Origin: Clostridium sp.
Lineage (GTDB): Bacteria > Bacillota > Clostridia > Clostridiales > Clostridiaceae
Reading direction: 5' to 3'
Assembly: GCF_016650035.1 (NCBI RefSeq)
Contig: NZ_JAENWM010000030.1
Location: forward strand, 1-41,989
DNA: 41,989 nt
The notes below the pieces were generated by a model. The model saw only the letters and a list, made by a program, of their open reading frames with translations, did not search any database and was not told where the DNA came from. Shown piece after piece: positions 1 to 41,989 of the stretch. The translations under genes were made by a program, and so were the position numbers. The number at the start of each line of letters is the position of its first letter. Position 1 is the stretch's first letter.

Positions 1-234
1 TACGCTATTTAAATATTCTGCTTCTTCCACCATTTTTTCAGCAGTTAAGCTAACAGCTTGAACATGAAGCATTGACTCATTACCTATAATTTTTCTGATA
101 CCTTTTAAAATATCTAAAAAGCTTTTGTTTTCTTTGGAAATAATTGTTGGATTAGTAGTAACACCAGCCATAGGGTACAAGTTGTAAGCCCTTTCTATAG
201 CCTCTAAATTTGCAGTATCAATTATATATAACAT
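1..234 (-). CDS. Transaldolase / fructose-6-phosphate aldolase-like protein, cut off at the window edge
   Basis: Only the first 78 codons are in the window; the gene continues past base 1. The start MLYIIDTANLEAIERAYN followed by AGVTTNPTII is typical of the small transaldolase/fructose-6-phosphate aldolase family: Asp6 and the TTNPT strand belong to the TIM-barrel active site. The catalytic Schiff-base lysine lies further along and cannot be checked. Such enzymes make or split a C3 unit and a sugar phosphate in the cytoplasm. The ATG is preceded by AAAGGAGA at good spacing, and the gene starts 16 bp after the stop of the reductase upstream on the same strand, so the two are probably one operon. 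Whether it is a true transaldolase or a fructose-6-phosphate aldolase cannot be told from this part. Confidence 0.8.
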   Translation of the reverse strand, partial: MLYIIDTANLEAIERAYNLYPMAGVTTNPTIISKENKSFLDILKGIRKIIGNESMLHVQAVSLTAEKMVEEAEYLNSV

Positions 235-250
235 AATTATCTCCTTTGGT

Positions 251-1117
251 TTATAAATTTATTTTAAATTCACTTAAGCATTTTTTAATTCCATCTGTTG
301 ACTCTGAAAACTCTAAACCATAGCTTTTAATTTTATCAGTACATAACCTTACATCTCTATTATGTTCTTTATATTTTTCTGTGTCTGCTTCTAATAATTC
401 ATTAATTCTATGTTCTAAACCAACTTCTTTAAATATTAAAGAACATATATCATAACGGCTTAAAGTATTATGACTTCCTACATGATAGATGCCATAAGGA
501 ATTTCAAATATCATTGGAAATTGGTCTATAACTTCATGAACATAAGTTAGGCCTCTATACTCGTTTGTTGTAACCAATGCTTTTTTGCCTCGTAAAATAT
601 CACTTAAGGTACCCCAAAGTATATTAGGAGACATACCACAATTTCGCTCAGGAACACCAAAGAGCCAAGTAAATCTTACAACCCAAAGTTCATCTAACAC
701 TTCTTTTAATAAGCCTTCAGCTTCAAGTTTATTTTTTCCATACATTGTATCGGGACAAGGTGTAGATTCTTCTGTATATGGACCACTTTCAATATTGCCA
801 TTAAAAACCTGCTCAGTGCTAAGAAAAATCATTTTTGCATGTACTTGTTTACAAGCTTTTGCAACGTTTAAAGCTCCAGTAACATTAATTTTATATGCGA
901 GGTCTGGATTTTTGTCACAAAATTCTGTACTTGCTTTGGCCGCTGCATGAATAACATAGTCAGGATTAAAGTTTTTAATAGTTCCATTTACCTGTTCTTC
1001 ATCAGTTACGTCAAGCATTGATGAACTAGCTGAGAGAATTTCGTAAGTGTTCTTATACCTCTCTACAAATCTAGTACAAAAGAAACCATTTCCACCTGTT
1101 AATAATATTTTTTTCAT
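251..1117 (-). CDS. RmlD-like NAD(P)-dependent sugar-nucleotide reductase/epimerase (extended SDR)
   Basis: This 288-residue protein has the Rossmann start MKKILLTGGNGFFCTRF, an SDR-type catalytic YGKNK (YxxxK) near residue 125, and an LSTEQVFNG strand, as in dTDP-4-dehydrorhamnose reductase (RmlD) and related sugar-nucleotide reductases. The length fits the RmlD family (about 280-300). The glycine motif reads GNGFFC, so the last glycine of GxxGxxG is replaced by cysteine; this may alter cofactor binding but is tolerated in some members. There are no rml or cell-wall sugar genes beside it, only a transaldolase-type gene 16 bp downstream, so the substrate is open. The ATG follows a GAGGTG ribosome binding site. 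Confidence 0.75.
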   Translation of the reverse strand: MKKILLTGGNGFFCTRFVERYKNTYEILSASSSMLDVTDEEQVNGTIKNFNPDYVIHAAAKASTEFCDKNPDLAYKINVTGALNVAKACKQVHAKMIFLSTEQVFNGNIESGPYTEESTPCPDTMYGKNKLEAEGLLKEVLDELWVVRFTWLFGVPERNCGMSPNILWGTLSDILRGKKALVTTNEYRGLTYVHEVIDQFPMIFEIPYGIYHVGSHNTLSRYDICSLIFKEVGLEHRINELLEADTEKYKEHNRDVRLCTDKIKSYGLEFSESTDGIKKCLSEFKINL

Positions 1118-1189
1118 TTTTACACCTCATCTTTAAAATTTTTAGTTCTCTAATTACAAAACAAAACAAAACCACAGCACATTAAGACC

Positions 1190-1195
1190 ATTATA
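1190..1195 (-). promoter_or_regulatory. Possible -10 box for the RmlD-like gene
   Basis: On the minus strand a perfect TATAAT lies about 70 bp before the reductase start. No good -35 hexamer is seen at 17 bp, so the promoter call is weak. Confidence 0.3.
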
Positions 1196-1238
1196 TCTCA
1201 TTTCAGTTGTTATTTTTTTATATTTTCATATAAATATT

Positions 1239-1278
1239 TTCTAAGAATGATATTCTAAGAATGATATTCTAAGAATGA
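1239..1278. repeat. Three tandem 14-bp units, each holding the palindrome TTCTAAGAA
   Basis: The unit TTCTAAGAATGATA occurs 2.9 times head to tail (starts at 1239, 1253 and 1267). Each unit carries the near-symmetrical ATTCTAAGAAT core. The array ends about 20 bp before a TATAAT at 1299-1304, where a -35 element or an activator site would sit. The 14-bp period is not a whole number of helix turns. It is most simply an operator array; no known box (CodY, PerR, Fur, CIRCE) fits well. Confidence 0.6.
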
Positions 1279-1318
1279 GTGAGAGAACAAGAGTACCTTA
1301 TAATATAGGGATGAAGGA

Positions 1319-1396
1319 ATGAAATTAGGACTTTTCAAAAGGTTGACAGGTACAAATGTAAACGATATACTAACAATGGATGATGTCGTTTTTTGA
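1319..1396 (+). pseudogene. 25-codon open frame, possible remnant of a rhodanese-like gene or a leader peptide
   Basis: A short frame begins at ATG 1319 with AGGG eight bases before it and a TATAAT at 1299-1304 upstream. It encodes MKLGLFKRLTGTNVNDIL and stops seven residues later. The start resembles the N-terminus of small rhodanese-domain proteins (short hydrophobic start, then a FKKLTGTDI-like stretch), which would make it a truncated gene. It also contains the promoter of the following transporter gene. The similarity is short and is judged by eye only. Confidence 0.25.
1343..1371 (+). promoter_or_regulatory. Sigma-A-type promoter of the NSS transporter gene
   Basis: TTGACA at 1343-1348, a 17-bp spacer and TATACT at 1366-1371. 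The predicted transcript would start near 1378, giving a leader of about 70 nt before the ATG at 1448. Confidence 0.7.
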
Positions 1397-1447
1397 ATTA
1401 AATTGCAGAATTCTAATTGATTTTATAACTTAGTAGGGGGTATGTTC

Positions 1448-2833
1448 ATGAAAAAAACAAATGAAAAGCCGAAAAGAGAACAGTGGAGTTCAAAAACAGG
1501 ATTTATACTTGCTGCTGCTGGATCTGCAGTTGGCCTTGGGAATCTTTGGAAATTTCCTTACACCGCAGGTAGTAATGGTGGAGGGGCTTTTGTCGTAGTT
1601 TATATTGTAATGCTTTTTTTAGTTGGGTTTACTTTAATGATGGCGGAGCTTGTACTCGGTAGACATACACAGCTAAGTGCAGTAGGTGCTTATAGGAAAG
1701 TTAAGGAAAAATGGGCATGGGTTGGATTTATAGGAGTAGGGGCATCATTTTTAATATTATCATTCTATAGTGTTATTGGTGGATGGGTATTAAAGTATAT
1801 TGTTACAGCATTTTCAGGTGGATTTAATACATCAGACCTTGGCGCACTTGAAGGTATATTTACGACCTTCATAGGAAGTCCAGTTCAGCCAATTATTTAC
1901 CATGGTATATTTATAGCATTAACATTATTAATAGTTATGGGTGGTGTTAGTGGTGGTATCGAAAAGTTTAGTAAAATTTTAATGCCATCATTATTTATAA
2001 TGATGATTGTGATTATGATTAGATCCGTTACACTTCCAGGTGCTATGGAAGGTGTTGAATTTTTATTAAAACCAGATTTTTCTAAAATTGACAGCTCTGT
2101 TATATTAGCAGCAGCGGGGCAGGTATTCTTTTCCCTAAGCCTTGGTATGGGTGTTATTATTGCATACGGTAGTTATCTTTCGAAAGATGATAATCTTGTA
2201 GAAAGTGCTTTTTTTATTCCAATGATTGATAGTATAATAGCAATAATTGCAGGACTTACAATTCTACCAGCAGTATTTGCTTTAGGATTTGACCCAGCTG
2301 GTGGGCCTGGACTTCTCTTCATAACATTACCAGGTGTATTTGCTAAGATGCCTTTAGGCTCTTTCTTTGCTGTGTTATTCTTCATATTAGTCTTATTTGC
2401 TGCTATTACATCTTCGATTTCACTGTTAGAGTCGGCGGTAGCAGTATGTATTGACGAATTTAAATGGGAACGTAAAACTGCAACAATTGGACTTGCAATT
2501 CTTGCCTTTCTTATTGGTATACCTTCGTCATTAGCTAATGGACCTATTATGTCGGATATGGTATTTATTAGAGGTCTTAATTTCTTTGACTCAATGAGCT
2601 ATCTTGCAGAAAGTATCCTTCTACCACTTGCAGGATTACTGTTAAGTATATTCATCGGATGGGTATGGGGCATAGACAAAGCTATAGCTGAAGCTACTAA
2701 TGACGGAAAAGTAAAATTTGGGCTTGCCCATTTTTGGGGATTCCTTATTAAGTGGGTGGTTCCAGTTGCTGTATTTGTAATTTTATTACAGAGTACTGGC
2801 ATATTAGATTGGGTTTTATCTGTTATTAAATAG
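1448..2833 (+). CDS. Neurotransmitter:sodium symporter (NSS/SNF) family amino acid transporter
   Basis: An integral membrane protein of about 461 residues, the size of bacterial NSS transporters such as LeuT and MhsT. The first helix carries the family signature GSAVGLGNLWKFPY and then NGGGAFVVVY, which form the Na+ and substrate sites. A second conserved region, FFSLSLGMGVIIAYGSYL, matches helix 6. It would import an amino acid with Na+; the substrate cannot be read from the sequence. An ATG at 1442 is only one base after the AGTAGGGGG ribosome binding site, while ATG 1448 is seven bases away, so 1448 is taken. It has its own promoter and a shared terminator at 2852-2895. No MetS-like small subunit follows it, unlike the second NSS gene at 37945. 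Confidence 0.9.
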   Translation: MKKTNEKPKREQWSSKTGFILAAAGSAVGLGNLWKFPYTAGSNGGGAFVVVYIVMLFLVGFTLMMAELVLGRHTQLSAVGAYRKVKEKWAWVGFIGVGASFLILSFYSVIGGWVLKYIVTAFSGGFNTSDLGALEGIFTTFIGSPVQPIIYHGIFIALTLLIVMGGVSGGIEKFSKILMPSLFIMMIVIMIRSVTLPGAMEGVEFLLKPDFSKIDSSVILAAAGQVFFSLSLGMGVIIAYGSYLSKDDNLVESAFFIPMIDSIIAIIAGLTILPAVFALGFDPAGGPGLLFITLPGVFAKMPLGSFFAVLFFILVLFAAITSSISLLESAVAVCIDEFKWERKTATIGLAILAFLIGIPSSLANGPIMSDMVFIRGLNFFDSMSYLAESILLPLAGLLLSIFIGWVWGIDKAIAEATNDGKVKFGLAHFWGFLIKWVVPVAVFVILLQSTGILDWVLSVIK

Positions 2834-2851
2834 TATGAATTTGTATAATAT

Positions 2852-2895
2852 AAAAAAGTCAACCTGTAAAAGCTTTTACTGGTTGACTTTTTTTT
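2852..2895. terminator. Bidirectional terminator between convergent genes
   Basis: AAAAAAGTCAACC pairs with GGTTGACTTTTTT around the inner palindrome GTAAAAGCTTTTAC. The hairpin has A and T runs on both sides and lies between the stops of the NSS gene (plus) and the M20 peptidase gene (minus), so it can serve both. Confidence 0.85.
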
Positions 2896-2931
2896 GACCA
2901 ATAAGCCATTATCATAGCATGCTTTTGAATT

Positions 2932-4155
2932 TTACTCCGTAAGTACTTTGACTAAAAAGTCATAGATAATGTCTGCTGTTTTTTTAATAGAACTTATGGT
3001 AGCATATTCATCAGGACCATGAATATGTTCACCTTCAGCACCGAAAATTATTACAGGCGCATTTAACCTTGAACCTAAGTGGTTAAAATCACCTATGCAT
3101 TGAAAATAAGAGATACTTGCGTCGCAACCACAAACATTCTTTATTGATTGTAAGAAGGTAGCGACAAGGCAATTTTGTTGTGGTACTATATATGGCAAAT
3201 AGCCTGGGTTACCGTCTGAAGGGGCATCTCTAAAAGTAATTTTATAAGTGCTTTTAATATTTGTTTTTTTTATTGCACTAATTATATAACTTTCTATCTT
3301 TTCTTCATCTTCTCCCATGACAACGTGCCAAAACAGTCTAACTTTAGCATAATCCGGAACACTGCAGGCACCGCCATCGCTTTCTACTGCAATGACACAT
3401 GCAATACCTTTTCCTAAAAATAATCCTTCAACATAATCGATTTTTTCTAATTCACATATGAATTTTGAAGCATCAACTGCTGCATTGATACCTGATGTTG
3501 GTAGCGCCGCATGGCAAGCTTTACCGAAGAATTCAACCTCAAGACTATAGCCACCTCTTGCCCCAAGAGATACATCTGGAAAAGAACGATTATTGAAACC
3601 CGCGCTTGGCTCAGTACTGATTATAAAATCCACGTCTTTAAGTAATCCTTCTTCAATTAATGCATTTGTTCCAAGACCGTAAGGGCCTTCTTCATCAGAA
3701 ACAAATGTTGCAATAATCTTCCCTTTAAAATCTTTGTAAAGTCCATTAAACTTTCTGAGTGCAAGCATAGAAGCACAACAACCGGATTTCATATCAAGAG
3801 CACCAAGTCCATAAATTTTATCACCTTCTAAAAGTCCAGTGTAGGGGTTTTTGGACCACCCATTAGAAAGATTAACAGTATCTAGGTGACAATTTATACA
3901 TATAATAGGGCCATCACGCTGGCCAGTAATTTCACAGATAACATTTTTGCCCATGAAATTAGTTATTTTTGACTCATGGTATAAATGAAGGAACGCTTTC
4001 ATATGATTATTAATAATCCATTGGTAGGTAAAATCCATAATGCTATCTTCAAAAAAATAGGGACTTGGTATGTAGATCAATTCTTTCATTAATTTAATTG
4101 CTTCAAATGTTGTGATTTCGTCATAGGATGCAGTCTCTTCAGTTATTTTGGTCAT
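2932..4155 (-). CDS. M20-family metallopeptidase/deacylase (ArgE/DapE-like)
   Basis: A 407-residue cytoplasmic zinc hydrolase. The M20 motifs are in order: HLDT (His90, Asp92), ALDMKSG with the bridging Asp121, DEEGPYG (Glu155 base and Glu156), a STEPS strand near residue 182, and a late metal ligand in GEHIHGPDEY. The middle part matches the M20 dimerisation domain. Family members remove acyl groups from amino acids (acetylornithine, succinyl-diaminopimelate) or cleave dipeptides; which applies is not visible. It sits beside and divergent from a peptide importer, so cutting imported di- or tripeptides is a fair guess. The start has an AGGGAG site before ATG. Confidence 0.85.
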   Translation of the reverse strand: MTKITEETASYDEITTFEAIKLMKELIYIPSPYFFEDSIMDFTYQWIINNHMKAFLHLYHESKITNFMGKNVICEITGQRDGPIICINCHLDTVNLSNGWSKNPYTGLLEGDKIYGLGALDMKSGCCASMLALRKFNGLYKDFKGKIIATFVSDEEGPYGLGTNALIEEGLLKDVDFIISTEPSAGFNNRSFPDVSLGARGGYSLEVEFFGKACHAALPTSGINAAVDASKFICELEKIDYVEGLFLGKGIACVIAVESDGGACSVPDYAKVRLFWHVVMGEDEEKIESYIISAIKKTNIKSTYKITFRDAPSDGNPGYLPYIVPQQNCLVATFLQSIKNVCGCDASISYFQCIGDFNHLGSRLNAPVIIFGAEGEHIHGPDEYATISSIKKTADIIYDFLVKVLTE

Positions 4156-4279
4156 ACAGAAATCTCCCTAAAATTGCTTTCAATATATGGTATGTTTAAA
4201 CAATGAAAATAAAACCAATGTGTAAAGAATATAAATACAATAATTTGAATCATGCATTAATAATGAAGAATATTGAATA

Positions 4280-4314
4280 AATTAAATCATAAAAATAATT
4301 TTTATGATTTAATT
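4280..4314. repeat. 16-bp perfect inverted repeat between divergent peptidase and peptide-importer genes
   Basis: AATTAAATCATAAAAA at 4280-4295 is repeated in inverse at 4299-4314 with a 3-base loop. It lies within the 314-bp gap between the M20 gene and oppA, about 55 bp before the oppA -35 box. It is AT-rich and has no T-run in either transcribed direction that would serve these genes, so an operator or cruciform is more likely than a terminator. Confidence 0.5.
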
Positions 4315-4367
4315 CATGTCGTATACAGTATTGTTTAATGAAAAAATGATTTTTGTTAAAAAAAAAC

Positions 4368-4396
4368 TTGCATTTATTTGACTATAATGATAATAT
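4368..4396 (+). promoter_or_regulatory. Probable promoter of the oppA-dppBCDF operon
   Basis: TTGCAT at 4368-4373, a 17-bp spacer and TAATAT at 4391-4396, about 70 bp before the oppA start. TATAAT at 4383 lacks a matching -35 box. Confidence 0.5.
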
Positions 4397-4469
4397 AGTT
4401 AACAATTAATACATAATATTAGGGGGTTATTTGTTAAGGTAAAAACACATTCAAGGGGGGCAAATTAAT

Positions 4470-6053
4470 ATGAAAAGAAAATTTATTGCTATTATGCTGA
4501 CAGGAGCGCTTGTATTAGGTACTGTACTTACAGGTTGTGGGAGTAGTGCATCAAATAATGCAGCAAAGCCTGCAACAGAAGATACTGCAACAACAAAGAC
4601 ATTAGTTTATTCTCAAGGAGCAGATCCCAGAGGGCTCGATCCTGCCTATGTTGACGATGGTGAGTCTGCAAAGGTTATATCTAATGTTTATGAAGGTTTA
4701 ATCAAATACAAAGATGGATCCACGGAAATTGAACCTTGTCTTGCTCTAGACTGGGAAATTAGTGAGGATGGAAAAGAATATACTTTCAATTTAAGACAAG
4801 ATGTAAAATTTCAAGATGGAACACCTTTTAATGCAGATGCTGTGATATTTAATGTTGAAAGACAACTTCCTCCAAAGGCAACAGATGATATGCCGTATGC
4901 ATCTTTTACCTATGGACAAGTAGCTAAAATTGAAAAAACTGGAGATTATTCAGTTAAGTTTACATTGACAAGTAAATACACACCGTTTTTAGCAAATCTT
5001 GCGATGTCTCTTGCAGCTCCAGTTGTAAGCCCAACAGCAGTAGCAAAATTCGGTGATAAATTTATTGAAAATCCGGTTGGAACAGGCCCATATTCTTTTG
5101 TGTCTTGGGATAAAAATCAATCATTGAAACTTACGAAATTTGATGGATATTGGGGAGATAAACCAAAGGTGGATAACGTAGTATTTAAATTTACAAAAGA
5201 AAATTCAGTTCGTGCCAGTGATTTAATGACCGGTGGAACAGATATAATTGACGGAGTTGATCCTAATGATATTGAAAAATTAAAATCTGAAGGTATGGAA
5301 ATATACCAAAGTGATGGAATGAATATTAATTATATGGCATTTAATTGTTCAAGAGAACCATTTAATGATCCTGCGCTTCGTGAAGCTATTTCTCATGCTA
5401 TTGATAGAGAAGAATTAGTTAAATATTTATATCAAGGATATTCAAGTGTAGCAAACAGCCCACTTCCAACGTTTATACCTGGTTATGACAAGGATGTTGA
5501 GCCATATAATTATGACGCGGATAAAGCAAAACAAATGCTTAAAGATGCTGGAAAATCAGACCTAGAGGTTAAGATTATTACTTATTCTAATCCTAGACCT
5601 TATAATACAGTTGGCGGACAAAAACTTGCAGAATCAGTTCAAAACTACCTAGCAAAAATTGGAGTAACTGCAACAATAGATTCTTACAATTGGACTGATT
5701 ATAAAGGAAAGCTTGCGAATGGAGAAGGAGATATATTCTTCTATGGTTGGACAGGTGATAATGGTGATGCAGATAACTTCCTTTCACTATTCGATTCAAA
5801 TGAAATTAAATCTACTTTGAATTCAGCTCAATATTCTAATCCAGCAGTTGATGCGCTACTTTTAAAAGGTAGAGAACTGGAAAACGGAGAGGAAAGAAAT
5901 AAAATTTATAAAGAACTTCAAGAGATAGTTGCAAAGGATGCACCATGGCTTCCAATATCTCATTCACAAGCACTTGCAGCCTATTCACCTAATGTTACTG
6001 GCTTTAGTATGCATCCAACTGGATCAGTATTCTTTAGCGGTGTTGATAAATAA
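4470..6053 (+). CDS. oppA: Oligopeptide/dipeptide ABC transporter, substrate-binding lipoprotein (SBP_bac_5)
   Basis: A 527-residue extracellular lipoprotein. A lipoprotein signal peptide (basic MKRK, hydrophobic stretch, lipobox LTGC with Cys23) is followed by a Ser/Asn-rich linker. The mature part has family-5 solute-binding features: DPRGLDPAYV, the NVYEGLIKY strand, WEISEDGKEYTFNLRQDVKF, and the hinge region VGTGPYSFVSWDKNQ. It captures peptides, or less likely nickel or other ligands, and hands them to the permeases downstream. The length fits DppA/OppA proteins. A GGGGGG ribosome binding site precedes the ATG. It is the first gene of a five-gene operon. Confidence 0.88.
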   Translation: MKRKFIAIMLTGALVLGTVLTGCGSSASNNAAKPATEDTATTKTLVYSQGADPRGLDPAYVDDGESAKVISNVYEGLIKYKDGSTEIEPCLALDWEISEDGKEYTFNLRQDVKFQDGTPFNADAVIFNVERQLPPKATDDMPYASFTYGQVAKIEKTGDYSVKFTLTSKYTPFLANLAMSLAAPVVSPTAVAKFGDKFIENPVGTGPYSFVSWDKNQSLKLTKFDGYWGDKPKVDNVVFKFTKENSVRASDLMTGGTDIIDGVDPNDIEKLKSEGMEIYQSDGMNINYMAFNCSREPFNDPALREAISHAIDREELVKYLYQGYSSVANSPLPTFIPGYDKDVEPYNYDADKAKQMLKDAGKSDLEVKIITYSNPRPYNTVGGQKLAESVQNYLAKIGVTATIDSYNWTDYKGKLANGEGDIFFYGWTGDNGDADNFLSLFDSNEIKSTLNSAQYSNPAVDALLLKGRELENGEERNKIYKELQEIVAKDAPWLPISHSQALAAYSPNVTGFSMHPTGSVFFSGVDK

Positions 6054-6136
6054 TTCTATTTTAGAACAATTTTTAGGTGGAATATCGTATCATGCGGTCT
6101 TCCACTTTTTTTTTAGATTTAAAGAGGAGGGTAACC

Positions 6137-7141
6137 ATGGTTAAATATATTATTAAACGACTGCTTTTACTGATACCAGTTATTATTGGAGTATCAATGC
6201 TTGTTTTTTTGGTTATGCACATGTTTACCACTGATCCAGCTGCCACAATTCTTGGGCAGCATGCAAAGCAAGAGCAGATTCAAGCTCTAAGAGAACAACT
6301 CGGACTTAATAAGCCTATTTTTGTTCAATATTGGGACTTTTTAAGAGGAATACTTCATGGAAATTTTGGGGATTCACTTATGACAAAAACTCCAGTATGG
6401 GATGAAATAATGGCACGTTTCCCAGCTACAATTGAACTTGCATTAGCTGGTGTTATATTTGCTTCTATTATAGGGGTATTTATGGGTGTTATCTCTGCAA
6501 TAAAACAAAACTCAATTGTTGATTATGTCTGTATGGTAATATCCCTTCTAGGAGTATCCATGCCAATATTTTGGTTAGGACTAATTTTTATATTAGTTTT
6601 TGGAGTTCAACTTCAGTGGTTACCAGTATCGGGTAGAATAGACATTGGCCTGGAACCAATTAGAATTACAGGACTATACTTATTTGATTCTTTAGCTTCT
6701 GGCAATATGCCTTCGTTTTATAGTGCTGTAAGACATCTAATTATGCCAGCAGTAGCCCTTGGATCCGCATCTACTGCTATTATTGCAAGAATGACTCGTT
6801 CTACCATGCTTGAAGTTGTTAGACAGGATTATATAAGGACAGCCAGAGCAAAGGGTCTTTTAGAAAGACCGGTTATTTTTGGACATGCACTTAAAAATGC
6901 CTTGATTCCAATTATAACAGTAATAGGACTTCAGCTAGGCACCTTGCTTGGTGGAGCAGTATTAACAGAAACTGTATTTTCATGGCCAGGTGTTGGTAAA
7001 TACGTAGTACAAGCAATTTTAGTCACAGATTATCCTGTGGTGCAAGGTACAGTAATGATGATGGCAGTAATTTTTGTGCTTGTTAATTTAATCGTAGATA
7101 TAATTTATGCGTTTATAGATCCAAGAATTAAATATTCTTAA
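6137..7141 (+). CDS. dppB: Peptide ABC transporter permease, DppB/OppB type
   Basis: A 334-residue membrane protein with about six helices. The start MVKYIIKRLLLLIPVIIGVS is the typical first helix of DppB, and the EAA loop reads ARAKGLLERPVIFGHALKNA, which docks on the ATPase. The frame is open to 6077, but GAGGAGG at 6125-6130 lies six bases before ATG 6137, so the shorter form is taken. It forms the channel with the next gene product. It lies 83 bp after oppA. Confidence 0.9.
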   Translation: MVKYIIKRLLLLIPVIIGVSMLVFLVMHMFTTDPAATILGQHAKQEQIQALREQLGLNKPIFVQYWDFLRGILHGNFGDSLMTKTPVWDEIMARFPATIELALAGVIFASIIGVFMGVISAIKQNSIVDYVCMVISLLGVSMPIFWLGLIFILVFGVQLQWLPVSGRIDIGLEPIRITGLYLFDSLASGNMPSFYSAVRHLIMPAVALGSASTAIIARMTRSTMLEVVRQDYIRTARAKGLLERPVIFGHALKNALIPIITVIGLQLGTLLGGAVLTETVFSWPGVGKYVVQAILVTDYPVVQGTVMMMAVIFVLVNLIVDIIYAFIDPRIKYS

Positions 7142-7154
7142 AGGAGTGAAATAA

Positions 7155-8054
7155 ATGACAACTAAAAATTTAAATGAAAATGAAGAAACACAACTTGAAC
7201 AAGCTCCTAAAGAAGAATCTAAACTTGGAAATGCATGGTACATGCTTAAGAAAAATAAAGCAGCACTTGTAGGACTTATAATAATAACAATCCTTTTGAT
7301 CATTGCCATTTTTGGACCCTTAATTATGCCTTATAAACCAAACATAGGAGAGTTATCACAAAGCCTTCAAAAACCATCTTTTGCTCATTGGTTTGGTACG
7401 GATGAACAGGGCCGTGATATTTTAAGTAGGATAATAGACGGTACTAAAATATCTTTAAGAGTTGGTGTTACAGCTGTTGCAATAGCATTATCTATAGGAA
7501 TTGTTGTAGGCTCCATTGCAGGGTATTATGGTGGTAAAGTAGACATGTTAATCATGAGATTTATGGATATTATGCTTGCATTTCCATCATTATTACTTGC
7601 AATTGCATTCATGAGTGTATTAGGTAAAGGTATAGATAACGCTATAATTGCAATAAGTATTGTTACCATTCCTGAATACGCTAGAATTGTTCGAGGCTCG
7701 ATATTGTCAATTAAAGATAGTGAGTATGTTCAAGCTGCAAGAGTTATCGGGAATAGTGATGTAGCTATAATATTTAAACATATTTTGCCTAACGTAATTT
7801 CTCCTATAATTGTGCGTGCGACTCTTGGAGTATCTAATGCTATTTTAGATACGGCGGCTCTTGGATTTTTGGGACTTGGAGTACAACCTCCACAAGCAGA
7901 ATGGGGAAGCATGCTGGGAGCAGGGCGTGGTTATTTTTATAATGCACCTCATATAATTCTTTTTCCAGGTATTGCTATAACTATAACTGTACTAGCTTTC
8001 AATCTATTTGGTGATGGACTACGAGATGCACTAGATCCAAAACTTCATCAATAA
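7155..8054 (+). CDS. dppC: Peptide ABC transporter permease, DppC/OppC type
   Basis: A 299-residue membrane protein. It has a charged cytoplasmic N-terminus rich in Glu and Lys (residues 1-33), the OppC N-terminal helix, the HWFGTDEQGRDILSRI segment that is a hallmark of DppC/OppC, and an EAA loop QAARVIGNSDVAIIFKHILP. It pairs with the DppB-type permease. An AAGGAG site precedes the ATG, and the gene lies 13 bp after dppB. Confidence 0.92.
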   Translation: MTTKNLNENEETQLEQAPKEESKLGNAWYMLKKNKAALVGLIIITILLIIAIFGPLIMPYKPNIGELSQSLQKPSFAHWFGTDEQGRDILSRIIDGTKISLRVGVTAVAIALSIGIVVGSIAGYYGGKVDMLIMRFMDIMLAFPSLLLAIAFMSVLGKGIDNAIIAISIVTIPEYARIVRGSILSIKDSEYVQAARVIGNSDVAIIFKHILPNVISPIIVRATLGVSNAILDTAALGFLGLGVQPPQAEWGSMLGAGRGYFYNAPHIILFPGIAITITVLAFNLFGDGLRDALDPKLHQ

Positions 8055-8066
8055 GGGGGATACATA

Positions 8067-9044
8067 ATGTTATTAGAAGTTAAAAATTTACGAACACAAT
8101 TTAGAGTTAAGGGTGGACTAGTTAATGCAGTAGATGGTGTGGATTTTGAAGTAGATAAGGGTGAAATACTAGCCATTGTTGGCGAGTCTGGTTCAGGCAA
8201 AAGTGTAACCTCCCTTTCGATTTTGAGCCTTATACCAAGTCCCCCTGGCAAAATTATAGGTGGAGAAATTTTGTTTAAAGGTGAAGATTTGTTAAAGAAA
8301 AGTAATAAGGAAATGCAAGATATAAGAGGAGATAAAATATCTATGATATTTCAAGAACCCATGACTTCTTTAAATCCTGTAGTTACCATAGGAAAGCAAA
8401 TATCAGAAACTATAATTAGACATAAGAAGTTAAAAAAGAAAGAGGCTACATTGGAGGCAATTAAGATGCTAGAGCTTGTAGGTATTCCAACTCCAAAGAA
8501 GAGAATAAATGATTATCCACACCAATTAAGTGGTGGTATGAGACAAAGAGTAATGATTGCTATTGCGCTATCGTGTAATCCAGAATTGCTTATTGCAGAT
8601 GAACCTACTACAGCACTTGATGTTACTATACAAGCCCAAATACTAGAATTAATTATAAGCTTAAAAAATAAACTTAATACTGCGATTCTTTTAATTACCC
8701 ACGATCTTGGTGTAGTAGCAGAAACAGCAGATAGGATTGCGGTAATGTATTGTGGTAAGCTTGTTGAAAAAGCAACTTCGCTTCAGCTTTTTGAAAAGCC
8801 TTTACATCCCTACACCGAAGGGTTATTGCTTTCTATACCTAAGGTAGATGAAAAGGTAGAAGAGTTATTCATGATTCCAGGAATGGTACCTAATCCACTT
8901 AATATGCCAAAGGGATGTCCCTTTAGTGATAGGTGTAGTAAATGTATGGATATTTGCAAACAAAAGGAACCAGCACTTGTTGAATATGAGGGTAGAAGTG
9001 TTCGTTGTTTTTTATACAGTGATAAACAGGAAGGACAGGTGTAA
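8067..9044 (+). CDS. dppD: Peptide ABC transporter ATP-binding protein, DppD/OppD type
   Basis: A 325-residue cytoplasmic ATPase. The Walker A motif is GESGSGKS, the signature LSGGMRQR, Walker [13 protein letters not shown], and the switch histidine lies in [10 protein letters not shown]. The C-terminal oligopeptide extension has the Cys cluster [14 protein letters not shown] plus a later Cys, a pattern reported to hold an iron-sulfur centre in some DppD proteins. It works as a heterodimer with the next gene product. The ATG follows AAGGGGG, 12 bp after dppC. Confidence 0.93.
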
Positions 9045-9046
9045 AT

Positions 9047-10009
9047 ATGGAACCATTAATACAAGTTAAAAATTTAAAAAAATATTTTCCTGTACAATCT
9101 GGTGTATTTGGTAAAACTACAGATTATGTTAAGGCTGTTGACGATATATCATTTAATATTTTTAAGGGTGAAACCTTAGGACTCGTTGGGGAATCTGGTT
9201 GTGGTAAATCAACTACTGGTAAAATGTTAGTTAATTTACTTTCTCCAACCTCAGGACAGGTGATTTTTGAAGGACGCGATATTGCAAAGTTATCAAAAAA
9301 AGAGCAAAAGGGTATGAGGAAAAATATTCAGATTATATTTCAGGATCCTTACTCTTCACTTAATCCAAGGATGAACATTGGGGATATAATAGCTGAACCT
9401 ATGAAGGTGAATAAAACAGAGAAAAAAGGGGATATAGAAAAAAGAGTGCTTTCACTTTTGAATTATGTGGGACTTGCTAGTTTTCATAGAAATAGATATC
9501 CACATGAATTTAGTGGTGGTCAAAGACAAAGAGTTGGTATTGCTAGAGCTCTTTCTTTGAATCCTAAGCTTATAGTTTGTGATGAACCAGTATCTGCTCT
9601 AGATGTTTCTATACAGGCTCAGGTACTAAACTTGCTTCATGATTTGCAAAAAGAATTTGATTTGACTTATCTATTCATTGCCCATGGACTAAATGTAGTG
9701 AAACATGTAAGTACAAGAGTTGGCGTAATGTATCTAGGAAAGATGGTTGAAATTGCAGATGGAGATATACTTTATAATGGACCTAAACATCCATATTCAC
9801 AGGCTCTACTTTCAGCCATTCCAATTCCAGATCCAACTAAGAAGAAAAACAGAATAATATTAACTGGAGATGTACCAAGCCCAATTAATCCACCTTCTGG
9901 CTGTAGTTTTCATACTAGATGTTCTAAATGTACAGAGATTTGCACAAGAGAGGAGCCTAAATTTGAAGACTTAGGTGGAGGACACAAGGTAGCTTGCTTC
10001 CATTTATAA
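9047..10009 (+). CDS. dppF: Peptide ABC transporter ATP-binding protein, DppF/OppF type
   Basis: A 320-residue ATPase with Walker A GESGCGKS (about residues 48-55), signature FSGGQRQR and Walker [13 protein letters not shown]. The switch region reads FIAHGLNVV: the histidine is present at 213, but the aspartate that normally follows is Gly214. The C-terminal extension repeats the Cys cluster seen in the DppD partner ([14 protein letters not shown]). It starts two bases after the dppD stop and is the last gene of the operon, followed by a terminator. Confidence 0.92.
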
Positions 10010-10015
10010 ATTTAC

Positions 10016-10046
10016 AAAAATAGACAACTAAATGTTGTCTATTTTT
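10016..10046 (+). terminator. Terminator of the peptide importer operon
   Basis: TAGACAAC and GTTGTCTA form an 8-bp stem with a 5-base loop, flanked by AAAAA and TTTTT, seven bases after the dppF stop. Confidence 0.9.
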
Positions 10047-10139
10047 ACGTTGTGTATAGCATTATTACATATGAGTCTAATAAACTCTTATCAGCTAAGT
10101 TTATAGGGATAATACCTTATATTTAAAGATATATAGGTA

Positions 10140-10168
10140 TTTACATATAGATATGAAAGTAATATTAT
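10140..10168 (+). promoter_or_regulatory. Promoter of the antiporter/PII-like operon
   Basis: TTTACA at 10140-10145, a 17-bp spacer and TATTAT at 10163-10168. An imperfect inverted repeat (ATACCTTATAT with ATATATAGGTAT) at 10112-10140 abuts the -35 box and could be an operator. Confidence 0.6.
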
Positions 10169-10201
10169 AGATGGTATGGGTTTAAAAAAAGGAGGTGCAT
10201 T

Positions 10202-11383
10202 ATTATTAATATAAATGCTTTTATAAGTTTAGGTACAGCATTGATTGTAGGTATTATATTTGGTAAGATAGTAAATAAATTCAAAATACCGTCCGTTGCT
10301 GGTTACATAATTGCAGGATTAATTCTTGGAGTTTCGGGATTTAATATTGTTAATCCTGATATGATAAATAAGCTATCATTTGTTAGTGATTTTGCATTAG
10401 CAATTATTGCTTTTAAAATCGGAAGTGAACTAGAAGTATCAGTTATTAAAAAACTAGGTAAGTCTATTTTCATAATTGCAACATGTGAAGCTCTAGGGGC
10501 TTTTTTCTTAGTTACAATTGCAATGTATTTTTTAACACATAGTATAGCGATTGCTCTAATACTTGGTGCGGTAGCATCTGCAACTGCTCCAGCTGCTACA
10601 GTAATGGTTTTAAAGGAATGTAAAGCTAAAGGGCCATTAACTAGCACACTCCTTGGAGTTGTGGCCGTGGATGATGCAATCTGTCTTATGATATACTCTG
10701 TCGCATCGTCAATAGCAAAGGTTTTTATAAAACATCAACAAATAACAGTTTTTAAGGTTCTTGTACATCCAATAGCAGAAATTGTATTATCACTTGGATT
10801 AGGTTGCGTTTTAGGAATAGCACTATGCTATTTACTTGCTAACTGTCGCAATAAAGAAGAAGATCTTGGCTTCGTAGCAGGAACATTATTATTATTAATC
10901 GGTATTTGTACAATATTTGACCTATCTTCGCTACTTACAGCCATGACATTGGGTACAATAGTAGCTAATGTATCATCTTACAGCAGAAAAGCATTCTTTA
11001 ATATAGATACTTTTTCGCCACCTATTATTGCTGCATTCTTTATATTAGCGGGTTGTAGATTAGATATTGCACTATTACCACAAATCGGCTGGATAGGCGT
11101 TGCTTATTTCATTTTTAGGATGATTGGTAAAATCTCTGGTGCGTCGCTTGGTGCAACATTGTCAAAAGCACCTGAAACGGTTAAGAAGTATATAGGTTTT
11201 GGACTGCTTTCACAAGTCGGTGTTGCTATTGGACTCGCTATTACGGTAAGTAAAGAATTTAGTGGTACGCCACTCGGTTCTACTGTAATAACAATACTTT
11301 TAGCTACTACAATTGTTACAGAGTTAGTTGGACCAATACTAACTAAAAATGCTATAATAAGAGCTAAGGAATCTAATATTTAA
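10202..11383 (+). CDS. CPA2-family cation:proton antiporter (Kef/NapA-like membrane domain), apparent ATT start
   Basis: A membrane protein of about 393 residues with roughly 12 helices. IIFGKIVNKFKIPSVAGYIIAGLILG is covered in overlapping parts by the family start, and further on are GAVASATAPAATVMV and VVAVDDAICLM, the latter with the paired acidic residues of antiporters. It ends without an RCK/TrkA-N domain. The first usual start in frame, TTG 10241, has no ribosome binding site. A strong AAAGGAGGTG ends at 10197 and the frame is open from 10163, with family-like residues INAFISLGTA before the TTG. The only start candidates at proper spacing are ATT triplets at 10199, 10202 and 10205. The PII-like gene 17 bp downstream is probably its regulator. 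Confidence 0.82.
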   Translation: MININAFISLGTALIVGIIFGKIVNKFKIPSVAGYIIAGLILGVSGFNIVNPDMINKLSFVSDFALAIIAFKIGSELEVSVIKKLGKSIFIIATCEALGAFFLVTIAMYFLTHSIAIALILGAVASATAPAATVMVLKECKAKGPLTSTLLGVVAVDDAICLMIYSVASSIAKVFIKHQQITVFKVLVHPIAEIVLSLGLGCVLGIALCYLLANCRNKEEDLGFVAGTLLLLIGICTIFDLSSLLTAMTLGTIVANVSSYSRKAFFNIDTFSPPIIAAFFILAGCRLDIALLPQIGWIGVAYFIFRMIGKISGASLGATLSKAPETVKKYIGFGLLSQVGVAIGLAITVSKEFSGTPLGSTVITILLATTIVTELVGPILTKNAIIRAKESNI

Positions 11384-11400
11384 TTAAGGAGAGATAACAT

Positions 11401-11751
11401 ATGTATGCAGTTTTTATTATATTGAGTAACATTAATAAATTAGATGATATTTCTAAGGTGTTTTATGAAAATGGTTGTGGTGCTACAACTATAGATAGTG
11501 AAGGACTAGGTAGTGTATTACTTGAAAACAATATTGATATTCCAATATTTGCAGGTATAAGAAGACTGGTTGAAGGAACTAAGCCTTTCAATAAAACTAT
11601 AGTAAGCGTAATAGAAGGAGAAACTAAACTTAGATTAGTTGTAGATACAATAAGTAAAGATTTCACAGAAGAACCTGGTACTGGTGTTATGTTTGTAATG
11701 CCTATTTTAGAATCTTATGGAGTTAAAAATGAAGCGTATGAAACACATTAG
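11401..11751 (+). CDS. Small PII-like protein linked to the antiporter
   Basis: A 116-residue cytoplasmic protein with the beta-alpha-beta-beta-alpha-beta pattern of PII-like proteins. It starts with the strand YAVFIILSNINKLDDI and a helix (SKVFYENGCG), and near the C-terminus has strand IVSVIEGETKLRLVVDTI followed by EEPGTGVMFVMPILES, which lines up with the B-loop and last strand of PII (GDGKIFVxPV). The classic uridylylation tyrosine loop is not seen. PII-like trimers often bind nucleotides and control a membrane partner; the 17-bp gap to the antiporter suggests that role here. The family call is by eye. A terminator follows. Confidence 0.6.
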   Translation: MYAVFIILSNINKLDDISKVFYENGCGATTIDSEGLGSVLLENNIDIPIFAGIRRLVEGTKPFNKTIVSVIEGETKLRLVVDTISKDFTEEPGTGVMFVMPILESYGVKNEAYETH

Positions 11752-11770
11752 AAAGTAGCTAGACTATAGA

Positions 11771-11819
11771 AAAAAACATCCCATACATAAACCTAGGTTT
11801 ATGTATGGGATGTTTTTTT
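11771..11819. terminator. Bidirectional terminator, 24-bp perfect palindrome with CCTAGG centre
   Basis: The arms 11771-11794 and 11795-11818 are exactly complementary with no spacer, with A6 and T7 runs at the ends. It lies between the convergent PII-like gene and the FtsX gene. Confidence 0.9.
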
Positions 11820-11825
11820 CTGTCT

Positions 11826-14060
11826 CTACTCTCTTTTTTCCTTTAAGCTATCGGCCATTGACACACTGAGTACCTTTCTCCTGTTTAAAGCCTTTGATAT
11901 CTCATAGGTTATTAGAATTATTATAAAACCAATTAAAATATTTATATTGTTTAATTTAGTGGGTATAGTTATATTCATCTCTTTAGTCATTGTATTAAAA
12001 AAGCTTTTGAGTGTCATTAGTATAAGTGGCACTGATATTATATATCCTAAGATAACAAGTATAATGTTGCTACCTAATATAAGCGAAAAGACTTCTTTTT
12101 TTGTGTACCCAAGGATCCTAAACATAGAAATATTAGCCTTATTCTCCTCTATTAATAAGGAAGTAACTACATAAAGTACTATTAAACCAATAATAAATGC
12201 AGTAGCAGCAATTCCTCCAATCATATAGTTCATTGGTTTAAGCAGTGCGTTGTAGCCATCTATTGCATCTTGGCTGTTAGTCTCTGATATAAGCTTATCT
12301 TGTGATATATTAAGTTTTTCCATAGAATCTAATTGAAGGTAACTATTTTCAGGATAGCCATTCAAATTATTGAACTTCGTTAAGGGCATATATATTATGT
12401 CCCCAATATAGGTTTTTGCAATTTTATCTATTTTAATTGTAAACTCCTTTGAATTCACTTTATTTTTAACCTTTATGCTATCGCCTTCCACAAGATTGTA
12501 TTTATCACTCATGGATTTAGTTATTATTATATTATCAAAATTAATAGCATTATTATTTTCATCTACTAAGGTAATTAACTTTGAGTCACTTTCAGCTCCA
12601 TAAATTATGAAATTCTCATCTTTGTTATTAAACTGGGAGGTAAAAGTGGATAGGGATCTTTTTTCACCGGATTTTATATCTCGAACTTGAAGTGAATTAA
12701 AGGTATATTGATAATTATATTTGTAAATGTCCTGATAACTGCTATTTACCATGTAATTCATAGAGTCCTTGGTAGCAAAGCCAAGAAGAAGTAACATTGA
12801 GGCAAAAGCTACCCCAAGCAGCATAAGTAGGGTTCTAGGCATACTTCGTACTATTTCTCTTATTTTAAACTTTGTATTGAACTTGAATCTATCCAATTTA
12901 AGATTCTTTTCAATGAAGTTTACCTTTGTTTTGTTTGTTCCGCCGTGCATAAGCTCTAGTGGCGATAATTTAAGTGCGCTTTTAATAACTATATAAGTTA
13001 CTGGAATTAAAAATACAAAGGGAAGTAACAAACTTATAATAGTGTATTTTGCATCAAAATTAATAACGAGCACTGGAAGGTTATAATAACCTGAAACTAC
13101 TGAAAGTAAGGGTTTTACAAGAAAACTCCCTATTATAGTTCCTGCGATACTCCCAATAGAGGAAACAACTAATGAATATCTAAGATAATGGGACATTATT
13201 TCTTTTTTTGTGTACCCAAAGGAGTACAATGTTCCTATAATTAAAAATTCTCCTTTAAGAAGTCTTGAAAGAACAACAGATATAAGTACACAGGTTAATA
13301 GAAGAATAGCTATAGGCATATATTTACCAACAGCAACACCGCCATTCAAATCACCATCTATAAATGAAATCCTGTTATTATCTTTTTTGCTTATCCATTG
13401 AATCAATATATTATCACTATTTAAGTTCGTCTTGAATTCATCAATGTTTTCCTTATTAAATTTAACGCTATAGTAGGTTAGAGGTGTTCCGATTTTTTCA
13501 ATATCTGAATTTGACACTACTGCTACCCCAAAGGCCTTTGGATTTTTTAAAAAATCGTTCTCGGATTTTAGTGGGTATACATAATCAGGAGTTGTCATGT
13601 AACCTACTATTTTGAAATTTGTATCATTTATATTCAAATTATCATTAATTAATAGCAAATGAGCATTGGCAAAGCCTTTATCAATTAATATTTCATTTTT
13701 ATTCTGAAGAGTCTTGCCATCTATAATAGCATATTTATCTATTTTTTCTGTGCTTTGAAGTACTCTTAAAACGGATTTACTGTCATAATTGTAGTCTACT
13801 GATTTTCTCTCTTCCAATAACAAATCATATTTGTTTTCCAATTCATTAATGTTTTCTAAAGGTTTCTCAGCAATAAAACTGGCATCTTCTAATTTGTTTT
13901 CTACTCTGAAACTATTAAGATTATCAAGTACACCTACCATGGCAATATTAAAAGAACTGTAAAGCATGCAGCCTATTATAATAAGTATTATACAACCTAC
14001 ATATTGAGATTTATGTTCATACATAGTCCTCTTTACTTTTTTATTTAATATCATTACCAT
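11826..14060 (-). CDS. ABC transporter permease, FtsX/MacB-like family
   Basis: A 744-residue membrane protein. One helix lies at about residues 20-42, followed by an outside domain to about 245, three helices, a further helix MLLGVAFASMLLLLGFA near 415, a second outside domain, and three more helices to the end. The two copies of the FtsX core are marked by YSFGYTKKEI and FRILGYTKKEVF, the same coupling motif repeated. Such permeases with a LolD-type ATPase export lipids or peptides or act as mechanotransmitters in antibiotic resistance. The start at 14060 overlaps the ATPase gene by 7 bp; an ATG at 14054 (in TAATG) is the alternative. Confidence 0.85.
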   Translation of the reverse strand: MVMILNKKVKRTMYEHKSQYVGCIILIIIGCMLYSSFNIAMVGVLDNLNSFRVENKLEDASFIAEKPLENINELENKYDLLLEERKSVDYNYDSKSVLRVLQSTEKIDKYAIIDGKTLQNKNEILIDKGFANAHLLLINDNLNINDTNFKIVGYMTTPDYVYPLKSENDFLKNPKAFGVAVVSNSDIEKIGTPLTYYSVKFNKENIDEFKTNLNSDNILIQWISKKDNNRISFIDGDLNGGVAVGKYMPIAILLLTCVLISVVLSRLLKGEFLIIGTLYSFGYTKKEIMSHYLRYSLVVSSIGSIAGTIIGSFLVKPLLSVVSGYYNLPVLVINFDAKYTIISLLLPFVFLIPVTYIVIKSALKLSPLELMHGGTNKTKVNFIEKNLKLDRFKFNTKFKIREIVRSMPRTLLMLLGVAFASMLLLLGFATKDSMNYMVNSSYQDIYKYNYQYTFNSLQVRDIKSGEKRSLSTFTSQFNNKDENFIIYGAESDSKLITLVDENNNAINFDNIIITKSMSDKYNLVEGDSIKVKNKVNSKEFTIKIDKIAKTYIGDIIYMPLTKFNNLNGYPENSYLQLDSMEKLNISQDKLISETNSQDAIDGYNALLKPMNYMIGGIAATAFIIGLIVLYVVTSLLIEENKANISMFRILGYTKKEVFSLILGSNIILVILGYIISVPLILMTLKSFFNTMTKEMNITIPTKLNNINILIGFIIILITYEISKALNRRKVLSVSMADSLKEKRE

Positions 14061-14752
14061 TCAACCCTTTCTGCAGGCAATACCGCATCATTTATTCTGT
14101 TTTCACTCACTGCTCCTGATCGAAGCTTTATTATTCTATTTGCTATTCCGCTAATTGCTGTATTATGAGTTATTATAACCACCGTAGTATTAAACTTTCG
14201 GTTTACTTCTGTAAGCAATTTTAGAATCTCTTTTGCGGTGGTGAAATCTAGTGCTCCTGTAGGCTCATCACATAACAATAATTTAGGATTTTTAACTAAA
14301 GCTCTGGCAATAGAAACTCTCTGCTGTTCCCCTCCACTCAATTCCCTTGGAAATCTATTCTTAAACTCACTCATACCTACTGAAGCTAATACCTCGTCTA
14401 TTTTCAGTGGGTGCTTACTTATATTGGAAGCAACTTCTACATTTTCATATACGGTTAAGTTAGGTACTAGATTATAAAATTGGAATATAAAGCCTAAAGA
14501 GTTTCTTCTGTACAGAGTTAATTTATAATCACTTAACTTAATTATATCTACTCCATCTACAATTACATTTCCAGAGTCTACATGGTCTATTCCACCGATT
14601 ATATTAAGAAGTGTAGATTTACCTGAACCAGAAGGGCCGAGTATTACTACAATTTCACCTTCTTCTATACTTAAATTCACGTTCTTTAATGCCTTAAAGG
14701 CAACATCGCTTGTTTTATAAGATTTGTCTACATTGTTAACTTCGATAAACAT
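14054..14752 (-). CDS. ABC transporter ATP-binding protein, LolD/MacB type
   Basis: A 232-residue ATPase with Walker A GPSGSGKS, Q-loop IFQFYNLVPNLTVYENV, signature LSGGEQQR, Walker B LLLCDEPTGALD and switch His in VIITHN. This set, especially FQFYNLVP and DEPTGALD, marks the MacB/LolD/BceA group that works with FtsX-type permeases, here encoded by the overlapping next gene. It is transcribed from a strong promoter at 14847-14819 in the gap shared with a divergent TetR gene, so that regulator probably represses it. Confidence 0.93.
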   Translation of the reverse strand: MFIEVNNVDKSYKTSDVAFKALKNVNLSIEEGEIVVILGPSGSGKSTLLNIIGGIDHVDSGNVIVDGVDIIKLSDYKLTLYRRNSLGFIFQFYNLVPNLTVYENVEVASNISKHPLKIDEVLASVGMSEFKNRFPRELSGGEQQRVSIARALVKNPKLLLCDEPTGALDFTTAKEILKLLTEVNRKFNTTVVIITHNTAISGIANRIIKLRSGAVSENRINDAVLPAERVEW

Positions 14753-14818
14753 AATATTCCCCCTATTTTAAATTAAAACATTTATTTTGTAGTGAGTTCA
14801 TATTTGGAGTGTATTCAC

Positions 14819-14847
14819 ATTGTAAATCTAATGATTTTTTTTGTCAA
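14819..14847 (-). promoter_or_regulatory. Promoter of the FtsX-type ABC operon
   Basis: On the minus strand TTGACA (14847-14842), a 17-bp spacer and TACAAT (14824-14819). Confidence 0.75.
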
Positions 14848-14853
14848 TTGTTA

Positions 14854-14865
14854 ACTTAATTAAGT
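14854..14865. promoter_or_regulatory. Candidate TetR operator
   Basis: The perfect 12-bp palindrome ACTTAATTAAGT lies between the divergent promoters, 7 bp upstream of the -35 box of the ABC operon and about 14 bp before the possible -35 box of the TetR gene, a good place for co-regulation of both. Confidence 0.45.
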
Positions 14866-14878
14866 AAAATATATAATC

Positions 14879-14906
14879 TTGTTTTATACTAGATGTATGC
14901 TAAAAT
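14879..14906 (+). promoter_or_regulatory. Possible promoter of the TetR gene
   Basis: TTGTTT at 14879-14884, a 16-bp spacer and TAAAAT at 14901-14906, about 40 bp before the start codon. Confidence 0.4.
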
Positions 14907-14946
14907 ATATATATTAGAAATTTTATAAATTATGTGAGGTGTTTTG

Positions 14947-15570
14947 ATGGCTGGACTTAGGGAGAAACAAAAAAAGGAAAAAGAATATCGTATAATAAAA
15001 GCCTCACTGGAGTTATTTACTTCCAAAGGTTTTAATGAAACTACTATGGAAGAAATAGCAGAAAAAGCAGAGGTTGGTGTTGGCACTCTTTACAACTACG
15101 TAAAGTCTAAAGGGGATCTATTACTACTTATTCTAACAGATACAACTGATGATTTATATATAGAAGCAGAAAAGATTATTGAGAATCCAAAGAGCGATGT
15201 AGTAGAAACATTGGTGGATTTACTGGAAATTTATATGCAAGGCCTATTTTTATCAATGCCACAAAATTTGTTTAAAGACATTTTAGCTGTAATTTTTTCA
15301 CAACAATATGATAAATCTAATTTTGGAAAGTTAATGAAATTAGATTATAAATTAATGAATCAAGTTAAAGATCTTTTAAATGTTTACATAGAAAAGGGAC
15401 TAATTGACTCTAATGTAAATACTGAAATATTATCTTTTAATATATATTCCATACTAATAATGCAATTTATGGGTGCTCTGATGCAAGATCCTATTCCCTT
15501 AGAAATGCTGAGTGAGGTTATGAGAGCTCAAATAACGCTACTTTATAATGGGTTCAAACCAGTCACATAG
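14947..15570 (+). CDS. TetR/AcrR-family transcriptional regulator
   Basis: A 207-residue one-component regulator. The N-terminal DNA-binding domain has the helix-turn-helix at about residues 34-53 (TMEEIAEKAEVGVGTLYNYV) followed by KSKGDLLL, the usual TetR pattern. The rest is helical and would bind a ligand. It is divergent from an ABC exporter operon, with a palindrome between, so it is most likely its repressor. TTG 14944 and ATG 14947 are adjacent; ATG with GAGGTG five bases before it is taken. Confidence 0.88.
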   Translation: MAGLREKQKKEKEYRIIKASLELFTSKGFNETTMEEIAEKAEVGVGTLYNYVKSKGDLLLLILTDTTDDLYIEAEKIIENPKSDVVETLVDLLEIYMQGLFLSMPQNLFKDILAVIFSQQYDKSNFGKLMKLDYKLMNQVKDLLNVYIEKGLIDSNVNTEILSFNIYSILIMQFMGALMQDPIPLEMLSEVMRAQITLLYNGFKPVT

Positions 15571-15658
15571 GGCGCACATCAGGTTTTCCGTCTTTTGTTG
15601 TAGCTAAATAAAATGGGGTTTCAAAAGTGTTTGAGTCAAGATGAAAATAATTCGACGA
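15563..15658 (-). pseudogene. Fragment of a pyridoxamine-phosphate-oxidase-like flavin-binding gene
   Basis: Reading the minus strand from 15658 gives a 31-codon stretch containing FYLATTKDGKPDVRPM and then a stop. This is the hallmark first strand of small split-barrel FMN-binding proteins of the pyridoxamine 5'-phosphate oxidase family, which continue for about another 100 residues. Here the frame stops right after RPM, where the TetR gene ends on the other strand, and no ribosome binding site precedes it. I read it as the leftover of a deleted gene. The match is short but very specific. Confidence 0.55.
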
Positions 15659-15671
15659 AAGAAGGTATAAT

Positions 15672-16304
15672 ATGATACTAGGAATAGGCGCAAGTGGAAG
15701 AAAAGATATGATAACTAGTAAAACTGTAAAAACCATTTTGGAGGCTAGTGGACTAGAATATGAATTCATTTCATTAGCAGGGAAAAAAATTAATGGTTGT
15801 ATTGGATGCACTCAATGTGATTCAGATAATACTTGTAAAGTTAAGGATGATTGGAATGAAATAGGTGAAAAAATGAGAAAGGCTGATGCCATTGTCTTTG
15901 GTGCACCTGATTACTATGGTACAATAAACGCTCTTGGACATGCGTGCTTAGAGAGGACTTTCTCTTTTAGGCATAGAGGAGGATTTAGTTTGGAAGGTAA
16001 ATATGGCATATCAGTTAGTGCGAGTTATTCTGAAAAGGGAAACGAGGCTGTTCATTCAATTATTAAGAAGTTTATGTTATCTAATAGGATGATAGTTATA
16101 GATTCTGTATCCGCTGAGGGATATTCTCAATGTTACAATTGCAATTATGGTCATATCTGTAGTGTAGGAAATGTGGTTAAAGATAATGGTTATATAGATA
16201 AAATTGAAAAGAAACACTGCCCCCCTTGCTTTGAAGAACAAAATAAGGCTAATTCTGAGGCCTATAGAGTTGGAACTGTATTGGGTGAATCATTAAAAAA
16301 ATAA
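15672..16304 (+). CDS. Iron-sulfur flavoprotein, NAD(P)H-dependent FMN reductase family
   Basis: A 210-residue flavodoxin-like protein. It begins MILGIGASGRKDMITSKTVK, the FMN phosphate loop, and has a compact CX2CX2CX5C motif at Cys43, 46, 49 and 55 (CIGCTQCDSDNTC), the [4Fe-4S] site of archaeal and clostridial iron-sulfur flavoproteins. The FGAPDYYGTINA segment is the usual second flavin contact. Further Cys (CYNCNYGHIC and HCPPC) occur towards the C-terminus and are less common. Such proteins carry electrons in anaerobes, often in oxidative stress. The start has an AAGAAGG site. It stands alone and ends at a shared terminator. Confidence 0.85.
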   Translation: MILGIGASGRKDMITSKTVKTILEASGLEYEFISLAGKKINGCIGCTQCDSDNTCKVKDDWNEIGEKMRKADAIVFGAPDYYGTINALGHACLERTFSFRHRGGFSLEGKYGISVSASYSEKGNEAVHSIIKKFMLSNRMIVIDSVSAEGYSQCYNCNYGHICSVGNVVKDNGYIDKIEKKHCPPCFEEQNKANSEAYRVGTVLGESLKK

Positions 16305-16318
16305 TATGTTAAATCGGA

Positions 16319-16366
16319 AAGAATAAAGCTTAGAATTGTGAAAACAATTTTAAGCTTTATTCTTTT
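16319..16366. terminator. Bidirectional terminator between the flavoprotein and the small Cys-rich gene
   Basis: AAGAATAAAGCTTAGAATTGT pairs with ACAATTTTAAGCTTTATTCTT round a GAAA-type loop, with one mismatch. The stop codon of the minus-strand gene (16350-16352) is inside the stem. Confidence 0.85.
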
Positions 16367-16523
16367 CAGATAGCTTGTTGGGTAAATTAAATCTTGCCCC
16401 TTTGCAATATGGTAAGGGTAACCGTTTATAACCTTTATGATGTTCAATACATTCACTACACATGCCGTGTCTCTCACATTTTATCCTTTTGCAATTACAG
16501 ATGTTACTCCCATTCTCTAACAC
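16350..16523 (-). CDS. 57-residue Cys-rich protein, probable metal-binding, GTG start
   Basis: A short minus-strand gene. The GTG start at 16523 follows a near-perfect AGGGAGGTG site at five bases. The sequence holds CNCKRIKCERHGMCSECIEH, then HKGYKRLPLPYC: six cysteines (9, 11, 16, 22, 25, 40) and the histidines 19, 28 and 29. The spacing and the basic, Pro-rich PLPYC end look like a family of small clostridial Cys-rich proteins of unknown function, probably binding zinc or a cluster. The strong ribosome binding site, a proper terminator and the conserved-looking motif argue that it is real. Confidence 0.7.
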   Translation of the reverse strand: MLENGSNICNCKRIKCERHGMCSECIEHHKGYKRLPLPYCKGARFNLPNKLSEKNKA

Positions 16524-16588
16524 ATTTTCACCTCCCTTGTTTATATTTATTCCATTTATCTAGTTTTTTATTGGTTTGGCTCTATTTT

Positions 16589-16815
16589 CTATTTTACAGA
16601 CACCCAAATATTATTCTTTATGTAAAATCTCCATAAAAAATCCTTTGCTTCTTCTGCATAATCAATACCAATTCTCTTAGTTTCTATAATTTCAATTATT
16701 TCTTTTTCTACAGAATCTTCAATATATAGGTTTCTCTAGCATAAAATTCCCTAGTAAGCTTCTGAAAATTTGGTGCCACCAACGTGGCTAGTGGCACGTT
16801 TTTATTTTTAACCAT
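16589..16815 (-). pseudogene. Degraded 3-methyladenine DNA glycosylase (Mpg/AAG family)
   Basis: From ATG 16815 on the minus strand the frame gives MVKNKNVPLATLVAPNFQKL and then [11 protein letters not shown], the N-terminus of alkyladenine glycosylase, and stops after a frameshift. In another frame it resumes with [17 protein letters not shown] and LWRFYIKN, the family's C-terminal end, and stops at 16589. Normal proteins have about 200 residues; here roughly two thirds are missing, including the catalytic core. So it is a remnant with an internal deletion and a frameshift. Its N-terminal part holds copy 1 of the 28-bp repeat. Confidence 0.7.
16773..16800 (+). repeat. 28-bp interspersed repeat, copy 1
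   Basis: Starts GTGCCACCAACGTGGCTAGT and ends GGCACGTT. It differs from copies 2 and 3 at four positions. The outer arms GTGCCAC/GTGGCAC are perfectly complementary here. It lies inside the first codons of the glycosylase remnant, in frame on the opposite strand (VPLATLVAP). Confidence 0.75.
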
Positions 16816-17140
16816 ACCTAACTCACTCCAAAATACATTTTATTTTAAAAAATACATTTTAAGAACATCGTGTAAAAGCAATTAATAATTAACACTCATG
16901 TTTATTATTATCTAAAACAATCTAAATAACAAGTGGAATATGATAGCATTTTATAGCGTCTAAATTAGATGTTGTATTAGAATAGATTGCAACTTTGGAA
17001 TAGATAACTCTATAAAATTCATATAGAAAATGGGTAGGGAAAGATAAATTATAGTAAATTAAATTAATGATTATTTGCACTTGAAAATAAAAGAAAAGTA
17101 GGTAATAATATATATAATATTAAAAAAAGAGGTGTATTAA
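16816..17140. other. Long AT-rich intergenic region upstream of the sulfhydrylase gene
   Basis: No gene, RNA motif or strong repeat is seen here. A weak promoter, TTGAAA at 17081-17086 with AATAAT 17 bp later at 17104-17109, may drive the next gene. No riboswitch (SAM, T-box) that would be expected before a methionine gene can be recognised. Confidence 0.4.
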
Positions 17141-18409
17141 ATGAATTCATGGAAAATTGAAACTAAATGTTTGCAGGAGGGGTATAAACCTGGCAATGGA
17201 GAGCCACATGTTTTGCCAATATGTCAGAGCACTACCTACAGATACAAATCTACAGAGCAGGTAGCTAAGCTATTTGATTTACAGGAAGCTGGACATATGT
17301 ATTCTAGAATTAGTAATCCAACAGTAGAATGTTTGGAGAACAAAATTGCTGCACTTGAAGGAGGAGTAGGTGCATTATGCACATCCTCAGGGCAATCAGC
17401 AACACTAATTTCAATATTAAATATTTGTCAAAATGGAGACCATGTAGTTTCGTCAAGCGCAATATATGGTGGAACCTTTAATTTGCTTGCAATGACTATT
17501 AAAAAAATGGGTATTGAAGTAACATTTGTAGACGCTGACAGTGATGAAGAGGAAATTCAAAAGGCGTTTAGAACAAATACCAAAGCAATTTTCGGAGAGA
17601 TAATCGCAAATCCTAAAATTAGTGTGCTTGATATAGAGAAATTTGCACGCCTTGCGAATAAGAACGGAGTACCTTTTATAATTGACAGTACCTTTGCTAC
17701 GCCAATACTTTGTAGACCTTTTGAGTTTGGTGCAGATATAGTGGTACATTCTACTACAAAATATATGGACGGGCATGCTTCTAGTGTAGGAGGAGTAATA
17801 GTAGATTCGGGTAATTTTGACTGGACAAAGGGTAAATTTCCTGAGTTTACGCAGCCTGATCCATCCTATCATGGCTTAGTTTATACAGAAGCTTTTGGGA
17901 AAGCGGCCTATATTGCAAAAGCTAGAGTTCAAATCATGAGAGATATGGGTAATTGCATGAGTCCTAACAATGCCTTTTTAACAAATTTTGGTATGGAGAC
18001 TTTACATCTTAGGATGGAAAGACACTCTGAAAATGCTTTAAAAGTAGCAACCTTCCTTGAAGACTTAGAAAGTGTACAATCAGTTAGTTACCCTTCACTA
18101 CCAGGAGATAAATATAACGCACTAGCAAAAAAATATTTACCTAAGGGGTCTAGTGGAGTTATTTCCTTTATTATAAAGGGTGGAAGAGAAGCGGCTGTGA
18201 AATTTATGGATAAATTACAACTTGCCTCAATAGTTGTACATGTGGCAGATGTAAGAACCTTAGTATTACACCCTGCAAGCTCAACTCATAGGCAAATGAA
18301 TGACAAACAGCTTTCAGAGGCTGGTATTGAACCAGGTTTAATCAGATTTTCTGTGGGAATAGAAAATGTGGAAGACATAATAGAAGATATTAGGCAGGCC
18401 ATTAAGTAA
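17141..18409 (+). CDS. metY: O-acetylhomoserine sulfhydrylase / Cys-Met metabolism PLP enzyme
   Basis: A 422-residue PLP enzyme of the Cys/Met metabolism family. It has the active-site STTKYMDGH with Lys207 for PLP, the phosphate-binding SSGQSA near residue 82, YSRISNPT, and the SSAIYGGTFNLL segment. GNGEPHVLPICQSTTYRYKS at the start is typical of O-acetylhomoserine sulfhydrylase (MetY), which makes homocysteine from O-acetylhomoserine and sulfide; the length (about 425) fits better than methionine gamma-lyase (about 400), which remains an alternative. It works in the cytoplasm. AAGAGGTG precedes the ATG. Confidence 0.85.
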   Translation: MNSWKIETKCLQEGYKPGNGEPHVLPICQSTTYRYKSTEQVAKLFDLQEAGHMYSRISNPTVECLENKIAALEGGVGALCTSSGQSATLISILNICQNGDHVVSSSAIYGGTFNLLAMTIKKMGIEVTFVDADSDEEEIQKAFRTNTKAIFGEIIANPKISVLDIEKFARLANKNGVPFIIDSTFATPILCRPFEFGADIVVHSTTKYMDGHASSVGGVIVDSGNFDWTKGKFPEFTQPDPSYHGLVYTEAFGKAAYIAKARVQIMRDMGNCMSPNNAFLTNFGMETLHLRMERHSENALKVATFLEDLESVQSVSYPSLPGDKYNALAKKYLPKGSSGVISFIIKGGREAAVKFMDKLQLASIVVHVADVRTLVLHPASSTHRQMNDKQLSEAGIEPGLIRFSVGIENVEDIIEDIRQAIK

Positions 18410-18495
18410 AACTATATATATCAGTGGAAGATATTACGACTAAATAGAATTAAAATAGAATATTATATTAATGGAGATATTTTGAGGAGGAAACT

Positions 18496-19347
18496 ATGGA
18501 ATTCACTAAAATTCAAGGAGCAGGGAATGACTTTATAATAGTAAACAATATGAAACTTAAGTTGCCATTAGATAAGATACCTTGCATAGCTGCGAAGTTA
18601 TGTAAGAGAAAAGTATCCTTAGGTGCAGATGGTTTTATAGTAGTTGATGCTGCTGAAGGTGATGCTGATTTTAAAATGCGTTTTTATAATTCTGATGGTA
18701 GTATTGGTGAGATGTGTGGTAATGGTGCAAGATGCATTGCTAGATATGCATATAGCAATAATATCGCAGGGAAAAAAATGAAGTTTGAAACATTGGCAGG
18801 TATAGTATCGGCAGAAATAATAAAGGGTAGACTTGTAAAAGTTCAGCTTAATAGTCCCGAAAAAATTGAACTTGATTCTGATGTTGAAATTGATGGTAAA
18901 AAATATGAGTGCTCATATATAGAACTTGGGAATCCAGGAATTCCTCATGCCGTTGTAAAATATCCAGGTCTTCAAAACACGGAGGAAAGTGAATTATTTA
19001 ATATTGGGAGAAAAATAAGATTTTATAAAGATTTTCCTAAAGGAGCAAATGTAAACTTTTTTGATATTTTAGACGATACGTCAGCAATTTTAAAAACATA
19101 TGAAAGAGGAGTTGAGGATTTTACATTGGCATGTGGAACAGGCTCTGGGTCAACTGCAGTTGCTCTCGTATTAAAAGGATATTTAAAGGGTAATAAAGTG
19201 AAAATTGTTTCACCTGGAGGAGAACTATTTATAGAAATGGAAAGATTAGAGGATAGTGTAGAAAAGTTGTTTTTAATAGGAGATACCAATATTATTGCAA
19301 TTGGAAAAATAATGGATGAAGATTTATCAACTTCTATTAAGGAGTAA
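18496..19347 (+). CDS. dapF: Diaminopimelate epimerase
   Basis: A 283-residue enzyme that turns LL-diaminopimelate into the meso form for lysine and peptidoglycan synthesis. Both catalytic cysteines are present: Cys74 in EMCGNGARC and Cys213 in LACGTGSGST. The start KIQGAGNDFIIV is also diagnostic. The length fits the family (270-285). It follows metY by 86 bp with GAGGAGGAAA before the ATG, and is followed closely by the promoter of the citrate operon. Confidence 0.95.
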   Translation: MEFTKIQGAGNDFIIVNNMKLKLPLDKIPCIAAKLCKRKVSLGADGFIVVDAAEGDADFKMRFYNSDGSIGEMCGNGARCIARYAYSNNIAGKKMKFETLAGIVSAEIIKGRLVKVQLNSPEKIELDSDVEIDGKKYECSYIELGNPGIPHAVVKYPGLQNTEESELFNIGRKIRFYKDFPKGANVNFFDILDDTSAILKTYERGVEDFTLACGTGSGSTAVALVLKGYLKGNKVKIVSPGGELFIEMERLEDSVEKLFLIGDTNIIAIGKIMDEDLSTSIKE

Positions 19348-19353
19348 TATGAT

Positions 19354-19382
19354 TTGACTACTAGCCATTACCGTGATATAAT
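19354..19382 (+). promoter_or_regulatory. Promoter of the citDEF operon
   Basis: TTGACT at 19354-19359, a 17-bp spacer and TATAAT at 19377-19382. CTACTA and TAGTAG flank the -10 region as a loose inverted repeat, echoing the operator-like repeat at the second citrate-island promoter. Confidence 0.75.
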
Positions 19383-19442
19383 GTAATCGTATTTAGTAGG
19401 ATGCTTTTAAGATAAAGATATAATTAATTTAATAAAATATAT

Positions 19443-19527
19443 GTTGACAGTGGTTAAAGAAAACTTATAAGTTTAGCTTTATAAGGTCAGCGCAAAAAAC
19501 ATTTATGTTTTTGTGCTGACCTTTTTT
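19443..19527 (+). ncRNA. Conserved two-hairpin leader RNA before citDEF (copy A)
   Basis: The leader has a small hairpin at 19455-19481 (TAAAG, bulged A, AAAC, loop TTATAA, GTTT, AG, CTTTA) and, two bases later, a terminator hairpin. The same layout recurs at 22468-22553 before tctC. In the small hairpin the first pair of the inner stem changes from A-T here to T-A there, a compensatory change, while the outer stem and the A/AG bulge are constant. It looks like an attenuator; no known riboswitch, T-box or ANTAR hexaloop pattern fits. Confidence 0.6.
19483..19527 (+). terminator. Intrinsic terminator/attenuator in leader A
   Basis: AAGGTCAGCGCAAAAAACA pairs with TGTTTTTGTGCTGACCTT, with one G-U pair and one bulge, followed by T6. 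It lies about 58 bp before citD, so it would stop the operon unless antitermination occurs. Confidence 0.85.
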
Positions 19528-19585
19528 GTTTTAAAAAATAGGCATTTTATTTAATACACTAAACTTTTGGAGGAGGTTTTTAATT

Positions 19586-19849
19586 ATGATAGGACAAGCA
19601 GGTAGAGAAAAAGGTGATGATGTTTTGGTTAATGTTAATTTAAATACATCTGATGGTGTAAACGTAGACGTAGAAAGTAAAGTCAAACAACTATTTGGAA
19701 AGCAGATAGAAAAATCTGTTAAGGAAGTATTAGATGAAATGAATATTAAAAATGTACTTGTTACATTAAAAGATCAAGGAGCGTTAGACTTTGTAATAAG
19801 AGCTCGTGTTAAAACGGCTATTAGAAGAGCAAAGGGAGGAGTGAATTAA
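19586..19849 (+). CDS. citD: Citrate lyase acyl carrier protein (gamma subunit), prosthetic-group serine not present
   Basis: An 87-residue protein with clear CitD features: VDVESKVKQLFGKQIEK in the middle and the C-terminal VTLKDQGALDFVIRARVKTA, matching the family's DKGALDCxxRARVxTA. In citrate lyase CitD carries the phosphoribosyl-dephospho-CoA group on a serine in AGTLESSDVMV. Here the aligned segment reads AGREKGDDVLV, with Gly10 and Asp11 where SS should be. If the alignment is right, the carrier cannot be modified in the usual way. GGAGGAGG precedes the ATG; the stop overlaps citE by one base. Confidence 0.85.
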   Translation: MIGQAGREKGDDVLVNVNLNTSDGVNVDVESKVKQLFGKQIEKSVKEVLDEMNIKNVLVTLKDQGALDFVIRARVKTAIRRAKGGVN

Positions 19850-20736
19850 TGAAGAAATTAAGAAGAACTATGATGTTTTGTCCAGCCAATAATCCTAAAA
19901 TGCTCTTTACAGCACAAATATATAACCCTGATTGTATAATATTTGATTTGGAAGATGCGATTGTCTTAGCTGAAAAAGACTCTGCAAGAGATTTGTTATG
20001 TGAAGCCTTAAAAACTGTGGATTATGGAAACATTGAAGTGTTTGCAAGGATTAACGCATTGTACACACCATTTGGCGAAATGGATGTACGAGAGCTTGTA
20101 AAAGCAGGACTTAAAAATATTAGATTGCCTATGTGTGAATCTAGTGAAGATGTTAGAAAATTAGAAATGCTTATTGAAGAAGTTGAAAAAGAAAATGGCA
20201 TAGAAATAGGAACAGTTAAAATACAATGTGCTATTGAAACTCCAAAGGGAGTAGAAAATGCATATGAAATAGCAAAATCCAGTAGTAGAGTCATAGCAAT
20301 ATCTATTGGTGCAGAAGATTTTACTAGATCCCTCGGTACGGATAGAACAAAAGCTGGAAGAGAATTATTTTATGCAAGAACAAGAGTAGTTATTGCGGCA
20401 TCAGCTGCAGGAGTAGATTCTATAGATACTGTATGGGCAGATGTTTCAGATATGGAAGGATTTACAGCAGAAGTAAAAGAAGCGAAAAATTTAGGGTTCT
20501 CAGGTAAATCTTGTGTGCATCCAAAGCAAGTTAAAGAAGTACATAGGATTTTTACACCTACAAAAGAAGAAATTGGAAAGGCTCTAGAAATTATCTATGC
20601 TGCTAAAGAGGCTGAAAAAAAGAATCTTGGAGTAATAACTGTTAATGGCAAGATGGTAGATGTTCCAGTAATTCAAAAGGCTGAAAGAATAGTAGCTCTC
20701 GCAAAAGGTGCAGGAGTATATAAGGAGGAGGAATAG
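19849..20736 (+). CDS. citE: Citrate lyase beta subunit (citryl-ACP lyase)
   Basis: A 295-residue TIM-barrel protein of the HpcH/HpaI-CitE group. The start RRTMMFCPANNPKML, FDLEDAIVLAEKDSAR (metal-binding acidic residues), RINALYTPFGEMD, IETPKGVENA, IGAEDFTRSLGTDR and the late GKSCVHPKQV are all family blocks. It cleaves the citryl thioester to acetyl thioester and oxaloacetate. The ATG overlaps the citD stop (TAATG), so translation is coupled. The ribosome binding site GGAGGAG lies in the citD end. Confidence 0.92.
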   Translation: MKKLRRTMMFCPANNPKMLFTAQIYNPDCIIFDLEDAIVLAEKDSARDLLCEALKTVDYGNIEVFARINALYTPFGEMDVRELVKAGLKNIRLPMCESSEDVRKLEMLIEEVEKENGIEIGTVKIQCAIETPKGVENAYEIAKSSSRVIAISIGAEDFTRSLGTDRTKAGRELFYARTRVVIAASAAGVDSIDTVWADVSDMEGFTAEVKEAKNLGFSGKSCVHPKQVKEVHRIFTPTKEEIGKALEIIYAAKEAEKKNLGVITVNGKMVDVPVIQKAERIVALAKGAGVYKEEE

Positions 20737-20740
20737 AATA

Positions 20741-22297
20741 ATGGAATTTATAGAGAATTCAGTAGGCAGAAAAATACCTAAATACATAGAAGGTGTAGGA
20801 GTACTAAAACCTTATAGGGGACCTTTTGCAACAAAACCTGAAGGCAAAAAATATGCGCCAAGTAAAGCATATAGTACACCCAGTGATACTAAAATACTAA
20901 ACAATATTAGGGAGGTCATTGAAAAGACTGGTCTTAAAGACGGGATGACTATATCTTTTCATCATCATTTAAGAGAAGGAGACTATATATTAAATGTAGT
21001 AGTAGATCAGATAGCCAAAATGGGTATAAAAAACATTACAATTTGTGCTTCTTCTTTGAATAAAGTTCATGAACCACTAATTGAACATATAAAAAATGGT
21101 GTAATAACAGGACTTCAAACTAGTGGTCTTAGAGGCAAACTCGCTAAGGAAATATCTACTAAAAATATTTTAGGAAAACCTATAATATTTAGAACGCATG
21201 GTGGAAGAGCGAGAGCTATAGAAGCTGGAGATGTAAAAATTGATGTAGCATTTTTAGGCGCTTCTGCTTGTGATAGAATGGGGAATATGAATGGAGTAGA
21301 TGGAAAATCAGCCTTTGGAGCTATAGGATATGCTATGGTTGATGCTGAGTATGCAGACAAAGTAGTAGCAATAACAGATAATTTAGTAGATTATCCTCTA
21401 TATCCTATAAGTATATATCAAACATTAGTGGATTATGTTGTTGTAATGGATGAAATAGGTAATCCTTCATTAATTTCCTCAGGTGCTACTAGAGTTACTG
21501 GAAATCCACTAGAACTTGAAATCGCAGAAAATGCAGCAAGAGCAATAATAGATTCTGGATATATTAAAAATGGGTTTTCATTTCAAGCTGGGAGCGGCGG
21601 TTCAGCCTTGGCTGTAGTTAAATTTGTAAAAGAACATATGGAAGAAAATAATATCGTAGGCTCCTTTGCTTCAGGTGGTATAAGCTCATATATGGTAAAA
21701 ATGTTGGAAAAAGGATTATTTAAAGCGCTATATGATACACAGACGTTTGACTGCGAAGCAGGAACTTCCCTTAAAAGAAATCCTAATCATATAGAAATGT
21801 CCGCATCAACATATGCAAATCCACATAATAAAGGGTGCGTTGCGCATCAGTTGGATGTAATGATACTTTCAGCAACGGAAATAGATATTAATTTTAATGT
21901 TAATGTGATGACAGGTTCAACGGGAATAATTATGGGAGCTCAAGGTGGACACCCAGATACAGCAGCTGGAGCAAAATTTACAGTTGTAGTGGCACCACTC
22001 ATGAGAAAAAGAATACCTATAGTTGTTGATAAAGTTACTACAGTTGTGACACCAGGAGAAACTGTTGATATATTTGTAACAGAAAGAGGAATAGCAATAA
22101 ACCCATTAAGAACAGATATAATAGAGAAATTAAGTAAATCAAATCTTCCTATTATGACTATAGGAGAACTTAAAAATTTAGCGGAAAGCTTTACAAGTAT
22201 TCCAGAAAAACCAGAATTTGATGAAGAAATTGTTGGAATAGTTGAATATAGGGATGGGACTATAATGGATGTTATAAGAAAAGTAAAGCAAAAATAA
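20741..22297 (+). CDS. citF: Citrate lyase alpha subunit (citrate CoA-transferase)
   Basis: A 518-residue protein of the CitF family. The start ENSVGRKIPKYIEGVGVLKP, the DGMTISFHHHLREGDY block, FRTHGGRARAIEAGDVKIDV, and GSTGIIMGAQGGHPDTAAGA are typical. It swaps acetyl for citryl on the acyl carrier. The frame extends to 20708, inside citE, but AGGAGGAGG at 20723-20731 sits nine bases before ATG 20741, which gives the usual N-terminus. It is the last citDEF gene; citC, citX and citG are not found in the window. Confidence 0.93.
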   Translation: MEFIENSVGRKIPKYIEGVGVLKPYRGPFATKPEGKKYAPSKAYSTPSDTKILNNIREVIEKTGLKDGMTISFHHHLREGDYILNVVVDQIAKMGIKNITICASSLNKVHEPLIEHIKNGVITGLQTSGLRGKLAKEISTKNILGKPIIFRTHGGRARAIEAGDVKIDVAFLGASACDRMGNMNGVDGKSAFGAIGYAMVDAEYADKVVAITDNLVDYPLYPISIYQTLVDYVVVMDEIGNPSLISSGATRVTGNPLELEIAENAARAIIDSGYIKNGFSFQAGSGGSALAVVKFVKEHMEENNIVGSFASGGISSYMVKMLEKGLFKALYDTQTFDCEAGTSLKRNPNHIEMSASTYANPHNKGCVAHQLDVMILSATEIDINFNVNVMTGSTGIIMGAQGGHPDTAAGAKFTVVVAPLMRKRIPIVVDKVTTVVTPGETVDIFVTERGIAINPLRTDIIEKLSKSNLPIMTIGELKNLAESFTSIPEKPEFDEEIVGIVEYRDGTIMDVIRKVKQK

Positions 22298-22326
22298 ACA
22301 CTCATGTTCAAAAGATTATTAATACT

Positions 22327-22371
22327 TTGACATAGCGCACTTACTATGCTATAATGATCACATAGTAAGTG
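22327..22371 (+). promoter_or_regulatory. Promoter of the tct operon with an 11-bp inverted repeat over the -10 box
   Basis: TTGACA at 22327-22332, a 17-bp spacer and TATAAT at 22350-22355. CACTTACTATG (22338-22348) and CATAGTAAGTG (22361-22371) are a perfect inverted repeat enclosing the -10 and start region, which is where a repressor would block transcription. Confidence 0.8.
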
Positions 22372-22467
22372 AGGGCCATAGGCTTAAGGTAAATATATAT
22401 ATATACGTACTTTGAGATGAAAAGGTTTTCGCTAAATACAGTGTAAACTATAAAATTTAATATTTAT

Positions 22468-22553
22468 GATGACAGGGATTAAAGATAACTATTTAGGTTA
22501 AGCTTTATAAGGTCAGTCCAAGAAACTTTGAGGTTTCTTGTGCTGGCCTTTTT
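22468..22553 (+). ncRNA. Conserved two-hairpin leader RNA before tctC (copy B)
   Basis: Second copy of the citDEF leader. The small hairpin is at 22480-22507 (TAAAG, bulged A, TAAC, 7-base loop, GTTA, AG, CTTTA), followed by TAAGGTCAG and the terminator. Blocks shared with copy A include TGACAG, TTAAAGA and AGCTTTATAAGGTCAG. About 105 nt of further leader lie between the promoter and this block, longer than in copy A. Confidence 0.6.
22509..22553 (+). terminator. Intrinsic terminator/attenuator in leader B
   Basis: AAGGTCAGTCCAAGAAAC pairs with GTTTCTTGTGCTGGCCTT (two G-U pairs, one mismatch) and is followed by a T-run. It lies about 90 bp before tctC, so the tct operon must be read through it. 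Confidence 0.85.
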
Positions 22554-22645
22554 ATTTTGCTTAAATAAATTAGGCGATTAATCCTTGCACTAAAATATAA
22601 ATCAAGGCATTAAAATCAAAAATTAAAATTAAGGGGGAAATTATT

Positions 22646-23659
22646 ATGAAAAAGAACAATTTAATCAAAATGATTTTAGTTGGAACATTAGCTGTTACAT
22701 CTTTAGCAGGTTGCGGAACAAAAGCTACGACAGATGAGGGGACGACACCTGACTATCCTAAAAATGCTATGGAATTTATAGCACCAGGTGGAGCAGGTGG
22801 TGGTTGGGATTTAACTATCCGTACTGTAGCAAAAGTATTAGAAGACACAGAGCTTGTATCAGTACCAATGCCAATAACTAATAAACCAGGCGGCGGTGGC
22901 GGTATAACATTAGCATACATGCAAGAGAAGAAAGATGCAGATAATTTAATAGCTGTATATTCACCACCAATTATACTTATTAACTTAAATGGTTCAACAG
23001 AATTTAGTTATAAAGATACTACCCCACTTGCAGGACTTATTTCAGATTACGCAGCTTTTGCTGTAAATAAAGGTTCGAAATATACAAATATTAATGAAGT
23101 AATGGATGCATTAAAGAAAGACCCTAAGAGTGTCAAGATAGGTGGAAACTCTGCGGCAGGAAGTATGGATCATATTCAATTCTTAATAATAGCAAAAGCA
23201 GCAGGAGTTAAAGACTTAAAGCAAATAGATTTTATAAGCTTCCAAGATGGTGGAGCTGCTGCTCAATTATTAGGTAACCATATTGATCTTTTAACAACAG
23301 GAATTTCTGACGTAGCGCAATTAGCTGAAGCTGGAGAAATAACAGTATTAGCTCAGTCAGCTGATAAGAGGATAGGAACAGGCGTTGTTGCAGAAATACC
23401 AACATGTATAGAAGAAGGAATAGATGCAACATTTACAAACTGGAGAGGATTATTTGCACCAAAAGATATGCCTGATTATGCCGTTGAATATTGGCAGGAT
23501 ACTTTAGGTAAAATGGTAGAAACTCCAGAATGGATTGCAGCTTGTAAGACAAATGGCTGGGATCAAAAGTATTTAAATACAGCTGATTTTAATACTTTCT
23601 TAGATAAAACTAATGAGGATTATAAATCAATATTAGAAGAAATTGGAATGCTAAAATAG
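22646..23659 (+). CDS. tctC: Tripartite tricarboxylate transporter, substrate-binding lipoprotein
   Basis: A 337-residue lipoprotein. The signal peptide ends in the lipobox LAGC (Cys23), then a Thr-rich linker. The mature part has the TctC family marks: FIAPGGAGGGWDLTIR (carboxylate-binding loop), NKPGGGGGITLAYM, GGNSAAGSMDHIQ and the hinge around FQDGGAAAQLLGNHIDL. It catches citrate or a related tricarboxylate outside the cell for TctAB. AAGGGGG precedes the ATG. Confidence 0.92.
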   Translation: MKKNNLIKMILVGTLAVTSLAGCGTKATTDEGTTPDYPKNAMEFIAPGGAGGGWDLTIRTVAKVLEDTELVSVPMPITNKPGGGGGITLAYMQEKKDADNLIAVYSPPIILINLNGSTEFSYKDTTPLAGLISDYAAFAVNKGSKYTNINEVMDALKKDPKSVKIGGNSAAGSMDHIQFLIIAKAAGVKDLKQIDFISFQDGGAAAQLLGNHIDLLTTGISDVAQLAEAGEITVLAQSADKRIGTGVVAEIPTCIEEGIDATFTNWRGLFAPKDMPDYAVEYWQDTLGKMVETPEWIAACKTNGWDQKYLNTADFNTFLDKTNEDYKSILEEIGMLK

Positions 23660-23677
23660 AAAAAATACATGAAGGGC

Positions 23678-23711
23678 AAATCTGATAAGGAAAAAAAATC
23701 TTATCAGATTT
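23678..23711 (+). other. Hairpin between tctC and tctB
   Basis: AAATCTGATAAG and CTTATCAGATTT form a 12-bp stem with a 10-base A-rich loop. There is no T-run after it, so it is more likely an mRNA-stabilising or processing hairpin, keeping more binding protein than permease, than a full terminator. Confidence 0.6.
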
Positions 23712-23733
23712 ACATTTAGAAGGAGGATATAAA

Positions 23734-24225
23734 TTGGATAGTAAGCGTGAATTAAATTTTGATGCTTTGGTTGGAATTGTTGTTGCATTATTTGGATTGA
23801 TTTATATTTTAGCAGCTTATCTCTTACCAAGGGCAACAATAGGAAAACCATTAGGACCTTCCAAATTTCCGTTTTTATTAGGTGGAATATTGGTTGCTTT
23901 AGGAATTTTACTTTTTTTAAAAAGCGATTTGTCAAAGACAAAAGAAGCATTAAATCAGTTAAAGAAAATGAGTGAAAAAGAAAAATCCAATTCAAAGCTT
24001 ATTGCGTTAACCTGTGTGTTTTGCGTTATATATGCCTTGATTTTTGATAGTTTTGGATTTGTAATTTCAACTTTCATATTTCTTGAAGGTATGCTTTATT
24101 TGACTAATAAAAAACGAATAATACAAAATTCAATAGTGAGTATATGTTTTAGTATTGGTATATATATTTTATTCTCGAAGTTTCTAGGAATTATTCTTCC
24201 ACAAATACCATTTCTAAATATTTAA
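23734..24225 (+). CDS. tctB: Tripartite tricarboxylate transporter, small membrane subunit
   Basis: A 163-residue protein with four membrane helices, the size of TctB. The first helix is followed by LPRATIGKPLGPSKFPFLLG, a known feature of TctB. The start is TTG 23734: AGGAGG at 23721-23726 is seven bases before it and no ATG fits. It joins TctA to form the channel. It lies 14 bp before tctA. Confidence 0.85.
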   Translation: MDSKRELNFDALVGIVVALFGLIYILAAYLLPRATIGKPLGPSKFPFLLGGILVALGILLFLKSDLSKTKEALNQLKKMSEKEKSNSKLIALTCVFCVIYALIFDSFGFVISTFIFLEGMLYLTNKKRIIQNSIVSICFSIGIYILFSKFLGIILPQIPFLNI

Positions 24226-24239
24226 TAGGAGGTGAAATA

Positions 24240-25742
24240 ATGGGTGACGTATTTATAAATTTATTTAATGGGTTTTTGGTAGCAATTACACCTTACCATA
24301 TACTTATGGTTACTGTAGGTGGAGTTTTAGGTACTATCGTTGGTATGCTTCCAGGACTTGGACCTGCAACAGGGGTTGCAGTATTACTTCCACTTACCTT
24401 TTCAATGGGACCAACAGCTGCTTTGATTACAATGTGTGGGGTCTATTATGGATCTATGTATGGTGGTTCAAGAAGTTCGATTTTAATAAACACTCCAGGA
24501 GATGGTGCGGCTTTAGCTGCAACTTTTGATGGCTATCCTATGGCTATGAGTGGTAGGGCAGAATCAGCCCTTGCAATATCTGCAATAGCATCATTTATTG
24601 GTGGAACGATTGCAGCAGTATTCATGGTCTTTGTTGCTAATCCTATTGCGGATTTTGCTATAAAATTTGGACCGGCTGAATATTTTCTTTTGATGATAGC
24701 AGCACTTGCAATGACAGCATCAATGTCTGAAAAGAATATGGTAAAGGGATTTATTGCAACAATTATAGGACTCATGATAACAACAGTTGGTATAGATGGA
24801 CAATCTGGTGTTCCAAGATTCACTTTTGGGAACTTGCATTTACAAACAGGAATAGATTTTCTTGTAGCTATAATTGGTATCTATGCTTTAGGCGAGGTTT
24901 TTAAAAGCTTTAAAACACTTCAAGAAGGAACTAAAAAATCTCAAACAAAGTTTAAGAAGATTTGGGTTACAAAAGAAGAATGGAATAGATGTAAATGGCC
25001 TATACTAAGAAGTACACCACTTGGATTCTTTATTGGAGCACTTCCAGGTGCAGGTGGAACAATGGCATCGTTAATGGCATATAACAATGAAAGATCAATG
25101 TCGAAAAATAAAGAAGAATTTGGTAAAGGCGCTATAGAAGGCTTAGCGGCACCAGAAGCTGCCAACAACGCTGCGTCAGTTGGAGCTTTGATACCGATGC
25201 TTACTCTTGGTATTCCAGGTTCAGGAACAACTGCAGTTATGATGGGAGCATTATTGATGCTTGGTATTCAACCAGGACCACTATTATTCTCACAGCATCC
25301 TGCGGTAGCATGGGGACTTATTGCAAGTATGTTTATTGGAAATATTATGTTAGCAATTATAAATATTCCACTTGCTGGTCTTCTTGTAAGGGTTCTAGCT
25401 ATTCCGGTGAAATTATTGTACCCTTTAGTATTAGCATTAGCGTTTGTGGGAGCTTATGCTATAAGTAACAGTATAACAGATTTTTATCTATTAACTGGAT
25501 TTGGTATATTAGGATACATAATGAGTAAAATAAATCTTCCATCAGCACCATTGGTACTCGGTTGTATAGTCGGAGGAACAATGGAACAATCATTTAGGCA
25601 AGCGATGACAATATCAAATGGAAGTGCGAAAATTTTCGTTAGTTCAGCAGTAGCAATAGGTTTAATAATTATTACAATTGCTTCAATTGTATATCCAATG
25701 ATTAAAGCATCTTATAAAAAGAAAAAAATGAATATGGTATAG
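24240..25742 (+). CDS. tctA: Tripartite tricarboxylate transporter, large permease subunit
   Basis: A 500-residue membrane protein with about 12 helices. Family motifs include GTIVGMLPGLGPATGVAVLL, YYGSMYGGSRSSILINTPGD and, in the second half, GALPGAGGTMASLMAY, an internal repeat of the first motif. These two loops form the substrate path. It drives uptake with Na+ or H+. AGGAGGTG lies before the ATG. A weak hairpin follows, then the decarboxylase genes. Confidence 0.95.
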   Translation: MGDVFINLFNGFLVAITPYHILMVTVGGVLGTIVGMLPGLGPATGVAVLLPLTFSMGPTAALITMCGVYYGSMYGGSRSSILINTPGDGAALAATFDGYPMAMSGRAESALAISAIASFIGGTIAAVFMVFVANPIADFAIKFGPAEYFLLMIAALAMTASMSEKNMVKGFIATIIGLMITTVGIDGQSGVPRFTFGNLHLQTGIDFLVAIIGIYALGEVFKSFKTLQEGTKKSQTKFKKIWVTKEEWNRCKWPILRSTPLGFFIGALPGAGGTMASLMAYNNERSMSKNKEEFGKGAIEGLAAPEAANNAASVGALIPMLTLGIPGSGTTAVMMGALLMLGIQPGPLLFSQHPAVAWGLIASMFIGNIMLAIINIPLAGLLVRVLAIPVKLLYPLVLALAFVGAYAISNSITDFYLLTGFGILGYIMSKINLPSAPLVLGCIVGGTMEQSFRQAMTISNGSAKIFVSSAVAIGLIIITIASIVYPMIKASYKKKKMNMV

Positions 25743-25762
25743 TATCAAAGTATTTAATATTT

Positions 25763-25797
25763 AGCTAACCCATTATTATAAAATGAGTTAGCTTTTG
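25763..25797 (+). other. Imperfect hairpin with short T-run between tctA and oadA
   Basis: AGCTAACCCATT and AATGAGTTAGCT pair with one mismatch, then TTTTG. It could be a partial terminator that lowers expression of the decarboxylase genes; no new promoter is seen after it. Confidence 0.5.
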
Positions 25798-25814
25798 TTA
25801 AAAAGAGGTGAAAA

Positions 25815-27182
25815 ATGGGAAAACTTAAATTTACTGAGACAGTATTAAGAGATGGACATCAATCTTTAATTGCAACAAGGCTTACCACAACAGAAATCCT
25901 CCCTATTTTGGAGAAGATGGATAAGGTGGGTTACTACGCTATGGAAGTTTGGGGCGGGGCTACTTTTGATTCTTGCTTAAGGTTTTTAAATGAAGACCCG
26001 TGGGAAAGACTAAGAGAAATTAGAAAAAGGGTAAAGAATACAAAACTTCAGATGCTTTTAAGAGGTCAAAATCTTCTAGGGTATAAGCACTATCCAGATG
26101 ATATTGTAGAAAAATTTATTGAAAAGGCTGTAGAAAATGGTATAGATATTATTCGTATATTTGATGCTCTAAATGATGTAAGAAATTTAGAAACACCAAT
26201 TAATGCTATTAAAAAAGCTGGAGCTCACTGCCAGTGCGCTATTTCATACACAACAAGTAAAGTACATACCATAGAATATTATATTGATTTAATGGTCGAA
26301 ATGGAGAATGCTGGGGCAGACTCAATATGCATAAAAGATATGGCAGGTATATTAACCCCTGATGTAGCTTACAAATTAATTAGTAGAGTGAAAAAAGAAA
26401 TAGAGATACCTATAGAACTGCACAGTCACTGTACTAGTGGGATTGCATCCATGACATACATGAAGGCCGTAGAAGCAGGGGTTGATATTATTGATACTGC
26501 TATTTCGCCTTTTTCAGAAGGAACATCCCAACCATGCACAGAATCTTTGGCTGTAGTTTTTAAAGATGGGGAAAGAAATCCGGGACTCAACTTAGAAATT
26601 TTAAATGAAGTAGCAGCATACTTTAGGCCGATAAAACAAAAATACTTAGACAATGGAATATTAAATCCAAAAGTAATGGAAACAGAACCAAAGACTTTAA
26701 TATATCAAGTTCCAGGTGGAATGCTTTCAAACCTTTTATCCCAATTAGAAGGACAAAATGCAGGGGATAAATATGAAGAAGTGCTAAAAGAAATTCCTAA
26801 AGTACGTGAAGACTTAGGATTTCCTCCGCTAGTTACTCCCTTAAGTCAAATGGTTGGTACACAAGCAGTATTCAATATTTTAGTAGGAGAAAGGTATAAA
26901 GTAATACCAAAAGAAATAAAAGAATATGTAAAAGGTCTTTATGGCAAATCACCAGTACCAATAAGTGAAGATATAATAAAAAAAATTATAGGAAATGAAG
27001 AAGTGGTAACAGTAAGACCCGCAGATTTACTGAAGCCAGGATTTGAAAAAGCAAAAGAAGAAATTGGAGATTTAGCAAAGAATGATGAGGATGTGCTAAG
27101 CTACGCGCTGTTTGAACAAGTAGCTAAAAAATTCTTAGAAGAAAAAAATATGGATTATAATTATATTGACGTATCATTTTAA
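25815..27182 (+). CDS. oadA: Oxaloacetate decarboxylase alpha subunit (carboxyltransferase)
   Basis: A 455-residue carboxyltransferase, without the C-terminal biotin domain, which is encoded separately at 27558. It starts with the TIM barrel: TETVLRDGHQSLIATRLTT, MEVWGGATFDSCLRFLNEDP, the carboxylated lysine in CIKDMAG (Lys174) and the metal-binding HSHCTSG (His203, His205). It moves CO2 from oxaloacetate to biotin, giving pyruvate. In sequence it also resembles pyruvate carboxylase subunit B; the neighbouring membrane subunits favour the Na+ pump. AAGAGGTG precedes the ATG. Confidence 0.9.
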   Translation: MGKLKFTETVLRDGHQSLIATRLTTTEILPILEKMDKVGYYAMEVWGGATFDSCLRFLNEDPWERLREIRKRVKNTKLQMLLRGQNLLGYKHYPDDIVEKFIEKAVENGIDIIRIFDALNDVRNLETPINAIKKAGAHCQCAISYTTSKVHTIEYYIDLMVEMENAGADSICIKDMAGILTPDVAYKLISRVKKEIEIPIELHSHCTSGIASMTYMKAVEAGVDIIDTAISPFSEGTSQPCTESLAVVFKDGERNPGLNLEILNEVAAYFRPIKQKYLDNGILNPKVMETEPKTLIYQVPGGMLSNLLSQLEGQNAGDKYEEVLKEIPKVREDLGFPPLVTPLSQMVGTQAVFNILVGERYKVIPKEIKEYVKGLYGKSPVPISEDIIKKIIGNEEVVTVRPADLLKPGFEKAKEEIGDLAKNDEDVLSYALFEQVAKKFLEEKNMDYNYIDVSF

Positions 27183-27209
27183 ATAATACACAAGTAAAGG
27201 GGTGTGAAA

Positions 27210-27521
27210 ATGTTAGGAAATGAAGTTTCGATATCCCAGGCTCTTAATGTTTCACTTGGATCTATAATTTTAGTTTTTTCTCTTTTATTTCTTCTTTCAT
27301 TGATACTATCATCATTTAAGCATATTTTCAAAGAGAAGAAGGTCAAAGTTATTGAAGAGATAAATAGCATTCAAGAAGTAGCAACATGTAGAAATGAAAT
27401 CGAAATAACAAGCTTAGAAGAAGAGGATGATATAGTGGCTTGCATAGCAGCAACTATTGCAGCTAGTGCTGGTAACAGGAATTCTAGAATTCATGTAAGA
27501 AGCATAAAGAGGATAAATTAG
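27210..27521 (+). CDS. OadG-like small membrane subunit of the sodium-pumping decarboxylase
   Basis: A 103-residue protein with one N-terminal membrane helix (about residues 16-36, SIILVFSLLFLLSLILSSF), a charged Glu/Lys-rich region, and a C-terminal DDIVACIAATIAASAGN followed by basic residues. This is the layout of gamma/delta subunits, which anchor the complex; the segment ending IAATIAASAG is also common in them. GTG 27204 is also in frame, but AAGGGGTG lies five bases before ATG 27210. It sits between the alpha and biotin carrier genes. Confidence 0.75.
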   Translation: MLGNEVSISQALNVSLGSIILVFSLLFLLSLILSSFKHIFKEKKVKVIEEINSIQEVATCRNEIEITSLEEEDDIVACIAATIAASAGNRNSRIHVRSIKRIN

Positions 27522-27557
27522 AATTAAAACTAGCTATGCAGAAGGGAGGAAGAAATT

Positions 27558-27914
27558 ATGGAAAAATATAAAATTAGTTTAAATGAGAAAGTTTATGAAG
27601 TAGAAGTAGAAAAATTAGAGATAGGAGCAGAAGCTCCAAAAAAAGAGGAAAAAGCTCAAGTAAATAACACACCTAAGGTAGCGGAGGCGACGCCATCAGG
27701 TAGTGAAGACGTAACAGCACCTATTCCTGGCGGTATATGGGAAATAAAGGTTAAAGTTGGGGATTTAGTTAAAGCTGGCCAGGTATTAGTAGTTATAGAA
27801 GCAATGAAATTAGAAAATGAAATAGTATCACCAAAAGATGGAAAAGTGACTGCTATAAATGTGACAAAGGGCGATACAGTAGCTTTAGGGGATAAATTAG
27901 TTTCTCTACAGTAG
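27558..27914 (+). CDS. Biotin carboxyl carrier protein of the decarboxylase
   Basis: A 118-residue protein. Residues 1-22 are a beta-rich start, then a Lys/Glu/Ala/Pro linker (about 23-50), then a biotinyl domain with the biotin lysine Lys84 in VIEAMKLENE and a GGIWEIKVKVGDLVKAGQVL strand. The carboxybiotin swings between the alpha subunit and the membrane beta subunit. AAGGGAGGAAG lies before the ATG. Confidence 0.92.
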   Translation: MEKYKISLNEKVYEVEVEKLEIGAEAPKKEEKAQVNNTPKVAEATPSGSEDVTAPIPGGIWEIKVKVGDLVKAGQVLVVIEAMKLENEIVSPKDGKVTAINVTKGDTVALGDKLVSLQ

Positions 27915-27962
27915 TTTTTAAGAAAAATTAATTTATCACTAATAGAAAGGAGGCAGAATTAA

Positions 27963-29075
27963 ATGGCGGAGATGCTTCAAAGCATTATACAAGGATCTGG
28001 TTTTTCAGCGTTAACTTATAAGCATGTAATAATGATGGTAATAGCTTGTATATTTATATATTTAGCAATTGTAAAAAAATATGAACCTTACTTATTAATA
28101 CCAATAGCATTTGGTATGCTCATTGTAAATTTGCCTTTGGCAAACCTTATGTCGGATGGAGGACTTCTTCATTATTTGTATCAAGGTGTAAATTTAGGTA
28201 TATATCCACCATTAATATTTTTATGTGTTGGTGCGGGCACGGACTTTGGGCCACTTATTGCAAATCCTAAAAGTCTACTTCTAGGAGCGGCAGCTCAAAT
28301 GGGAATATTTTTTGCGTTTATAGGAGCCATACTACTCGGGTTTATGGGACCTGAAGCAGCTTCTATAGCAATTATAGGTGGAGCAGATGGACCAACAGCT
28401 ATCTATTTAACAGGTAAATTAGCACCTCACCTTTTAGGTTCTATAGCTGTAGTAGCTTACTCATACATGGCATTAGTTCCAGTTATACAACCACCAATAA
28501 TAAGACTTTTAACTACAAAAGCTGAGCGCGAAATTAAAATGGAACAATTAAGACCAGTATCAAAGACTGAGAAAGTAGTATTTCCAATAATTGTTACTAT
28601 ATTAGTCGTATTATTGTTACCTTCATCAGCTCCATTAATTTGTATGTTGATGTTTGGAAACTTAATAAAAGAGTCAGGAGTAGTACCAAATCTAGTCGTT
28701 ACAGCAAGCAATTCTCTTTTGTACATATTAACTATTTTCTTAGGATTAACTGTAGGCGCGAAAGCTAGTGCAGATGTATTTTTAACAATAGGAACTATGA
28801 AAATATTGGTGCTTGGACTTATGGCATTTGCTATAGGAACAGCAAGTGGAGTATTGTTCGGTAAGTTAATGTGTAAATTAACTAATGGAAAAATCAATCC
28901 AATGATAGGAGCAGCAGGGGTTTCTGCAGTTCCAATGGCAGCAAGAGTTGTTCAAAAGGAAGGACAAAGGGCAAATCCTTCAAATTTCCTATTGATGCAT
29001 GCTATGGGGCCAAATGTTGCAGGAGTAATTGGTTCAGCGGTAGCTGCAGGACTATTACTTAATTTGTTTGGTTAG
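27963..29075 (+). CDS. oadB: Oxaloacetate decarboxylase beta subunit (Na+ pump)
   Basis: A 370-residue membrane protein with about nine to eleven helices. It has the invariant IIGGADGPTAIYLTGKLAP loop with the Na+-binding Asp, GAGTDFGPLIANPKSLLLGA, and the end GAAGVSAVPMAARVVQKEG and NPSNFLLMHAMGPNVAGVIG, all hallmarks of OadB/GcdB. It decarboxylates carboxybiotin and exports Na+. It is the last gene of the island's metabolic part and is followed by a strong terminator. GGAGG is before ATG 27963. Confidence 0.93.
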   Translation: MAEMLQSIIQGSGFSALTYKHVIMMVIACIFIYLAIVKKYEPYLLIPIAFGMLIVNLPLANLMSDGGLLHYLYQGVNLGIYPPLIFLCVGAGTDFGPLIANPKSLLLGAAAQMGIFFAFIGAILLGFMGPEAASIAIIGGADGPTAIYLTGKLAPHLLGSIAVVAYSYMALVPVIQPPIIRLLTTKAEREIKMEQLRPVSKTEKVVFPIIVTILVVLLLPSSAPLICMLMFGNLIKESGVVPNLVVTASNSLLYILTIFLGLTVGAKASADVFLTIGTMKILVLGLMAFAIGTASGVLFGKLMCKLTNGKINPMIGAAGVSAVPMAARVVQKEGQRANPSNFLLMHAMGPNVAGVIGSAVAAGLLLNLFG

Positions 29076-29125
29076 AATATTAATCATTGTTTAGTTGAAA
29101 TACCTTGTTAAATTTTAAATCAAAT

Positions 29126-29179
29126 ACATACATAAAGGGTTAGCAGAATAATTTTGCTAACCTTTTATGTATGTTTTTT
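29126..29179 (+). terminator. Terminator after oadB
   Basis: ACATACATAAAGGGTTAGC pairs with GCTAACCTTTTATGTATGT (one G-U pair), followed by a T-run. It separates the decarboxylase genes from the two-component system. Confidence 0.92.
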
Positions 29180-29206
29180 AAATTATGGGCAATTTATATG
29201 ATTAAA

Positions 29207-29215
29207 TGATATAAT
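29207..29215 (+). promoter_or_regulatory. Extended -10 promoter of the kinase gene
   Basis: TGATATAAT (TG, one base, TATAAT) at 29207-29215, about 50 bp before the GTG start. No clear -35 box; extended -10 promoters often lack one. Confidence 0.5.
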
Positions 29216-29266
29216 AATAGGAAATGAAAGACTAAATAGATATAAACTAAGGAGGAATTTATTTTT

Positions 29267-31717
29267 GTGAAGAATAGATTTGTCAAATTTAAAAGTAAAA
29301 GTAAAAATATAAATAAATATATAGCAATCCTTTTTTCAATTGTAATTATAGTGTGTCTTATATTTTTCCTAATATGGTCAAATTATAAAAATTTTAGAGA
29401 TTCTATAATTAATAATGAACAAGAAAATTTATTAACTATTGCGGAAATGACTGGAAGAAGTTTGGAAACTTCTATGGATGAACAAAGACTAAATCTAGAA
29501 ATTATAGCTCAGAATTATGCATTTCAAGAAAAATTTAATGTTTTATTGAAAAATGAAAATCTTGATTTTCATATGGATATTCTAGAGGTATACTATAAAA
29601 CACAACAAGAGATGGTTCAATCAGTAGAACTATTAGATAAAGATGGTGTAATCTTAGAAAAAGAATCTTTAATAATTGATGACAAAGAGAGTATAGGTAA
29701 TAATATTTCTAATATTGAAGGTGTAAGAGAGGTAATAAAAGACAATAAAGTTGTTGTAGGTAAAATAGAGTTTGAAAAAGAATTTGGGCCTACGATATGT
29801 TTGCTCCAACCTGTTTTTTATAAAAATGAATTTATAGGAATTATAAGAAGTAAGCTAAGTTTAAATGTTTTATATAAAAAAATTGTTCAACCTATAAAGG
29901 TTGGAGATAAGGGATATGCTTCTGTAAAAGATGAAAATGGAGTGCTTTTAATGCATCCAAAGGGTGAAGACATAGGCGAAAATGTTATGGATGCAAGACA
30001 AGGTCAATTTCCTGAATATGATTGGTCAGAACTGGACGAAATTGTTCAAGAACAAAAGAAAGGAGGAGAAGGTGTAAATTTATATTATTCTATATGGCCA
30101 GGAGATGAAGATTTTAAAAGGATAAAAAAAATCAGTGCATTTGCACCTGCTTATATAGGAGATGAGTTTTGGATAGTAACAGTTACCATGGATTATAAAG
30201 ATGTTGTAAGCATTATTAAAAATAATTTATATAATACACTTGTATTAGCTGGAGTTCTTATATTAATTTTCATATTAGTAATAAAATATGTTTATAAAAT
30301 CAAAGAAAATCAAAGTAGAATTGAAGTTGAGGCTAAATATGTAAGTGAAGTTGAAACTCTGAATGTTGAATTAAAAGAGGACATAGAAGAAAGAAAATTA
30401 CTCCAAGTTGAACTGATTAGAAATAAAGAAAAATATGAAGTGTTATTTAGCAGTGGCAGCGATTGTATTTTTGTTTTAAATATAAATGATAATTTTTTCG
30501 GTAATTTTCTTGAGGTTAATGATAAAGCATGTGCGGTACTTGGTTACTCTAAGGAAGAAATATGCAATATGGAGTATTATGAGATAATTTTTGGATTAAA
30601 GAACGACAAAAATGAAGAAATTAAAAAGGCGTTACGTATACAAGAAACAGTATTATTTGAAGCTGTTCTTAAAGCAAAAGATGGTAGTACGATAACAGTA
30701 GAGATAAACACACGGTTATTTAAACTTCAAAATCAACAAAAATTAGTACTGATTTCTAGAGATATTACTAATAGAAAAATTGAAGAAGAAACTTTAATTA
30801 GAAGTGAAGAGAGGTTTAGAAGCATAATAAATATAGTAGCATCTCAGATTTCTCTTGATGGTGAATATAAAGAGTTTTTTGAATCAATTAATAAAAGTGA
30901 AACAGATATAGAAGAAAATGACAATCAAAAGATGATTATAAAGTTAGAAAAGATAAACATGAAACTGGAAAAAATGTTTAAGAAAGAAATGGATGAGAAT
31001 AAAAGAAAAGAAGCATTGATGATTTATCAATCAAAATTTGTTGCTATGGGTGAAATGATTGGTAATATTGCTCACCAATGGAGACAGCCCTTAAGCATAT
31101 TAGCACTTATTATAACAAATATAGAAGATATGCATAAGTATAATGATTTAGATGAAGAAACATTAGAAAGTTTAATAGGTAAATCAAGAAACCTTATTGA
31201 TAAAATGTCTCAAACAATAGATGATTTTAGATACTTTTTTAAACCTACAATGGACAAAGAAAGTTTTTCTTTATATGATAGTATTTTTACAACTATAGAA
31301 TTAATCGAAGAAAATTTTAAGTTTCATAAAATACAATGTAATATAAAAAACATAGATAATTTTATGGCATATGGATATTCAAATCAATATTCTCAAGTAA
31401 TCTTCAACATAATAAATAATGCTATTGATGCATTATCGGAATCTAATACAGTGAACAAACAAATTGACATAGAAATAAGTAGCAATGGGTTATGTAATAC
31501 TGTTAAAATAAAAGATAATGCTGGGGGTATAGATGAGCTTATAGCGAAAAAAATATTTGAACCGTATTTTACAACGAAAAATAAGAAGCAGGGGACAGGT
31601 CTTGGTTTATATATGTCAAAAATGATTATTGAAAAGAATTTTAATGGTAGTATAAAATTTTATAATGTGGATGGGGGAGCTTGTTTTAATATTTCTATTC
31701 CCGTTAAGGAGGTATAG
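29267..31717 (+). CDS. Membrane sensor histidine kinase with Cache and PAS domains
   Basis: An 816-residue protein. Membrane helices lie at about residues 17-38 and 325-348, enclosing an extracellular double-Cache domain (about 45-315, with GDKGYASVKDENGVLLMHPKG). A coiled coil and a PAS domain (about 390-500) follow. The phosphoacceptor His603 is in IGNIAHQWRQPLS, and the ATPase domain has NIINNAIDAL, IKDNAGGI and GTGLGLYMSKMII. Cache sensors often bind carboxylates; beside a citrate island, citrate or a dicarboxylate is a fair guess. GTG start, 10 bases after AAGGAGG. It is one base from the response regulator gene. Confidence 0.9.
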   Translation: MKNRFVKFKSKSKNINKYIAILFSIVIIVCLIFFLIWSNYKNFRDSIINNEQENLLTIAEMTGRSLETSMDEQRLNLEIIAQNYAFQEKFNVLLKNENLDFHMDILEVYYKTQQEMVQSVELLDKDGVILEKESLIIDDKESIGNNISNIEGVREVIKDNKVVVGKIEFEKEFGPTICLLQPVFYKNEFIGIIRSKLSLNVLYKKIVQPIKVGDKGYASVKDENGVLLMHPKGEDIGENVMDARQGQFPEYDWSELDEIVQEQKKGGEGVNLYYSIWPGDEDFKRIKKISAFAPAYIGDEFWIVTVTMDYKDVVSIIKNNLYNTLVLAGVLILIFILVIKYVYKIKENQSRIEVEAKYVSEVETLNVELKEDIEERKLLQVELIRNKEKYEVLFSSGSDCIFVLNINDNFFGNFLEVNDKACAVLGYSKEEICNMEYYEIIFGLKNDKNEEIKKALRIQETVLFEAVLKAKDGSTITVEINTRLFKLQNQQKLVLISRDITNRKIEEETLIRSEERFRSIINIVASQISLDGEYKEFFESINKSETDIEENDNQKMIIKLEKINMKLEKMFKKEMDENKRKEALMIYQSKFVAMGEMIGNIAHQWRQPLSILALIITNIEDMHKYNDLDEETLESLIGKSRNLIDKMSQTIDDFRYFFKPTMDKESFSLYDSIFTTIELIEENFKFHKIQCNIKNIDNFMAYGYSNQYSQVIFNIINNAIDALSESNTVNKQIDIEISSNGLCNTVKIKDNAGGIDELIAKKIFEPYFTTKNKKQGTGLGLYMSKMIIEKNFNGSIKFYNVDGGACFNISIPVKEV

Positions 31718-31718
31718 C

Positions 31719-32501
31719 ATGATTATTCAAAAGGAAGAAAATTTACTTTCTAATTTAAAAGTCCTATATGTGGAAGATGAAGAATTCCATAGAGAGCAAC
31801 TAGGCATATTTTTAAAAAGAAGGGTTGGTAAATTATATCTAGCAGAGAATGGAGAAGATGGGTTAAATAAGTTTAAGGAATTTAATCCTGATATTGTTAT
31901 TACTGATCTTAAGATGCCAGAAATGGATGGAATAGAAATGGCAAGGAATATAAGAGATATAGACAAAAACTGTGCGATTATTATTACTTCTGCTTTTTCA
32001 GATGTTGAGACGATACTTCAGGCAGTGAATGTGGGAATAGATAATTATGTTATTAAACCTATTAAAAATGATGAACTTATGGAAGCAATGCTTAAAGCGG
32101 CCGTTAAAATATTTAAGCAAAGACAAGATGAAACTATTATAAATGATAATACCGTTCTTAGCAAAACATTAAAAACTGAAGTGGAAAGTAAAATAAAAAA
32201 TTTGTTTGCAAGATTTATTAAGACTAATACTGGAAAAGGTCCTAAAGATGTAAATGTGTTTATTAGTGGAAATATTATACAGATTAAAGCATTGGATACA
32301 CTTACTTTATTTGAAAAAAAATTATTGGAAAATAGTAAAAATTACTCAATGATAAATTATAATAGGCAAGCATTTTATATGGACAGAAAGGAGGAAATTG
32401 AAGAAATCATTAGAGAAGCTTTAATGGCAGATTTAATATTAAAAGAGGTAATTATTGATTCAAGTAAAAATGTAGATATGATGATAATTAGTATAAAATA
32501 G
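31719..32501 (+). CDS. Response regulator with a DUF2294/MpsC-like output domain
   Basis: A 260-residue protein. Residues 10-125 are a receiver domain: acidic cluster EDE (19-21), phospho-Asp63 in VITDLKMPEMDG, ITSA, and IKPI near residue 113. The C-terminal half (about 145-260) has no helix-turn-helix, ANTAR or enzyme motif. Its pattern EVESKIKNLFARFIKTNTGK then GPKDVNVFISGNIIQIKALD, LTLFEKKLLEN and a helix before a final strand matches my recollection of DUF2294, named for the Na+-translocating MpsC family. How it acts is not known. The frame is open to 31665, but AAGGAGG at 31706-31712 sets ATG 31719, one base after the kinase stop. Confidence 0.82.
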   Translation: MIIQKEENLLSNLKVLYVEDEEFHREQLGIFLKRRVGKLYLAENGEDGLNKFKEFNPDIVITDLKMPEMDGIEMARNIRDIDKNCAIIITSAFSDVETILQAVNVGIDNYVIKPIKNDELMEAMLKAAVKIFKQRQDETIINDNTVLSKTLKTEVESKIKNLFARFIKTNTGKGPKDVNVFISGNIIQIKALDTLTLFEKKLLENSKNYSMINYNRQAFYMDRKEEIEEIIREALMADLILKEVIIDSSKNVDMMIISIK

Positions 32502-32528
32502 ATTTTAAATTAAATAATTACTATATAT

Positions 32529-32574
32529 AATGGCGGTTACCTAGTCTATATTTACTAGGTAACCGCCATTTATA
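32529..32574 (+). terminator. Terminator after the two-component genes
   Basis: A 17-bp perfect stem, AATGGCGGTTACCTAGT with its complement, with an 8-base loop and a TTTATAT tail. Confidence 0.85.
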
Positions 32575-32596
32575 TACTAGTATGATTGCCTTTTTA

Positions 32597-32605
32597 TGGT
32601 ATAAT
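32597..32605 (+). promoter_or_regulatory. Extended -10 promoter of the K+ channel gene
   Basis: TGGTATAAT at 32597-32605, 30 bp before the start codon; no clear -35 box. Confidence 0.5.
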
Positions 32606-32634
32606 AGCATAAAGTAAGATTAAGGGGCGAAGCC

Positions 32635-33660
32635 ATGAAAAGTTATCGTAAATTCAATTTTGTAGTCGCTATATTAATAGCATTGCTTCTTACAGGAACA
32701 ATAGGATATAAAATTTTATTAGATGTTAGCATTATAGACGCATTGTACATGACGGTTATAACCATATCAACAGTAGGATATGCGGAAGTTGCGACTATGG
32801 ATGCAAAAGCTAAGATTTTCTCTATACTTATTATAATGTTTAGTTTAGGTACTGTTGGGTATTTATTTACAAGTATTGTTTCTTCATTTTTAGAAGGAGA
32901 TTTAAGAGATGCATGGAGGAGGCGACGTATGGAATTACAGATAACAGCGTTAAAAGACCATTATATAATATGCGGGGCAGGAGAAACATCACAAAATGCC
33001 ATAATACAATTCAAAAGAAGTAATGTTCCTTTTATTGTAATAGATAATGAGGAAGAAAAAATAAATGAATTAATAGAAAATAAAATCCATGCTATTCTTG
33101 GAGATCCCACGGAGGAAGATATATTAGATAAAGCAAGAATAAAGTATGCAAAGGGTCTTATATCTTGTTTACCTAAGGATTCTGAAAATGTATATACAGT
33201 TTTAACCGCAAGAGAAATGAATAGTGATTTATATATTGTGTCTCGAGCTATAAATAAAAATGCAGAGGGGAGACTTAAAAGAGCAGGTGCAAACAATACA
33301 ATTTCTCCAAATGAAATAGGAGGGACTAGAATGGCAGCATTGATGCTTAGACCTACTGTTATTGCTTTTTTAGATATAATTACCCATGCGGGAGATGTAG
33401 TTTTGGACCTCGAAGATGTTGTGATTTATGATGAATCAAATATATTAAATAAGAGTCTTCGTGAAATAAAAATCCCCGAAAAAACTGGGCTAATAGTTCT
33501 AGCCATTAAAAAGTATGATAGTGAGAAATTAGTCTTTAATCCTAGTTCTGATGAAATTGTAAAATTAGGTGATACTATGGTAGTTCTAGGAACAGAAGAA
33601 CAGGTAAATAAACTAAGAAAAATCGCTAATGACATAGGTCAAAGACGCTTGAGTGTATAA
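32635..33660 (+). CDS. Two-helix K+ channel with cytoplasmic RCK (TrkA-N/TrkA-C) domains, variant filter
   Basis: A 341-residue protein of MthK type: helix (9-29), pore loop, helix (61-86), then the RCK-N domain with the nucleotide-binding strand HYIICGAGETSQNA (about 107-120) and acidic IDNEEEK, and a TrkA-C part from about 255. The selectivity filter reads TVGYAEV (46-52), where the usual TVGYGD or TVGYGE has a third Gly: Ala50 replaces it. GGGGCGAAGCC before ATG is a modest ribosome binding site. Ligands could be Ca2+, NAD(H) or c-di-AMP. It stands alone, with a terminator after it. Confidence 0.88.
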   Translation: MKSYRKFNFVVAILIALLLTGTIGYKILLDVSIIDALYMTVITISTVGYAEVATMDAKAKIFSILIIMFSLGTVGYLFTSIVSSFLEGDLRDAWRRRRMELQITALKDHYIICGAGETSQNAIIQFKRSNVPFIVIDNEEEKINELIENKIHAILGDPTEEDILDKARIKYAKGLISCLPKDSENVYTVLTAREMNSDLYIVSRAINKNAEGRLKRAGANNTISPNEIGGTRMAALMLRPTVIAFLDIITHAGDVVLDLEDVVIYDESNILNKSLREIKIPEKTGLIVLAIKKYDSEKLVFNPSSDEIVKLGDTMVVLGTEEQVNKLRKIANDIGQRRLSV

Positions 33661-33667
33661 ATTAATT

Positions 33668-33705
33668 AAAATAAGTTTTTGGTTTTAATCCAAAGACTTA
33701 TTTTT
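33668..33705 (+). terminator. Terminator after the K+ channel gene
   Basis: AATAAGTTTTTGG pairs with CCAAAGACTTATT (one G-U pair) and ends in T5. The next gene starts 19 bp after it, so some read-through is possible. Confidence 0.75.
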
Positions 33706-33723
33706 GCAAGAGGAAGGTATATA

Positions 33724-34101
33724 ATGAAAAAAAATATAAAAACAGTTATATTGTCAATTTTAATTATGGTAACTATATTTATAATAGTAAGAGGATCCAC
33801 CATACTATATTTAGAATTTAAAAATATTAAATTGCCTACTAAAGAAAGTAGACAGATTGGAAATATGAGCACTCATAAATGGATTACTGTAAAACAATTA
33901 TCTGAAAAATATAATATAAGTGAAGAAGATATTTTTAGTGGACTTGGAATTATCCCACAAAATGGTGATGTGAATTTGCGTTTAGAAGGATTGGGTAAAA
34001 AATACAATAAATCATTAAAAGAGCTTAGTGATAATTTAAAGAAACTTATAGAAAACAATAAAATTAAAGAAAATAGTATAGAGGGTAATAAACATGAGTG
34101 A
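33724..34101 (+). CDS. Membrane-anchored small protein of unknown function upstream of a DedA gene
   Basis: A 125-residue protein not firmly recognised. Residues 1-28 form a positive start and a membrane helix; the rest should be outside or inside depending on orientation. The soluble part has HKWITVKQLSEKYNISEEDI and then RLEGLGKKYNKSLKELSDNL, two similar helical stretches with the order (V/L)xxLxxKYxxSxxxL, which look like a duplicated short module. It overlaps the DedA gene by 8 bp, so the two are translated together and probably work together. ATG 33724 is taken because GAGGAAGG lies in front; the frame is open from 33679. Confidence 0.65.
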   Translation: MKKNIKTVILSILIMVTIFIIVRGSTILYLEFKNIKLPTKESRQIGNMSTHKWITVKQLSEKYNISEEDIFSGLGIIPQNGDVNLRLEGLGKKYNKSLKELSDNLKKLIENNKIKENSIEGNKHE

Positions 34102-34732
34102 ATTTAGTAATTTATTAATAGAAGGTTTTAGAAACTATAATATTTGGTTTTTAAGTATTATAATTGTACTCCAATGTATAGGTATTCCAACAGGAGCGTC
34201 GCTACTTGTATTGGCATCTGGAGCTTTTGCTTATGCTGGTGAATTTAATGTGGGCTTTCTTTTATTAGAAGTTTGGTTTTTTGCATGGCTTGGAGATAAT
34301 ATTGCATATATTATATGGAAAGCTATTGGTAATAAAGTTTTAAACAGACATAATAAATTAAAAAAATATTTTCAACCTAAAATACATAAGGCAGAAAGTT
34401 ATTTAATAAAGCATGGGAGAATTTCAGTTTTTATTAGTAGATTTTTAATTGCAGCAATGGGGCCGTTTATAAATGCGGCAGCAGGAATTACAGGATATAG
34501 ATTACGAACCTTTAGTTTCTATGTTGCTTTTGGTGAATTATTTTGGACTTGCATATATTTAGGATTAGGATATTGGTTTGGGGATTCATGGGAAACTATA
34601 GTTCCTATAGTATCAGAATTTGGAAGATTTATAACGTATATATTAATTTTAATTATTACTCTATATTTTTTTATTAAAGCAATTAGGAATAATAAGGTAA
34701 AAGCTAGCAAATACATCAAGAAAAGAATTTAA
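34094..34732 (+). CDS. DedA family membrane protein
   Basis: A 212-residue membrane protein. It has the DedA/VTT pattern: IPTGASLLVLASGAFAYAG near the start, LGDNIAYIIWKAIG, GRISVFISRFLIAAMGPFIN with the conserved Arg, and three further helices. Members are undecaprenyl-phosphate or phospholipid flippases and affect proton-motive force and drug resistance. The start overlaps the end of the previous gene by 8 bp. Confidence 0.9.
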   Translation: MSEFSNLLIEGFRNYNIWFLSIIIVLQCIGIPTGASLLVLASGAFAYAGEFNVGFLLLEVWFFAWLGDNIAYIIWKAIGNKVLNRHNKLKKYFQPKIHKAESYLIKHGRISVFISRFLIAAMGPFINAAAGITGYRLRTFSFYVAFGELFWTCIYLGLGYWFGDSWETIVPIVSEFGRFITYILILIITLYFFIKAIRNNKVKASKYIKKRI

Positions 34733-34839
34733 GATTTCTGATTGAAATTTAATTAATTAGGGATATTTTTCGGCTTTTGTAGAATATTAGATTTAGTATC
34801 TTTAAAATAACATATTATTTTTTATGGAGGAATAAAAAA

Positions 34840-35094
34840 ATGCCAATTAAAAACAAGATTTATAAAATATCAATTACAGATGATGGAATAGATAATTATA
34901 AAACTAGTAACACTAGTGCAAAAGATATGGCTGAGAATTTAGGAGTTGATGCTGTGATGACTGATTTTGAGTGGGATGAAGACTTAAACAAAGGCATAAT
35001 TCTTACTGGAAGGATTGTAGACGATATGTCGGTAGAAGATGCACTGTCGGAACTATTAAATGTTGAATATGTTGCGGGTGTAAAGGAAAGCTAA
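34840..35094 (+). CDS. 84-residue protein of unknown function
   Basis: I do not recognise this acidic soluble protein. It has no signal peptide. The order of predicted strands and helices is MPIKNKIYKISITDDGIDNY, then ASKDMAENLGVDAVM-like helix, then ILTGRIVDDMSVEDALSELL and a final strand. The last part resembles the SVEEALxxLL motif of secretin/TonB-type STN domains or short beta-alpha-beta folds, but too weakly to name. A TATGGAGG site stands nine to ten bases before the ATG. No partner gene is visible; a terminator is only found at 35253, after a further 160 bp. Confidence 0.7.
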   Translation: MPIKNKIYKISITDDGIDNYKTSNTSAKDMAENLGVDAVMTDFEWDEDLNKGIILTGRIVDDMSVEDALSELLNVEYVAGVKES

Positions 35095-35252
35095 GCCATT
35101 TTAATGTTAAATTTAATTAAAGTCTTGTAAAATTTAATTAACTACTTAATTTTAGAAGGAGTAGTATAGAGTTATTTCCCGGGGTTAATTTATGGATTTT
35201 ACAGACAAATAGAGAGTATAAATTAAACGATAGTTCAAATAGAATCATAGTA

Positions 35253-35295
35253 AAAATTAAGGCACCCTAGAAAGTTTTAGGGTGCCTTAATTTTA
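35253..35295 (+). terminator. Terminator in the gap before the secreted repeat protein
   Basis: AAATTAAGGCACCCTA pairs with TAGGGTGCCTTAATTT, with a T-rich tail. The nearest plus-strand gene ends 160 bp earlier. The gap between 35095 and 35431 holds nothing else that I can support. Confidence 0.85.
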
Positions 35296-35431
35296 TTACT
35301 ATATATTTTACTTGAAATCCACATAAAATCCACATAATTCTGACATAATCTTGCCACAATTAAAAACTATAATAAACATAGAAAGAATATAAAAACAAAT
35401 ACAAAAATAATAAATGAAAGGGGAAATTAGT

Positions 35432-36142
35432 ATGAATAGGCTTTCTTTAAAAACAAAAATAATTACAGCACTAATAACAGGAGGTGTACTTGTATCTTCA
35501 GCTAGTTTTGCTTTTGCAGCTGATAAAGTAACTCCGTCAACTAATGCAACAGGAACCTTAAAACATAACAAAGGAATTGCTCCAGATAGAGGGGCTAAAA
35601 TAGAAAGTGAACTTAAAGTAGCGGTAACCTCAAAAATTATTACTCAGGCCGAAAGTGATAAGATACTTGCATACGAAACTAGCAAGGTTCGCAAAGGTCC
35701 AACAGGAGAGAAACCGGTAAAAGGAGAAAAACTAGAAAAACCAGATTTATTTACGGAATTAGTAGAAGAAAACATTTTAACACAGGCAAAGGCAGATGCA
35801 CTAAAAACTAGTCAAGAGGCTACAATGAAGTCTCAAAGACAAGCTAATTTAAACACAAAGGTTAATGTGTTTGTTACAGATAAGACTATAACACAGGCGC
35901 AAGCAACTAAAGTTATAGCTGCCATAAATGCAGATGAAGTAACTAAAAAAACTGCTAGAGACAAAGCTAGCACTATGACTGAAACTGATAGAAAGACATA
36001 TATGGATAGCTTAAGAGATAATGAGGTGAATCCACTAAAAGCTTTAGTTACAGATGGATCTATAACACAGACTCAAGCTGATAAATTAGGTGAGGCTTTT
36101 CATATAGGAGGCCCAGGTCATAGAGAACACCATAAAAAATAG
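35432..36142 (+). CDS. Secreted protein with four ITQAQADK-type repeats
   Basis: A 236-residue exported protein. A Sec signal peptide (KTKIITALITGGVLVSSASF) ends at about AFAA-DK, residue 30. The mature part has four copies of a helix-turn-helix-like segment: VTSKIITQAESDKILAYE, VEENILTQAKADALKTSQE, VTDKTITQAQATKVIAAIN and VTDGSITQTQADKLGEAFH, about 45-50 residues apart, joined by charged Lys/Glu stretches. It ends in a His-rich GGPGHREHHKK tail. This resembles secreted proteins with DUF2680-like repeats; function unknown. ATG 35414 lies in front, but AAAGGGG is properly placed for ATG 35432. Confidence 0.75.
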   Translation: MNRLSLKTKIITALITGGVLVSSASFAFAADKVTPSTNATGTLKHNKGIAPDRGAKIESELKVAVTSKIITQAESDKILAYETSKVRKGPTGEKPVKGEKLEKPDLFTELVEENILTQAKADALKTSQEATMKSQRQANLNTKVNVFVTDKTITQAQATKVIAAINADEVTKKTARDKASTMTETDRKTYMDSLRDNEVNPLKALVTDGSITQTQADKLGEAFHIGGPGHREHHKK

Positions 36143-36171
36143 TTAGACAAAAATTTAATAATTATTGTAAG

Positions 36172-36210
36172 AAGAGGCTGTCTAAAAGTAATTTTAGACA
36201 GCCTCTTATA
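36172..36210 (+). terminator. Terminator after the secreted repeat protein
   Basis: AAGAGGCTGTCTAAAA pairs perfectly with TTTTAGACAGCCTCTT (16 bp) with a GTAA loop, then ATATT. Confidence 0.85.
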
Positions 36211-36243
36211 TTAATTGTTTTTTTACTGCTTTTTTATTTGATG

Positions 36244-36252
36244 TGGTATAAT
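36244..36252 (+). promoter_or_regulatory. Extended -10 promoter of the LysE gene
   Basis: TGGTATAAT at 36244-36252, about 64 bp before the start codon; the -35 region is unclear. Confidence 0.5.
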
Positions 36253-36315
36253 AATAGTAAAGAATTGGGGATTATTTATTGATATTGAGCAATTATAAGG
36301 GGTGGAATTATAGAG

Positions 36316-36933
36316 ATGTTCTTATTAAAAGGGGTTATTATAGGTATGTTTGTTTCCTTTCCTGTTGGTCCTCTCGGGTTATTGTCTATCCAAAGATCTA
36401 TAAATAAGGGGTGGAAGATAGGCTTTTTTTCAGCTGTTGGTGCAGTTACAGCAGATTTAGTTTATTCTTCGTTAGCAATTTTAGGAATAAGTTTCATAAA
36501 TAATTTTGTGAATATCCACAAATATTTCATTAATGGTGTAACTGGAATTTTATTTTTAATAGTTGGAATTAATATTCTTAGTAGTGGAATAGAAAGAATA
36601 AAATTGAAGGAAGATACTGAAGAAGAGAAAATACATCCATTTTTTGTGCATTTTCTAATGGGCTTATCAAATCCTATGACATTTTTAATTTTCTTTGCTA
36701 TATTTACTAAAATAGGTATATATGTAGATCATGGGACGACGCTTCAGCATATGATATTTGTTATATCGATATTTTTAGGGTCTTCTATTATATGGTTAAT
36801 AACTACAAATTTAATAGAGAAATATAAAAAAACATATAAATTTGAGTATTTTAACTTTATAGATAAAATAATTGGTACGGTTATTATTATATTTGGTATT
36901 TTTAGCATTCTAAAAGGAATAATAAGATTCTAA
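36316..36933 (+). CDS. LysE/RhtB-family amino acid exporter
   Basis: A 205-residue membrane protein with six helices. The start GMFVSFPVGPLGLLSIQRSI and NKGWKIGFFSAVGAVTADLV is the LysE/RhtB signature, and GLSNPMTFLIFFAIFTKIG follows in the second half. The family exports amino acids and related molecules; substrate unknown. AAGGGGTGG precedes the ATG by about nine bases. Copy 2 of the 28-bp repeat begins two bases after its stop. Confidence 0.88.
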   Translation: MFLLKGVIIGMFVSFPVGPLGLLSIQRSINKGWKIGFFSAVGAVTADLVYSSLAILGISFINNFVNIHKYFINGVTGILFLIVGINILSSGIERIKLKEDTEEEKIHPFFVHFLMGLSNPMTFLIFFAIFTKIGIYVDHGTTLQHMIFVISIFLGSSIIWLITTNLIEKYKKTYKFEYFNFIDKIIGTVIIIFGIFSILKGIIRF

Positions 36934-36935
36934 AA

Positions 36936-36963
36936 GTGCCACCCACGTGGCAAGTGGCAAGTT
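36936..36963 (+). repeat. 28-bp interspersed repeat, copy 2
   Basis: Starts GTGCCACCCACGTGGCAAGT and ends GGCAAGTT, identical to copy 3. It lies between the LysE stop and the next gene. It has a CCACGTGG palindrome within outer TGCCAC/GTGGCA arms. Confidence 0.8.
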
Positions 36964-36998
36964 CATATAAGCGAGATAAAAAGAAGGGAATTTAATAC

Positions 36999-37895
36999 AT
37001 GAGAATTTTAGAAGTAAAGGGAAATACATTTTGCATTAATACTGGTATGACGTACATACCTTTTTATAAAATTAATAATGAAGAAATTATTATGTTGGAT
37101 TCAGGATGGGCAGAAGGAGAGCAAAAGGGAATAGATGAGCTATTAGAAAAAAACAACTTTAATGTAGTTGCTATAATATGTACTCATGCTCATGTAGATC
37201 ACATAGGGAACAATGCATATTTAAAGAGTAAATATAATTGTATTATAGCTATGCCAGCTTATGAAGCACTTATTTGCAGTTCTATAGTGAATCTTAAAAT
37301 GTATTACAATAACCTGACATTATCCGATGTTTCGGAGCATTTTGGACATATGGTTTGCGTTACAGATATTATGATTTTGAATAACCAGGATAGTATAAAT
37401 GTGCGAGGTGTTAAATTTAATATTATTCATACACCGGGACACAGTCCTGCACATATATGTATTACTACTCCTGATGATGTTGCTTATTTAGCAGATGCCC
37501 TTATAAGCTATGAAGTCATGAGAGGGGCTAAAATCCCCTATGCTTATATACTTAGTGAGGATTTGAAAAGCAAATCAAAACTATATGATTTAAAATATAG
37601 CAAATATGTAGTGGCACATAAAGGTATGTATGATGATATTACAAAGCTTATAACGGATAATATAGATTTCTATAAGGATAGAGCATTAAAAATAGCTGAC
37701 CTCATAGAGGGTGCCATGACAATGGAAGATATCCATAAGGCCGTTATTATAAATTTAGATATTAATGTTAAAAACAGATATAGATATACCATAATAGAAA
37801 GAATGTTAAAATCTTATGTTGAATATTTGAATGAAACAGGGATTCTAGTTCTAAATATGGATAAGGGATTTCTTAAATATTCAAAAGCATTATAA
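36999..37895 (+). CDS. Metallo-beta-lactamase-fold hydrolase
   Basis: A 298-residue enzyme of the MBL-fold group. The metal motif CTHAHVDHIGN gives His63, His65, Asp67 and His68; a further His is in HTPGHSPAH, and the bridging Asp is in YLADALIS. The extra C-terminal 100 residues are helical (DLIEGAMTMEDIHKAVIINL), as in the glyoxalase II-like or LACTB2-like group. The substrate is unknown. A GAAGGGAA site precedes ATG 36999. It lies 49 bp before the second NSS transporter gene, so it may be in one transcript. Confidence 0.88.
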   Translation: MRILEVKGNTFCINTGMTYIPFYKINNEEIIMLDSGWAEGEQKGIDELLEKNNFNVVAIICTHAHVDHIGNNAYLKSKYNCIIAMPAYEALICSSIVNLKMYYNNLTLSDVSEHFGHMVCVTDIMILNNQDSINVRGVKFNIIHTPGHSPAHICITTPDDVAYLADALISYEVMRGAKIPYAYILSEDLKSKSKLYDLKYSKYVVAHKGMYDDITKLITDNIDFYKDRALKIADLIEGAMTMEDIHKAVIINLDINVKNRYRYTIIERMLKSYVEYLNETGILVLNMDKGFLKYSKAL

Positions 37896-37944
37896 CGGTA
37901 TTATATTGGGAAATGTTAAATATTAAAAGAAGGGGGATATATAA

Positions 37945-39444
37945 ATGAGAGATAATTGGAAAAGTAGAAAAGGTTTTATTTTTGCAGCGGCAGGAGCTGC
38001 AATAGGACTCGGTAATTTATGGAGGTTTCCATTTCAAGCATATAAAAATGGTGGAGGAGCATTTCTTTTGCCATATTTTGTAGCGCTTATTACATGTGCT
38101 GTACCCTTAATGATTATGGAATACGCTTTTGGTAGAAAAATCCGTGGGGGGTCGGTAAAGGCATTTTCAAGCTTAGGTAAGAAATTAGAAATTGTTGGGT
38201 GGGTTCAAGTAATGGTGCCCATTGTAGTTATGACTTATTATTGCGCAATTATTGCTGTATCTGTTGTATTTATGATATTTTCATTAGGACATGCGTTTGG
38301 TATTATTAACTGGCTTTCAGAACCAGGACCTATTATGGGTATGATCACAGGAAGTGCAGAAAATGCATTGGATTTTAGTGCTGGTATAAGTATATATATT
38401 TTAGTTGCAGTTATTGTAGTTTGGGTTTGTAATTGGCTTATTGTTAAAAAGGGTATATCCTCCGGAATAGAAAAAATGTCTACCATATTCACGCCTCTTT
38501 TAATGATACTTATGATCATATTTATGATTAACTCAATCCGTTTAGAAGGTTCAACTATAGGCCTTGAAGCACTATTTAAACCGGATTTTTCCAAAATTTT
38601 GAATCCAAGTATTTGGGTTTCAGCTTACGCTCAAGTGTTTTTTTCAACAACTTTAGCGGTAGGTGTTATGATTGCCTATGGCTCATACTTAGATGATAAA
38701 GCGGATATTGTAAATAGCGCAATCATTACAGTTTTAGTCAATGCAAGTTTTGATCTTATTGCTGGGATATTAGTGTTTTCAACGCTAGGGCACCTAGTAA
38801 GTAGTATGGGTGTAGAATTTACATCATTTGGTACAGGCACAGGTGTTGCATTTATCGCATTTCCAATTGCTATTTCTACAATGTCAACAAATATAGTTGT
38901 CCAAGGATTATTAGGGTTCATTTTCTTCTTTTGTCTATTTGTTGCAGGTATATCATCTAGTATTTCAATGCTAGAATCATTTGCAACTGCCGCCTTAGAT
39001 AAGTTTGATATATCTAGAGCAAAACTTGTTTCAATTATTTCTATTGTTGGATTTTGTGGTAGCGCATGTTTTGCAAGCTATGCAGGGTTTAACTATATAT
39101 TAGATATAGTAGATGCTTATGTTGGTAACATTGTAATTGCTGGGCTAGGCCTTGTAGAAGTTATTTTAATTAGCTACATTTACGGAACTGATAAACTTCG
39201 CGAAGAGGCAAATGCTTATTCTGATTTTGGTGTTTCTAAATGGTGGGATTATCTATTAAGATACTTTACACCGTTATTATTAGGTGCTGTTGTAATAACA
39301 AATATATTAGACTTAATTACTGGACTATTTAGTAGTGGTAAAGTTTCCATAGTTTCAAACATCGTTTTTGGGTGGGGAATTGTTGTCGTAATGATTGGTG
39401 CAGCTTACGTATTCTATAAGAAAAAATGGACTGTAAATGCATAA
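37945..39444 (+). CDS. NSS-family sodium-dependent amino acid transporter (MetP-like)
   Basis: A 499-residue membrane protein with about 12 helices. The signature GAAIGLGNLWRFPFQAYKNG near residue 17 and the second block FFSTTLAVGVMIAYGSYL match the NSS family. It is about 38 residues longer than the NSS protein at 1448. A small MetS-like gene follows 27 bp later; in Corynebacterium MetP with MetS takes up methionine and alanine with Na+. The substrate here is not proven. AGAAGGGGG lies before the ATG. Confidence 0.9.
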   Translation: MRDNWKSRKGFIFAAAGAAIGLGNLWRFPFQAYKNGGGAFLLPYFVALITCAVPLMIMEYAFGRKIRGGSVKAFSSLGKKLEIVGWVQVMVPIVVMTYYCAIIAVSVVFMIFSLGHAFGIINWLSEPGPIMGMITGSAENALDFSAGISIYILVAVIVVWVCNWLIVKKGISSGIEKMSTIFTPLLMILMIIFMINSIRLEGSTIGLEALFKPDFSKILNPSIWVSAYAQVFFSTTLAVGVMIAYGSYLDDKADIVNSAIITVLVNASFDLIAGILVFSTLGHLVSSMGVEFTSFGTGTGVAFIAFPIAISTMSTNIVVQGLLGFIFFFCLFVAGISSSISMLESFATAALDKFDISRAKLVSIISIVGFCGSACFASYAGFNYILDIVDAYVGNIVIAGLGLVEVILISYIYGTDKLREEANAYSDFGVSKWWDYLLRYFTPLLLGAVVITNILDLITGLFSSGKVSIVSNIVFGWGIVVVMIGAAYVFYKKKWTVNA

Positions 39445-39471
39445 AAAATAAAATTATTTGGAGGTATTCAT

Positions 39472-39582
39472 ATGTCGACAGGTGCCATAGTAATGATGAT
39501 TTTAGGATGTGGAATAGTTTGGGGCGGAGCAGTGGTTGCAATAATTGGTGCCACCCACGTGGCAAGTGGCAAGTTAAAATAA
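39472..39582 (+). CDS. MetS-like small subunit of an NSS transporter, C-terminus formed by the 28-bp repeat
   Basis: A 36-residue membrane peptide, 27 bp after the MetP-like gene. GGAGG stands seven bases before ATG 39472. It has the MetS pattern MSTGAIVMMILGCGIVWGGA: a short hydrophilic start, one helix, and a Gly-Gly end. In relatives the helix continues into a basic tail. Here copy 3 of the 28-bp repeat begins at codon 26 and encodes GATHVASGKL, the end of the protein. Small, but well supported by position, ribosome binding site and sequence. Confidence 0.75.
   Translation: MSTGAIVMMILGCGIVWGGAVVAIIGATHVASGKLK
39548..39575 (+). repeat. 28-bp interspersed repeat, copy 3
   Basis: Identical to copy 2 (28 of 28). 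Lies in frame inside the 3' end of the MetS-like gene, starting in the TTGGTGCC context that copy 1 also shows. Confidence 0.8.
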
Positions 39583-39594
39583 ATTTTAAATTTA

Positions 39595-39632
39595 TCCCTA
39601 CCTTCATATGAAGATAGGGTATTTTGTTTTTT
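39595..39632 (+). terminator. Terminator of the MetP/MetS-like operon
   Basis: CCCTACCTTC pairs with GAAGATAGGG (one mismatch) round ATAT, followed by TATTTTGTTTTTTT. Confidence 0.75.
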
Positions 39633-39640
39633 TATAAAAG

Positions 39641-39669
39641 AAACTCGCGCCTAAGGGCGTGAGTTTTTC
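39641..39669. terminator. Second hairpin terminator, serving the convergent DUF1287 gene
   Basis: AAACTCGCGCC pairs with GGCGTGAGTTT (one G-U pair) round TAAG, with a T-run on the plus side and AAA on the other. The minus-strand stop codon starts at 39670. Confidence 0.8.
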
Positions 39670-40354
39670 AGTTGAACTTCCATCTATAGTGGGCATGGAT
39701 AGGGGCTGTAAACCAAGAAAGTTTCATCGTAGAAGCATGAGGTTTTGTATTATGAATAACGTAGGGAATCCCATTTTTATCTCGCTTATTAGAAATAATA
39801 CCAACATGTTCATACCCCTTTGTAAATACCACAATATCACCAGGTTGCCACTCTATTAAATTTTCATAATTTCTAGATTTAATTTCAGTGGTTAAACTAA
39901 GGCAGTGTCTACTAAAATATACATCTTGATTTGGCACAAGCCTAAAATCAATATTTGGGTCTGGCGTACCTTGCACTCTCAAATAAAGTTTAGTATTACT
40001 ACTTATATCTTTATCCATAAGATCTTTTAAATTTATGTTAGCAGTTTTAAAACCTCTCCAAATCACATCAGTGCATACCCCTTCACTATCTGGAGGAAAC
40101 CCACCGCTATAATAGTTACTTTCGTATTTTGTTTTATTAAGAACTTCATTATATGCACCATTCACTATATCTAATGCATCGGCGACTCCGTTTTTATTAT
40201 TATCTACTTTAGAAAAATTTTCAGGTACCACAAATTTTGGTTTGAAAATATTTATAACATATTCATTTATAATAGATTTATAAGGTATATATTTATAAGC
40301 ACAAGCTAATATCAAAAATACAATTATCAAAATTAAAATATGTTTTTTCTTCAC
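39668..40354 (-). CDS. DUF1287 protein, membrane-anchored NlpC/P60-like fold, with an EF-hand-like loop
   Basis: A 228-residue protein. A hydrophobic N-terminal helix (residues 5-19) anchors or exports it. The core DUF1287 part has PDSEGVCTDVIWRGFK (Cys94 as likely catalytic Cys), DIDFR-like DPNIDFRLVPN, and later GDIVVFTKGYEHVGIISN, with His in the usual place, then HNTKP. The fold belongs to papain-like peptidases or transferases. Before it, DNNKNGVADALD (residues 51-62) has the D-x-N-x-N-G-x-x-D-x-x-D spacing of a calcium-binding EF-hand/dockerin loop, unusual here. GGATGG lies near the ATG. Confidence 0.82.
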   Translation of the reverse strand: MKKKHILILIIVFLILACAYKYIPYKSIINEYVINIFKPKFVVPENFSKVDNNKNGVADALDIVNGAYNEVLNKTKYESNYYSGGFPPDSEGVCTDVIWRGFKTANINLKDLMDKDISSNTKLYLRVQGTPDPNIDFRLVPNQDVYFSRHCLSLTTEIKSRNYENLIEWQPGDIVVFTKGYEHVGIISNKRDKNGIPYVIHNTKPHASTMKLSWFTAPIHAHYRWKFN

Positions 40355-40510
40355 TTTATCACCATCCTTGTTATTCTATAATTATAGCATTTATATTTAC
40401 AAAATAATACAAGTGAATTATTCTTGATAAATTTAAAAAGCATTGATATTATTAATAGATTAGGTTATTAGATATCTTAGCCAAAATCAATTTCAAAGGA
40501 GTTTAATTTT

Positions 40511-41359
40511 ATGAATGAATTACTTAAAGCAATACAGCATAATAACGGTGAATTTCCGGAAATACAATTAAAGGAAATAATAAAACGTAAGGAAGAGTTT
40601 ATCCCTGAATTACTACATATATTAAAAAACGCTAGAGAAAATTATGAGGATATTTTAGAAGACCATGAGTATTTTGCACATATTTATGCATGTTTCTTGT
40701 TAGCACAGTTTAAAGAAGTACAAAGTCTAAGTCTTATTATAGATTTAGTTAGTTTGCAAGATGAAATTCCAGACGATTTATTTGGTGATCTTCTAACTGA
40801 AGAGTTACACAAAATTCTAGCATCAGTTTGTGGTGGAGATACACAATCAATAAAAAGATTAGTTGAAGATAGTAGTGTTAATGAATATGTTAGATGTGCT
40901 GCTATTAAATCATTTATTGTTCTACTAGGAGAGGGTGTTATATCCCAAAGTGAAGTTATAGAATACTATAAAAGTTTATTTGAAGGAAAACTTGAACGAG
41001 AATTCTCTCAGGCTTGGAATGAACTTATATGTAGTTCTTGTGAAGCAGGTCCAAATGAATTATACCAGTATATAAGAAAAGCTTATGAAGATAAATTAGT
41101 AGAAGAAGATTTTATAACACTTGTAGAAGTTAATGAGGCTGTTAAAATCCACGATAGTGAAAAGTTTCCGAATCTTAAAAATGAAGGATATGCATTTATT
41201 GAGGATACTATAGCTGAACTTGGGTGCTGGGTGTGTTTTAGAAAAGATACTGCTAAGGATAAGCCTCAACATATAATGCAAAACAGTAAGTTTAATAAAG
41301 GTAAAAAGAAAACTAAGAAGAAGCAAGTAAAAGCTACTAAAAAGAAACAAAGGAAATAG
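40511..41359 (+). CDS. DUF1186-like protein with a Lys-rich tail
   Basis: A 282-residue soluble protein. Its helical repeat-like part (residues 1-200) has YEDILEDHEYFAHIYACFLLAQFKE and, near 80-105, PDDLFGDLLTEELHKILASV, which resemble DUF1186. It may be HEAT-like. Proteins of this kind often end with an SEC-C metal motif (CPCGSGKKYKKCC); here that part is missing and the end is Lys-rich (KGKKKTKKKQVKATKKKQRK), perhaps contacting nucleic acid. The function is unknown. AAAGGAG precedes the ATG. It stands alone with its own terminator. Confidence 0.7.
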   Translation: MNELLKAIQHNNGEFPEIQLKEIIKRKEEFIPELLHILKNARENYEDILEDHEYFAHIYACFLLAQFKEVQSLSLIIDLVSLQDEIPDDLFGDLLTEELHKILASVCGGDTQSIKRLVEDSSVNEYVRCAAIKSFIVLLGEGVISQSEVIEYYKSLFEGKLEREFSQAWNELICSSCEAGPNELYQYIRKAYEDKLVEEDFITLVEVNEAVKIHDSEKFPNLKNEGYAFIEDTIAELGCWVCFRKDTAKDKPQHIMQNSKFNKGKKKTKKKQVKATKKKQRK

Positions 41360-41424
41360 AAAATAAGTGGATTCATCTTTGCTTAATTAATATAGTAAGG
41401 TGTTAAATTATTATGCTTCTTAAT

Positions 41425-41476
41425 AATAAGAGTAAATTTCATCCCTAAATTTAGGGATGAAATTTACTCTTATTTT
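41425..41476. terminator. Terminator, 25-bp perfect palindrome without loop
   Basis: Arms 41425-41449 and 41450-41474 are exactly complementary, centre AAATTT, with TTTT after it. It lies after the DUF1186 gene and may shield the rRNA operon from read-through. Confidence 0.9.
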
Positions 41477-41565
41477 ATGGTGAATGTATATTTTTCTTTT
41501 ATATATGTCTAGTGCTGAAATTTTCAACAAAATTAGGGTAGATAGCAAATGATAAAACACATATA

Positions 41566-41594
41566 TTGACAAAGTTTAGCCAAGTGTATCTACA
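41566..41594 (+). promoter_or_regulatory. Possible upstream promoter of the rRNA operon
   Basis: TTGACA at 41566-41571, a 17-bp spacer and TCTACA at 41589-41594, a weak -10. Several tandem promoters are usual for clostridial rRNA operons. Confidence 0.35.
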
Positions 41595-41786
41595 TGTGAA
41601 ATATTGAACTACTTAAACCTATAGCTAGGAATAAGGGCATAATTTAATTAGAACACTTGTTTACCTGAATTATGATCTTATTTATATGATAGAATATTCC
41701 TTGTCGTCGCAAAGCGGTGGCAAAGCAAATTCAATGTTGATTGTTATTCAATTAGTTTTTATATGAAAATAAATTTTAGAAACTTG

Positions 41787-41815
41787 TTGACAAATAAAGA
41801 AACATCTAGTATTAT
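41787..41815 (+). promoter_or_regulatory. rRNA operon promoter
   Basis: TTGACA at 41787-41792, a 17-bp spacer and TATTAT at 41810-41815, in an AT-rich UP-like context. It is followed by the boxA-like leader, so it should drive the 16S gene outside the window. Confidence 0.8.
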
Positions 41816-41989
41816 AGTAGAAGTCGTCAGCAATTGACGGATACAAATAACAAATTGGTCTTTGAAAATTAAACAGAGAAATAGGTAAAGAATAGCAAAA
41901 TAATATTTTGTTAAACCAGTTAATTACTTTAGTAAAAAGAAGTAAATTTTTAGTCGTAAGACTAAATAGTATGTAATGAGCTTGAGTAA
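41816..41989 (+). ncRNA. rRNA operon leader with boxA-like antitermination site and processing hairpins
   Basis: TTGGTCTTTGAAAATTAAAC at 41855-41874 matches the GTCTTTGAAAAxT-AACAG stretch that precedes 16S genes in Clostridium and Bacillus. CGTCA/TGACG (41825-41839) and TTTAGTC/GACTAAA (41949-41966) form small hairpins. The 16S gene itself would start a little beyond 41989; no mature rRNA sequence is visible in the window. Confidence 0.75.

Follow-up and report, generated by a model that had tools for sequence, protein, structure and literature searches.

An antiterminator RNA element upstream of two clostridial citrate operons and its genomic linkage to MpsC genes

Background

What are the two similar leader RNAs that precede the citDEF and tctCBA operons in the window (the whole 41,989-nt stretch of Clostridium sp. 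DNA that was analysed), and could one signal act through both of them? A preliminary description of this DNA took them for two-hairpin leaders of a candidate new attenuator family, recognised in them no known riboswitch, T-box, RAT or ANTAR hexaloop site, and pointed out that the operons behind them belong to one pathway.

Results

Both leaders, at 19443-19527 and 22468-22553, contain all the parts attributed to them, in the order TGACAG, outer stem TAAAG/CTTTA, an A/AG internal loop, an inner stem, a terminator hairpin and a T-run. The sequence TAAGGTCAG, which opens the T-run-bearing hairpin in both, is by itself unremarkable genome-wide (19 matches vs 15 for the reversed control). The inner stem is AAAC/GTTT in one leader and TAAC/GTTA in the other, and the leader alignment bears out the earlier claims that this A-U to U-A change is compensatory and that the terminator stem is altered on both sides. 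Folded as 88-nt RNAs, the leaders gave z-scores of -3.78 and -3.88, with an equally good fold in 1 of 200 shuffles each. Because of their RNAfold energies (Table 1) and the T-run behind each, both T-run-bearing hairpins were treated as terminators; a simple terminator scan of the region listed none. Each leader lies downstream of a promoter-like site, of a kind that is not in excess over the whole region (13 sigma-70-like sites observed vs 16.1 in shuffles).

The hairpin and the terminator thus stand as described, but a layout of just two hairpins overlooks an additional helix, P1, in which TGAC at the start of each leader pairs with GTCA inside the 5' arm of the terminator. P1 forms once the 3' arm of the terminator is absent, and in RNA folding the two structures are mutually exclusive in both leaders. 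The element, P1-P2-A/NG-P3, is therefore an antiterminator that excludes the terminator, in an antiterminator/terminator switch.

Table 1. Positions of leader elements and genes of the citrate cluster in the window
Feature	Position	Strand	Remarks
Promoter-like site, citDEF leader	19354..19382	+	TTGACT-17-TATAAT; sigma-70-like, consensus match only (11/12)
Antiterminator element 1	19443..19491	+	R2 34.7 bits
Element 1 helices	P1 19443-19448/19486-19491; P2 19455-19459/19477-19481; P3 19461-19465/19470-19474	+	P1 includes TGAC 19445-19448 with GTCA 19486-19489
Element 1 internal loop	A 19460; AG 19475-19476	+
Intrinsic terminator and T-run, cit leader	19483..19527	+	-22.6 kcal/mol (RNAfold); 9-nt overlap with P1 3' arm
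citD, citrate lyase acyl carrier	19586..19849	+
citE	19849..20736	+	E 4e-112 to citE model, under that model's curated cut-off
citF	20708..22297	+	As listed, overlaps citE at its start; the actual start may lie further downstream
Promoter-like site, tct leader	22327..22355	+	TTGACA-17-TATAAT; sigma-70-like, consensus match only (12/12)
Antiterminator element 2	22468..22517	+	R2 28.9 bits
Element 2 helices	P1 22470-22473/22512-22515; P2 22480-22484/22503-22507; P3 22486-22490/22496-22500	+	P1 is TGAC with GTCA
Element 2 internal loop	A 22485; AG 22501-22502	+
Intrinsic terminator and T-run, tct leader	22509..22553	+	-23.5 kcal/mol (RNAfold); 9-nt overlap with P1 3' arm
tctC, tctB, tctA, tripartite tricarboxylate transporter	22646..25742	+
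Oxaloacetate decarboxylase genes: alpha, gamma-like, biotin carrier, beta	25815..29075	+
Sensor histidine kinase, dCache and PAS domains	29267..31717	+
Response regulator, receiver and C-terminal MpsC (PF10057); proposed antiterminator protein	31665..32501	+	Pfam, AlphaFold2

The same structure, with covariation, is present in a family of elements from other genomes. Among the 28 elements tested, the 3' arm of P1 overlaps the terminator in 27, by 7-12 nt, and in all 27 the terminator is more stable than the antiterminator. In an alignment of 20 elements, made by hand and fitted to the structure, 90.3% of cells form pairs (73.6% when shuffled, 30-44% when slid) and 16 of 17 base pairs change on both sides. 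The element is about 50 nt long with variable loops, and an AGA/NGCU internal loop and a stack of three helices are its conserved features; the P3 loops of the 20 rows are 3-6 nt long with no residues in common, unlike ANTAR hexaloops, of which the preliminary description had recognised none. Some MpsC leaders bear two tandem elements. The mean column identity of the two window leaders, 88%, makes a duplication likely, and one might see in them merely unregulated terminators left by the copying of a leader from one operon to the other, with the small hairpin incidental; since divergent copies in several families retain the structure through compensatory changes, and also the terminator overlap, we find this explanation hardly credible.

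Neither the window nor 16 further element loci gave a match to any Rfam family at or above its gathering score; the sub-threshold lists were headed by microRNA families, and the Staphylococcus sRNA sau-5971 appeared in one of them at E 0.17 and did not recur in another. Covariance-model searches of other genomes found specific, meaningful sites and, together with the lack of an Rfam match, they support the proposal that the leaders form a new attenuator family. The link to the citrate pathway holds for the cit and tct operons; citrate specificity does not, as the element also precedes other genes, which elsewhere (named by eye) include those for a permease, cheV, flgB, a chemoreceptor, nuo and formate dehydrogenase (fdhF). 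A riboswitch that binds citrate or a related acid directly would agree with two copies before two operons of one pathway, but we regard it as very improbable, given this range of downstream genes, the small size and variable loops of the element, and the Rfam result.

Which protein, then, might act on the element? The same cluster encodes a sensor kinase and a response regulator, 7-9 kb downstream of the leaders, which makes plausible the earlier suggestion of one signal for both operons. A Pfam scan of the response regulator found Response_reg and, as the output domain, MpsC (PF10057/DUF2294), and no ANTAR domain (PF03861). Model R1, a covariance model based solely on the two leaders of the window, found matches (E<=0.01) in 5 other genomes from a set of 206, and in two of them (G162, G168) the match has a receiver-MpsC gene on one side and a permease gene on the other. 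Receiver-MpsC occurs in 3 of the 5 R1-matched genomes vs 9/205 (p 6e-4). In the first four receiver-MpsC genomes examined, no cit or tct genes were present within about 20 kb.

A wider model, R2, was built from 20 training rows, 13 of which had been found beside receiver-MpsC genes, so that their MpsC linkage is not independent. In 200 genomes of the family it gave 15 non-training matches (E<=1e-3). These fall in 7 genomes, each of which has an MpsC gene (p 6e-7), although 5 of the 7 also gave training rows; two of the 15 matches adjoin stand-alone MpsC. An MpsC gene (E<=1e-5) is found in 29 of the 206 genomes, and in 11/11 of those matched by R2 at E<=1e-3. At loci of stand-alone MpsC, R2 matched 6 of 21 (E<=0.013) vs 0 of 25 control response-regulator loci at E<=10 (p 0.006). 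Five of these six elements sit at the 3' end of mpsC or overlap it, the sixth (L161) lies 66 nt upstream of the gene, and five of the six precede formate dehydrogenase; in receiver-MpsC genomes, R2 elements also stand ahead of flgB and chemoreceptor genes. A second class of MpsC has its own related leader motif, in 9/9 family loci and 0/205 other loci, the motif having been defined on the same 9 loci.

Among 11 held-out receiver-MpsC loci, R2 (E<=0.01) found four elements in two and missed nine. One of the missed loci (L193) scores E 0.076, three (L047, L048, L178) carry a more GC-rich form that a loose descriptor picked up (29 matches, 11 accepted), and in three (L177, L180, L192) a form of the element was recognised by eye only; at L175, a 6-kb contig, and L182 no element was found.

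Discussion

The findings are best explained if MpsC acts as an RNA-binding antiterminator domain and the kinase and receiver-MpsC pair releases both citrate operons, a reading which we consider highly probable. By default, the nascent RNA would fold the intrinsic terminator and transcription would halt before citD or tctC. The kinase would sense a signal, for which extracellular citrate or a related acid is the probable candidate, and, once activated, phosphorylate the receiver-MpsC protein, the MpsC domain of which would bind the P1-P2-P3 hairpin around the AGA...NGCU internal loop. With the initial bases of the terminator's 5' arm tied up in P1, the bound hairpin would block the terminator, and both operons would be transcribed. 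RNA binding by MpsC is here inferred from genomic linkage, while phosphorylation dependence and the identity of the signal are predictions.

It could also be supposed that a protein other than MpsC stabilizes the antiterminator, and that MpsC genes travel with the switch or are its targets: some elements precede an operon that encodes receiver-MpsC or, in G026, stand upstream of a stand-alone mpsC, two genomes in which R1 found the element (G161, G092) give no MpsC match that exceeds Pfam's cut-off, and the structure model of MpsC has no clear match to any known RNA-binding fold. However, MpsC is linked to the element in both its fused and its stand-alone form, two classes of MpsC go with two corresponding classes of RNA, the linkage persists across genomes in which different genes are regulated (permease, citS, nuo, fdhF, flgB; by eye), and an informal look at the neighbourhoods revealed no other recurrent regulator, so we consider another protein unlikely.

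For the MpsC family (PF10057, DUF2294) as a whole, we think it rather likely that it represents a widespread RNA-binding antiterminator domain, with stand-alone forms that sense signals themselves, fused forms driven by kinases, and one cognate terminator-capping hairpin per class. Formate, bicarbonate or CO2 as the signal of stand-alone MpsC would fit the neighbours fdhF, a formate/oxalate-type antiporter and purK. In that case the name MpsC, which comes from a membrane-potential system, would mislead. The regulons predicted by the proposal comprise citrate, purine, formate, motility and chemotaxis genes. To our knowledge, few response regulators act on RNA, with ANTAR as the established case; MpsC would be a second such output domain, unrelated to ANTAR, and a domain dispensable to its namesake transporter would acquire a predicted function and an RNA target. 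In the literature searched, with subscription journals and preprints outside its coverage, no title or abstract described MpsC-linked RNA antitermination.

Comparison with known systems

The RAT of the BglG/LicT/SacY systems is a single hairpin with internal loops, which overlaps a terminator and is stabilized by a protein. The element described here is likewise one internal-loop hairpin that overlaps a terminator, with protein stabilization proposed, but its sequence seems to differ from the RAT consensus, and no CAT/PRD (BglG/LicT-type) protein is among the matches listed for the 31 window proteins (Pfam/NCBIfam; 11 of them NCBIfam only).

The Pfam entry PF10057, to which the output domain of the window regulator belongs, names MpsC of Staphylococcus aureus (mpsABC). 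According to passages of PMC6689103, this protein is named after the MpsAB bicarbonate transporter, deletion of mpsC leaves growth unaffected, the gene is dispensable in complementation, and mpsB and mpsC have a weak terminator between them; these passages state no RNA role for MpsC.

The closest parallel in architecture is offered by ANTAR antiterminators (EutV, NasR, AmiR), for which passages of PMC3369931 describe a receiver with an RNA-acting output domain (EutV) and a kinase partner, an antiterminator that ties up an intrinsic terminator's 5' arm, in line with the overlap reported above, and several operons switched by one protein, as is proposed here. The tandem pairs of elements in some MpsC leaders add to the resemblance to the dual-hexaloop RNA. 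The output domain of the window regulator is, in contrast, MpsC, and where ANTAR RNAs present dual hexaloops with A1 and G4, the RNA of this family presents an AGA/NGCU internal loop within three stacked helices.

Two alternative folds of the citrate leaders

The window encodes citDEF, tctCBA and an oxaloacetate decarboxylase; downstream of these come genes for a dCache- and PAS-domain kinase and then for a response regulator. One leader precedes citD and another tctC, and both run from a promoter-like site through the element to a terminator and a T-run, with 60 nt (leader 1) or 112 nt (leader 2) between the end of the promoter-like site and the element. The small hairpin, A/AG loop and terminator of the preliminary description were borne out in both leaders by sequence and folding. 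The two-hairpin layout proposed there holds for the hairpin and the terminator, but helix P1 had been overlooked; it is seen when the terminator 3' arm is left out, upon which the leaders fold into a single closed hairpin with the TGAC of 'TGACAG' paired to the GTCA of 'GGTCAG', while in the full-length fold the terminator prevails. Because of these two folds, we regard the 49-50 nt element as a putative antiterminator; in it three helices are stacked, with an internal loop separating P1 from P2 (TAAAG/CTTTA) and the A/AG internal loop separating P2 from P3.

Free energies of the window elements are -9.7 and -7.5 kcal/mol, against -22.6 and -23.5 kcal/mol for the terminators; the element therefore needs some stabilising factor, and by these folding models the default state of the leaders is off. 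The P1 3' arm overlaps the terminator by 7-12 nt in 27 of 28 first-class elements (a count leaving out five upstream units, each without a terminator), and in 27/27 the element is less stable than the terminator; in the sole exception, G080, a terminator-like hairpin seen by eye exceeds the length limit of the script.

The tct promoter-like site carries a perfect 10-bp inverted repeat (ACTTACTATG / CATAGTAAGT) across the -10 region, possibly an operator for a second regulator. Upstream of the element, the tct leader also contains a long predicted hairpin, which the element model does not match.

Coordinates of the leaders and of associated features
Feature	Sequence	Positions
Leader 1, before citD	window	19443-19527
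Inverted repeat, tct promoter-like site	window	22339-22370
Long predicted hairpin, tct leader	window	22368-22433
Leader 2, before tctC	window	22468-22553
Kinase	window	29267-31717
Receiver-MpsC	window	31665-32501
Stand-alone MpsC gene	L225 (C42)	259-615
Second-class leader	L225 (C42)	625-667
Tandem MpsC-like genes	L188	1423-2497
Kinase beside permease-xdh	L190	10461-12356
Kinase beside permease-xdh	L191	5598-7616
Formate dehydrogenase ORF in two parts	L157	1971-3332
Riboswitch-like region	L043	18815-19260

MpsC as a likely partner of the leaders

The output domain of the window response regulator is MpsC (PF10057, 62.6 bits), not ANTAR. Its structural model is confident (pLDDT 92.6), and structure comparison found no clear resemblance to any solved structure. 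Such receiver-MpsC proteins are uncommon (10/206 family genomes and 6/391 in a sample of the class); MpsC genes of any form occur in 29/206 family genomes.

The leaders had been proposed to represent a new family, and in agreement with this a covariance model built from the two of them only (R1) matched five other genomes at E<=0.01 in a search of 206 genomes from the bacterial family of the window, its own genome among them. The match lies directly 3' of a receiver-MpsC gene and directly 5' of a nucleobase-type permease gene in G162 and G168, precedes a cheV-like gene in G191 and G092 (both assigned by eye), and precedes fragmentary ORFs in G161. Receiver-MpsC is encoded in three of the five (G162, G168, G191) versus 10/206 overall (p = 6e-4); G161 and G092 have the element, yet no MpsC match above the Pfam cut-off. 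Receiver-MpsC is likely the partner of the leaders, and in the simplest account MpsC would bind and stabilise the antiterminator hairpin; for the citrate system, the nature of its genes suggests what the signal may be, probably extracellular citrate or a related acid.

Further members and covariation

Neighbourhoods of further receiver-MpsC genes exhibit the same architecture as G162 and G168, e.g. citDEF-citX-receiver-MpsC-[element]-citS-oadA in G427 and kinase-receiver-MpsC-[element]-permease-xdh in G546 (by eye from translations). In G074, G190, G049, G035 and G191 two tandem elements, only the second joined to a terminator, precede a gene run ending in receiver-MpsC (genes by eye). Twenty elements (15 with terminators, five upstream units; seven found via R1, 13 by inspection beside receiver-MpsC genes; all rows verified in their loci) were aligned by hand. 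Pairing is found in 90.3% of 331 cells, both sides change in 16/17 base pairs and 0/500 shuffles reach any of five pairing measures, statistics that lean towards structure since the alignment was fitted to it. In P2 the AG is near-constant, as are the single A and the G-CU opposite.

A covariance model of these 20 rows (R2) gave 29 matches at E<=1e-3 in 11 of 200 family genomes, 14 of them training elements; it found no match at E<=0.05 in G161, though the element of that genome is a training row. The other 15 lie in G002, G049, G074, G190, G191, G026 and G048, and MpsC is encoded in all seven versus 29/206 overall (p = 6e-7), five of the seven having also given training rows. G026 and G048 are without receiver-MpsC, and in both a stand-alone MpsC gene adjoins the element. 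Among the contexts read are flgB-flgC, genes for chemoreceptors and an operon of PHA type (by eye). A search of 265 genomes from the class gave matches at E<=0.005 in G000 and G002 alone.

Outside the family, R2 detects the element at only some receiver-MpsC loci. In 11 loci outside training it found four elements at E<=0.01, all in L190 and L191, where they flank the kinase/regulator pair, those on one flank facing a nuo-type operon and those on the opposite flank permease-xdh; L193 gave E 0.076, and the other eight no match better than 0.6. GC-rich or otherwise divergent forms were picked up by a loose descriptor in L047, L048 and L178 and by eye in L177, L180 and L192; none was found in L175 (a 6-kb contig) or L182. 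The kinases beside permease-xdh in L190 and L191 start with an NMT1/THI5-like periplasmic region (by eye), a hint of a nitrogenous ligand. Downstream of receiver-MpsC in L043 lies a region that we take to resemble a cobalamin riboswitch.

In 21 stand-alone MpsC loci (±1.5 kb or less each), R2 gave six matches at E<=0.013, all adjoining mpsC, two of which (G048, G026) are already counted in the 200-genome search. L163, L165 and L162 have similarly placed matches at E 0.18-0.39, and in seven of these nine cases mpsC is on one side of the match and a formate dehydrogenase gene (by eye) on the other. Four further rows (E 0.26-6.8) were attributed to chance. As a control, 25 regulator loci with a receiver domain only, drawn from the initial protein search, gave no match at E<=10 (6/21 versus 0/25; p = 0.006). 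In L157 the formate dehydrogenase ORF downstream of mpsC is in two parts, perhaps owing to an in-frame TGA read as selenocysteine.

A second class of MpsC-linked leaders

The remaining stand-alone MpsC genes, of the MTKGQ...GRGP type, are followed by a similarly built but distinct leader, GGAAGAC...GTAA[GA]CC, whose first helix also runs into a terminator. It is found in 9/9 such loci of the family and in none of 205 other loci (2.1 Mb, some overlapping), a descriptive comparison because the MpsC loci themselves served to define the motif. One of the nine lies in the window's own genome, where an antiporter-type gene (by eye) follows. In eight distinct rows, one with a one-base slip within an unpaired loop, 94.6% of cells pair versus 88.0% in shuffles and both sides change in 5/12 pairs; further pair types are not above shuffles. 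L188 and L189, relatives from the wider phylum, are without this leader. The distant L188 carries a tandem pair of stand-alone MpsC-like genes with a terminator-like hairpin between them.

Comparison with known systems

Rfam gave no match at a family's gathering score in the window or in 16 other element loci. No description of an MpsC-linked leader was found by title or abstract in the open-access journal literature covered. In S. aureus, MpsC is dispensable for its namesake transporter, according to PMC6689103. The proposed switch would work similarly to ANTAR antitermination, the mechanism of which is described in PMC3369931, and the tandem elements may be likened to the paired sites of ANTAR proteins. 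However, both the domain and the RNA are separate, and the MpsC switch is thus not a member of the ANTAR system.
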